Shown here: positions 1 through 43,634 of the stretch, piece after piece
How the letters are laid out: each line of letters begins with the position of its first letter
Position numbering within the stretch: position 1 is the stretch's first letter
NCBI GenBank assembly: GCA_903904685.1
Contig: CAIVDS010000070.1
Coordinates: 1-43,634, forward strand
DNA: 43,634 nucleotides
Reading direction: 5' to 3'
Source: an uncultured Verrucomicrobiota bacterium
Lineage (GTDB): Bacteria; Verrucomicrobiota; Verrucomicrobiia; Opitutales; Opitutaceae
Position numbers and translations under genes: made by a program
Notes under the pieces: model-generated
What the model saw: the letters and a program-made list of their open reading frames with translations, nothing else
Told to the model about the DNA's origin: nothing
The model's database searches: none

Positions 1-211
1 GTCACCGGGTCGCCCCTCAACGCAGTCGAACGCACATCAAGAGCGCGTCGTTGAAATAATCTTGTTTCAACAAGGTCAATCGCTCTCAAGTGCCTGCAAT
101 CAAGTAGATTGAGACCAAATAAGGCAAAATAAAGACCGTTCTGCCTCATTTTTGCGAAAACACAGGATTCCGGCATGCCGACAGAGGGAGCAGCCATAAG
201 AAATTTGCGTT
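1..211. other. Intergenic DNA with small palindromes, no gene seen
   Basis: I see no credible coding frame here. Two small symmetric elements are visible. TTGAAA (51-56) and TTTCAA (65-70) form an inverted repeat around an 8-nt loop, with an overlapping alternative pairing CTTG/CAAG (61-64 with 71-74). CGGCATGCCG at 171-180 is a perfect 10-bp palindrome. The stretch is richer in A and T than the genes that follow. It directly precedes the 21-bp tandem array. Its function is unknown. Confidence 0.5.
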
Positions 212-631
212 CTGCCATTAGATACTAAGGCGAAACCTTAGGAAATTAAGACAAAACCTTAAGTTCATAGCATGAAACCTTAGGAATTTAGGACGAAACC
301 TTAAGTTTTTAGTGTGAAACCTTAACTTTTTATCGCCAAACCTTACGTTCTTAGTCTCAAACCCTAAGTTCTTAGCGTCAAACCTTAGGTTTCTTAGCTG
401 TTTCCTTAGGTTCTTAGCGTGAAACCTTAAGTTCTTAGCGCCCCGACGCTCGTCCATAAGCCTCCGACACTCGTTCATAGCGTGCCGTCACAGCTTCATA
501 AGCCTCCGCCCTAAGTTCATAGCCTCCCGTCATAAGCCCATGGCGTCCCGACACTGGTTTTTAAGGCTCCGCCACTGGTTCTTAGTCCTCCGCCATGACA
601 ATTCAGCGTGCCGTCACGACCGGAGATCTCC
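212..631. repeat. Degenerate 21-bp tandem repeat array, about 20 units
   Basis: Units follow each other with an exact 21-nt period. Well-kept units start at 233, 254, 275, 296, 317, 338, 359, 380, 401 and 422, typically AAACCTTAAGTTCTTAGCGT plus one base. From 443 to about 610 the period continues, but the units change to a second type beginning CCG (starts 443, 464, 485, 506, 527, 548, 569, 590). The GTTC(A/T)TAG part of the unit is shared by both types. There are no unique spacers, so this is not CRISPR. Because 21 is a multiple of three, the minus strand stays open across the first block (478-218) and would encode heptads such as AKNLRFH. I see no ribosome binding site for it. Twenty-one bp is also two turns of B-DNA, so a phased protein-binding array is possible. 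The edges are blurred by decay. Confidence 0.85.
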
Positions 632-771
632 TCGCCCTGTCAACCGAGGTCGCATCGAGAGCGCCCTGCGTCTTTCCCATGGGTTGGTCGTGCCGCCACT
701 CGCCGTGCGGAGGTGAAAAGCCGCTTGATGCAACGCTCGCCAGCGTGTGGCCTTGAGCCGCCTCCCCCTCC

Positions 772-2055
772 ATGATTCAAACTTCCCCTATCCTGCCCGC
801 CACCGCGAGTCCGCTTCAACGGCAGATCGACGCCTGTCACGACGCCGGTGGCGGCGAGGTTCTCATCCCGCCGGGTCGGCATGTCACCGGCAGCCTCGTG
901 CTCAAGAGCAACGTCCACCTGCGCCTCGCCCCCGGCGCCGTCCTCGCCGGCAGCACCGACATCGCCGACTACACCGATAAAAACGTTCCTCTATTCATCG
1001 ATGCCGTCGGCGGCGAGCGCGGCCACGCCCTCGTCTTCGCCCAGGAGGCCCGCAACATCGGCATCTCCGGTCCGGGCGTGATCGACGGCAACGGCCTCGC
1101 CTTCGCCGGAAACAAACACCGCCCGATGCTCCTCCGCTTCGTGCGCTGCACCGGCCTGCGCATCCGCGAGATCACGTTAAAGGACTCCGCCGCCTGGGTG
1201 CAGCACTACCTCGACTGCGAGGACGTCCTCATCGACGGCATCTCCGTGGACAGCAAACACTGCAGCAACAACGACGGCATCAACCTCGACGGCTGCCGCC
1301 GCGTCACCGTCGCCAACTGCCGCATCGACTCCAAGGACGACGCCATCACCCTCAAGACCACGACCGCCGCCGCCTGCCGCGACATCGCCATCACCAACTG
1401 CACGCTCACCACCGAGTGCAACGGCATCAAGCTCGGCACCGAATCCAAGGGCGCGTTTCGCAACATCACGATTTCCAACATTGCGCTCGGCCGCGTCCGC
1501 CTCTGCGGCATCGAGATCCTCTCCGTCGACGGCGCCGAGATCGACACCGTCAACATCTCCAACATCGTCATGGATCAGGTCGGCGGCGCGTTTTTCATCC
1601 GCCTCGGCCAGCGGGGCCTGAACGAGACAATCGCCCGCCCCGGCTGCGTGCGCAACGTCTCCATCACCAACGTCACCGCGTTCATCTACGACGACCTGCC
1701 CGCCGACCGCATCAATCCGCGCTGGGAAGTCGCCAACGGCGCCCGCTCGCCCAGCTCGATCATGGGCCTGCCTGGTTATCCGGTGGAAAACGTCTACCTC
1801 GCCAACATCGCCATCCACCACATCGGCACCGGCACCGCCGAGGACATCACCCGTCCCGTGGAGGAAAAACCCGCCGAATATCCCCAGTGGGAGCGCTGGG
1901 GTCCCCTGCCCGCCTGGGGTCTCTACGCCCGCCATGCGCGCTCCGTCATCGGCCGCGATCTCCGTTTCCGCCTGCAAGCCCTCGACGCCCGCCCCTGCAT
2001 CCACACCGAAGATGTCGAAGGCCTCGCCCTGCATGATACGCAGGAACCCCGCTGA
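772..2055 (+). CDS. GH28-family (polygalacturonase-like) beta-helix protein
   Basis: The 427-residue protein has the glycoside hydrolase family 28 layout. It starts with a segment about how a ligand-binding surface is built (GGGEVLIPPGRHVTGSLVLK, residues about 26-45), followed by beta-helix coils rich in N-I-x-I-x-N repeats. The GH28 motif I region reads NNDGIN (usually NTD) and motif II reads SKDDAI (the DD pair). The GHG motif is replaced by ECNGIKLGTES, and the RIK motif is not obvious (RLCGIEI). This pattern occurs in a divergent GH28 branch, so the substrate and even the activity are uncertain. Pectin or another uronic-acid or rhamnose polymer is a guess. No signal peptide is visible at the chosen ATG, which suggests a cytoplasmic enzyme acting on imported oligosaccharides. 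There is no Shine-Dalgarno sequence. The 21-bp repeat array lies about 140 bp upstream. Confidence 0.85.
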   Translation: MIQTSPILPATASPLQRQIDACHDAGGGEVLIPPGRHVTGSLVLKSNVHLRLAPGAVLAGSTDIADYTDKNVPLFIDAVGGERGHALVFAQEARNIGISGPGVIDGNGLAFAGNKHRPMLLRFVRCTGLRIREITLKDSAAWVQHYLDCEDVLIDGISVDSKHCSNNDGINLDGCRRVTVANCRIDSKDDAITLKTTTAAACRDIAITNCTLTTECNGIKLGTESKGAFRNITISNIALGRVRLCGIEILSVDGAEIDTVNISNIVMDQVGGAFFIRLGQRGLNETIARPGCVRNVSITNVTAFIYDDLPADRINPRWEVANGARSPSSIMGLPGYPVENVYLANIAIHHIGTGTAEDITRPVEEKPAEYPQWERWGPLPAWGLYARHARSVIGRDLRFRLQALDARPCIHTEDVEGLALHDTQEPR

Positions 2056-2123
2056 AATGATTGATTACAGTCCGTGCAAACCGGATTTTGCGCCGGGCCG
2101 TCTCCCTTTCCTCATCGCAAACG

Positions 2124-2143
2124 AGGCGCTAGCGGATGCGCCT
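2124..2143. other. Hairpin between convergent genes
   Basis: AGGCGC (2124-2129) and GCGCCT (2138-2143) form a 6-bp stem around an 8-nt loop. A perfect palindrome CGCTAGCG (2127-2134) overlaps the left arm. It lies between the convergent GH28-like gene and lgt, where a bidirectional terminator would be expected. Neither strand has a clean T tract after the stem, so the terminator role is only a suggestion. Confidence 0.3.
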
Positions 2144-2186
2144 TGAAAACAAGACCTCCTGCGTCACCCGAAACTTTCTTCACGGT

Positions 2187-3014
2187 TCATGACGGCTTTG
2201 AGTCGGTCGGTTTGACGTCGGGAACCTGCGGGGTGAACAGAATCAATCCGACACCGGCCGTGACCAAAAAGATGGAGTAGAACGTGCCGCGGCTCAGGCC
2301 GAGGATGAGGCCAGCATCCGGTTCGCGGAACAATTCGCCGATCGCGCGGGCGACCGAGTAGGCGACAAGATATTCTCCGGCCAGGCGTCCGGGCTGGCGC
2401 CGGGTGACGCCGGTGCGCCAGAAGCGCCATTGCATAAGGCCGAACAGCAGCACGCCTTCCAGCGCCGCCTCGTAAAGCTGCGAGGGGTGGCGCGGCATGA
2501 GCGGTTTCGGGCTGGAAGGGAAAACGACCGCCCATGCGACACGGGAGGGCATGCCCCAGAGCTCGCCGTTGATAAAGTTGGCGACGCGTCCGAACAACAG
2601 TCCGAGCGACGCGATGGAGGCGATGAGATCGCCGAGATGCAGAAACGGGATCTTGTTCCTGCGGCTGAACCAGACGAGCACGAGGGCGACGCCGATAAAG
2701 CCTCCATGGCTGGCCATGCCGCCCTCCCACACGCGGAAAATCACCGACGGATCGTGGATGAGCAGGTCCGATCCGTAGAAAAGGAAATATCCCAGGCGTC
2801 CGCCGAGCAGCACGCCGAGCACGATGCCGACGATGAGGTCGGCGATCTGCTCCGAAGGGAGCTTCGACCGGCCGGCCCGGGCGTAGGCATGGAGCATGAG
2901 GGCTCCGCCGACAAACCCCATCAGGTAGGCCACGCCATAGTAGCGGATGCCGAAGTTTTCGGAAAAACGAACGATGAACGGACTCAGATCGTGGACCCAA
3001 TAGGCGAGGAACAT
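2187..3014 (-). CDS. lgt: Prolipoprotein diacylglyceryl transferase
   Basis: Lgt transfers diacylglyceryl from phosphatidylglycerol to the lipobox cysteine of prolipoproteins in the inner membrane. The 275-residue protein has the expected size and about seven hydrophobic segments. The family signature is clear: GRVANFINGELWG near residue 140, the upstream GGMASHGGFIG block, and HPSQLYEA with the conserved tyrosine near residue 185. The start is the ATG whose product opens MFLAYWVHDLSPF, a usual Lgt N-terminus. There is no Shine-Dalgarno. The gene lies 29 bp downstream of the DUF21/CBS gene on the same strand, so the two are probably co-transcribed. The PEGA lipoprotein encoded divergently at 4256 would be one substrate. 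Confidence 0.97.
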   Translation of the reverse strand: MFLAYWVHDLSPFIVRFSENFGIRYYGVAYLMGFVGGALMLHAYARAGRSKLPSEQIADLIVGIVLGVLLGGRLGYFLFYGSDLLIHDPSVIFRVWEGGMASHGGFIGVALVLVWFSRRNKIPFLHLGDLIASIASLGLLFGRVANFINGELWGMPSRVAWAVVFPSSPKPLMPRHPSQLYEAALEGVLLFGLMQWRFWRTGVTRRQPGRLAGEYLVAYSVARAIGELFREPDAGLILGLSRGTFYSIFLVTAGVGLILFTPQVPDVKPTDSKPS

Positions 3015-3043
3015 GGGGAAAGGCAGGGAAAGTCGAGCGAGGC

Positions 3044-4132
3044 TCAGGACTTCGGGGTTTGAGGGGAAGAACCGGGCGAACCCGGCATGGATTCACCGGC
3101 GGGACGCTGGCGCGCTGGTTTCTGAAGTCTGGACCGGGCGAGCTCGCGCATGTCGACGGCGACATCGTCCTTTTCGAAGATCTCGCGACCGAGGAGCTGT
3201 TCCATCACGTCCTCCATCGTCACGACACCGGCGGTCGAGCCGAATTCATCGACCACGACGAGCAGTTGCTGATGAGTCTTGAGGAAAACCTGCAGGGCGT
3301 TGGCCACGGTGACGGTTTCAGGTATGAAGTGGATTTCCTGCATGACCTTTTCGATGGGGTCGGCGTCCTGGTCGGAGGCCTTGGCCTTGAGGAGATCGCG
3401 GCGGCGCACAAGGCCGGCGATGTCGTCGAGATTGCGTCCGTAGGCGGGTATCCGCGCAAAGGGGATGTTGGGAAACTCGACGAACACCTCCCCCACGGTC
3501 GCATTCTTCCGGAGCGCGGTGACGACCGTGCGCGGCGTCATGATCTCGCTGACGCGCACAGTGTCGAGGGCGAGGGCGTTGGCGATGAGGTTGGATTCGT
3601 TCTTGGTCAGCGTGCCCTCCTGCGCGCCTTTCTCGGCCAGCAGGATGATCTCCTCGTCCGAAGTGCGGGTGGATTCGGGGGTGCGGATGAAGAAACGCAC
3701 CACGAGATTGCACACATAGGTGACAGGGCGGAGGGCGTTGCGCAGAAAGGCCAGGGGATGGACGATATGCGGCTGCAAGGTCCGCCGGTAGGCGACGCCG
3801 ATGCTCTTGGGAACGACCTCGGCGAAGATCAGAATCCCCAGCGTGAGCATGGCGGAGATGACCCCAAGAAGCGCCTCTCCGAAAATATGCGTGGCGAGAC
3901 CGCCAATGATGATAGACCCGAGGGTGGTGGCGATGGTGTTGAGGGTGAGAATGGTCGAGATGGTTTCCTCAAGGCCCGTCTTCAATTGCTCCAGCAGCAG
4001 GCCTTGAGCGGGGCGGGATTTCTTGAGGGTTTCGATTTCGACGATGGAAGTGCCGAGGATGATCGCTTCCATGAGCGAGCAGACGAAAGAAATGGAAAAT
4101 GTGAACGCGATGGCCGCGATGAACCAGAACAT
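3044..4132 (-). CDS. DUF21/CNNM plus CBS-pair membrane protein (HlyC/CorC type)
   Basis: The 362-residue protein has an N-terminal CNNM/DUF21 domain with about four membrane segments (residues 1-150), including MEAIILGTSIVEIETLKK and the family motif FAEVVPKSIG near residue 105. A tandem CBS pair follows (about 190-320), starting at VSEIMTPRTVVTAL and ending in the typical block VVDEFGSTAGVVTMEDVMEQLLG. A charged, proline-rich tail finishes it. The C-terminal CorC_HlyC domain of longer relatives is absent or very short. Family members are linked to Mg2+/Co2+ transport; the name hemolysin is historical. The ligand of the CBS pair, usually an adenine nucleotide, cannot be read from the sequence. 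Co-directional with lgt 29 bp downstream. Confidence 0.93.
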   Translation of the reverse strand: MFWFIAAIAFTFSISFVCSLMEAIILGTSIVEIETLKKSRPAQGLLLEQLKTGLEETISTILTLNTIATTLGSIIIGGLATHIFGEALLGVISAMLTLGILIFAEVVPKSIGVAYRRTLQPHIVHPLAFLRNALRPVTYVCNLVVRFFIRTPESTRTSDEEIILLAEKGAQEGTLTKNESNLIANALALDTVRVSEIMTPRTVVTALRKNATVGEVFVEFPNIPFARIPAYGRNLDDIAGLVRRRDLLKAKASDQDADPIEKVMQEIHFIPETVTVANALQVFLKTHQQLLVVVDEFGSTAGVVTMEDVMEQLLGREIFEKDDVAVDMRELARSRLQKPARQRPAGESMPGSPGSSPQTPKS

Positions 4133-4255
4133 GGAAGCCGAGTGTATGCCTTCACCCGCATTTACGAATCTAAAGTGAGACGAACATTCCCCTTATTGCG
4201 TTTGACTATCGGAGATAGAGGGAAACTTTCTTCGGTCCTGCCGGACTTATCCCTT

Positions 4256-4759
4256 ATGAAACTTCGTGTGCTTGTTCCGGTGCTCTTCATCGGCATCGCC
4301 CTTCTTTGTTCTTCCGGCTGCGCTGTTTTATCAAAAGGCCGCACCCAGATGGTCGTGGTCCGCTCGACGCCGGAAGGTGCGACGGGACTGGTCAACGGCA
4401 TCGAGGTCGGGAAGACCCCGTTCAAAATCCGCCTGGTCCGCTCCAGCGCGGCCACCATCGAAATCCGCAAGGAAGGCTTCGAGGAGGCGCAGATCGCGGT
4501 CCTCCCCATGTCCAACGAATATAACAGGCGCTATCTTCGCTGGGGTCTTGACTACGAGTTCGGCTCGATGACCGATCTCAGCCCCGGCGACATCAACGTC
4601 ACCCTTCGTCCGGCCATCGCGGCCGAGGATCGCGGAGATCGTTTCCAAGAAATGAGCCTGCGCATCATGCGGGCCGACGCCATGCTCGCCGCCAAAGAGA
4701 TCACCCCGCAGGACCACAAGGTGATCGTCCGACAGATCGCGCATTCCTACACGCGGTAA
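4256..4759 (+). CDS. Small PEGA-domain lipoprotein
   Basis: The 167-residue product starts MKLRVLVPVLFIGIALLCSS and continues GCAVL, a lipoprotein signal peptide with the cysteine about residue 22. The -3 position is serine rather than leucine, so the lipobox is slightly unusual. Residues about 33-75 are a PEGA domain: VVVRSTPEGATGLVNGIEVG, then TPFKIRL and IEIRKEGFEEAQI. PEGA domains are small surface or periplasmic beta folds of unclear function. The frame stays open far upstream, but that part is antisense to the DUF21/CBS gene. The signal peptide fixes the real start at this ATG. The gene is divergent from the DUF21/CBS gene with a 123-bp gap. The lipid anchor would be added by the nearby Lgt. 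Confidence 0.85.
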   Translation: MKLRVLVPVLFIGIALLCSSGCAVLSKGRTQMVVVRSTPEGATGLVNGIEVGKTPFKIRLVRSSAATIEIRKEGFEEAQIAVLPMSNEYNRRYLRWGLDYEFGSMTDLSPGDINVTLRPAIAAEDRGDRFQEMSLRIMRADAMLAAKEITPQDHKVIVRQIAHSYTR

Positions 4760-4996
4760 CCTGCGCGTTCCTTGGAAAATCAGGCCAGTCGCGGCTTGGC
4801 CCGGGATAAGTTGCAACACGACGCCGCGGTTCCCGACGAGTGAACACCCTAGACTCGTTGCAATTTCATGGTTAGGGATTGGCGACATCCCCTTCAACCC
4901 GATGCACCCATTGTTCGGCCATACGACATTGGGCGGACGACGCCCCGTAAAGAATTCCCGACCGGTTGTGAACATCGCAGCCGACTTTCCAAAATA

Positions 4997-7291
4997 ATGA
5001 AAATGACCCCATGCACTCGTTTCCCGCCAGCAGGACTGGCGATGATTTGCGCCACCGTCTGGCTTGGCGCCGTTGCGACCTCGCCGGCCTACGCAACCCC
5101 GGCGGCCATGGGCGAACCGCGGTCCACCGTTCCCGCCGGCGCGTTTGTTTTGCCGCCGGACCGGAAGAGCGAACTGCAAAGCGCAATCGATGCGCATCAC
5201 ATCGTCGTGCTCCAAGCGGGTGATTACGCCAAAAACGGCCCGGCCTCGATCACGCTCCACTCCGATGATCAGCTTTACGGGGATGCGGCGGGCTCGATCA
5301 TTCCCGCCGTTATCGTGGCGCCGGGCACGAAGGGGGCGGTGCTCGATCATTTTCGCATGCAAGGACCCGTCACCTTTCCCGCTTCCCCCGAGGTCACGCG
5401 GAATAACCGTTTTCAAAACCTGATCGGATTTCACATGGTGGCGATCGGCGCGACGCTGGAGGACAATCTCTTCCTCGACGACAACGGATCGATCATGGCC
5501 GATACCGGCGCGGGTGGTTACCTGCGCAACAACCGGTTCATCCGCTGTCGCGCGCAGAGCGTCTCCCCGATGATCACGCTGTTGGGCGATGCCGGGCGCT
5601 CGTCCTACGGCAATGTCTTCCTTTGGTATAACTTCCTCACGCCGCACCATAACGCATCGTTGTTCACAAACCAGGGCGACCTGAGCTTCGTCGGTTCCGA
5701 CTCGGAGGGATGGAACCTGCGCGACAAGCCTGACACCGCGAACGCGACCGCCCTCTTCAAGACGGGCCCGATGGGCACGCTGCGGATTTTTTCTCCAAAC
5801 GGCGGCAATCATTATTCCGGCAAGCGCACCGGAGACTTCGATATGGCGGCGGACGAATTCCAACTCTACAATGACCTGATCGGCCCGGACCAGCCTCCGA
5901 ACGTCGTGCTGGAACCGACCTGCGTGCGCTCGCTCAATTTCTGCCCACGTTCGCCGAAGGATGTGACGGACCTTGCGACCGATGCATTCCGCATCGTGGC
6001 GCTCGACCCCGGTAGCGGCGATCCCCGGGGATTCCTGGTCAACGGCACGAGTTACTCCAATCCCCTTCCCGCCGGGTTGCAGGCAAAACTTCGCGCGATG
6101 CTGGTGAATCCCAAGCGGAATGGCGAGCCATGGGAAGCGCCAACCTACGGGAAGGCGCCCGATCCGGCCGGCACCAACTGGAACAAGAACCTCTCCGGCA
6201 AAACCGATTCGACCGTCATCATCCAAGGCATGATCGACAACAATCCCGATCACATCGCACGCCTGCCCGCCGGGATCTACTACATTTCCTCTTCGCTGAA
6301 ACTAGGGCGAAACCAGGGGATTGTCGGTGCCAGCGCGGACACGACGGCGCTCGTCGCCCTGAACCCCGCGATCGACCTGATCGTCGGTAGCGACCCTCCC
6401 ACTCAGGCAACCGGAACCAATATCATCCTTGCCGACCTCACCCTGCAAGGAGGCGCCAACGGCATCCATTTTGACAAGATCAACACCAGCACGGGCCAAG
6501 GCGCCGCCCCAAATGGAGGAAGACGCGCCCAATACACGAATATGTATGTGTCCCATGTCGCCTTCCGCAACATGACGAACGCAGGGATTTGCATGGATCA
6601 GATCTACGGCCTGGATAACAATTTTCTGGGCTATCTCTATTTTATCAACTGCGGCACCGCCCTGCTTCAAATCACCGACCCGACCCCGCATCCCGAAGCG
6701 TTTCATGGCGATTTCCCAACGTTGATGTACATGGACAAAACGGTATTCTACCGCAGCCAGTTTATCGGCAACCGCGTCGCATTGAGCCTCAAGGCCAATC
6801 GTGCGAACAACCTCAACGCGTGGATCGAATGCCTGTTCCAAGATAACAGCGACGGAGCGGTCGTTCTAAAAAACAACAGCTCCGACCTCTTCGCCAATTG
6901 CGATTTCATCAACAACGGCGGTCATGCGGCGGTGACCAGCAATGACAATGTCTCGTTTGTGAGCTGCAGGTTCCAGTCCGGCGCCAACGGTGTGGCACTG
7001 CTGGAGGGGCCGGTCTCGGCGGAGGGCTGCCAATTCGCCCAAAACGGTTCGACAAAGGCCACGATTCTGGCGGGGAAGAACCGCCGCATCAGCTTTTACG
7101 ACTGCAAGTCAACCGATGTGCCTCTCGGACCGCTGGCGGGAACGAGCGGCATCTTCGTGAACAGCGCACTGCCGGACACCAGCCTCAGCCAGCAGGTTGT
7201 TCTGCTCAAGGATGGTTCGGCCCGCACGCTGGTTCCGGGCAAGCCAGATCCACGCCCACAACTTCTTTTCGGAAGCCGATTGCAGAATTGA
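4997..7291 (+). CDS. Secreted two-domain right-handed beta-helix protein
   Basis: The frame opens at 4868, but the ATG at 4997 begins MKMTPCTRFPPAGLAMICAT, a signal peptide ending near SPAYA, so this start is preferred (764 residues). The protein appears to hold two similar modules. The first opens with a pectate-lyase-3-like segment (KSELQSAIDAHHIVVLQAGD, about residues 55-75). The second opens the same way around residue 405 (STVIIQGMID, then ARLPAGIYYISSSLKLG). Each is followed by many N-x-F and C-x-F coils typical of parallel beta-helices. I recognise no defined lyase or hydrolase active-site motif. It may bind or cleave a polysaccharide, or be a surface protein. It is monocistronic as far as I can see. 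Confidence 0.75.
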   Translation: MKMTPCTRFPPAGLAMICATVWLGAVATSPAYATPAAMGEPRSTVPAGAFVLPPDRKSELQSAIDAHHIVVLQAGDYAKNGPASITLHSDDQLYGDAAGSIIPAVIVAPGTKGAVLDHFRMQGPVTFPASPEVTRNNRFQNLIGFHMVAIGATLEDNLFLDDNGSIMADTGAGGYLRNNRFIRCRAQSVSPMITLLGDAGRSSYGNVFLWYNFLTPHHNASLFTNQGDLSFVGSDSEGWNLRDKPDTANATALFKTGPMGTLRIFSPNGGNHYSGKRTGDFDMAADEFQLYNDLIGPDQPPNVVLEPTCVRSLNFCPRSPKDVTDLATDAFRIVALDPGSGDPRGFLVNGTSYSNPLPAGLQAKLRAMLVNPKRNGEPWEAPTYGKAPDPAGTNWNKNLSGKTDSTVIIQGMIDNNPDHIARLPAGIYYISSSLKLGRNQGIVGASADTTALVALNPAIDLIVGSDPPTQATGTNIILADLTLQGGANGIHFDKINTSTGQGAAPNGGRRAQYTNMYVSHVAFRNMTNAGICMDQIYGLDNNFLGYLYFINCGTALLQITDPTPHPEAFHGDFPTLMYMDKTVFYRSQFIGNRVALSLKANRANNLNAWIECLFQDNSDGAVVLKNNSSDLFANCDFINNGGHAAVTSNDNVSFVSCRFQSGANGVALLEGPVSAEGCQFAQNGSTKATILAGKNRRISFYDCKSTDVPLGPLAGTSGIFVNSALPDTSLSQQVVLLKDGSARTLVPGKPDPRPQLLFGSRLQN

Positions 7292-7424
7292 TTCTTGATT
7301 CAACAAACGAACCCTTGATGTGTCCCTCCACGGGGGATGGGAAGCTGCTAAACCCTCGTCTTAGTAATCCACCAAAGACGTGATCCGGCCGGCATCCCAT
7401 GAATCGTCCCCCGCGCCTTATCCC

Positions 7425-9251
7425 ATGATTGAAACCCAACGATTCCCTCTCGTCCAAGGCTTCCGGACAGCTTTCCTCTTGGCTGGCGGGCTGTTTTTAA
7501 GCTTTTGCTCCAGCCGGGCCGATGTCCGGCTCCCGGCTATTTTTGGCGACCACATGGTTCTCCAACAAGAGGCGAAACTTCCTGTCTGGGGATGGGCGAC
7601 CCCCGGCGAGAAGATCAAAGTGATGCTCGGCGCCGCAAACGTCGAGACCATCGCCGATCCCGGAGGCTCGTGGCGGGTCGAGCTTCCTCCGCTTCCGTCC
7701 GGCGCCCCGCCTCAAACTCTCGTCGTTGCGGGGATGAACACACTCCGATTCGACGATGTCCTCGTTGGCGACGTCTGGCTCGCCTCCGGACAGTCGAACA
7801 TGGAGTTCGGAATCGACAGCGATATCCGCGGCGTCGAAACGGTTGCCAAAGCCGACGAGCCTCAGATCCGCCTATTCGTCGTGCCGAAGCGCAGCGCCTT
7901 GGAACCACAGACCGAAATCGGCGCTCCGGCCGAAAAGGCGTCCGCGATCGGCGCGGTCCTCGATGACACACTCGTTGGCAAATGGCAGATTTGCACCCCC
8001 AAGACACTGGCCTGCGACGACAATTTCACCCGGCGGGGCGTCCGCCCGGGCCCCGGTTTTTCAGCGGTCTCCTACTATTTTGGTCGGGAAATCCATCATT
8101 CCACCGGCCGTCCGGTCGGCCTCATCGGCTGCTATGTGGGCGGATCCTCGGCGCAGTCCTGGGTAAGTCTTTCAACCCTCGAAAAAAATCCTCTTCTCCA
8201 TCATTACGCCGCCGACTGCCAGAACATGAAGGCCGACCTGCCCCGGTCCATCGCAGCTTATCCCAAACTTCTTGCCGACTACGAGACGGCCTCGGCGCGG
8301 TGGGAACTGGAGATCGGCGGATCGTTCAAGGACGCCATCGACGCGTGGAAAGTGGCGTCCGCAAAGGCGAAGGCGACGGGCCAGCCCCTGCCACCGCAGC
8401 CCAAACCCTCCCGCCCAAAGCCCAACCCGCCCATTCCTTCGCATGGAAACGGGCACCATCCCACGGCTCTCTTCAACGGCATGCTCGCCCCTGTCATCCC
8501 CTACGCGATCAAGGGCGTCATTTGGTATCAGGGAGAAAGCAACCACGGCTTCGGCAAGGAATACGCGGTCCTTTTCCCCAAGCTGATCGAGGACTGGCGC
8601 ACACAATGGAACCAGGGCGACTTCCCCTTCCTCTTCGTTCAACTCCCTGGTTCCTCTCCGACCAAGAAGCCCGTGCAAACTCCCGCCGAAGGAAGCTGGC
8701 CGTGGGTCCGCGATGCCCAGCTCAACGCCCTCTCCCTTCCGGCCACCGGCATGGCGGTGACAATCGACATCGGAGACCCCGACGACGTCCACCCCCATGA
8801 CAAGTATGACGTCGGCCTTCGGCTGGCGCGTGTCGCCCGCTCGGTCGTCTACGAGGAAAAGATCGTCGCCACGGGGCCTCTCTACAAAACGATGACGGTG
8901 GAGGGCAACCGCGTTAGGATTTCGTTCCGTGATATCGGCAGAGGCCTCGCCATCGGCTCCCCGCCGTGGACGTCCACCGGGATTGTTCCTCCCACGCCAT
9001 CCAAGCTGACCGGCTTCGGTATTGCTGGCGCCGATCGAAAATGGTTCTGGGCGCAGGCGAAAATTGAAGGAGACACCGTCGTCGTGTGGAGCGACGAGGT
9101 CGCCTCCCCTGTCGCCGTCCGTTACGGGTGGGCCGACAACCCCTCCTGCGATCTCTATAACAAGGACGGACTGCCCGCCTCTCCGTTCCGGACGGATGAC
9201 TGGGATGATTCCTCCTCGGGACTGATCTTCCCTGCTGCGCCGGCAAAATGA
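7425..9251 (+). CDS. Secreted sialate O-acetylesterase-type SGNH esterase
   Basis: The 608-residue protein belongs to the sialic-acid 9-O-acetylesterase (SASA) family, which removes acetyl groups from sugars. In environmental bacteria the substrate is often acetylated xylan or another glycan rather than sialic acid. The frame opens at a GTG at 7380, but the ATG at 7425 gives a clean signal peptide ending near FCSSRAD. The mature part starts with the usual VRLPAIFGDHMVLQQ. Block I is ASGQSNMEF with the nucleophilic serine near residue 124, a middle block is GVIWYQGESNHG near 365, and the catalytic Asp/His block is DIGDPDDVHPHDKYDVG near 450. A long P-K-rich insertion sits around residues 320-350. 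No transporter or regulator lies beside it. Confidence 0.92.
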   Translation: MIETQRFPLVQGFRTAFLLAGGLFLSFCSSRADVRLPAIFGDHMVLQQEAKLPVWGWATPGEKIKVMLGAANVETIADPGGSWRVELPPLPSGAPPQTLVVAGMNTLRFDDVLVGDVWLASGQSNMEFGIDSDIRGVETVAKADEPQIRLFVVPKRSALEPQTEIGAPAEKASAIGAVLDDTLVGKWQICTPKTLACDDNFTRRGVRPGPGFSAVSYYFGREIHHSTGRPVGLIGCYVGGSSAQSWVSLSTLEKNPLLHHYAADCQNMKADLPRSIAAYPKLLADYETASARWELEIGGSFKDAIDAWKVASAKAKATGQPLPPQPKPSRPKPNPPIPSHGNGHHPTALFNGMLAPVIPYAIKGVIWYQGESNHGFGKEYAVLFPKLIEDWRTQWNQGDFPFLFVQLPGSSPTKKPVQTPAEGSWPWVRDAQLNALSLPATGMAVTIDIGDPDDVHPHDKYDVGLRLARVARSVVYEEKIVATGPLYKTMTVEGNRVRISFRDIGRGLAIGSPPWTSTGIVPPTPSKLTGFGIAGADRKWFWAQAKIEGDTVVVWSDEVASPVAVRYGWADNPSCDLYNKDGLPASPFRTDDWDDSSSGLIFPAAPAK

Positions 9252-9356
9252 CCAAACTCGTCATCATCGCCGCGAAACCGGCAAGTATAACGGACGGATC
9301 AGTGGGGAAAACTGACCTGTTGCACCAACACCGTCTGGTAGGAGATCACTCGCTCC

Positions 9357-10667
9357 TCAACCAGTCGACTTCCGCAGCACAAACACCGACGCTCCGTCAT
9401 GCCCGTCTACCCACGGGCGACTGATGTGCTTCGCTTCGATTTTATAGCGGCCGCTGGTCTTGCTTAGAAATAATTTAATCACGCCTTCGTTTTCTTCCTC
9501 GTCGAGACTGCACGTGCTGTAAACAAGTCGCCCGCCTGGCGCGACGAACCGCGCCGCCGAGCTCAACAAATCTCCCTGCTGCCGCGCATGCTTAGCGAAA
9601 TCCGCGATCTGCAGACGCCATTTTACATCCACCCGATGACGCATCACGCCGGTGTTTGAGCAAGGCACGTCCAGCAGCACGGCGTCATAAGCCTCGGGCA
9701 AGGCATGTTGCTTGAACAACCCTTCGCGCTCCGCCTGCACAATATCGCCCTGCACGAGCGCCACATCGACGCCCGTGACGCGCGACAGGTTTTGCTTCAA
9801 CCGCTCGATGCGCGGACCGGGCAAGTCGATCGCCACCACCCTCCCGGCACCCATCGCATCGGCGAGGGCGAGGCTCTTGCCACCGGGCGCGGCACATACA
9901 TCGAGCACCGTCTCTCCCGCCTTGGGTGCGAGCAACTCCACCGCATGCCGCGTGGCCGGATCCTGCAAAAACAGCGTGCTGTCGGCGATGAGCGCCTCGA
10001 TGCGAGGCCACGAACCGGACTGCACTTCGTAAAAATCTTTCCATGCCGTCGGCGCAAGCAGGGTCGCATCGTCGCCCTCCGGCACACGATTCTTCGGCCG
10101 CCAGCGCGCATAGACCGGAGCTGGCTTCTGGTTCCAATCAAGCAACGACCGCGTCGCCTCGGCGCCGAATTGTGCCAGCCAGCGTTTCACCATCCACTCC
10201 GGATGGGAATAATACGCCGCCAGCTCCGAAAAATGCGCAAGCTTTCCAGGTTCCTTCTGCGCCGCGAGCGCCGTGGCGATCTTGCGCACGACCGCGTTGA
10301 CGAGCTTCGCCTCAGGCGCGCTGGCGAGGGTCTTCGTCTGCTCCACCGCATGATGGACGACACGGGCGACATGGCCGTCGGCGCCGCCTTCGATCAGTTC
10401 ATAGCCGGCGATCAGCAACACGGCCTTCACCGTGGAGCGAGGCGGACGCGCCAGCAGCGGAGTGAACACCGCTTCGATCCGTCCCAAATGCCGCACCGCG
10501 CCGAAAAGCAAATGCTGGCAGCGCCCGCGCTCCGCGCGTCCAAGGGTGCGCGGCAGGCTGTCGAGCAATGCATCCACCCGTTCGTGGTTGTCCAACCAGC
10601 GCACCAGCAACTGGACCGCGAGAGCCCAGGCATCCGTGGTCGCCAGCGGTTTGAAAGGTTTTGTCAT
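9357..10667 (-). CDS. rsmB: RsmB-like 16S rRNA (cytosine-C5) methyltransferase
   Basis: The protein methylates a cytosine of 16S rRNA using SAM. The first about 150 residues form a NusB-like RNA-binding domain (ALAVQLLVRWLDNHERVDAL onwards). The NOL1/NOP2/Sun catalytic domain follows. It has the SAM motif VLDVCAAPGGKSLALAD, motif IV LLDVPCSNTGVMRHRVDVKW with one key cysteine, and motif VI VYSTCSLDEEENEG with the other. The frame extends upstream to 10733, but MTKPFKPLATTDAWAL at 10667 fits the family N-terminus and gives 436 residues. The assignment to RsmB over a sister NSUN enzyme rests on the NusB-like domain. It is convergent with the esterase gene and divergent from the extended greA. 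Confidence 0.88.
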   Translation of the reverse strand: MTKPFKPLATTDAWALAVQLLVRWLDNHERVDALLDSLPRTLGRAERGRCQHLLFGAVRHLGRIEAVFTPLLARPPRSTVKAVLLIAGYELIEGGADGHVARVVHHAVEQTKTLASAPEAKLVNAVVRKIATALAAQKEPGKLAHFSELAAYYSHPEWMVKRWLAQFGAEATRSLLDWNQKPAPVYARWRPKNRVPEGDDATLLAPTAWKDFYEVQSGSWPRIEALIADSTLFLQDPATRHAVELLAPKAGETVLDVCAAPGGKSLALADAMGAGRVVAIDLPGPRIERLKQNLSRVTGVDVALVQGDIVQAEREGLFKQHALPEAYDAVLLDVPCSNTGVMRHRVDVKWRLQIADFAKHARQQGDLLSSAARFVAPGGRLVYSTCSLDEEENEGVIKLFLSKTSGRYKIEAKHISRPWVDGHDGASVFVLRKSTG

Positions 10668-10800
10668 GGGCACACGCTCGACGGGCGCGCCCGGCTTGCA
10701 AGCTCGAAGCCCGTCTCTCCGGGAAGCAGGCAAACGCGTTGGTTGACATCCCCGCCCCCCATGCGCTCAACTCAACAATTCAGAATAGAAAAACCCATTT

Positions 10801-12648
10801 ATGAACTCGGAAGCTGTCTCTGCGCTCATCGCAAAAAATCCCACTCTTAAATCCTCCAAGGCTCTGCTCGAAGCCATGGAACCCGGCGCCTACTGCATTC
10901 ACCGCAGCTGGGGTTTCGGTCAGATCAAGTCCTACGACGACGCTTCCCAAAAGCTCATCATAGACTTCCTCAATAAGAAGGGCCACCCGATGGATCCCGC
11001 CTTCTGCCTCAGCTCGATGCAGATCCTGCCGGCCAACCACTTGCTCGTCCGCAAGCAAACCGAGCCCGCCAAGATCGCCAAGCTCATCGCCGAAGACCCC
11101 GCGCAGCTCGTCGTCGAAGGTCTTCAGGCCTATCCCAACAATGCCACGACCATGATCGACCTCGAGATCACGCTCGCCGAGGTGTTGGGCGAGGACAAAT
11201 TCAAGAAGTGGTGGTCTGCCGCCAAGAAGGTCATCGCCAAGGATCCCCGCATCGCCGTTCCCGCAAAGAAGACCGAGTGCTACATCCTCCGCGAAACCCC
11301 CGTCTCCGCCGAGGACGAGATCATGGAGCAGTTTAACGGCACCCGCTCCGCCCGTCGCCGCATCCTGCTCGCCGAGGATCTCGTCGCCGCCGCCGGTTCC
11401 AAAGAGGTCAAGGGCGACCTCAAGACCATCCTCACCGGCGTCACCGAATCCGTGAAGGACAGCAACCAGCTTGACGCCGCCGAGCGCCTCTATGGCGCTT
11501 TCGTCCGCGATTCCCTCGCCAAGGTCGTCGGCGTTGACAGCGCCACGCTCGAACCTTCACAGGCCTCCCTCATTGCCAATGTCCGCGATCTCGTGGGCAT
11601 CGCCGAAAAGATTCCCGTCCAGTTTCAGGGCCGCTTCCTCGACCTCGTCAAGGAGACGCATCCGATCGAATACCGCGACGCCGCCTTCACTCTGCTCAAG
11701 ACTTCGCAGGGCAAGTTCACCACCGAGTGCATCAACTTCCTCGTGGAAAACGGCCATGCCGACGAACTCGCCGCCGCGCTCAAGCGCTGGCAGATCGAGC
11801 AAAACCTCCGCGCCCCCGTCCTCCTCTGGATCGTCAAGAACCGCCACTCCAAAAAATTCGCCAAGCTGCTCAACGATCTCATCACCCCGCGCCTGTTGAG
11901 CGCCATTTTCTTCGCCATCGACTACGAGGCGCTCCAGGCCGCCAGCGCCCGCCGCATTCCGCTCGGTGACATCCTCAGCGAAGACACCGATCTCATCGCC
12001 GACCTCCTCTCGACCGCCGATCCCGAGACCGCCCGCGATCTCGCCAACGCCCTCATGCTCAACCAAGGCTTCGAGGAACTCACCAAGAAGTCCCTCCTCG
12101 CCCGCTTCATCAAGATCTTCCCTGGCATCCAGTCCATCGTCGCCAAGGAAGCCGAGTCCAATGAGGAGCAGATCCTCGTTTCCCGCTCCAGCTACGAGGC
12201 CAAGCGCATCGAATACGAGACGATCGTCTCCAAGAAAATTCCGGAAAACTCCAAGGCTATCGCCACCGCCCGCGAACACGGCGATCTCAAGGAAAACTCC
12301 GAATACAAGATGGCCAAGCAGGACCAGACCGTCCTCATGGCGCAAAAATCCCAGTTGGAAAAGGAACTCAGCCGCGCCCGCATCACCGATTTCAAGGAGG
12401 CCACCAGCGATCAGGTCAGCGTCGGCAGCATCGTCACCGTCTCGTCTGGCTCTTCTAGCAAGGCCACCAGCTACACCCTCCTCGGTGCTTGGGACAGCTC
12501 GCCCGAACAGAATATCCTCGCCTACAAGACGCCGCTCGGCCTCGCGCTTCTCGGCAAAAAAACCGGCGACACCGTGAAGGTGAAGATCGGCACGTCCGAG
12601 GAAACCTACACCATTAAGTCGATCGGCCGCTACATCGACACCCTCTGA
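10801..12648 (+). CDS. greA: GreA-type transcript cleavage factor with long N-terminal extension
   Basis: The C-terminal part (about residues 465-615) is a full Gre factor. Its coiled-coil tip is AREHGDLKENSEYKMAK near residue 490, with the acidic D and E that coordinate Mg2+ in the RNA polymerase secondary channel. The FKBP-like domain follows (VSVGSIVTVSSGS to the C-terminus). It should rescue backtracked RNA polymerase. The first about 460 residues are extra. Near residue 35 is a Tudor/CarD-like strand set (GAYCIHRSWGFGQIKSYD), and then long helical repeats. GreA proteins of Chlamydiae also carry a large extension, so this is a PVC-type feature. Standard GreA has about 158 residues. No Shine-Dalgarno precedes the ATG. 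A strong terminator follows at 12672. Confidence 0.93.
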   Translation: MNSEAVSALIAKNPTLKSSKALLEAMEPGAYCIHRSWGFGQIKSYDDASQKLIIDFLNKKGHPMDPAFCLSSMQILPANHLLVRKQTEPAKIAKLIAEDPAQLVVEGLQAYPNNATTMIDLEITLAEVLGEDKFKKWWSAAKKVIAKDPRIAVPAKKTECYILRETPVSAEDEIMEQFNGTRSARRRILLAEDLVAAAGSKEVKGDLKTILTGVTESVKDSNQLDAAERLYGAFVRDSLAKVVGVDSATLEPSQASLIANVRDLVGIAEKIPVQFQGRFLDLVKETHPIEYRDAAFTLLKTSQGKFTTECINFLVENGHADELAAALKRWQIEQNLRAPVLLWIVKNRHSKKFAKLLNDLITPRLLSAIFFAIDYEALQAASARRIPLGDILSEDTDLIADLLSTADPETARDLANALMLNQGFEELTKKSLLARFIKIFPGIQSIVAKEAESNEEQILVSRSSYEAKRIEYETIVSKKIPENSKAIATAREHGDLKENSEYKMAKQDQTVLMAQKSQLEKELSRARITDFKEATSDQVSVGSIVTVSSGSSSKATSYTLLGAWDSSPEQNILAYKTPLGLALLGKKTGDTVKVKIGTSEETYTIKSIGRYIDTL

Positions 12649-12671
12649 TCGGAACTCCTGCCGGAGATTTT

Positions 12672-12708
12672 AAAAGCCACCCGCAGTCCGTCTGCCGGTG
12701 GCTTTTTT
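12672..12708 (+). terminator. Rho-independent terminator after greA
   Basis: The stem is AAAAGCCACC (12672-12681) with GGTGGCTTTT (12697-12706), extended by an inner GCAG (12683-12686) / CTGC (12692-12695) helix around loop TCCGT. The stem runs into six T residues (12703-12708). It begins 23 bp after the greA stop codon. The A run on the left arm could also let it work weakly on the opposite strand. Confidence 0.9.
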
Positions 12709-12779
12709 GCGAACATTTTTAAACCGCGCTCACTTCGTTCTCGTTCTCTTAATTGTTCTCGTTCTCGCTTCTTTGCATC

Positions 12780-12809
12780 TGAGAGTCATACCGCCCATTC
12801 CGACTCTCA
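12780..12809. promoter_or_regulatory. Inverted repeat upstream of the LysE-type gene
   Basis: TGAGAGTC (12780-12787) and GACTCTCA (12802-12809) are a perfect 8-bp inverted repeat with a 14-nt spacer. It ends 24 bp before the GTG start of the exporter. Just before it is a CT-rich run (GTTCTCGTTCTC repeats, about 12735-12770). The element could be an operator or an mRNA hairpin near the start codon. Nothing in the sequence tells which. Confidence 0.35.
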
Positions 12810-12833
12810 TCCTAGCCTCTTAGATTTTACCCC

Positions 12834-13466
12834 GTGACCCAACATCTCCTCAAAGGCCTGATCATCGGCTTCGCCCTTGCCGCCGCCGTGGGTCCCATCT
12901 GCCTTCTCTGTCTGCGGCGCAGCCTAACCGACGGTCATCTCGTCGGTTTCATCTCCGGCCTGGGAGTCGCCACCGCCGATGCGATCTACGCCGGACTCGC
13001 CGCGCTCGGCGTCACCGCCATCACCTCCGCGCTCGACCATTATCACACGGGCTTTCAGCTCGCGACCGGCGCCATTCTCATCGGACTCGGCATCCACACC
13101 TATCGCACGTTGCCGCCCTCGACGGAAGCGCGCCCGGAACACGCCCCGAGTCTCCACACCGCCTATTTCTCCACGCTCGTCCTTACGCTGGCCAACCCCG
13201 CCACGCTCCTCGCCCTCACCTTCATCCTCGCCGCGATGGGCCTCACGCCGGGGGGCGACACCCTGATGCGCACAGGCACGCTTGTGATCGGTGTTTTTCT
13301 AGGTTCCTCGGTGTGGTGGTTGCTGTTGAGCGTCGGAGCCAACTGGTTTGGCCGCAAACTGAGCGCCCGGACCTTACGCATCATCACCCACCTCGCCGGC
13401 CTCGCCATCATCATTTTTGGCATTTGGCAGATCGTCACCCTCGCCGTGGGCTATTGCCCCTCCTGA
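12834..13466 (+). CDS. LysE/RhtB-family amino-acid exporter
   Basis: The 210-residue membrane protein has about six hydrophobic segments, as in LysE, RhtB and related exporters that pump amino acids or similar small molecules out of the cell. The family N-terminus is recognisable: LIIGFALAAAVGPICLLCLR followed by RSLTDG, the counterpart of the usual GPGP motif loop. A second typical feature is LTLANPATLLALTFI in the middle, resembling the NPK or NP motif of the family. The start codon is GTG. The substrate cannot be read from the sequence. The ArsR-methyltransferase gene follows about 45 bp downstream on the same strand and may be co-transcribed. Confidence 0.88.
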   Translation: MTQHLLKGLIIGFALAAAVGPICLLCLRRSLTDGHLVGFISGLGVATADAIYAGLAALGVTAITSALDHYHTGFQLATGAILIGLGIHTYRTLPPSTEARPEHAPSLHTAYFSTLVLTLANPATLLALTFILAAMGLTPGGDTLMRTGTLVIGVFLGSSVWWLLLSVGANWFGRKLSARTLRIITHLAGLAIIIFGIWQIVTLAVGYCPS

Positions 13467-13511
13467 TACCCTTCGCAAGCGCCACGCGTTTTGCGGATTT
13501 GCCAAGGCCCC

Positions 13512-14474
13512 GTGTTTTCCCCATGGTCCCGTCCATTGAACGCCTCCTGGGACACCCTCAAGCTCCTCTCCGACCCCACGCGCCTGCGCTTGCTGGCCCT
13601 TCTCCTGCGAGAGGAACTTGCCGTCGCCGAACTGCAGGAAATCCTCGGTATGGCCCAGTCGCGCATCTCGTCGCAACTCGCCCTGCTCCGTCAGGCCGAT
13701 GTTGTGGTGGACCGCCGCGAAGGTAAAAAAGCATTCTATTCCCTGCGCCCCGGCATCCCCGCCAAAACCCTCGCGCTCCTGCGCACCGCCTGTGATGCCA
13801 TCACCGACCTGCCTGAGTTGGCCGAAGACCGTGCCAATCTCGAACGCAGCCTCCAAAAACGCCGTGCCCACCAAGAGCAATATTTCAACCTTATCGCCGG
13901 CAAGCTGGGTAAAAACTACTGCCCCGGCCGCTCATGGGAGGCCATCGGCCATCTCGCCCTCCGCCTCGCGCCCAAGATCGTCATCGCCGATCTCGGCGCC
14001 GGTGAGGGCATGCTTTCCCAACTTCTCGCCCGTCGCGTCAGCAAGGTGTGGTGCATCGACAACTCTCCGCGCATGATCGAGGTCGGCACCGGGCTCGCCG
14101 CGAAAAATGGACTCGCCAATCTCGCCTACAAACTCGGCGATATCGAAAACGTTCCCCTGCCCGACCGCTCCGTCGATCTCGCCATCTTAAGTCAGGCGCT
14201 GCATCACGCCCAGCATCCGGGCAAAGCCGTCGCCGAAGCCTTCCGCATTCTTCGACCCGGCGGACAAGTTCTTGTGCTCGACCTCAAGGAGCACACTTTC
14301 GAACGCGCCCGCGACCTCTACGCCGATGTCTGGCTGGGTTTCAAAGAAAGCGCTCTCCACGGTTTCCTGAAAAAAGCCGGGTTTCAAAACGTCGAGGTCA
14401 CCACCGTCGCCCGCGAAACCAACGAACCGTATTTTGAAACGCTTCTCGCCAGCGGCAACAAAGCAGGACGTTAA
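13512..14474 (+). CDS. ArsR-type repressor fused to a SAM-dependent methyltransferase
   Basis: The first about 95 residues are an ArsR-type winged helix: TLKLLSDPTRLRLLALLLRE, then AELQEILGMAQSRISSQLAL as recognition region and a DRREGKKAFYSL wing. I see no metal-binding cysteine pair (no ELCVCD motif). From about residue 130 there is a class I methyltransferase: IVIADLGAGEGMLSQLLA is the SAM motif, then CIDNSPRMIEV and LSQALHHAQHPGKAVAEAFR. Such fusions occur near methionine-cycle genes in other bacteria, which suggests a SAM-sensing regulator, but that is inference. The start is uncertain. No ATG is available, and TTG 13491, GTG 13512 and TTG 13536 are all possible. Related proteins seem to start close to NASWDTLKLL, which favours 13512 or 13536. 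Confidence 0.88.
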   Translation: MFSPWSRPLNASWDTLKLLSDPTRLRLLALLLREELAVAELQEILGMAQSRISSQLALLRQADVVVDRREGKKAFYSLRPGIPAKTLALLRTACDAITDLPELAEDRANLERSLQKRRAHQEQYFNLIAGKLGKNYCPGRSWEAIGHLALRLAPKIVIADLGAGEGMLSQLLARRVSKVWCIDNSPRMIEVGTGLAAKNGLANLAYKLGDIENVPLPDRSVDLAILSQALHHAQHPGKAVAEAFRILRPGGQVLVLDLKEHTFERARDLYADVWLGFKESALHGFLKKAGFQNVEVTTVARETNEPYFETLLASGNKAGR

Positions 14475-14605
14475 CCCGACTCCAGTCACTGTGCTCGGCG
14501 CAGTAATTGAGGGATCACCGTCTGCGCACACGTTGCAACCGATAGCTGCCCACTGTTCGCCAAGCGATAATGGGCGAGCCATTATCACGCCTTCGATCCC
14601 CAACG

Positions 14606-14701
14606 TCAGCGGTGCAGCTCGCGCACCGCATAACTCGGCCGCTTCGACTTTCCCTGTTCAATGGTCGGCCATACTTCAACCCATTGGCACAACTTTTCCA
14701 T
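14606..14701 (-). pseudogene. Possible 31-codon gene remnant
   Basis: The peptide begins MEKLCQWVEVWPTIEQGKSK and ends RPSYAVRELHR before a TGA. Its composition, with tryptophans, a hydrophobic-charged alternation and no low-complexity bias, looks more like real coding sequence than the usual shadow frames here. No Shine-Dalgarno precedes the ATG. The stop codon lies at the outer edge of an intergenic palindrome (14609-14629). I do not recognise a family. It could be a small gene, a fragment of a longer one, or chance. Confidence 0.25.
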
Positions 14702-14712
14702 CTCTTATTAGC

Positions 14713-14720
14713 AGAGGAGG
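14713..14720 (+). promoter_or_regulatory. Strong Shine-Dalgarno-like site before a leader ORF
   Basis: AGAGGAGG at 14713-14720 is a near-perfect anti-16S complement, nine bases before a TTG codon at 14730. Almost no annotated gene in the window has any recognisable Shine-Dalgarno, so this one stands out. It would drive the 21-codon frame described next rather than the Nudix gene directly. Confidence 0.5.
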
Positions 14721-14729
14721 CTCTTAGCG

Positions 14730-14795
14730 TTGAACGCACATACAGTTTTTTCTGCTCGTCCCGCACGCCCGCCAACGCCCTGCTTCCCGTCGTGA
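14730..14795 (+). CDS. Possible 21-residue leader peptide coupled to the Nudix gene
   Basis: From TTG 14730 the frame reads MNAHTVFSARPARPPTPCFP then S and stops at TGA 14793-14795. The stop overlaps the GTG start of the Nudix gene (14792-14794) as GTGA, an arrangement typical of translational coupling. A strong Shine-Dalgarno lies at the right distance upstream, while the Nudix GTG itself has none. The peptide is proline-rich and has no recognisable domain. It may only serve to load ribosomes. The rare TTG start and short length keep confidence low. Confidence 0.35.
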   Translation: MNAHTVFSARPARPPTPCFPS

Positions 14796-15316
14796 CCAAG
14801 CCGCTCGTCGACGCCTACACCCATTGCCCGCTCTGCGGCTCACCCGACTACGCCAGCCAGCAGGATGGCACCCGCCACTGCCGCGCCTGCGACCACCGCG
14901 ACTTCAACAACCCCATCACGGCCGTCGCCGCGCTCATCCTCGACCCGCAGGACCGCCTCCTTCTCATCCGCCGCGCCAAGGATCCCGCCAAGGGCCTGCT
15001 CGCCATGCCCGGCGGCTTCGTCGACCCCGGCGAGTCGTTGGAGCAAGCCATCCACCGCGAGATCGCCGAGGAGATCGGTCTCGCCCTCACCGGCATTCGC
15101 TACCTCTGCTCGCATCCCAACGACTACACCTACCGTGGGCTCACCCGCCCGGTGTGCGACGTGTTTTTCCAAGCCCGAGCCACCTCGTTCAACGTCGTCC
15201 TGCAACGCGAGGAGGTCGCCGACTGGCAGCTCCGCCCGCTCGGCGAAATCGCCCCCGCCGAGCTCGCCTTCGACTCCATGCGGCACGCACTCGCAACCTT
15301 GCGCGCGCGGCCCTGA
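14792..15316 (+). CDS. Nudix hydrolase with N-terminal zinc ribbon
   Basis: The 174-residue protein starts with a zinc ribbon (CPLCGS near residue 10 and CRACDH near residue 29), as in NudC-like and ADP-ribose-pyrophosphatase-like Nudix enzymes. The Nudix box is complete: GGFVDPGESLEQAIHREIAE then EIGL, matching G-x5-E-x7-REUxEExGU. It hydrolyses a nucleoside diphosphate linked to another group; the exact substrate is unknown. It lacks the winged helix of the NrtR regulators. The start is a GTG that overlaps the stop of the possible leader peptide; the frame is open further upstream, but no better start is seen. nadC follows about 750 bp further on the same strand, with two minus-strand genes between. 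Confidence 0.88.
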   Translation: MTKPLVDAYTHCPLCGSPDYASQQDGTRHCRACDHRDFNNPITAVAALILDPQDRLLLIRRAKDPAKGLLAMPGGFVDPGESLEQAIHREIAEEIGLALTGIRYLCSHPNDYTYRGLTRPVCDVFFQARATSFNVVLQREEVADWQLRPLGEIAPAELAFDSMRHALATLRARP

Positions 15317-15335
15317 TCTCCGCCCGCAGCACGCC

Positions 15336-15611
15336 TCACTTCAAAAACGCCGACACGATCACGGTCCACTCGGCCTCAAGGCTCGCGCTCGGCAGGGGCC
15401 GCCCCGCTCGCGCATACCAATAACCCGCGTTGCTCGCGTCGCCTTCCTTGCGATGCAAGTAAGCATGCACCCAGTCGCCATCGCAGCTCTTCGCCTCCTG
15501 GCAAAGTGCATGTGCCCGTTCCCAGTCTCCATGGGAGTCGTGCCAAAGCGCCTGCAGCGGCAGGCTCGCAACCGGACAACTCACCACCGTCTTGAATGCT
15601 TCCAGATTCAT
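15336..15611 (-). CDS. Small conserved-looking hypothetical protein
   Basis: The 91-residue product starts MNLEAFKTVVSCPVASLPLQ. It contains LQALWHDSHGDWERAHALCQ, then GDWVHAYLHRKEGDASNAGY and WYARAGRP. The W-H-D-x-x-G-D-W and H-R-K-E-G-D-x-x-N-A-x-Y-W-Y pattern is familiar from small uncharacterised proteins in several phyla, and resembles one or two tetratricopeptide-like helices. The function is unknown. The frame is open to 15695, but the ATG at 15611 begins the conserved part. It lies 38 bp downstream of another small minus-strand frame, and it converges on the Nudix gene. Confidence 0.75.
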   Translation of the reverse strand: MNLEAFKTVVSCPVASLPLQALWHDSHGDWERAHALCQEAKSCDGDWVHAYLHRKEGDASNAGYWYARAGRPLPSASLEAEWTVIVSAFLK

Positions 15612-15649
15612 GAAGCACAGGATGCCCGGACACGCAGGAAACGCCAGTT

Positions 15650-15949
15650 TCACTTGCACCGGGCGGATGCCCCGGAGCTTGTGCTCCGCAGACATTCACT
15701 TGAGCGTTGCATGTCGCCCCGCAGCCCTATCAGCACCCGTCTGCCCCCCACCACCGGCATGAACGCCACCCGCCATTCGCCCAGCGCGTGGTGCGCCTGC
15801 TCCAACGTCATGTCCGTCGCCAGCGCCTCCTGAAAATGCACCAGCGAAATCAGTGGCGTGGCCAAAGCCTGTACGGCGTCCGGCTCCTCGACCGGCGCCT
15901 CAAGCCAAGCAGTGGATACGCTTGTCAGCCTGTTCGACTCGTGCTCAAC
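15650..15949 (-). CDS. Possible single CBS-like domain protein, perhaps truncated
   Basis: The frame runs to 16024. The internal ATG at about 15949 (MVEHESNRLTSVSTAWLEAP) looks like a better start. The middle (PLISLVHFQEALATDMTLEQ, then AHHALGEWRVAFMPVVGGRR and VLIGLRGD) resembles a CBS half-domain: the MTLEQAHHAL helix followed by the F-M-P-V-V strand and a return strand. After that the sequence (QRSSECLRSTSSGASARCK) does not look like a folded protein, so the 3' end may be frameshifted or decayed. It is the first of two minus-strand frames divergent from nadC. A real but damaged gene is my best reading; a chance frame is possible. Confidence 0.4.
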   Translation of the reverse strand, partial: VEHESNRLTSVSTAWLEAPVEEPDAVQALATPLISLVHFQEALATDMTLEQAHHALGEWRVAFMPVVGGRRVLIGLRGDMQRSSECLRSTSSGASARCK

Positions 15950-16024
15950 CATATCCGCACCGTAGCCCCCATGAGCGGCCAAAGGCGACCTCGTGATTGT
16001 AACAATCTGGCAACCGCCCCGCAC

Positions 16025-16060
16025 TTGAACGTTGAACGTTCAATGCCGACCGTTGAACGT
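16025..16060. promoter_or_regulatory. TTGAACGT repeats and palindrome between divergent genes
   Basis: TTGAACGT, or TTGAACG in immediate tandem, occurs at 16025, 16032 and 16053. The middle copy extends to TTGAACGTTCAA (16032-16043), a perfect 12-bp palindrome. The cluster sits just upstream of nadC (start 16074) and beside the upstream end of the divergent minus-strand frame. A palindrome with direct repeats in a divergent promoter region fits a repressor operator for the nadC-birA-coaX run. The regulator is unknown. Confidence 0.4.
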
Positions 16061-16073
16061 CTGATCCAATTCC

Positions 16074-16991
16074 ATGCCCGCTGTCGCCTACACGCTCCTC
16101 AAACGCCTTTCCTGGGACGACCTTGATCTCGCCTACCTGCGGCGTTTTGTGGAGATGGCCCGCGACGAAGACCTCGCCGGGCTCGGCCTGCGTGACAAAC
16201 CTCGCATTATCGGGGACCGCTCAACCGCTAGCCTCGCAACAGCGCCGCGCCACGGCTCCGCGGACCTCGTGGCCCGCGGTCCGCTCACCGTGTGCGGTCT
16301 GCCTCTCGTCCCGCTCATCCTTTCGGTCTACGGTGGCAACGCCACCGCGCAACTTCGCGTCAAGGACGGCCGCGCCGTGGACAAGGGCGACGTCCTCGCC
16401 ACGCTCACCGGCGACCCGCGCACGCTCCTCGCGGCGGAACGCGTGATCCTGAATTTCCTCCAGCGCCTCTCCGGCATCGCCACGCAGACGCGCCTCTACG
16501 CCGACACTCTCGGCAGTGGTCGCACCCGCCTGCTGGATACGCGCAAGACCACCCCCGGCTGGCGCATGCTCGAAAAATACGCCGTCACTTGCGGCGGCGG
16601 ATGGAACCACCGCCTCGGCCTCTTCGACCGAGTGATGCTCAAGGACAACCACCTCGCCCTGCTCGGCTCCGCCGATGATCTCGCCGCCGCCGTCACCCGC
16701 GCCAAAAAAACCGCGCCCGACCTGCCCGTCGAGGTCGAGGTAGACCGTATGGAGCAAATTCCCTCCGTGCTCGCTGCCGGCGCCGACGTAATCCTGCTGG
16801 ACAACTTCACCCCGGCACAGGTCAAACGCGCCGTCGCCCTCATCGGCGGACGCGCCTTCACCGAGGCGAGCGGCGGCATCACATTGAAAACGCTGCCCCG
16901 TTTCGCCGGCCTCGGCCTCGATTTTATTTCCACCGGCGCCCTTGTTCACCAGAGCACTTGGGTCGATATCGGTCTGGACTGGCGCCCATGA
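16074..16991 (+). CDS. nadC: Nicotinate-nucleotide pyrophosphorylase (quinolinate phosphoribosyltransferase)
   Basis: NadC joins quinolinate to PRPP, with loss of CO2, to give nicotinate mononucleotide in de novo NAD synthesis. The 305-residue protein has the expected length. Clear family blocks are AERVILNFLQRLSGIATQT near residue 125, DTRKTTPGWRMLEKYAVTCG with GGWNHRLGLFD near 155-180, VMLKDNHL near 188, VEVEVDRMEQ near 220 and LLDNFTPAQVK near 240. The last block SGGITLKTL lies near 265. It opens a tight run: its TGA overlaps the ATG of birA by four bases (ATGA at 16988). No nadA or nadB lies in this window. Confidence 0.97.
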   Translation: MPAVAYTLLKRLSWDDLDLAYLRRFVEMARDEDLAGLGLRDKPRIIGDRSTASLATAPRHGSADLVARGPLTVCGLPLVPLILSVYGGNATAQLRVKDGRAVDKGDVLATLTGDPRTLLAAERVILNFLQRLSGIATQTRLYADTLGSGRTRLLDTRKTTPGWRMLEKYAVTCGGGWNHRLGLFDRVMLKDNHLALLGSADDLAAAVTRAKKTAPDLPVEVEVDRMEQIPSVLAAGADVILLDNFTPAQVKRAVALIGGRAFTEASGGITLKTLPRFAGLGLDFISTGALVHQSTWVDIGLDWRP

Positions 16992-17995
16992 AATCCTCCC
17001 GCCTATCGCCTGAAATCGTCATCTTGGAAGAGTTGCTCGCCTGCGAGCCCGGCTACGTTTCGGGCACCGCGCTCGCCAAAAAACTCGGCATGAGCCGCGT
17101 CGCCGTCTGGCAATACATGGAGAAACTCCGCGAGCAGGGCTTCGCCTTCGATGCCGTGCGCGCCCGCGGCTACAAACTCACCGGTCGGCCAGCCGGCCTG
17201 AGCGCCGCGTTGATCCAAGCCTACCGGCGAGAGCACACCGGTGATTTTTCCCTGAAACTGCTCGACGAGGTCGACAGCACCAACGACGAAGCCGCCCGCC
17301 AGCTCGCCGCCGGTCATGACGCGCCCTTCGCCATCATCGCTCAACGCCAGACCAAGGGCCGCGGACGCTTCGGGCGCGTCTGGCACAGCGAGGCCAACGG
17401 TAATCTCTACGCGAGCTTCGCCTTCCGCCCGCGCCTCGAACCGGCGCGCATGCAGATGTTCACGCTGTGGATGGGCGCCAATGTCTGCGAACTCATCGCC
17501 AATTTCTGCCGCACCGCACCCGGCCTTAAATGGCCCAACGATCTCCTTTTCGACGGACGCAAGGCAGGAGGCATGCTCACCGAAGCCCGCATGGATGCCG
17601 ACCAGATCCGCGACCTCGTCTTCGGTCTCGGCCTCAACATCAACAGCCCCGCCAACGGCTGGCCCCACGATCTCGCCACCCACGCCGTATCGCTTGCCGA
17701 ACACACGCGCCAGCCCCTCGATGTCAACCGTTTCACCGCCGCACTCATCGGCCGCGTCTTGCAAGCCTACGAGCGTTTCGTGAACGGCAGTTATCAAAAA
17801 ACTTTCGCCGATCTCTGGAACCGCTATGACGCGCTGCGCGGTCGCCCCGTCGCCGTGCTCGCCGGGCCCCATCGCATCACCGGCACCGCCATGGGCATCG
17901 ACGACGAAGGCTCTTTCGTCGTCCGCACCGACAAGGGCCGCAGCGAACGTTTCCGCGCCGGCGAAGTCACACTGGAAAAGACGCCGAAAGGCTGA
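16988..17995 (+). CDS. birA: Biotin--protein ligase with DNA-binding domain
   Basis: BirA activates biotin with ATP and attaches it to the carboxyl-carrier protein of biotin-dependent carboxylases. This 335-residue form has an N-terminal winged helix (GTALAKKLGMSRVAVWQYME then KLREQGF, residues about 20-50), so it may also act as a biotin-operon repressor. The catalytic domain has the signature GRGRFGRVW near residue 125, KWPNDLLFDGRKAGG near 180, and GLGLNIN near 215. An SH3-like C-terminal domain follows (RGRPVAVL to GRSERFRAGEV). The start is the ATG overlapping the nadC stop, which implies translational coupling. A 110-bp gap separates it from coaX. Confidence 0.96.
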   Translation: MKSSRLSPEIVILEELLACEPGYVSGTALAKKLGMSRVAVWQYMEKLREQGFAFDAVRARGYKLTGRPAGLSAALIQAYRREHTGDFSLKLLDEVDSTNDEAARQLAAGHDAPFAIIAQRQTKGRGRFGRVWHSEANGNLYASFAFRPRLEPARMQMFTLWMGANVCELIANFCRTAPGLKWPNDLLFDGRKAGGMLTEARMDADQIRDLVFGLGLNINSPANGWPHDLATHAVSLAEHTRQPLDVNRFTAALIGRVLQAYERFVNGSYQKTFADLWNRYDALRGRPVAVLAGPHRITGTAMGIDDEGSFVVRTDKGRSERFRAGEVTLEKTPKG

Positions 17996-18105
17996 GAGGG
18001 CCGAGGCTATCCATGGTGAAAACGAAGCTGACCGATTTGGGATAGGAATAGCTCTCAGCTCTGGACTCTTGACCGTCGGTGCTCAACGCTCTGCCTCTTC
18101 ATCTT

Positions 18106-18879
18106 ATGCCCATCCTCTGCATCGATATCGGCAACACCCACGCGCACTACGGCGTGGTTGGAGATAGCTCTGCGTATTCGGCGGGAGAAGTGCGCACCCG
18201 CCTGCTGGATCATCCCGACGAAGGCATCCTCGCGCGACTTCCTGTCCTCCTTGCTGCGCCGAATCCGCCCAATGCCATCGCCTTTTGCTCGGTTGTCCCG
18301 TCCGTCACGCCGGTTTTCCTTCGCACGATCTCCGCGAGCGGATTGCCCGTGTGGCAGATCACCCACGAGCAAAAACTGGGCGTGCCTGTCTCCTATCCCA
18401 ATCCCACCGAAATCGGGCAGGACCGGCTGGCCAACACCGCTGGTGCCCACGCACTCTTTGGCTCGCCCGCCATCGTCATCGACCTCGGCACCGCCGTGAC
18501 CTTTGACATCGTCACCAAAACGGGCGGCTACGAGGGTGGCATCATCGCACCCGGTCCCGCCATGATGCGCGACTATCTGCACGAACGCACCGCCCAACTG
18601 CCGTTTGTCGATGATTCCCGCGGAATCACCAGCGCCATTGGCAAATCCACCGTCGAGGCCATGCGCATCGCCTCTGTCATCGGCTTCCCCGGTATGATCC
18701 AGGCCCTGCTCGACGCCGTGCTCGCCGAACTTTCCCGACGCGGCGAATCCGCCCCCGCCATCATCACCGCCGGCGGAGCCGCCGTGGCCATCGACGGTCG
18801 CCTGCGCCAGCGCCCGACCGACTCCCCCGACCTCACCCTCCTCGGCCTCGCCGCCTCCTGGCGGTTGAACAACGCCTAA
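18106..18879 (+). CDS. coaX: Type III pantothenate kinase
   Basis: CoaX phosphorylates pantothenate, the first step of coenzyme A synthesis. The 257-residue protein has the type III pattern: DIGNTHAHYGVV at the N-terminus (phosphate-1 motif), PNPTEIGQDRLANTAGAHAL near residue 105, AIVIDLGTAVTFDIV near 125 and GGIIAPGPAMM near 148. The frame opens at GTG 18079, but ATG 18106 starts directly at MPILCIDIGNT as expected. birA and coaX are often neighbours in bacteria. The ABC ATPase gene begins only 18 bp after its stop. Confidence 0.96.
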   Translation: MPILCIDIGNTHAHYGVVGDSSAYSAGEVRTRLLDHPDEGILARLPVLLAAPNPPNAIAFCSVVPSVTPVFLRTISASGLPVWQITHEQKLGVPVSYPNPTEIGQDRLANTAGAHALFGSPAIVIDLGTAVTFDIVTKTGGYEGGIIAPGPAMMRDYLHERTAQLPFVDDSRGITSAIGKSTVEAMRIASVIGFPGMIQALLDAVLAELSRRGESAPAIITAGGAAVAIDGRLRQRPTDSPDLTLLGLAASWRLNNA

Positions 18880-18897
18880 AACCTTTCGCCTTTACCC

Positions 18898-19929
18898 GTG
18901 TCGAACCCTGTCTCCGATAAAACCGATATGTCCGCCGACACTCCCGCCATCGAAGTCCACGATCTCGTCAAAACCTATGCCGGCATCACCGCCGTCAACA
19001 AGGTGAGTTTCACCGTGGCCAAGGGAGAGATCCTCGGCTTCCTCGGCCCCAATGGCGCCGGCAAGAGCACCACCATGCGCATCCTCACCGGCTACCTGCC
19101 CGCCACCTCGGGCCAGGTGAACGTCTGCGGCCTGTCCGTCGCCACCCACGCCGACGAGGTGAAGAAATTCATCGGCTACATGCCGGAGAATAATCCGCTG
19201 CCGGAGGACATGCGCGTCTCGGAATACCTGCACTACCGCGGCCGGTTGAAGGGACTTTCCCGCGGCAAACTCTCCATCCGTCTCGACGAGGTGCTGGAGC
19301 TTTGCGACCTCAAGCGCGTCCGCCACCGGATCATCGGAAAACTCTCCAAAGGCTTTCGCCAGCGCGTAGGCATCGCCGAGGTGATCCTCGCCGAGCCACC
19401 CGTTATTATCATGGACGAGCCGACCATCGGCCTCGATCCGCACCAAATCCTGATCGTGCGCGACCTCATCGCCAGCCTGCGCGGTCGGATGACGGTTATC
19501 ATCTCCTCGCATATTTTACCCGAGATCGAAATGACCTGCGACCGTGTGCTCATCATCAACCAGGGCCGAGTGGTTTCGCAAGGCACGCCAGCCGACCTCC
19601 GCCGCGAGGTGTTCGGGCATTCCCGCTACGAACTGGAAATCGCCGGCGACACCGCCGCCGCCCTGCCCGGTGCGCTCACCAAAATCGAACCCACGATCCA
19701 CATCGCCGAAACCGGCGAGCCGGACTCCGCCGGCTTTCGCAAGCTCTGCCTGACCACCGTGCGGGATGACGATTTGGGAGAAGTCCTGTTGCGCACGCTC
19801 GCCGCCGACGATCGTTTCCGCCTGCGCTCGCTGAACCGCATGCATCCGTCGCTCGAAGATGTTTTCCTCGCCGCAACCAAACGCGGATGGGAAGCCGTCG
19901 ATGAGCCCGCCGCGACCACCGTTCGATGA
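18898..19929 (+). CDS. ABC transporter ATPase, GldA-like
   Basis: The 343-residue ATPase has all the ABC motifs: Walker A GPNGAGKSTTMR near residue 50, a signature LSKGFRQRVGIAEVI near 150, Walker B PVIIMDEPTIGLDP near 170 and a switch histidine in VIISSHILPEIE near 205. The signature has K instead of G at its third position, as usual in the GldA/ABC-2 group. The C-terminal about 100 residues are a regulatory extension ending in HPSLEDVFLAATK. The start codon is GTG at 18898; an ATG at 18928 (MSADTPAIEVHDLVKTY) is an alternative. It powers the permease encoded 10 bp downstream. Confidence 0.93.
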   Translation: MSNPVSDKTDMSADTPAIEVHDLVKTYAGITAVNKVSFTVAKGEILGFLGPNGAGKSTTMRILTGYLPATSGQVNVCGLSVATHADEVKKFIGYMPENNPLPEDMRVSEYLHYRGRLKGLSRGKLSIRLDEVLELCDLKRVRHRIIGKLSKGFRQRVGIAEVILAEPPVIIMDEPTIGLDPHQILIVRDLIASLRGRMTVIISSHILPEIEMTCDRVLIINQGRVVSQGTPADLRREVFGHSRYELEIAGDTAAALPGALTKIEPTIHIAETGEPDSAGFRKLCLTTVRDDDLGEVLLRTLAADDRFRLRSLNRMHPSLEDVFLAATKRGWEAVDEPAATTVR

Positions 19930-19939
19930 CCCGCCGCTC

Positions 19940-20701
19940 ATGAAACATTTTTTCATCATTCTCAGCCACGAGATCCGCATGCTGCTCGTCAGCGCCAGCA
20001 CCTACATCGCGGCCGTCCTCTTCCTTGGCGTAATGGGTTTCATCTTCGCCGGCGTACTGGAAAGCTACAGCAAGGCCGCGCAGGAGACCTCGCCCTCCAC
20101 CGTGTTCTTCCAACTTTTCTGGCTGCCTGTGTTTTTCATGGTGCCGCTGCTCACCATGAAGTGCATCTCGGAGGAACGCCGCATGGGCACCCTCGAAACG
20201 CTCCTCACCGCCCCGGTTACCACCGCCGAGGTCGTCTTGGGAAAATACTTCGCCGCCTACTTTCTCTACTTGCTGTTGTGGGGCTCAACCGGCGGGTTTT
20301 TCTACATTCTTTATCGCTTCGCCGGCGATATGCGCTTCCTCGATTTTGGCCCGCTGATGGGCGGATATTTGTTCATCGCCGTCTCGGGGCTGTTCTTTGT
20401 GGCGCTGGGAGTTTTCGCCAGCTCGCTGTCGCGCAACCAGGCGGTCGCCGGCATCCTTTCGTTCACCCTGCTGTTCGCGCTCATCATCGGGCTCAACTAC
20501 GTCGGCACCCTTGAGATGATGAATCTCGACTCGATGAAGCCGGCCCGCGCCGTGGTAGATTACGCGCGCACCTTCCGCCATCTGGACGACTTCAGCCACG
20601 GCGTGGTGGACACGCGACAGGTCCTGTTTTACCTGAGCGGCACCGCGCTGGCGCTCATCTTCAGCATCCTCGGAGTCGAGGCCAAACGTTTGCACAGCTG
20701 A
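19940..20701 (+). CDS. ABC-2 type permease, GldF-like
   Basis: The 253-residue inner-membrane protein has about six hydrophobic segments. It has the family features of an ABC-2 permease: MKHFFIILSHEIRMLLVSAS at the N-terminus, and the cytoplasmic block TMKCISEERRMGTLETLLTA followed by PVTTAEVVLGKY, which touches the ATPase. The frame is open to 19859 and an upstream ATG exists at 19901, but the ATG at 19940 starts the usual N-terminus and follows the ATPase stop by 10 bp. GldF works with GldA and GldG in gliding or secretion of Bacteroidetes; here the cargo is unknown. Its stop is 3 bp before the GldG-like gene. Confidence 0.92.
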   Translation: MKHFFIILSHEIRMLLVSASTYIAAVLFLGVMGFIFAGVLESYSKAAQETSPSTVFFQLFWLPVFFMVPLLTMKCISEERRMGTLETLLTAPVTTAEVVLGKYFAAYFLYLLLWGSTGGFFYILYRFAGDMRFLDFGPLMGGYLFIAVSGLFFVALGVFASSLSRNQAVAGILSFTLLFALIIGLNYVGTLEMMNLDSMKPARAVVDYARTFRHLDDFSHGVVDTRQVLFYLSGTALALIFSILGVEAKRLHS

Positions 20702-20704
20702 CCC

Positions 20705-22186
20705 ATGAAACCCCTTTCCAGCTTCCGCGCCGTCCGCTGGGTCCGCACCCTCAACCTGCTCGCGCAGGCCGTTCTAATCGTCACGCTCTTCGGCGGGCTC
20801 AACTATCTGGCGGTCCACTACGCATGGCGATTCGACCTTACGCAGCACCACCGCCACTCGCTCTCCCCCGAGACGCTCTCGTATCTCAAAAACCTGACCC
20901 AACCCGTGCGCATCGTCGTCACGCTCACGGCGGACAGCGACAACGATCAAGTCGCCCAGGCCTACCGCGACGTGAGCGGATTGCTGCGCGAATACGGCTA
21001 CGCCACCGAAAACAACGGCAAAGGCCGCATTACCACCGATTATATCGACGTTTTCCAGCGCCGGCGCGACGCCGAGGCCCTCGGCATCACCCAGCCCAAC
21101 ACCATCCTCGTGCTCTGCGGCGACCGCCAGCGTATCCTCGACCTATCCAGTCTCTATCATGTGGAAAACCAGGCGAAAAAATCATTCCTCGGCGAACATG
21201 TTTTCACCGCCGCCATCCTCGATGTCGTTAACCCCGCCAAGAAAAAAATCTATTTCCTCAGCGGCCACGGCGAAATGCAGCTCGACGATGTGAGCCCAGC
21301 GCGCGGGCTTTCCGCTTTGTATGCAGAACTGGGCGCCCGCAATTTCGCGGTCGATACGCTCGACCTCAGCCAGACGCATGCGGTCCCCGCCGACGCCGCC
21401 GTGCTGGTGATCGCCGGCGCCCAAGGCCGCTACCAACCCGAGGAACAGGAGCTTTTGCGCCAGTATCTCTCCACCCGCGCCGGCCGCGTGCTCGCACTCA
21501 TCCCACCTATGTATCCACACGGGTTGGACGACCTGTTCTATGACTGGGGCGTGCTGGCCGACGACGTGTTGATTTACGACAACGGCCCCGACGGGCAGAA
21601 CGGCACCGGCGACCTCATCCTGCGCAACTACGCCAGCCACCCCGTCACCCAGCAGCTCATCGATAACAACGTCCCCGTTCGCTTCGGCCCGACGCGCTCC
21701 GTGCGCCCCGATCCCGGTCGCGCTCCCGATACCAACCTGGTGCTCACCGAACTCATCGCCACCGCCAAAACCGCCTGGGGCGAGCGCAACTACCGCCTGC
21801 GGAGCATTCCAGAATTCAACAAAGGCGTCGATCTGGGTTCGCCGCCCGACCAACGGCTGACGGTCGCTACCACCTCGGAGCGCGTCACTACCAACGGCAA
21901 CCTGCTCTTCAAGGTGCCCGGTGGACGCATGGTCGTCTTTGGCAGCGCCGACTGGATCGCCAACGGCAGCCTCGCCACCATCGGCAACCTCTCTCTTTTC
22001 CTTTCCACCATCAACTGGGCCACCGACCGGGACATCGACCTGAAAGTCCCCGCTCGGCCGGTCGACAAATTCCAGCTCTCGCTCAGCCAGAACCAGCTCA
22101 GCCGCCTGCGCTACAGCCTCCTGTTCTTCGTGCCCGGTGCCGCCGCATTGCTCGGGTTCATCGTCTACTGGACGCGCCGCAGCTAA
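20705..22186 (+). CDS. GldG-like ABC transporter auxiliary protein
   Basis: The 493-residue protein has a transmembrane helix near the N-terminus (LNLLAQAVLIVTLFGGLNYL, about residues 16-36) and another just before the end (YSLLFFVPGAAALLGFIVYW). Between them is a large extracytoplasmic domain. This domain starts with the GldG hallmark RFDLTQHHRHSLSPETLSYL then KNLTQPVRI, which resembles the start of the DUF4350-type ABC accessory domain. The later block IYFLSGHGEMQLDD is also typical. In Gld systems GldG joins GldF at the membrane. It probably has a periplasmic domain that handles the cargo. The gap to the permease is 3 bp and to the next gene 17 bp. Confidence 0.88.
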   Translation: MKPLSSFRAVRWVRTLNLLAQAVLIVTLFGGLNYLAVHYAWRFDLTQHHRHSLSPETLSYLKNLTQPVRIVVTLTADSDNDQVAQAYRDVSGLLREYGYATENNGKGRITTDYIDVFQRRRDAEALGITQPNTILVLCGDRQRILDLSSLYHVENQAKKSFLGEHVFTAAILDVVNPAKKKIYFLSGHGEMQLDDVSPARGLSALYAELGARNFAVDTLDLSQTHAVPADAAVLVIAGAQGRYQPEEQELLRQYLSTRAGRVLALIPPMYPHGLDDLFYDWGVLADDVLIYDNGPDGQNGTGDLILRNYASHPVTQQLIDNNVPVRFGPTRSVRPDPGRAPDTNLVLTELIATAKTAWGERNYRLRSIPEFNKGVDLGSPPDQRLTVATTSERVTTNGNLLFKVPGGRMVVFGSADWIANGSLATIGNLSLFLSTINWATDRDIDLKVPARPVDKFQLSLSQNQLSRLRYSLLFFVPGAAALLGFIVYWTRRS

Positions 22187-22203
22187 CCTTAAACCAATTC
22201 CCC

Positions 22204-24186
22204 ATGCGCACCAAAATCACGCTCATCCTGCTTTTCCTGAATGTCGCGCTGCTCGCCCTGATTTTCTACACCCGCCACGCCATCAGCATCGAGCAACGCA
22301 ATGCCGAGGCGCGTGTCCGTGTTTTGGGCGACGAGGTCGTCGGGCTCACCTCCATCGAGATCAGTTCCCCCGGCGTCAGCGAAGTGCTCCGACTCGGACG
22401 CACGCGCACCACCGATCCGTGGGAAATCACCTCCCCCATCAACTGGCCGGCCAATGATTTTGCCGTCAAACGCATCATCAGCGACCTCGAGTTTCTTAAA
22501 CATGAATCGAGCTTCCGCGTGCAAGACCTGAAGAAGAGCGGCCAGTCCCTCGACGACTACGGTCTCGCGAAGCCAACCCTCATTCTCACCTTCACCCGCG
22601 ATCCGGCCATGCCCGGAGGCACGTCCGTTACCACCCAGCTTAAAGTCGGCGACACCACAAAGGTGGGCGGCCGCCTCTATCTATTGTCGTCCGATGAGAA
22701 AACCATCCACGTGGTCGGTAGCCAGTTGGCCAAAAGCCTCAAGACAGGCCTAGAACAACTCCGCTCCGACGCGCTTTTTACTATCCCGGTCTTCGAGGTC
22801 CGCTCGGTCGGCCTGCAAATCCCCGCGCCCGACGGCAAGAATGTGCGCCTGCGGCTCCGCCGCGACGGCGCTCGCTGGTCGTTTGAAGCGCCCATCGTTA
22901 CCCGCGCCAGCAAGGCCGCCTCAGAAGTCGCCGTCAGCGGCCTAAATGCCCTGCGCGTCGACCGCTTCTTGACGAAAGCCGACACGCCCGTCGAACGCAC
23001 CGGCCTGGCCAGCCCCGCCCTGCGGGTCACGCTTGAAGGCAACAATCGCCGCGAGACGCTCCTCGTCGGCCAGCCCGCCGGCCCTGCCGGTCCCGAGGAC
23101 ACCGGATTTTACGCACAGATCGAAGGTCGCGACCAGGTATTTTCAACCCGGATACCCAACAAGCTGATCGACGGCCTCAAGCGAGCCCAAGAAACCCTGC
23201 GAGAGACGCACATCCTGGATTTCGATCCGACTTTGGTCACCGCCATCACTCTGGCCGATCCTTCCGCCCCGCAGGCGCCAGAGCTCACGCTGCAGCGTCT
23301 GGAAGCACCCGCCGGCGGAGCGGTCGGCTGGCAAATCATCCGTCGTGGCGACACAAAAACCGCGCAAATCCTTCAGGCCGATTCCACCCGCGTCGGCCAC
23401 TTGCTCCAACGTCTCTCCCTGCTTTCCGCCACGCACTTCCTTAGCGATGCACCGTCGAAAGCGGAACTGGAGAATTTTGGCTTCAACCTGCCGCAGCGCA
23501 AAATCGTCCTCACCCTTGCGCGGGTCGGCGGCGGTGTGGCGGCCGCAAGCGCCCAGCTCACGCTGTTCCTCGCCGTGAGCGGATCATCCTCCGGTTCGGT
23601 ACAGGCGCGGATCGACGGACAGACCTTCGTTTACGCTGTGGCCGGCGACACGCTCAACGAACTGCCCGTGGCCGCCCGCCTTTATCGCGAGCATACGCTG
23701 CGCACCCTGTCAGAGGGCGCGCAAATCACCGGTCTCAGCCTCACTGCCACCGATGGCTCGGCATCCGTTTACGTTCACCCGCTCGCCACCGGAGAAACCT
23801 GGGCGACCGCTCTGGCTACCGAACCCGAGGCCCGGCGGAAGGCCATCGAAACCGTGCTGATCCAACTGCGCACCCTGCGCGCCAAGCAGTTTGTGAGCGA
23901 TACGTTCGCCCCCACCACCCTCGTCAACGGCCAGCCTGCGCCGTGGAAATACAAACTCGACGCCACCCTCGCTCTCGGCGGCGGCACCGGCGCGCAGACC
24001 ACAACCACCTCGCTCTTTATCAGCGAACGCACCGGCGGCGGCACCCAGTTCGCCGGTTCCCCCGAGCTCGGTGTCATTTTCGAAATCGATCAGCCGTTGC
24101 TCGATGCGCTCTGGACCCTCACTTACGGCACGCGCGATCCCGGTGAACCTGTGATCGTCAAACCCGCATCCGCCGCCCAACCCTGA
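22204..24186 (+). CDS. DUF4340-domain protein
   Basis: The 660-residue protein has one N-terminal membrane anchor (MRTKITLILLFLNVALLALI then FYTRH) and a long extracytoplasmic part. The section from about residue 80 to 260 has the DUF4340 look: a strand V-x-x-I-x-I followed by W-x-I-x-x-P (TDPWEITSPINWPANDFAVK), then the D-Y-G-L block (LDDYGLAKPTLILTF) and a V-G-x-T strand (LKVGDTTKVGGRLYLL). At least two further repeats of this motif (VEVWQ-like E-N-F-G-F block near 420) suggest tandem DUF4340 modules. DUF4340 proteins regularly follow GldFG-like genes. The function is unknown; a role as periplasmic subunit of the transporter is inferred from position. Confidence 0.82.
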   Translation: MRTKITLILLFLNVALLALIFYTRHAISIEQRNAEARVRVLGDEVVGLTSIEISSPGVSEVLRLGRTRTTDPWEITSPINWPANDFAVKRIISDLEFLKHESSFRVQDLKKSGQSLDDYGLAKPTLILTFTRDPAMPGGTSVTTQLKVGDTTKVGGRLYLLSSDEKTIHVVGSQLAKSLKTGLEQLRSDALFTIPVFEVRSVGLQIPAPDGKNVRLRLRRDGARWSFEAPIVTRASKAASEVAVSGLNALRVDRFLTKADTPVERTGLASPALRVTLEGNNRRETLLVGQPAGPAGPEDTGFYAQIEGRDQVFSTRIPNKLIDGLKRAQETLRETHILDFDPTLVTAITLADPSAPQAPELTLQRLEAPAGGAVGWQIIRRGDTKTAQILQADSTRVGHLLQRLSLLSATHFLSDAPSKAELENFGFNLPQRKIVLTLARVGGGVAAASAQLTLFLAVSGSSSGSVQARIDGQTFVYAVAGDTLNELPVAARLYREHTLRTLSEGAQITGLSLTATDGSASVYVHPLATGETWATALATEPEARRKAIETVLIQLRTLRAKQFVSDTFAPTTLVNGQPAPWKYKLDATLALGGGTGAQTTTTSLFISERTGGGTQFAGSPELGVIFEIDQPLLDALWTLTYGTRDPGEPVIVKPASAAQP

Positions 24187-24209
24187 GCCGTCGCGCAGAC
24201 CGCGTTTTC

Positions 24210-26999
24210 ATGAAGTTTCTCCGCTCCACCTGGCACGTCGGCCGCTGGTGCACCCGCAAGGGAGGCCTGTTCGCGCTGTGGAGTCTGTGGCTGTTTTTGG
24301 TGCTCATCTTGGTTACCCAGATTCATGTTTTCACCTCGCATGAAGTCGCCCTGCCCGGCCCCGTGCGAAGGCTGATTGAACAGAATCTCTCCGTCCAAGG
24401 CATCTCGCTCACCTTTGACCGGGGCATGCTCGATCCTTCGGGGCACATGCTGCTGGAAAACGTCCGTCTGGGCACGCCCGCCACTTCGGATGCCCTCGTC
24501 ACCGCCCGTTCTCTCCACGCCAAACTGAAACCGTGGCTGCTCGTCACCGGTCGGCTGGACATCGAGGAGATCAGCGCCTCCGGTCTTGATTTTCATCTGC
24601 CGGCCATGCTTTCGCCCTCTGGAAGCGACGAGACGCTGGCCAACGACATCGACTTCACCATCCGTCCACACGGGCGATTGATGGAAATCGAGCATTTCAC
24701 TGGGAGACTCGGCGGACTGGCCGTGGAAGCAGACGGAGCCGTGCAATTGCCCGCCACGCCAGCCGTCGCCAACAGCGCCGCATTTGTCGAAAACTTGGTC
24801 GCCTCCTATCTGAAAATCGGGAAACAAGTGCAGATCTCCTCAAACCAACTGGCAGCGCTCGACTTGCCGTTGCTCGACATCCGGCTCACGCCGGTGGGCG
24901 ACCACTTCGCTGCGGCCCAAGTCACGCTGCTCGCCAATGGCCTGGCCTTGCCTCCCGTCAAATGTATCCACGGCGCCAGCACTGGAGCGTTCACCGCGAG
25001 CACCCGATTTATTATCGGAGGGAAATCCACCACGCCCATCAGTATCACCGGCAACATCGAATCAGTACAATTGTCCGATGGCATCAAGGCCCGCGATCTG
25101 TGTTTCGCCCTGATAGCCACCGTGGAAGACGGAATGCCACCCATCACTCCGAGACACCTTGAACTCCAATTCGCATCGTTGCACTGGCGGGACATAACCA
25201 TCGGTCCTTCCACCGCCAAGCTCACGGCTGGCCAGGACACCACGATCATGGCCGGCCTTTCGGTGTTGCTCGCTGGTTCGCCGTGGGAGGTAGCCGCCGC
25301 ACTCGACCCTTCGCAAGGCGCAGGCCGAATCACGCTCGACGGCAGGGTTGATTCCGCCCTGCTTGGGTTGGCCGGTGGTTTTGCCAAACACGACTTGGCG
25401 GCGCTCCTTGAGCCGTCCGAACCGGCGCCCTTGAACGTCACGGCCACTTTTCTTCGCGGATGGAAACTGGCGCGGGTGGAAGGTCGCCTGCACAGCGGGG
25501 CCGTGCGGGTTGGCACGGTCCATCTCGACGAGACCGGCACCGAGTTCACCTACGAAGGCACCAGCGTTCTTTGCGACAACCTCGTGCTCCGGCAAAGCGA
25601 AAGCCTCGCCCACGGTCTTTATGAAATGGACACGGCGACCAAGGACTTCCGTTTCCTGCTCACCGGCGGACTGCGGCCCGCCGGGATTTCAGGCTGGTTT
25701 CATCCTTGGTGGTCGAAATTTTGGAAAGACTTCGACTTCACCAGGTCCGTGCCACAGGCCGATGTCGCTGTCGCCGGCCGCTGGGGTTCGCCGGCCGCCA
25801 CCCGCGTCTTTGTGCAGGCCGACGGCGCCGCCACCGGCCTGCGCGGCGCGACTTTTGATCGGGTGAGCACACGGCTGTTCATCCGCCCGCAATGGGAGGA
25901 TATCATCAATTTCAAGGTGGTGCAGGACGGCCACGAGGCCGGTGGCTCTTTCTCCCGCCTCGTTTCCCCCGGGGAAAATGCCTGGCTCAAGATGGATTTT
26001 TCGGTCGAGTCCCGCCTCCCGCTCGCGACCATCGGGCAGTTGCTCGGCAAGAATGCCGTCGAGCTTTTGAAGCCTTATCAGTTTGCTAACGCTCCCGCCC
26101 TGAAACTGGCCGGCCACGCAGACGGAGCCTCCGCTACAGGCGGTCCGAGTCAGCATATCGACATCAAACTCCAGTCGGACGGGCCTGCCTCCTATCATGG
26201 TTTTCCTCTGGCCGATCTTGCCTTCAACGCGCAATTGAATAACGGCAAACTGGATATCCCTGCGATAACGCTGGAGATGGCCGGTGGATGGGCCTCCGGC
26301 AGTGCGCGGGTTTGGGGTGAAGGCCCGGCTCGTCGCATAGCCTTCGATGCCACGGTTACCGGTGCCAACCTCGGTATGGCCATCAATACCCTCGCGCCGC
26401 CGAAACCCAATTCCCCGCCACCCGACGAGAAAACAAAAATTCGGAACCAACGCTTGGACCAGGGACGGATCAACCTGAGCGTGGCAGTGGAAGGTCTTTA
26501 CAGTGATCCTCATTCCTTCACAGGCACAGGCGAGGCCGACATTACATGCCCCGATCTAGGACAACTAAACCTGCTCGGCCCCCTCTCCGAACTGCTGCGC
26601 GGCACCTTGCTCAACTTTAGCAGTTTCTCCCTGAACACCCTGAACGCACAATTCGACGTGAACGGTCCGCTGTTGAAATTCAGCACCGTGAAAATCGCCG
26701 GCCCTAGTGCGGCGATGGAGGCGAAAGGCGACTATGATCTGCGCAACCACCAACTCGATTTCAACGCCAAGGTCTATCCCTTTGACGAAAGCAAATCCGT
26801 GGTGGGCAGCACGGTGAATCTAGTCCTCAGCCCGTTCTCCCGCGTGCTGGAGGTGAAGCTGCAAGGCACCCTCGAAAAACCATCGTGGATCTTCGCTTAC
26901 GGCCCCACCCGACTCTTGAGAACTCTCACCGGCGGAGATGCGCCCCGCCCAGCGCCCGAAAGCAAACCTCCCGCCAACACGACCTCGCCTACGCCTTGA
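24210..26999 (+). CDS. Large AsmA-like/DUF748-type envelope protein
   Basis: The 929-residue protein has one N-terminal membrane helix (LFALWSLWLFLVLILVTQIH, residues about 21-40) and a long beta-rich periplasmic region. The C-terminal third is AsmA-like: LSVAVEGLYSDPHSFTGTGE, then LLGPLSELLRGTLLNFSSFS and KIAGPSAAMEAKGDYDLRNH with QLDFNAKVYPF. AsmA-like proteins form long grooves that move phospholipids between inner and outer membranes. The N-terminal part (SLTFDRGMLDPSGHMLLENV) also fits the pattern. The gene follows the DUF4340 gene by 23 bp, so it probably belongs to the ABC operon. The role in lipid or lipoprotein transport is inference. Confidence 0.8.
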   Translation: MKFLRSTWHVGRWCTRKGGLFALWSLWLFLVLILVTQIHVFTSHEVALPGPVRRLIEQNLSVQGISLTFDRGMLDPSGHMLLENVRLGTPATSDALVTARSLHAKLKPWLLVTGRLDIEEISASGLDFHLPAMLSPSGSDETLANDIDFTIRPHGRLMEIEHFTGRLGGLAVEADGAVQLPATPAVANSAAFVENLVASYLKIGKQVQISSNQLAALDLPLLDIRLTPVGDHFAAAQVTLLANGLALPPVKCIHGASTGAFTASTRFIIGGKSTTPISITGNIESVQLSDGIKARDLCFALIATVEDGMPPITPRHLELQFASLHWRDITIGPSTAKLTAGQDTTIMAGLSVLLAGSPWEVAAALDPSQGAGRITLDGRVDSALLGLAGGFAKHDLAALLEPSEPAPLNVTATFLRGWKLARVEGRLHSGAVRVGTVHLDETGTEFTYEGTSVLCDNLVLRQSESLAHGLYEMDTATKDFRFLLTGGLRPAGISGWFHPWWSKFWKDFDFTRSVPQADVAVAGRWGSPAATRVFVQADGAATGLRGATFDRVSTRLFIRPQWEDIINFKVVQDGHEAGGSFSRLVSPGENAWLKMDFSVESRLPLATIGQLLGKNAVELLKPYQFANAPALKLAGHADGASATGGPSQHIDIKLQSDGPASYHGFPLADLAFNAQLNNGKLDIPAITLEMAGGWASGSARVWGEGPARRIAFDATVTGANLGMAINTLAPPKPNSPPPDEKTKIRNQRLDQGRINLSVAVEGLYSDPHSFTGTGEADITCPDLGQLNLLGPLSELLRGTLLNFSSFSLNTLNAQFDVNGPLLKFSTVKIAGPSAAMEAKGDYDLRNHQLDFNAKVYPFDESKSVVGSTVNLVLSPFSRVLEVKLQGTLEKPSWIFAYGPTRLLRTLTGGDAPRPAPESKPPANTTSPTP

Positions 27000-27104
27000 G
27001 CCGAGCGAGGTGGTTTTATTTTTGCCCCTCCAAAGATTTATTGTTTTAAACATGCAAATGCCATTGCACGCCATCACGGATCACCAATAGGGTAAAACAC
27101 CCAG

Positions 27105-30100
27105 ATGATTCATCAGGATTTTTTACTCCGCATGTCATGGCCGCAGCGCATCGTCGTTGCCCTCGCCGGGGCGACCCTTGGACTGGCGATGCTGATTCTT
27201 TTCAGATTGCTTGATCCGATCGATTTATCGACGTCGGGGTCCATCGAAACCTCGCCTTGGTTTTACACTGCGGCCCTTGGATTTCTCCTGCTCGGCGCAA
27301 TCATCATCATCGTTGAAACCGGCCGGAAAAGAGCGGCTTGGATCGCCGGCGGAGCTTCGTTGCTAGGCCTCGCCTCAGCAATCTCCGAACCATTCGGGTT
27401 CGGGTGCGGCGTAGATACATGGATCGCGAATTTTTTCCCGGGAGATGTCGCTATCAACCCGGAATCCATGCCGTTCATCGTTGCCCTGCCCCTGATCTTC
27501 GGCGGCATCCTCGTTCTGTGGATGGTAATCGCCCGCCACGAATCTCGGCGCATCCTCTGCTTCGCGCTACTTGGCTCCCTGATGGGAGGTGTCGGTATCA
27601 CCACCCTGCTGGGTTATGCGCTCAAAATGTCCGCTGTCTGCCGCTGGGGATCGCACACCGGCCTGCCACCCAGCGTCACCCTGCTGATGTTGACCACTGG
27701 GTTTACTTTGCTGGCCATCGCTTGGCGCGAGCACCACGCGAAGCATACAGGAGCGCCCGCTTGGCTGCCCGTGCCCGTGGTCGCCACCTGCGGCATGTTC
27801 ACCCTGATTTTCTGGATCGGTCTGCGCGAACGCGAAACCGTTTACTTCGGCACCAACACCCAGATCGCGATCAATAATTTCGCGAGCGCCATAAGTCTGG
27901 ATTTTGAACGGCAGGCCGCCGCGCTCGAACGCATTGGTCGCCGCTGGACCGACCCAGACATGAACGCCGTCTGGGAATCGGACGCGGTGACGTGGATGCA
28001 AGACGCCCCTGGCGCGCGCTCCCTCGCCCGCATCGCCCCTGATGGAGCCACGTCGTGGTATTATCCAATGCCCGGCAACGAGGCGCTCATCGCCTTCAAC
28101 CAGTTTAGCCAGCCGGACCGACGCCAAACCTTCGAAATAGTGCTCCGCACCAAAAGCCCGGTAGTGTCCAATTCGCTCGAATTGCCCGGACGTGGACAAG
28201 GCTTTATCATCTGCGCGCCGATCTATCACGCCGCCACTCTCGTCGGCTTCATCACCGCCGAGTTCACCTATCAACAATTTTTCGCAAAAATCGACCAGCG
28301 CGCCAAGGCCAGCCTGCACCACAATTGCGAAATCTACATCGGTGATAAACACGTCTATGATTCCCTGCCAAACCTCGAAGACGCCGGCAACGACCCACGC
28401 GCACTGGCTTCGATTTTCACGCTCCAAAACCGCCGGTTGCGGATCATCATGGCGCCCACCGGGGAATACCTGCAAACAAACCGCCGTTATCTGCCCGAAC
28501 TTGCCCTCGCAACCGGCCTGGGCATCACCTTCCTGCTGGGCTTGAGCGTCCACCTCGCCCGCAAGGCGCGCGCCAGCCTTTTCGCCGCCGAATCTTCCAA
28601 TCGCCTGCTGAGCACCGAAAACGAGGAACGCCGCCGCGTCGAGATGATGTTGACCATCTCCGACGAACGACTGCGTCTCGCCCTCGATGCCACCGCCATC
28701 AGCACCTTTGAGTGGAATCTTGCCACCAACGAACTCCTGCACAGTGCGAGTCTTTGGACCCTGTTGGGAACCTCTCCTGAACAAACCTCCTCCACCGTCG
28801 TCGAATGGGAACGCATGATCCACCCGGACGATTTGGCGAACTATCGTGCCGCCGTCGCCCTCCAACTCAGCGGAGCCTCGGTATTCATCGACCCCGAATA
28901 CCGCGTGCGAGCCGGCGATGGCGAATGGCGATGGCTCTACGCACGCTCCAAGACCGTAGCCTACGGCGCAGCCGGCGAACCCACGCGCATCGTCGGCACG
29001 CTGCAAGACGTCACCGAGCGTAAGAAAGCCGAGCACGCTCTCCGCCTCAGTCAAGCCTCCTCCCGCAAACTGTCCCTCGTGGCCAGTCGCACCGACAATT
29101 TCGTGCTCATCAGCGCACCCGATGGGTCCATCGAGTGGGTCAACGAATCCTTCCAACGCGTGATGGAATATCCCCTCGATGAAATCATGGGAAAAAAGCC
29201 CTCCGATTTCATGTTCGGCCCGGAAACTGATCCGCAAACGGTGAAACTGCTAAAAACCGCCTTCATCCGGGGCGAAGGCCTTTCCACCGACATCATCAAT
29301 TACTCCAAATCCGGCCGCAAACACCACCTGCAACTCGAACTCCAGCCGGTGTACAATGAAAAGGGCGAGCTGGAAAACTTCATCGCCATCGAAGCCGACA
29401 TCACCGTTCGCATCGAAACCGAGCAAGCCCTCCGCCGCGCCAAGGCCGAGGCTGACGCCACCTCGCGCGCCAAGAGCGAATTTCTCGCCTCCGTCTCCCA
29501 CGAAATCCGCACTCCGATGAATGGCGTCATCGGCATGACCAACCTCCTGCTCGAAACTCCGCTCAACCACGACCAGCGCGACACCGTCAACACCATCCGC
29601 GCCAGCGGCGAAGCCCTCCTGTCCATCATCAATGACATTCTCGATTTTTCAAAAATAGAGTCCGGTAAATTGGAACTCGAACACCAGCCTTTCGACCTCG
29701 TGAACGTCATCGAGGAAACGTTGGACTTGTTCGCCACGCAAGCCGCCACCCGGCAAATCGAAGTTGACTACTTCATTGACGAAAAGGTGCCAAAAAACCT
29801 GATCGGCGACGCCGGCCGCCTGCGCCAAGTGCTTAGCAATCTCGTCAACAACGCCATCAAGTTCACAGCCAAAGGTTCCATCTCCGTGGAGGTTTCTCCC
29901 GCCCGTTCCAAAGAAACAATGCGCCTAGGACACCGCATGATAGCCATCGCGGTGCGCGACACCGGCATCGGCATCCCGGCCGACCGGATCAACCGGCTCT
30001 TCAAGCCTTTCTCCCAAGTTGATTCCTCCACCACGCGCAAATACGGCGGCACCGGCCTTGGACTGGTCATCTGCCAACGCCTTTGCATGCTCATGGGCGG

Positions 30101-31010
30101 CGACATTCGCGTGGAAAGCGACATTCGCAACGGCTCCACGTTCATTGTCACCCTGCAGGTTGAGCCCGCCACGCCGGACAACATCCTCCCGGCTCAGCCC
30201 CTGCCTGCCGCTCTGGGCAAAGGTCCGGTGCTCTGCATCGACGACAACGCGGTTACCCTGCGCCGCCTGACAGCTTTTTTCCACGAGGCGGGGATCGAGA
30301 CGCTCACCGCCACCGCGTCTGATGCCGCCATCGCCCTCCTGCAATGCCCTGCGCCTCCGGTTGCCGCTTTGCTGGATATGGAACTCACCGTCGGGACCAA
30401 TGGTGCGAATATCCATGAAGAACTTCGCCGTCTTAAAATCCCCACCATCGGCCTTTGCCTCATCGGCAGCACCTCGCAACCTCTTCGGGAGAACGCCTCG
30501 CCGTTCACCTCGGTTAACAAACCGCTGAACACCCAATCCTTGATACGGGCCTTCCACGCTCTTTTCCCGGGAACCGCATCGCCGACTTCCACGATCAAAA
30601 TCAACGACCTTGCAAAGCTCTCCGAGGAGTTCCCCATCGACATACTTTTGGTGGAGGACAATCCCGTGAATCAAAAGGTCGCCCTCCGCTTCCTCGAACG
30701 TCTCGGCTACAAGGCGGATACCACAGCCAACGGCGTTGAGGCAATCACCGCCCTGACGGCTCACCCGTACCATCTCGTTTTCATGGATCTGCAAATGCCC
30801 GAGATGGACGGCTTCGAGGCCACCCGCCGGATTCGAAAACTTTTTCACATCGCCCGCCAGCCGCGCATCGTGGCGCTCACGGCCAACGCCCTCCAGAGCG
30901 ACCGCGACCAATGCCTCGCAGCCGGTATGAACGGCTTCCTCACCAAACCCATCAAGCTTGCCGAGCTTGCCGATTCTATCCGCCGCCAGTTCTCAAAGTC
31001 TCAGGTTTAG
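27105..31010 (+). CDS. Membrane hybrid sensor histidine kinase with two receiver domains
   Basis: The 1301-residue protein starts with several membrane helices (about residues 1-245), then an extracytoplasmic CHASE-like sensor region (about 255-460; FEIVLRTKSPVVSNSLELPG and GFIICAPIYHAATLVGFITA). A last helix (ALATGLGITFLLGLSVHLA) and coiled coil follow. Two PAS domains (about 520-645 and 650-775) lead to a HisKA with SHEIRTPMNGVIG, His799. The ATPase domain has NLVNNAIKFT, RDTGIGIPADR and GGTGLGLVICQRL. The first receiver (about 1047-1160, Asp1091 likely) lacks the typical Ser/Thr after strand four. The second is canonical (LLVEDNPVNQKVA, Asp1228 in MDLQMPEMDG). There is no HPt domain and no output response regulator next to it, so its partner lies elsewhere. 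Confidence 0.93.
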   Translation: MIHQDFLLRMSWPQRIVVALAGATLGLAMLILFRLLDPIDLSTSGSIETSPWFYTAALGFLLLGAIIIIVETGRKRAAWIAGGASLLGLASAISEPFGFGCGVDTWIANFFPGDVAINPESMPFIVALPLIFGGILVLWMVIARHESRRILCFALLGSLMGGVGITTLLGYALKMSAVCRWGSHTGLPPSVTLLMLTTGFTLLAIAWREHHAKHTGAPAWLPVPVVATCGMFTLIFWIGLRERETVYFGTNTQIAINNFASAISLDFERQAAALERIGRRWTDPDMNAVWESDAVTWMQDAPGARSLARIAPDGATSWYYPMPGNEALIAFNQFSQPDRRQTFEIVLRTKSPVVSNSLELPGRGQGFIICAPIYHAATLVGFITAEFTYQQFFAKIDQRAKASLHHNCEIYIGDKHVYDSLPNLEDAGNDPRALASIFTLQNRRLRIIMAPTGEYLQTNRRYLPELALATGLGITFLLGLSVHLARKARASLFAAESSNRLLSTENEERRRVEMMLTISDERLRLALDATAISTFEWNLATNELLHSASLWTLLGTSPEQTSSTVVEWERMIHPDDLANYRAAVALQLSGASVFIDPEYRVRAGDGEWRWLYARSKTVAYGAAGEPTRIVGTLQDVTERKKAEHALRLSQASSRKLSLVASRTDNFVLISAPDGSIEWVNESFQRVMEYPLDEIMGKKPSDFMFGPETDPQTVKLLKTAFIRGEGLSTDIINYSKSGRKHHLQLELQPVYNEKGELENFIAIEADITVRIETEQALRRAKAEADATSRAKSEFLASVSHEIRTPMNGVIGMTNLLLETPLNHDQRDTVNTIRASGEALLSIINDILDFSKIESGKLELEHQPFDLVNVIEETLDLFATQAATRQIEVDYFIDEKVPKNLIGDAGRLRQVLSNLVNNAIKFTAKGSISVEVSPARSKETMRLGHRMIAIAVRDTGIGIPADRINRLFKPFSQVDSSTTRKYGGTGLGLVICQRLCMLMGGDIRVESDIRNGSTFIVTLQVEPATPDNILPAQPLPAALGKGPVLCIDDNAVTLRRLTAFFHEAGIETLTATASDAAIALLQCPAPPVAALLDMELTVGTNGANIHEELRRLKIPTIGLCLIGSTSQPLRENASPFTSVNKPLNTQSLIRAFHALFPGTASPTSTIKINDLAKLSEEFPIDILLVEDNPVNQKVALRFLERLGYKADTTANGVEAITALTAHPYHLVFMDLQMPEMDGFEATRRIRKLFHIARQPRIVALTANALQSDRDQCLAAGMNGFLTKPIKLAELADSIRRQFSKSQV

Positions 31011-31018
31011 AGGCTAGG

Positions 31019-31054
31019 ACCGCCACTGCGGTACAGGGCGATGCACGCATCGCC
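31019..31054. other. Two hairpins downstream of the kinase gene
   Basis: ACCGC (31019-31023) pairs with GCGGT (31028-31032) around loop CACT. GGCGATGC (31037-31044) is followed, after AC, by its perfect complement GCATCGCC (31047-31054). They start 9 bp after the kinase stop, in the gap between convergent genes. No T tract follows on either strand, so a Rho-independent terminator is not certain. They could also be a palindromic repeat unit or an mRNA 3'-end stabiliser. Confidence 0.4.
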
Positions 31055-31170
31055 TGACCTTCAATGCGCCCTCGTCCACCTCCAAGACTTCTTTTGTCAC
31101 GCTCAATACACATATCTGGAAAACTCTAGGGCGCACGACGTCTCGGGTTCTGTCCCCAGATAATAGAAGC

Positions 31171-32442
31171 TCACGCGAACCGTTTTGCGACGGCGACAAA
31201 CCGGCCTCCAGCCTCGGCCAAATCCTTCTCGCCAAGCACGCCGAAGCTCAGGCGGATGAAATTGCGCGGGGCCTCATCCCCAAAACACAGTTCCCCCGGA
31301 ACATAAAGCACACCGGCCTCAACGCACGCCCGACAAAAGGCCGCATCCAATCCCGTGTCGATGTCTGCCGGAGCGCTCAGCCACAGATAGAGCCCACCGC
31401 CAGGCACCTGCCAGCGCCAGCCAAGCCCGGCGAGGCCTCCTTGAGTCAGCACCTCGTGCAATAGGCGCATTTTACGCCGGTAAACCGGACGGATGACGGC
31501 CAGTTGCGCATCAAGCCCGCCGACAGCGAGCACTTGCTCAAGCACAGCTTGGTTAAAGTGCGCCGTGCCGAAGTCATGATGTCCTTTCACATGCATCATC
31601 TTCTCGAGCAGTCCGGCATCAGTGCAGGTGCCGTAGCCGACCTTGAGACCGCTCGCAAAAGGCTTGGTGAGGGTGGAGAGATACAACCGGGGAAAAGCCG
31701 CCCAGGCAGGCAGGCTTAGAACACTGAGGGCGGCGGGTGGTGTTTCGTAATAGAGTTCACGGTAGGCGGCATCCTCGACGACGGACACGATGGCCCCGGC
31801 CTCGGCAAGCGCCTCGGCGATGCCGTTTTTTTCCGTCTCCTCAAGACTGCGCGCGGAGGGGTTGGAAAAGTAGCTGACGAAATAAACAGCCTTGAGCCGT
31901 TGGAGTTCGCCCCGCGCCCGCATGCCTTCAAGCAATCTACGCAAGGCATCCACGTCGATGCGCCCCGCTTCGTCCAACGGCAGCGACCGCGCCTGCACGC
32001 CCAAGCCGGCCAGCATTTCGAGATACACAAAGTAGCTCGGACGGTCCACCAGCACGATGTCGCCCGGGTCGCAGAGCACCTGCATGGCGAGATAAAGCGC
32101 CTGCTGGGAGCCGTTGGTGATGAAAAAACCCCGGTTCACCGCATCGGCATCGAGCCTCGGTTCATGTGTCAGCAAACGCCCGGCGAGAAGCGTGCGCAGC
32201 GCCGGCCGGCCTTGGTTCGCGCCATATTGAAGATACTCCGGCTCCCCAGAACGCGCAGCCAGCGAATCCATCGCCGCCTGCACTGCAGCTACCGGCAGGG
32301 TGCGGTTGTCGGTGAACCCGGCGGCGAGCGACAGCAGCCGCGGATTCTCAAGCGCCACCGTCATGAGACGGGCGATCGTCGGCGAATGGACTCGCCGACC
32401 AAGGGCTGAAAAAGAAATGCCTGAAGAAGACTCGTCGCTCAT
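31171..32442 (-). CDS. PLP-dependent aminotransferase of fold type I (MocR/AAD-like)
   Basis: The 423-residue enzyme resembles 2-aminoadipate/aromatic aminotransferases and the catalytic part of MocR regulators. Visible features are LSLAAGFTDNRTLPVAAVQA at the N-terminus, LQYGANQGRPALRTLLAGRL near residue 72, and FFITNGSQQALYLAMQVLCD near 105. The cofactor residues include N in YFSNPSARS, D in VVEDAAYRELYY, the Schiff-base lysine in LSTLTKPFASGLKVGYG, and R in NFIRLSFG. There is no N-terminal helix-turn-helix domain, so it is an enzyme rather than a MocR regulator. The substrate is unknown; lysine or aromatic amino-acid metabolism is possible. It lies downstream of ftsH but behind a likely terminator. 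Confidence 0.92.
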   Translation of the reverse strand: MSDESSSGISFSALGRRVHSPTIARLMTVALENPRLLSLAAGFTDNRTLPVAAVQAAMDSLAARSGEPEYLQYGANQGRPALRTLLAGRLLTHEPRLDADAVNRGFFITNGSQQALYLAMQVLCDPGDIVLVDRPSYFVYLEMLAGLGVQARSLPLDEAGRIDVDALRRLLEGMRARGELQRLKAVYFVSYFSNPSARSLEETEKNGIAEALAEAGAIVSVVEDAAYRELYYETPPAALSVLSLPAWAAFPRLYLSTLTKPFASGLKVGYGTCTDAGLLEKMMHVKGHHDFGTAHFNQAVLEQVLAVGGLDAQLAVIRPVYRRKMRLLHEVLTQGGLAGLGWRWQVPGGGLYLWLSAPADIDTGLDAAFCRACVEAGVLYVPGELCFGDEAPRNFIRLSFGVLGEKDLAEAGGRFVAVAKRFA

Positions 32443-32479
32443 TCAAATCACTCGAACCGAGTGCGCGGCTCACGGAAAC

Positions 32480-32505
32480 AAAAAAGCATGAAGGCCGAAG
32501 CCGTC
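32480..32505 (-). terminator. UUCG-loop terminator after ftsH
   Basis: Read on the minus strand, GACGGC (32505-32500) and GCCTTC (32495-32490) form a 6-bp stem with one mismatch, closed by the very stable C(UUCG)G tetraloop (32499-32496). Four bases later comes a run of six T (32485-32480). It lies 25 bp after the ftsH stop codon and before the aminotransferase gene, separating the two transcription units. Confidence 0.55.
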
Positions 32506-32529
32506 GCGCCGGACTAGATCGCGCCAAAC

Positions 32530-34545
32530 TCAGGCCGGCGAAGGGGCCGGAGCGCCGCCCAAACCTTCGGCGACATCATTGCCGGCTGGTTTTTTGACGG
32601 ATTTTTCGTCAACCTTGGGCAACGCGGGGGGGAGTTCGCGAACCACCGGTGAACGGAGTTCGCCATGCTGCAAAATCTCCAACACATGCTTGCCCTCGAT
32701 GGTCTCGTGTTCGAGCAGCGCGGCGGCGACCGTATCGAGCGACGTGCGGTGCTCCTTGAGAATCTCGGTGGCGCGCTTGTATTGCTCGTCCACGATACGG
32801 AAGACCTCGGCGTCGATCTTGCGGGCGGTTTCCTCCGAATAAGGCTGGCTGCGGGTGATCTCGCGACCCAGGAAAACGGTGTCGTTACTTTCGCCGTAAG
32901 CGACCATGCCGAGCGGACTCATGCCCCAATCGCACACCATGTGACGGGCGATTTTGGTGACCTGCCGGATGTCGCCCGATGCGCCGTTGGAGATGTCATG
33001 CAACACCAACTCCTCGGCGATGCGCCCTGCACAGCCGATGGCGATGCGGATTTCGAGGCGCTTTTTCTCCTGCGTGAGAATTTCCTTGCTCGGAATATAC
33101 AATGTGCTGCCCAAGCAGCCGCCGCGCGGAATGATCGTGACCTTATGCACGGGCAGGAGGCCGTCATCGAGCATGGCAGTCACGAGCGCATGGCCGGCTT
33201 CGTGGTAGGCGGTAAGTTTTTTCTCGCCGTCATCCATCACGCGGCGGCGTTCGCGACCGAACTGCACTTTTTCGCGCGCATCATCGACGTCGATCATCTC
33301 GACCTTCTTTTTGTTGCGCCGCGCCGCAAGCAGGGCGGATTCGTTGAGAAGGTTGGCCAGATCGGCGCCGGACAAGCCGGGCGTGCCGCGGGCGATGACG
33401 TTGAGATTCACGTCCTCGGCCAAAGTAATCTTGCGAGCGTGAACACGGAGAATCTGCTCGCGGCCGACGATGTCGGGCAGATCCACGTAAACCTGGCGAT
33501 CGAAACGACCCGGACGCAGCAACGCCTGATCGAGCACGTCGGGACGGTTGGTCGCGGCGATGATGATGACGCCCTCGGTGGTGTCAAAGCCGTCCATCTC
33601 GACGAGCATGGAGTTCAGCGTCTGTTCGCGTTCGTCGTTACCGCCGCCCAAGCCGGCACCGCGCTGGCGGCCGACGGCGTCAATCTCGTCAATGAAGATG
33701 ATGCAGGGCGCGTTCTTGCGGCCTTGCTCAAACATGTCGCGCACGCGGCTAGCGCCGACGCCGACAAACATCTCAACGAAGTCGGAACCGGAAATGCTGA
33801 AAAACGGCACATCGGCTTCGCCGGCCACTGCCTTGGCGAGAAGGGTTTTACCCGTGCCGGGAGGCCCGACGAGCAGAAGGCCCTTGGGAATCTTGCCGCC
33901 CATTTTCTGAAATTTCTTCGGGTCCTTTAGAAACTCGACGACCTCGGCGATCTCCTCCTTGGCCTCGTCGCAGCCGGCGACCTCGGAAAAGGTAACCTTG
34001 TCACGGTCGCGGGACAGCAGCTTGGCCTTGCTCTTGCCAAAGTTCAGCGCGCCTTTCCCGGCCTGGCGGAGCTGGCGCACAAACAAGAAATAGAGCAGGC
34101 CGATCACGAGGACGATCGGGAGAACCTGGGCGGCGATGTCGCGCCAGACGTTGGAAATGGGCGGCTCGTCGAAGACCTTGGTCTTTTGGAGACGTTCGAG
34201 ATTGCCCGGAGTAAGACTACCTGCGGCGATGAATTGCGCGGTCTTGACCGAGTCGGCCTCCAACGTGACATCCTTGACGACTTTGCCGGTGATGATCGCG
34301 CCATCGCGCCCGTAGCGACCATCGTAATTTATCACCCCCGACTCTACTTTGCCGGCATCGGCCAGTTCGATGACCTGTTGAATCTTCAGCTTGGCTATGG
34401 GGACGGCGTTGCGCGGACTCAAATACAACAGAGCCACCACGGCACCAAAGATGGCGATCCATATCAGGACTACCTTCAGCGGAAAACGATCCGGCGGGAG
34501 GTTCTTTAACGGGCGACGCTTGCTGTCGTTTTTAAAATCGGACAT
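32530..34545 (-). CDS. ftsH: ATP-dependent zinc metalloprotease FtsH
   Basis: FtsH is the membrane-anchored AAA+ protease that degrades misfolded membrane proteins and regulatory proteins. The 671-residue protein has two membrane helices (about 24-41 and 140-160) flanking a periplasmic domain. The AAA module has Walker A GPPGTGKT near residue 220, Walker [16 protein letters not shown], and the second region of homology [20 protein letters not shown]. The zinc site is HEAGH near residue 446, with the third ligand downstream in [14 protein letters not shown]. The central pore loop FVEMFVGVG is present. The C-terminal 40 residues are proline- and alanine-rich, as usual. It follows tilS by 63 bp, a common bacterial pairing. 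Confidence 0.97.
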
Positions 34546-34564
34546 TACAATAGGGACTTGCCAA

Positions 34565-34579
34565 GAACCGTGGTGGTTC
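34565..34579. other. Small hairpin in the ftsH leader
   Basis: GAACC (34565-34569) and GGTTC (34575-34579) form a 5-bp stem with loop GTGGT. It lies in the 63-bp gap between tilS and ftsH, 19 bp upstream of the ftsH ATG. No T tract follows, so it is not a terminator. It may shape the ftsH leader RNA, or be chance. Confidence 0.25.
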
Positions 34580-34608
34580 CCGTCTATATGTCAATTAAGC
34601 GGGACTGG

Positions 34609-35664
34609 TTATTTCCTTTGCCGTGAAGAATGACCGCGAGGTGTCTTCTCAAAAAATAACGCGCCCTTGCGAATGACGGCGAAGCCGCTCCGGCCCAAGC
34701 TGAAGCGTTTCACAGCCCCCTGCTCCACCGCCACCAGCAAGAGCTCGAAACCCTGACGCGATAAATCACCGGTATCTGCCTGCGCCCCGAGCCAGCGATG
34801 CAACGCCCGCCGTACAACCGCACGCGGTTTCCCCGCCAACACCCGCACATCCAGCCGTCCGGAGCGGTCCAGCGGAGCGAGTCTGTCAACCCACGCCTCC
34901 AGCGCTGAGTCATCCTCCTCAAGTCGTTCGCGGGACAAGGCCGCTCCGGCAAGCGCGTCACGTTCTCCGGACGCCACCAGCCAACCGGGGAGAACCACAC
35001 GACGAATACGGTTACGAAAATAATCACCGGTTTCATTGCTCGCATCCTCGCGCCAAACCGCACCGACCGACTGAAGTGCCGCGACGATCTCCGTTTTTTT
35101 CAACGTGAGCAGCGGGCGCAGGTGCACACGCCGCGCTGACATCGCCTGCAACGGGCGCGGGGCAGCCAGACCAGCGGTGCCGCTGCCGCGTGCGAACCGC
35201 ATCAAAGCCGTCTCGGCGATATCGTCCTGCTGATGCCCGAACCAGAGTGCTGCGATCCGTCGCTGCGGAAGCACCCGCTCGAAAAATGCGAACCGGGCCG
35301 CGCGCGCCTCGGCCTCGCTGGCCCGCTTGGTTGCGCCAGCCCATGACTCGGTAATGAAATCGATCCCGAGGGCGACGCACACCCGTCGGCAAAATGCCAC
35401 GTCACCCACAGACTCACGTCCGCGCAACCGATGGTTGAAATGCACCACCAGCAACCGGTCGCGCCGCTCGGGCCAGTGCGCCCACAGCAACAGCAGCAAA
35501 GCGAGCGAGTCGGCTCCACCGGAGAACGCCACCGCCCATGACCGCCGCACGGCTGAGGCATCAGATGTCCACTGCACGACCGCAGGATGCAGCCGCTCCT
35601 TCGACACGACCGCCGCCAAGCGCAGTGCAACCTCGGGCCAGTTGGGTTGCGGATGGCGTTTCAT
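34609..35664 (-). CDS. tilS: tRNA(Ile)-lysidine synthase
   Basis: TilS attaches lysine to cytidine 34 of tRNA-Ile(CAU), changing its codon and amino-acid identity. It is essential in most bacteria. The 351-residue protein has the PP-loop motif AVAFSGGADSLALLLLL near residue 45, then LLVVHFNHRLRGRES near 72, and the GHQQDDIAETALMRFARGSG block near 140 that matches the family GHHADDQAET sequence. The REDASNETGDYFRNRIR segment near 205 is also typical. The C-terminal domain is shorter than in E. coli TilS (432 residues). It is followed 63 bp later by ftsH and preceded 30 bp upstream by the SGNH-like gene, so all are probably co-transcribed. Confidence 0.95.
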   Translation of the reverse strand: MKRHPQPNWPEVALRLAAVVSKERLHPAVVQWTSDASAVRRSWAVAFSGGADSLALLLLLWAHWPERRDRLLVVHFNHRLRGRESVGDVAFCRRVCVALGIDFITESWAGATKRASEAEARAARFAFFERVLPQRRIAALWFGHQQDDIAETALMRFARGSGTAGLAAPRPLQAMSARRVHLRPLLTLKKTEIVAALQSVGAVWREDASNETGDYFRNRIRRVVLPGWLVASGERDALAGAALSRERLEEDDSALEAWVDRLAPLDRSGRLDVRVLAGKPRAVVRRALHRWLGAQADTGDLSRQGFELLLVAVEQGAVKRFSLGRSGFAVIRKGALFFEKTPRGHSSRQRK

Positions 35665-35694
35665 GACGGAAAAAGAATAACGAACAATTCAACT

Positions 35695-36522
35695 TTAACC
35701 CGACCCGAACAACCGGGGGAACTTCCCGACTTCTTTGGCCACACGCCGACAGCGGCGCTTGAGAACATCCCACACCACCGCAAGACCACCGAGACGCTTA
35801 ATGCGTTGAGCAGGGATGCCGAGCTCCGGGCAGATCACGCGCAAATTCGTCAAGGTGCCGGGCATGGCCCGCTGCGAAAGATGAATACTGTCCCAAAAAT
35901 ACCACCGGATCGTCTTCCCCCGCCCATCGACAAGATGCGGAAAGTTTTCCAAAAAACGCGCGCCACAGCCCGCGCAACGCCGGCGGGCACCCTCGTTGAA
36001 AAGCCGGGACGCGCGGTTGCGTTCACGCAAGCTTCCCGTGGTCACATAATTGTCCTCATCACCGGGGACCGTCCCCTTCGTGCCCACACGAGACGGCACC
36101 ACGTTGTAAACGATCACCTGAAAGCCGCGGCCAACGACTTCCTTCACAGCCTTGAAATATTCATCGAGACACAGCTCGACAATGGCCTCGATCGGCAGCC
36201 CTTTGATCTGCGACTGCTTTACCAAGTGGGCACGGCAGTCGATCTCGCCAAAAGACAGCAGCACACACGCACCATGAGGAACCTTGCTGTCGAGCACTTC
36301 AAAAAGACGTTCACGTCCACGGGTTCGCGTGCCGCTACGAGAAAGGCTGTAGGCCAGCGAACTTCCGATGTGGTAGGTTTGAAACCAAGGGAGCCGGTCG
36401 TCCGGCTCGTCCGGCCATGCCGCATGAATCGTATCCTGCCCGCTGAAAAAGCAGACGTGACTATCGCCAATGCAATGGACGACCGGCGGTGAACCGAGAG
36501 TGGTTGCCAAGATTGGCGCCAT
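35695..36522 (-). CDS. SGNH/GDSL-hydrolase-like protein of unknown substrate
   Basis: The 275-residue protein has the block arrangement of SGNH hydrolases: HCIGDSHVCFF near residue 16 (the GDSH serine block), LLSFGEIDCRAHLV near 88 (the glycine/asparagine region, here GEID), and DSIHLSQRA near 205 (Asp-x-x-His). Similar GDSH...GEIDCR...D-x-I-H proteins occur beside polysaccharide genes and may add or remove acyl groups on glycans. No signal peptide is seen. The C-terminus is strongly basic (KRRCRRVAKEVGK). It sits between serS (15 bp upstream) and tilS (30 bp downstream), an unusual insertion in a translation gene run. The function is inferred from motifs only. Confidence 0.72.
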   Translation of the reverse strand: MAPILATTLGSPPVVHCIGDSHVCFFSGQDTIHAAWPDEPDDRLPWFQTYHIGSSLAYSLSRSGTRTRGRERLFEVLDSKVPHGACVLLSFGEIDCRAHLVKQSQIKGLPIEAIVELCLDEYFKAVKEVVGRGFQVIVYNVVPSRVGTKGTVPGDEDNYVTTGSLRERNRASRLFNEGARRRCAGCGARFLENFPHLVDGRGKTIRWYFWDSIHLSQRAMPGTLTNLRVICPELGIPAQRIKRLGGLAVVWDVLKRRCRRVAKEVGKFPRLFGSG

Positions 36523-36537
36523 GATCAGAAAATCCCG

Positions 36538-37806
36538 TCAGGCAAAACTGAGATATTCCTTGCCAAAATACGGCACGAGCGCAGCTGGGATTTTCACCCG
36601 ACCATCGGCCTGAAGGTTGTTCTCTAAAAGGGCGGCCAGCACGCGCGGCACGGCAAGACCGGAGCCGTTGATGGTGTGAACCAACTCGGGCTTGCCGTCT
36701 TTGCCCCGAAAACGAATCTGCGCGCGACGTGACTGGAACGTCTCGAAGTTCGAGCAGCTCGACACCTCCAGCCAGCGTTTCTGCCCGGCCGACCAAACCT
36801 CGAGGTCATATTTCTTCGATTGGGCGAAACCGAGATCGCCGCCACACATGAGAAGCACGCGATAGGGTAATTCGAGCTTGCGCAGCAGGCTTTCGGCGTC
36901 GCCCCGGAGCTTATCGAGCTCGTCGTAGCTGGTCGCGGGATGAACCCACTTGAGCAGCTCGACCTTGTCGAATTGATGGAGGCGATTGAGCCCGCGCACG
37001 TCCTTGCCGTAGCTGCCCGCCTCGCGGCGGAAACACGGCGTGTAGGCGCAACGATAAACCGGCAAAAGTTCCTCGTCGATGATCTCGTCGCGGAAGAAAT
37101 TTGTGAGCGGCACCTCGGCGGTCGGTACGGCATAGAAACCGTCCACCGGCGACTCATACATCTGCCCCTCCTTGTCGGGCAACTGGCCGGTCGCAGTGGC
37201 GCTGGCAGCGTTGACGAAGATGGGCGGGTTGACCTCGACGTAGCCCGCCTTGCCATTTTCATCCAAAAAGAAATGGAGCAGCGCTCGCACGAGCCTCGCG
37301 GCATCACCGACGTAAAACGGGAAACCGGCGCCGGTGACCTTGGAACCCCGCGCGAAATCGAAAAGTTTCTCGAAGCCGGGGATTTCCCAATGCGGCGCGG
37401 CATGCGGCGAGAGACCGTTCACGTCGCCATGCGCGGCGAACACGACGTTATCCTCGGGCGTGCGTCCCTCGGGAACGCTGACGTGCGGGATGTTGGGCAG
37501 CGTCATCATGGCCTGCTTCAACCGGTCCTCGATCTCCTTCAGGATGATTTCATCCTCTTTGACCTGGGCCGAGACCGCCTTCATCTCCTGAACTTTGGCG
37601 ATAAATTCGGGTGATCCCTTAGGTAGCTTGGCCATCTCGGCGTTGGCCGCCTTCTGCGTTCCGCGCAGGCCTTCGACCTGCTGAAGCTTAACGCGCCACG
37701 TCTCATCCAAAGCGAGAATCGCATCGAGGTCGACAATGAGGTGTTTTTTAACGAGGGCCGCCCGAACGATGCCGAGCGATTCACGAAGGAGTTTGGGATC
37801 AAGCAT
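36538..37806 (-). CDS. serS: Seryl-tRNA synthetase
   Basis: SerS charges tRNA-Ser with serine. The 422-residue protein has the N-terminal helical arm that holds the tRNA (MLDPKLLRESLGIVRAALVK to about residue 105; LRGTQKAANAEMAKLPKGSP is the usual hairpin). The class II core has TAEVPLTNFFRDEIIDEELL near residue 225, motif 2 FRREAGSYGKDVRGLNRLHQ then FDKVEL near 260, and motif 3 NGSGLAVPRVLAALLENN near 385. The frame stays open upstream to 37932, but MLDPKLLRE is the family start. It heads the serS-SGNH-tilS-ftsH run. A candidate promoter lies at 37858-37887. Confidence 0.97.
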   Translation of the reverse strand: MLDPKLLRESLGIVRAALVKKHLIVDLDAILALDETWRVKLQQVEGLRGTQKAANAEMAKLPKGSPEFIAKVQEMKAVSAQVKEDEIILKEIEDRLKQAMMTLPNIPHVSVPEGRTPEDNVVFAAHGDVNGLSPHAAPHWEIPGFEKLFDFARGSKVTGAGFPFYVGDAARLVRALLHFFLDENGKAGYVEVNPPIFVNAASATATGQLPDKEGQMYESPVDGFYAVPTAEVPLTNFFRDEIIDEELLPVYRCAYTPCFRREAGSYGKDVRGLNRLHQFDKVELLKWVHPATSYDELDKLRGDAESLLRKLELPYRVLLMCGGDLGFAQSKKYDLEVWSAGQKRWLEVSSCSNFETFQSRRAQIRFRGKDGKPELVHTINGSGLAVPRVLAALLENNLQADGRVKIPAALVPYFGKEYLSFA

Positions 37807-37857
37807 GAGAAAGATAATAGTGTTGTAGCTCGCCGCAGCGCTTCGCAAGAGGTAAGA

Positions 37858-37887
37858 AACATATCGCATCACACCCTGCACCGGCAA
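37858..37887 (-). promoter_or_regulatory. Candidate sigma-70-type promoter for serS
   Basis: On the minus strand, TTGCCG (37887-37882) and TATGTT (37863-37858) are separated by 18 bp. Each matches four of six bases of the -35 and -10 consensus. A start about 7 bp downstream would give a leader of roughly 45 nt before the serS ATG. It lies in the divergent gap between serS and the ABC exporter. The match is only moderate. Confidence 0.35.
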
Positions 37888-37943
37888 AATTAGGGTGGCA
37901 TTACCCATTGAATTGAGCCCATCTCTGACCACTCATAGGGAGT

Positions 37944-39848
37944 GTGTCCCACCGCGCACACTCCATGCCTCCGACCACCATGCCCACCACCTCAACCAAC
38001 ACCGGCCACTCCAAGCGCGGTGACACCGCGCTTGGACGTATCCGTCGCCTGCTGCCCCACCTGAAACCGGCCCGGTGGGATATCCTCGGAGGGCTGCTTG
38101 CGGGCGTCGTTTATTCCATCAGCAGCGGTGTAGGACTGCCGGTCATGTTCAAAACCACCATGCCGATTTTTTTCGGCAAACCCGAGGATGCCTCACCCAT
38201 CGTGGTCCACTGGTCCAAGGTCTTCTTTGGGGCGCACTACGCCGACAAACTTCTCCTCGTGGCCTGCCTGGGTATGCCGCTCATTTTTGCCATCCGCGGG
38301 TTCGCATCCTTCCTCAATAAATACCTCATCACGCGTGGTGGTTATATCATCTTGGAGAGCCTGCGTCTGGCAGTTTTCGACCGCCTGCAACAACTGCCTC
38401 TCGCCTTTTACCAAAGGCACAAATCCGGCGACCTCCAAACCCGTCTCATGGCCGACACCCAAGGGCTCAACGGCGTCATCACCCAGGTCAGCACCGAAAT
38501 CGTCAAGCAACCCCTCACGCTCGTCGCCTCTGTCGGCACCTTGCTCTACCTCGCCTTCACCGAGCGCAGCGCGCTTTTCGCCATCATCGCCTTGATCAGC
38601 GTGCCCCTGTGCGTCTTTCCCATCCGCATGGCCTCCCGTCGTATCAAAAAACGCGTTCGAGCAGTGGCCGAGCACAACGGCGAACTGGCCTCGATCACCA
38701 CCGAGACGCTCCAATCTCCCGCCGAAATCCAAGCTTACAATCTCCAGTCGAGGCAACGCAACCGCTTCAGCCTGCTCACCCGTGAGATTTTCCGCCTGTC
38801 CATAAAGACGGTCAAATACGACGCGGCGACCAGTCCGGTCATCGAGTTCATTTCCGTGCTGGGTTTTGCCATCGCGCTCTATGTCAGCGTGGGCAACGGG
38901 ATGACTTTCGGCACCTTCAGCGCGCTTGGGCTGGCACTCTACCTCTGCTACGAACCGATCAAAAAACTCAGCGGCCTCAGCAACGCGTTGAAATACGGCG
39001 AAGTCTGCCTGGAGCGCCTCGAAGCCGTGCTCATGGCCCCCGACACCGTGCCCGACCCGGTATCACCCGTTCCACTGCCACCCGCCGCTCCCAGCATCCG
39101 TTTCGACCGGGTGTCCTTCACCTACGACACCGTAGAAACCTCCGCCCAGCGCCAAGCCGCCCTCTGTGGCGTATCCCTGACGATTCGTCCAGGAGAGACC
39201 GTGGCGTTGGTCGGCCCGAGTGGCGCAGGCAAATCGACCTTCGCCGCGCTCATTCCCCGGTTTTACGACCCCACCGTCGGCACGATCACCTTCAACGGCG
39301 TCGATCTGCGGGCCACCACCAAGAAAGAGCTGCGCGACCGCATCGCGCTCGTCTCGCAAACCCCGGTCCTGTTCAACGCAACCCTCGCCGACAACATCCG
39401 CGCCGGCCGCCTCGATGCGAGCGATGCCGAGGTGCAAGCCGCCGCCGAACGCGCACACCTGGGAGCTTTCATCGCGACGCTCCCACAAGGCCTGCAAACC
39501 CCCATGGGCGAACGCGGCTCCAGCCTCTCCGGCGGCCAGCGCCAGCGCGTAGCCATGGCCCGCGCCTTTCTGAAGGATGCGCCCATCCTCATCCTCGACG
39601 AAGCCACCAGCGCCTTGGATAGCGAAAGCGAAGCCTCCATCCAAGCCACGCTACAGGAACTTGCCCGTGGTCGCACCACGCTCATGATCGCTCACCGCTT
39701 CAGCTCAATCTGCCACGCAACGCGCATTTTGGTTTTCGACGCTGGCCGGATCGTCGCCGATGGTCCTCACTCCGAAATCTACACGGGCAACGCGCTCTAC
39801 CGTTCACTTTACGACCGCCAGAACCAGTCTGACACTAGCGCATCATAA
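37944..39848 (+). CDS. ABC exporter with fused membrane and ATPase domains (MsbA-like)
   Basis: The 634-residue protein is a half-transporter of the lipid-exporter type. The membrane domain (about residues 45-345) has six helices and the cytoplasmic coupling block LPLAFYQRHKSGDLQTRLMA. The ATPase domain (about 375-620) has Walker A VGPSGAGKSTFAALI, Q-loop ALVSQTPVLFN, signature LSGGQRQRVAMARAF, Walker B ILILDEATSALDSES and switch AHRFSSI. The start is uncertain: GTG 37944, ATG 37965 and ATG 37980 are possible, and the first 25 residues are low in structure. The gene is divergent from serS and precedes the glycosyltransferase locus by 320 bp, so a glycolipid or polysaccharide precursor is a reasonable cargo guess. 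Confidence 0.93.
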   Translation: MSHRAHSMPPTTMPTTSTNTGHSKRGDTALGRIRRLLPHLKPARWDILGGLLAGVVYSISSGVGLPVMFKTTMPIFFGKPEDASPIVVHWSKVFFGAHYADKLLLVACLGMPLIFAIRGFASFLNKYLITRGGYIILESLRLAVFDRLQQLPLAFYQRHKSGDLQTRLMADTQGLNGVITQVSTEIVKQPLTLVASVGTLLYLAFTERSALFAIIALISVPLCVFPIRMASRRIKKRVRAVAEHNGELASITTETLQSPAEIQAYNLQSRQRNRFSLLTREIFRLSIKTVKYDAATSPVIEFISVLGFAIALYVSVGNGMTFGTFSALGLALYLCYEPIKKLSGLSNALKYGEVCLERLEAVLMAPDTVPDPVSPVPLPPAAPSIRFDRVSFTYDTVETSAQRQAALCGVSLTIRPGETVALVGPSGAGKSTFAALIPRFYDPTVGTITFNGVDLRATTKKELRDRIALVSQTPVLFNATLADNIRAGRLDASDAEVQAAAERAHLGAFIATLPQGLQTPMGERGSSLSGGQRQRVAMARAFLKDAPILILDEATSALDSESEASIQATLQELARGRTTLMIAHRFSSICHATRILVFDAGRIVADGPHSEIYTGNALYRSLYDRQNQSDTSAS

Positions 39849-40167
39849 CGCCAACAGCCCTCTGTGCGCTTACAGCATGTCGTCCCCTTCTTTCAACTCG
39901 AACATCATAGATACAGCGGAACTCGCATCAAACTTCTATGCACTACAATAGCCCTGCTAATGAAATCCCCAAATTATATCGAAACTGCGGCCATCAGTTA
40001 AACATGATCCTTGCCAGAACACGCCAACCAACCCTGCCTTTGGATTGAATCCTATGTCTGCTTTTCTAGAAAACACCCTGCGTCCCATACTCGCCGCATT
40101 GATCGTTGCTCCGTAAAGCAGGCGTCTTAATAGTTTCGAACGAGTCGCCACATCCCTGGCTCTAATA
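39849..40167. other. 319-bp intergenic stretch, no gene seen
   Basis: This gap between the ABC exporter and the first glycosyltransferase contains no credible reading frame on either strand, no hairpin with a T tract and no RNA gene that I can recognise. It is more AT-rich than the flanking genes (for example around 39950-39980) and probably carries the promoter of the glycosyltransferase run. I could not find a convincing -35/-10 pair. It also marks the border to lower-GC DNA. Confidence 0.5.
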
Positions 40168-41028
40168 ATGTCCTCGGCACACCCTCGACCCGCCCTGCAC
40201 GTAGACGGTGTTCTGGTGATCAACCTTATCCACCGCCCGGAGCGACTGGAGCACTTCCGTGCAAACGCCGACGCGCAAGCTTGCCTTCGACATTGGGAGC
40301 GCCTTCCGGCAGTGAATGGCCAACTCCTTTCAGGCTATGGCCAGCCCCCATGGTTTCGCCATGGCAACCGAGACAAATCGTGGGGCGGTCGGGCCGGTTG
40401 CGCTCTTTCGCACCGTAACGCAATCTCCATCGCCCGTGAGCGCGGTTGGCGCAGCGTCTTGATCTTCGAGGACGACGTGATCTTGGGCCCCGACTTCGAT
40501 CATGAGCTGCAAACCCTCCTCTCGACTTTGGAAACAAGTGCCCAAGGATGGCACGCCTGCTTTCTAGGTGTTTCCCAACCCGTCGGCCCCGGCCATCCCC
40601 TTGCATCCCTGGGGGCGACTCAGCAACTGTTTCAAATCCAAGGCTGCCTCGGAGCCTTCGCCTACATCCTAAAAGCCGAGTTGTATGACTGGGCTCTGGC
40701 CCGGCTTCCAAATGAAACCAATATCTGGCCTTGGCTGGCCCGCCACCGCGCCATTGATCGCTGGTATGCGCGCAATCTTTCGCCTAATTTCAAAATCACC
40801 GCAGTTTCGCCCAGCCTCGTCGGCCACTACACCAGCTTTTCGGACATCGGCCAGCGGGCCGGAGCCGTCATTAGCAAAGACGGCGCGGAAGCGGACCACA
40901 GTCAACCCATCATCGGACGCCATTCTGCGATATGTGGACTCAGCCGTCGCACCTTCCAACTCTATTTCCTCCTCGCAGATCAAGCCAACCGCCTTCGTGC
41001 CTGGCACAAACGTCGCAAAGGGTTTTGA
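40168..41028 (+). CDS. Glycosyltransferase family 25 (LPS biosynthesis type)
   Basis: The 286-residue protein is a GT25 enzyme, the family of LPS galactosyltransferases such as Lex2B and LpsA. It shows VINLIHRPERLEHFRANADA at the N-terminus, GRAGCALSHRNAISIARERG near residue 75, then WRSVLIFEDDVILGPDF with the E-D-D metal-binding motif. Near residue 160 is QIQGCLGAFAYILK, and DRWYARNLSPNFKITAVSPS near 195 is the usual later block. It works in the cytoplasm on lipid-linked sugars. The donor is probably a UDP-hexose, but this is a family inference. The GT10 gene follows 3 bp after its stop, so the two are co-transcribed. Confidence 0.9.
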   Translation: MSSAHPRPALHVDGVLVINLIHRPERLEHFRANADAQACLRHWERLPAVNGQLLSGYGQPPWFRHGNRDKSWGGRAGCALSHRNAISIARERGWRSVLIFEDDVILGPDFDHELQTLLSTLETSAQGWHACFLGVSQPVGPGHPLASLGATQQLFQIQGCLGAFAYILKAELYDWALARLPNETNIWPWLARHRAIDRWYARNLSPNFKITAVSPSLVGHYTSFSDIGQRAGAVISKDGAEADHSQPIIGRHSAICGLSRRTFQLYFLLADQANRLRAWHKRRKGF

Positions 41029-41031
41029 GCC

Positions 41032-42138
41032 ATGTCCAGCCCTATAGCTCAAACTACGGAAGTCAGCCGGCCACGGATTCGCGTCAAATTCCTTTCCAAG
41101 GCGCAGCCTGCAAACAAAGAATACGGAGTGTGGATCGGCCGGTTCCCGCAGGCGCACCCTAGTTGGGGTCGCTGTGATTTTATCTTTGACCAAGAATGCG
41201 ACCAATACGACTGGTTGGTCGTTTACGATGATCTGCCCCTGACGAACCCCGGCGGCAAACCCCTCTGGGAAGAACATCTGCGCTGCCCGCAAGCCCATAC
41301 TTTACTCCTGACGACTGAACCTTCTTCTATAAAAACCTACGGGGAAGGATTCTGCAAACAGTTCGGCTGGATTCTGACCAGCCAAGAGCCTTGGGCTTTA
41401 AGACATCCTCATCGTATCTATAGCCAAACCGGCCTTCTGTGGTTCTACGGCAATACCGGCATCCGTGGCAGCTATGATCAACTCGCCGCCCAAACCGAGC
41501 CTCCACTCAAGACATGCAGTATCTCCACTGTATGCTCCAACAAACAAATGCGGCACACACTACATCAGGCACGCTATGACTTTACTCAGGCATTAAAGCA
41601 AAAGTTCCCTGAGCTGGATATCTTCGGCCAAGGCGTCCGCCCGATCTCCGACAAGGCTGATGCCCTCGATGCCTATCGCTATCACATAGCTATCGAAAAC
41701 CATATATCCCCTCACCACTGGACGGAAAAACTTAGCGACCCGCTGCTCGCCTATTGTCTGCCTTTTTATCATGGTTGTCCCAATATGTCCGCCTACATCC
41801 CAGAGGAGAGCTTTATCGCCGTGGATATTTATAAATTTGGGGAAACTTGCGAACGGATCGCGAAGGCGATTCGCGACCAAGAATACACAAAACGCCTACC
41901 CTTCATCCGCGAAGCCCGTCGTCGTATTTTGAAAGATTATTCCACCTTCGGTCAACTCACTCGGCTGATTCAAGACCGTCACTCACCTGCTTCTCTCCAA
42001 GATGGGACTCACCGGTTGCTCAGCCGTCACGCTTGGCGACGTTGCCACCCGATCCTCAGTCTCGGTTCGATCTTCGAAAAAGGTGCCATTCAAGCATGGA
42101 ATCGGCTCACCTACCGCACATTTTCTCCTGATCGCTAG
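41032..42138 (+). CDS. Glycosyltransferase family 10 (alpha-1,3-fucosyltransferase-like)
   Basis: The 368-residue protein carries the C-terminal GT10 motif: YRYHIAIENHISPHHWTEKL followed by SDPLLAYCLPFYHGCPNMSA and YIPEESFIAVDIYKF, about residues 220-270. This block binds GDP-fucose in alpha-1,3/1,4-fucosyltransferases. The N-terminal half (acceptor domain) is divergent, with WLVVYDDLPL and LLTTEPSSIKTYG recognisable. It probably decorates a surface glycan with fucose or a related deoxysugar, but the donor is not proven. The base composition is clearly lower in GC than in the housekeeping genes. It lies 3 bp after the GT25 gene. Confidence 0.85.
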   Translation: MSSPIAQTTEVSRPRIRVKFLSKAQPANKEYGVWIGRFPQAHPSWGRCDFIFDQECDQYDWLVVYDDLPLTNPGGKPLWEEHLRCPQAHTLLLTTEPSSIKTYGEGFCKQFGWILTSQEPWALRHPHRIYSQTGLLWFYGNTGIRGSYDQLAAQTEPPLKTCSISTVCSNKQMRHTLHQARYDFTQALKQKFPELDIFGQGVRPISDKADALDAYRYHIAIENHISPHHWTEKLSDPLLAYCLPFYHGCPNMSAYIPEESFIAVDIYKFGETCERIAKAIRDQEYTKRLPFIREARRRILKDYSTFGQLTRLIQDRHSPASLQDGTHRLLSRHAWRRCHPILSLGSIFEKGAIQAWNRLTYRTFSPDR

Positions 42139-42170
42139 AGTCCCGCTACGTTACTCGCATCATCATCACG

Positions 42171-43364
42171 ATGTTACCCGCCACACCCAAATTCATCTTC
42201 TATTCCGACATCCCTCCGCTCGGTAATGAAGGTGTCAGCATGTCTGTATTGGCACATCGCATCATCGCAAGCGTGGAGGATCATACCCACGCCGTTATCA
42301 CTCGAGCAAATGGAAGAAAATATCCGCGGCACGACATCGGAAAAAACCTAAAACCTCCCACATGGATTTCATGGGATTGCTCCGGACTGGGACTAAAGTT
42401 CCTGCCAAACTCCCTGCGTCATTGGACAGACCGGCGATTGCTGTATATCTGGGCCCATACCGTCGGGCAGCGTCTGTTGCCCGCCAGCAGCCATCGGACC
42501 AATGAACTTGTCGGCTTGTCCGGCCCTCACTGGCAATTCCTACCCCGACTGAGGACGCTGGCCCATGCCCTGAAACTCCCTTACTCCGTTTATATCATCG
42601 ATGATTACGAAACCACGGCGGCCAACCAAGGAGCCTCCGTCGGCGAACTCGGACGAATTCGGAACGAAATAAAACAGTGCCTCCAATCGGCCGCACGGGT
42701 TTTCGCCATTTGCCCCGGCATGGCAGAACGTCTGCAAAAACTCTATGGCGTCTCGTCCCGCTTGTTATATCCGGTGGCCGATACACCGCCCACCCTTCTT
42801 CCTCATTCCTCCCCTATCAATCATGGCGAAATCGTTTATATCGGTGCTCTCGGGCAACCTTACCTCGACTCCCTGCTGCAGGTTGCAGAAATCCTTGAGC
42901 GTCACCCTACCAAAGCCTGGCGGTTGAAGATCATTGCCCAAGACCGTAAGTCCTATGTCCGCCACTTTACACGATTCCGGACCGTGATTCCCTGCCACGG
43001 ATGCGACCGGGTAACCCTGCGTCAAGAAGTCGCCCGAGCGGAAATCGTGCTGGTGCCCTATGCCTTCGCCTCCGCATGGCAAGTCACGGCGGAGACCTCG
43101 TTTCCTTCAAAATTTATCGACGCCCTCACCTCGCTCAAGCCTGCCCTCATATTTGCCCCTGATTATGCCTCGATTTCACGGCATCTGCATGCCGCCAACC
43201 TCGGTTTTTGCGCTCATACCGAGGAGGTCTTGATCGATTTGCTCGACCACCGCCCCTGGGCTAACGACCTTGGTTGGGTCACTGGATACCAAGCTCTCTT
43301 CTCCCTCTATCATTCCCCATCCGCAGCCTCTGCCGAACTTCAAAAGGAGATTACGTCCGTTTAA
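42171..43364 (+). CDS. GT-B type glycosyltransferase
   Basis: The 397-residue protein looks like a GT-B fold glycosyltransferase. The N-terminal half starts FIFYSDIPPLGNEGVSMSVL, a glycine-containing loop typical of the acceptor domain. The C-terminal half has EIVYIGALGQPYLDSLLQVA near residue 220, LKIIAQDRKSYVRHF, then EIVLVPYAFASAWQVTAETS and FPSKFIDALTSLKPALIFAP near 300-330. The last block, with FPSKFIDAL, resembles the donor-binding region of GT1/GT4-like enzymes. The specific family and sugars are unknown. It follows the GT10 gene by 32 bp. Like its neighbours it has lower GC, and it runs close to the end of the window. Confidence 0.78.
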   Translation: MLPATPKFIFYSDIPPLGNEGVSMSVLAHRIIASVEDHTHAVITRANGRKYPRHDIGKNLKPPTWISWDCSGLGLKFLPNSLRHWTDRRLLYIWAHTVGQRLLPASSHRTNELVGLSGPHWQFLPRLRTLAHALKLPYSVYIIDDYETTAANQGASVGELGRIRNEIKQCLQSAARVFAICPGMAERLQKLYGVSSRLLYPVADTPPTLLPHSSPINHGEIVYIGALGQPYLDSLLQVAEILERHPTKAWRLKIIAQDRKSYVRHFTRFRTVIPCHGCDRVTLRQEVARAEIVLVPYAFASAWQVTAETSFPSKFIDALTSLKPALIFAPDYASISRHLHAANLGFCAHTEEVLIDLLDHRPWANDLGWVTGYQALFSLYHSPSAASAELQKEITSV

Positions 43365-43634
43365 GAAAACATCGATTGAACGATGGAACGGCTTCTCGCC
43401 ACAGAAAACGGAGTCATGCTGACTGACTGACCATGCTCTGACCAGTTTGCTTACATACAACCCTCCTTCGAGATTCCCGTCAAACGCAACACCCCACGCC
43501 TGTCTGACTAAGGCGATTTTCTATTGTCGTTAATGTCTTTTTATCAGCAGGAAATGAGAAAAACTGTGTGTCCTCGATTTGATTTCTGGATTTTGCGATT
43601 TGCGTCCAAATGGCGCAATGAATCACGGATGCAC
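43365..43634. other. Intergenic DNA at the window end
   Basis: No gene start is visible in these 270 bp. CATCG (43370-43374) and CGATG (43381-43385) form a small inverted repeat 5 bp after the last glycosyltransferase stop, without a T tract. From about 43500 the DNA becomes AT-rich, with TTTTTATC and GAGAAAAACTG runs, which could hold a promoter for a gene beyond the window. Nothing more can be supported. Confidence 0.4.

Follow-up and report, generated by a model that had tools for sequence, protein, structure and literature searches.

An AsmA-like gene at the end of a Gld-like ABC transporter operon: a widespread and apparently ancestral gene order in the Verrucomicrobiota, and a candidate for ATP-driven loading of a periplasmic lipid bridge

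How phospholipids leave the inner membrane to enter AsmA-like proteins, and whether this step needs energy, is an open question in the field. According to a 2024 study of Pseudomonas, a dedicated inner-membrane machinery, if needed at all, should be essential and is yet to be identified (PMC10900882). The question can be addressed in one gene set in the phylum Verrucomicrobiota, because an ABC transporter and an AsmA-like gene are widely kept together there. The example considered here lies in a stretch of 43,634 nucleotides, hereafter the window, that comprises contig CAIVDS010000070.1 of an uncultured member of the Opitutaceae (assembly GCA_903904685.1). A first-pass annotation had placed an AsmA-like gene directly behind ABC transporter genes, and this position was borne out; the gene is the fifth and last of a same-strand run with short gaps, following genes for an ATPase, a permease, a GldG-like protein and a DUF4340 protein:

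18898..19929, + strand: ABC ATPase, GldA-like (ABC_tran, 2.7e-28)
19940..20701, + strand: ABC-2 type permease, GldF-like (ABC2_membrane_2, 7.6e-12; several hydrophobic stretches)
20705..22186, + strand: GldG-like auxiliary protein, ABC_transp_aux (PF09822, 2.3e-16; a hydrophobic stretch at both ends)
22204..24186, + strand: DUF4340 protein (PF14238, 3e-44, in three stretches; a single hydrophobic anchor at the N terminus)
24210..26999, + strand: AsmA-like protein of 929 aa (ATG at 24210, stop at 26999; class-wide profile and AlphaFold2 model)
24255..24347, + strand: codons 16-46 of the AsmA-like gene, a hydrophobic stretch at the N terminus (hydropathy; helix 2-43 in the model)

The Walker motifs of the ATPase are intact, with Walker A (GPNGAGKS) at residue 50 and Walker B (VIIMDEP) at residue 169, and its signature region reads LSKGF compared to the canonical LSGGQ. 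The permease reading frame opens at 19859; its likely start is at 19940, 10 bases past the ATPase stop. The best NCBIfam matches of the first three proteins are GldA (280.3 bits, cut-off 402.6), GldF (114.7 bits, cut-off 288.5) and GldG (48.4 bits, cut-off 389.9), respectively, and none of them thus qualifies as the corresponding equivalog. The AsmA-like gene begins 23 bases past the DUF4340 stop at 24186. Upstream of the run are nadC-, birA- and coaX-type genes, and downstream, at 27105-31010 on the + strand, is a gene for a hybrid histidine kinase with CHASE, PAS, kinase and receiver domains.

The reading frame at 24210-26999 is not a chance one, because 55 of 56 order-level genomes (the window's own counted) carry a match to its product at E <= 0.001. 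Outside its own genome these matches share 20-59% identity, and the frames listed are mostly of about 900-1000 aa; where a genome gave two rows, they were fragments of a single gene or a gene split across contigs. A contig scan with P0001 as sole query returned no relative. Identification of the protein as AsmA-like, likewise claimed in the first-pass annotation, was supported by a class-wide profile (A5), composed of the window protein with 29 relatives spread over the class, which matched E. coli AsmA at 97.2% (E 3e-11, 375 columns) and YhdP at 89.1% (E 2e-6), compared to no more than 0.4% for 12 E. coli control proteins; TamB, at 2.2%, was not matched. Within A5, YhdP was matched by 21 of the 30 members and AsmA by 19 (E <= 0.01). 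With a narrower alignment (A3), AsmA, YhdP and TamB were the top three of 15, yet at only 4-7%, and a sequence search of the PDB with A3 gave only two weak and unrelated matches, both to tropomyosin. The window protein alone scored below the Pfam cut-offs for both YhdP (PF13116; 6.3e-8, 31.4 bits, cut-off 46) and AsmA (PF05170; 2.9e-5, 23.5 bits, cut-off 29.8), and had no match to the TamB domain (PF04357) at E up to 1, which together with the profile value rules out TamB identity. Since the profile matches contrast with these sub-threshold scores and the TamB value, the 929-aa protein is assigned by sequence comparison to the AsmA-like superfamily, outside the curated YhdP, AsmA and TamB families. 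Codons 752-892 (window 26463-26885) weakly match TIGR04411, the model of Leptospira GspN (28.8 bits against a cut-off of 50), a hint that GspN and AsmA-like proteins may be related.

An AlphaFold2 model built from 29 sequences (mean pLDDT 83.7, pTM 0.58) has the architecture that had been proposed from the letters alone, an N-terminal helix (residues 2-43) followed by a long beta-rich body, with a tail of low confidence from residue 898; 50 strands of at least three residues hold 493 of the 929 residues. Together with hydropathy, the helix makes the hydrophobic stretch at about residues 16-46 a probable inner-membrane anchor. Strand hydrophobicity alternates more than in shuffled strands (z 5.3). 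Alternation by itself is no proof of a groove, because the globular DUF4340 protein (model pLDDT 87.5) alternates as well (z 3.0). When strand faces were assigned from 28 relatives only, over the central parts of 41 strands (residues 79-887), the two faces of the window protein were found to bear 8 charged residues in 143 and 50 in 144, and 103 hydrophobic residues in 143 and 37 in 144, respectively. One hydrophobic and one charged face is what an open groove would require, and a barrel or a sandwich would show the same. The continuous groove envisaged earlier is thus backed indirectly, by the long beta-rich model and its two-faced strands, but the strand faces would fit the two other folds equally well. 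The best Foldseek matches were LPD-3, ApoB100 and LptD, at low TM-scores and with unrelated DDB1 propellers close behind, while a second fold search placed ApoB100 first (Z 11.3, rmsd 12.2, 323 residues), followed by porins and VDAC near Z 8; TamB is absent from the 50 matches listed, which has no bearing either way. These matches are in keeping with an extended, curved sheet that faces lipid in the predicted structure, short of proof, and a role of the protein as a periplasmic bridge is plausible. For the DUF4340 model, Foldseek returned nothing at E <= 0.001, and the best Z was 7.5.

The order ATPase-permease-GldG-DUF4340-AsmA was found to recur across the phylum. A contig scan identified 31 named loci, one of which (L031) has no upstream DNA; the complete ordered unit is present in 28 of the other 30, with L037 and L053 cut by contig ends, and the 28 include L059, with a gap of 1.9 kb between the DUF4340 gene and asmA, and L061, with a broken asmA. 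In 45 of 56 order-level genomes asmA follows a short GldG gene in the same orientation; eight have it on a different contig and two (G014, G017) far away, and one (G041) lacks it. At the class level, with linkage taken as match starts no more than 9 kb apart on the same contig and on any strand, asmA and GldG are linked in 49 of 113 genomes and 21 of 39 families. The unlinked genomes have the two on different contigs (28) or far apart on one contig (10), or have no asmA row (15, comprising nine without a match and six with matches outside those listed) or no short-GldG row (11); for G016, the GldG row was taken from the order-level search, the class-level search having missed it. The complete unit was also found in 20 of 40 class-level regions, where L090 lacks the ATPase only, at a contig end, and in 20 of 32 short-GldG loci of other classes, where L166 and L178, among the 12 without the full unit, stop soon past the last detected gene; both sets of regions were hand-chosen, either roughly one to two in each family or by their short-GldG rows, and are not a random sample. 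The five-gene order is common in the phylum and looks ancestral. The first-pass annotation had regarded such an operon as unusual, which holds in comparison with E. coli, in which yhdP, tamB and asmA each lack a neighboring ABC transporter gene (on the far side of tamB, at a distance of about 2 kb and past other genes, is a galactofuranose ABC operon), but not within the Verrucomicrobiota.

The borders of the conserved block are sharp at the ATPase gene and asmA, because the flanking genes drop out beyond the order. Of the 28 full named loci, 21 have birA next to the unit and 20 have the hybrid kinase gene there; outside the order, no nadC, birA, coaX or hybrid kinase gene adjoins any of 40 complete units (20 class-level and 20 of other classes), where at least 1.5 kb of flank was available upstream for 18 class-level and 18 other-class units, and downstream for 16 and 18. 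The models of the flanking genes do reach class level, as at L085 (birA 164 bits, coaX 194 bits). A quickly built tree of 65 AsmA-like sequences, in which the row nearest the window protein is that of Opitutaceae bacterium UBA4094 (49% identity), broadly tracks taxonomic groups and requires 3 changes of linkage versus 13.7 in shuffles; the tree has long branches and omits four class-level loci (L063, L065, L076 and L096), a number of loci from the named, order-level and other-class sets, and every other-class genome whose asmA is unlinked. Tree and linkage pattern fit an operon that would have been ancestral and split a few times.

A second Gld operon, paralogous to the first, has four genes and lacks AsmA; it was listed for 31 of the 56 order-level genomes (e.g., G015:C1:5409906), the list omitting the PF09822 rows G022:C89 (a fragment) and G036:C103 as well as weak short matches. 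Its GldG has about 600-720 aa, and its DUF4340 gene is near 390 aa in several genomes. In the 31 genomes asmA is on another contig (24) or at least 16 kb away (seven), and at four paralogue loci of other classes (L184-L187) no asmA match was found; in the window's own genome PF09822 detected a single GldG. A merely fortuitous neighborhood of ABC genes and asmA is ruled out by these flank and paralogue controls. In a transposon study of Verrucomicrobium spinosum, VSP_RS39600, which may belong to this operon or to the paralogous one, is described as having an essential DUF4340 domain (PMC12283558).

Given the gene order with its deep conservation, the AsmA homology, the anchor helix, the two-faced strands and the intact Walker motifs, the products of the five genes at 18898-26999 are proposed to form a single trans-envelope machine. 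In the inner membrane, a Gld-like ABC exporter with the GldG-like and DUF4340 proteins as two large periplasmic subunits would draw on ATP to extract a lipid, a phospholipid being most likely, from that membrane and deliver it to the AsmA-like protein, the hydrophobic groove of which would carry it toward the outer membrane. Contact among the five proteins, phospholipid as cargo, outward flow and ATP drive are all inferred, direction and cargo by analogy with AsmA-like proteins elsewhere, as described in PMC10665443, PMC10900882 and PMC12800296. That an ATP-driven machine feeds lipid into an AsmA bridge is judged to be evenly poised between right and wrong. The fuller proposal, of a dedicated ATP-driven loader in the Verrucomicrobiota from which phospholipid would enter the AsmA groove directly by way of the periplasmic GldG and DUF4340 subunits, much as LPS is handled by Lpt, and which would be an ancestral and phylum-wide exporter, is advanced tentatively and may well prove incorrect. 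At the level of sequence, one machine is favored by a gene order that outlasts its flanks (0 of 40), by a paralogue that is unpaired with asmA and by linkage that clusters on the AsmA tree.

Tight coupling is opposed by the lineages in which the parts are apart or missing, and by the existence of the paralogous operon as a set of four genes. Both parts are kept, and kept apart, in class-level families including f22, f23, f28, f29 and f39, and in f72, a family of another class. Re-searching with sensitive profiles recovered GldG in 16 of the 19 genomes in doubt, and AsmA in 25 of the 28; the Pfam GldG model misses many f23 genomes, and profile A6 detected GldG in each of the 13 re-searched. G041 has GldG and no AsmA match, and two 0.9-Mb genomes (G070, G079) have a weak AsmA match and no GldG. 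At L061:9028-11792 (Candidatus Synoicihabitans palmerolidicus), asmA is broken over several frames while the ABC genes and the DUF4340 gene are each in a single frame; general decay or assembly error is possible at this locus, because the kinase gene is likewise broken over several frames. At L179, L181 and L182 (G170, G186 and G210 of f65), the gene after DUF4340, in the place expected for asmA, resembles a sensor kinase by eye.

The separations in several families, and the occurrence of a single part in a few reduced genomes, would suit an arrangement in which the genes share an operon and do separate jobs, the AsmA-like protein allowing lipid to diffuse without ATP and the Gld-like ABC complex exporting something else; the operon would then be shared because both parts serve envelope growth. 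Spontaneous entry of lipid into TamB in published simulations (PMC12800296) and the proposal of a flux driven by lipid synthesis (PMC10900882) lend weight to such a division of labor. Against it, the five-gene order outlasts every flanking gene tested and appears ancestral, and AsmA is unpaired with the paralogous Gld operon; it is considered unlikely, while still deserving serious attention. It is more doubtful that the five proteins form a coupled machine with another cargo or direction, such as export of a surface glycolipid or of some other hydrophobic component of the envelope, or the recovery of outer-membrane lipid. Sequence data fix neither cargo nor direction, and the ABC parts most resemble Gld proteins, for the cargo of which we know of no evidence. 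LPS is an unlikely cargo, because all 18 genomes searched (the window's genome included) carry LptF/LptG genes at a separate location. Against another cargo or direction, two studies tie AsmA-like proteins elsewhere to outward phospholipid traffic (PMC10665443, PMC10900882). A role of the AsmA-like protein in the assembly of outer-membrane proteins, as proposed for TamAB, with lipid effects secondary, is very improbable: TamAB is reported to act in both outer-membrane protein insertion and lipid transport (PMC12800296), whereas for the window protein neither the TamB domain (E up to 1) nor the class-wide profile (2.2%) gave a match to TamB and no TamA-like match was found among ten neighboring proteins scanned. 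Returning to the proposed loader, the Gld-like transporter is a testable candidate for a pump that might load AsmA-like proteins and, if the proposal is true, this class of ABC transporter would gain a job.

Parts of this arrangement are found in several known systems. With E. coli AsmA and YhdP the window protein shares an N-terminal anchor helix, a long beta-rich body and a significant profile match; at 929 aa it differs from both AsmA (617 aa) and YhdP (1266 aa), and it falls below both Pfam cut-offs. No TamB-family match was found in the window's genome, compared to its presence in 13 of 33 genomes searched. A second AsmA-like protein of 972 aa is encoded in the window's genome (G000:C94, L112:9973-12891, - strand), just above the Pfam AsmA cut-off at 31.2 bits and without useful BLASTP similarity to the window protein; its gene adjoins, on the same strand, genes for an outer-membrane efflux protein and an AcrB-type pump. 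The Lpt exporter of LPS is similar in principle only, as an ABC transporter that hands lipid to a periplasmic beta bridge; the families of permease and bridge differ, and the permease here matches ABC-2 families and not LptF_LptG. LPS export has its own system, since separate LptF/LptG genes are present, and these genes together with the ABC-2 type of the permease rule out an LPS exporter. The Bacteroidota gliding system shares the ATPase-permease-GldG set, GldA-GldF-GldG being the best NCBIfam matches of all three proteins; the Verrucomicrobiota set differs in that all three are below the equivalog cut-offs and that DUF4340 and AsmA-like genes are added. No title naming a Gld-like, DUF4340-containing ABC-AsmA operon was found in the literature searched, with subscription journals mostly outside its scope. 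The combination of an ABC transporter with an AsmA-like gene in one operon does have precedent, with another class of ABC transporter, because Veillonella parvula is described as possessing an operon, mlaEFD-tolC-tamB, that unites an ABC lipid transporter with an AsmA-like gene (PMC10665443). That operon pairs an MCE-type ABC transporter with TamB, whereas the five proteins here have no Pfam MCE match. From these sequence comparisons, the module is real and old, and is a Gld-like, DUF4340-containing version of a known pairing of ABC transporter and AsmA-like protein.
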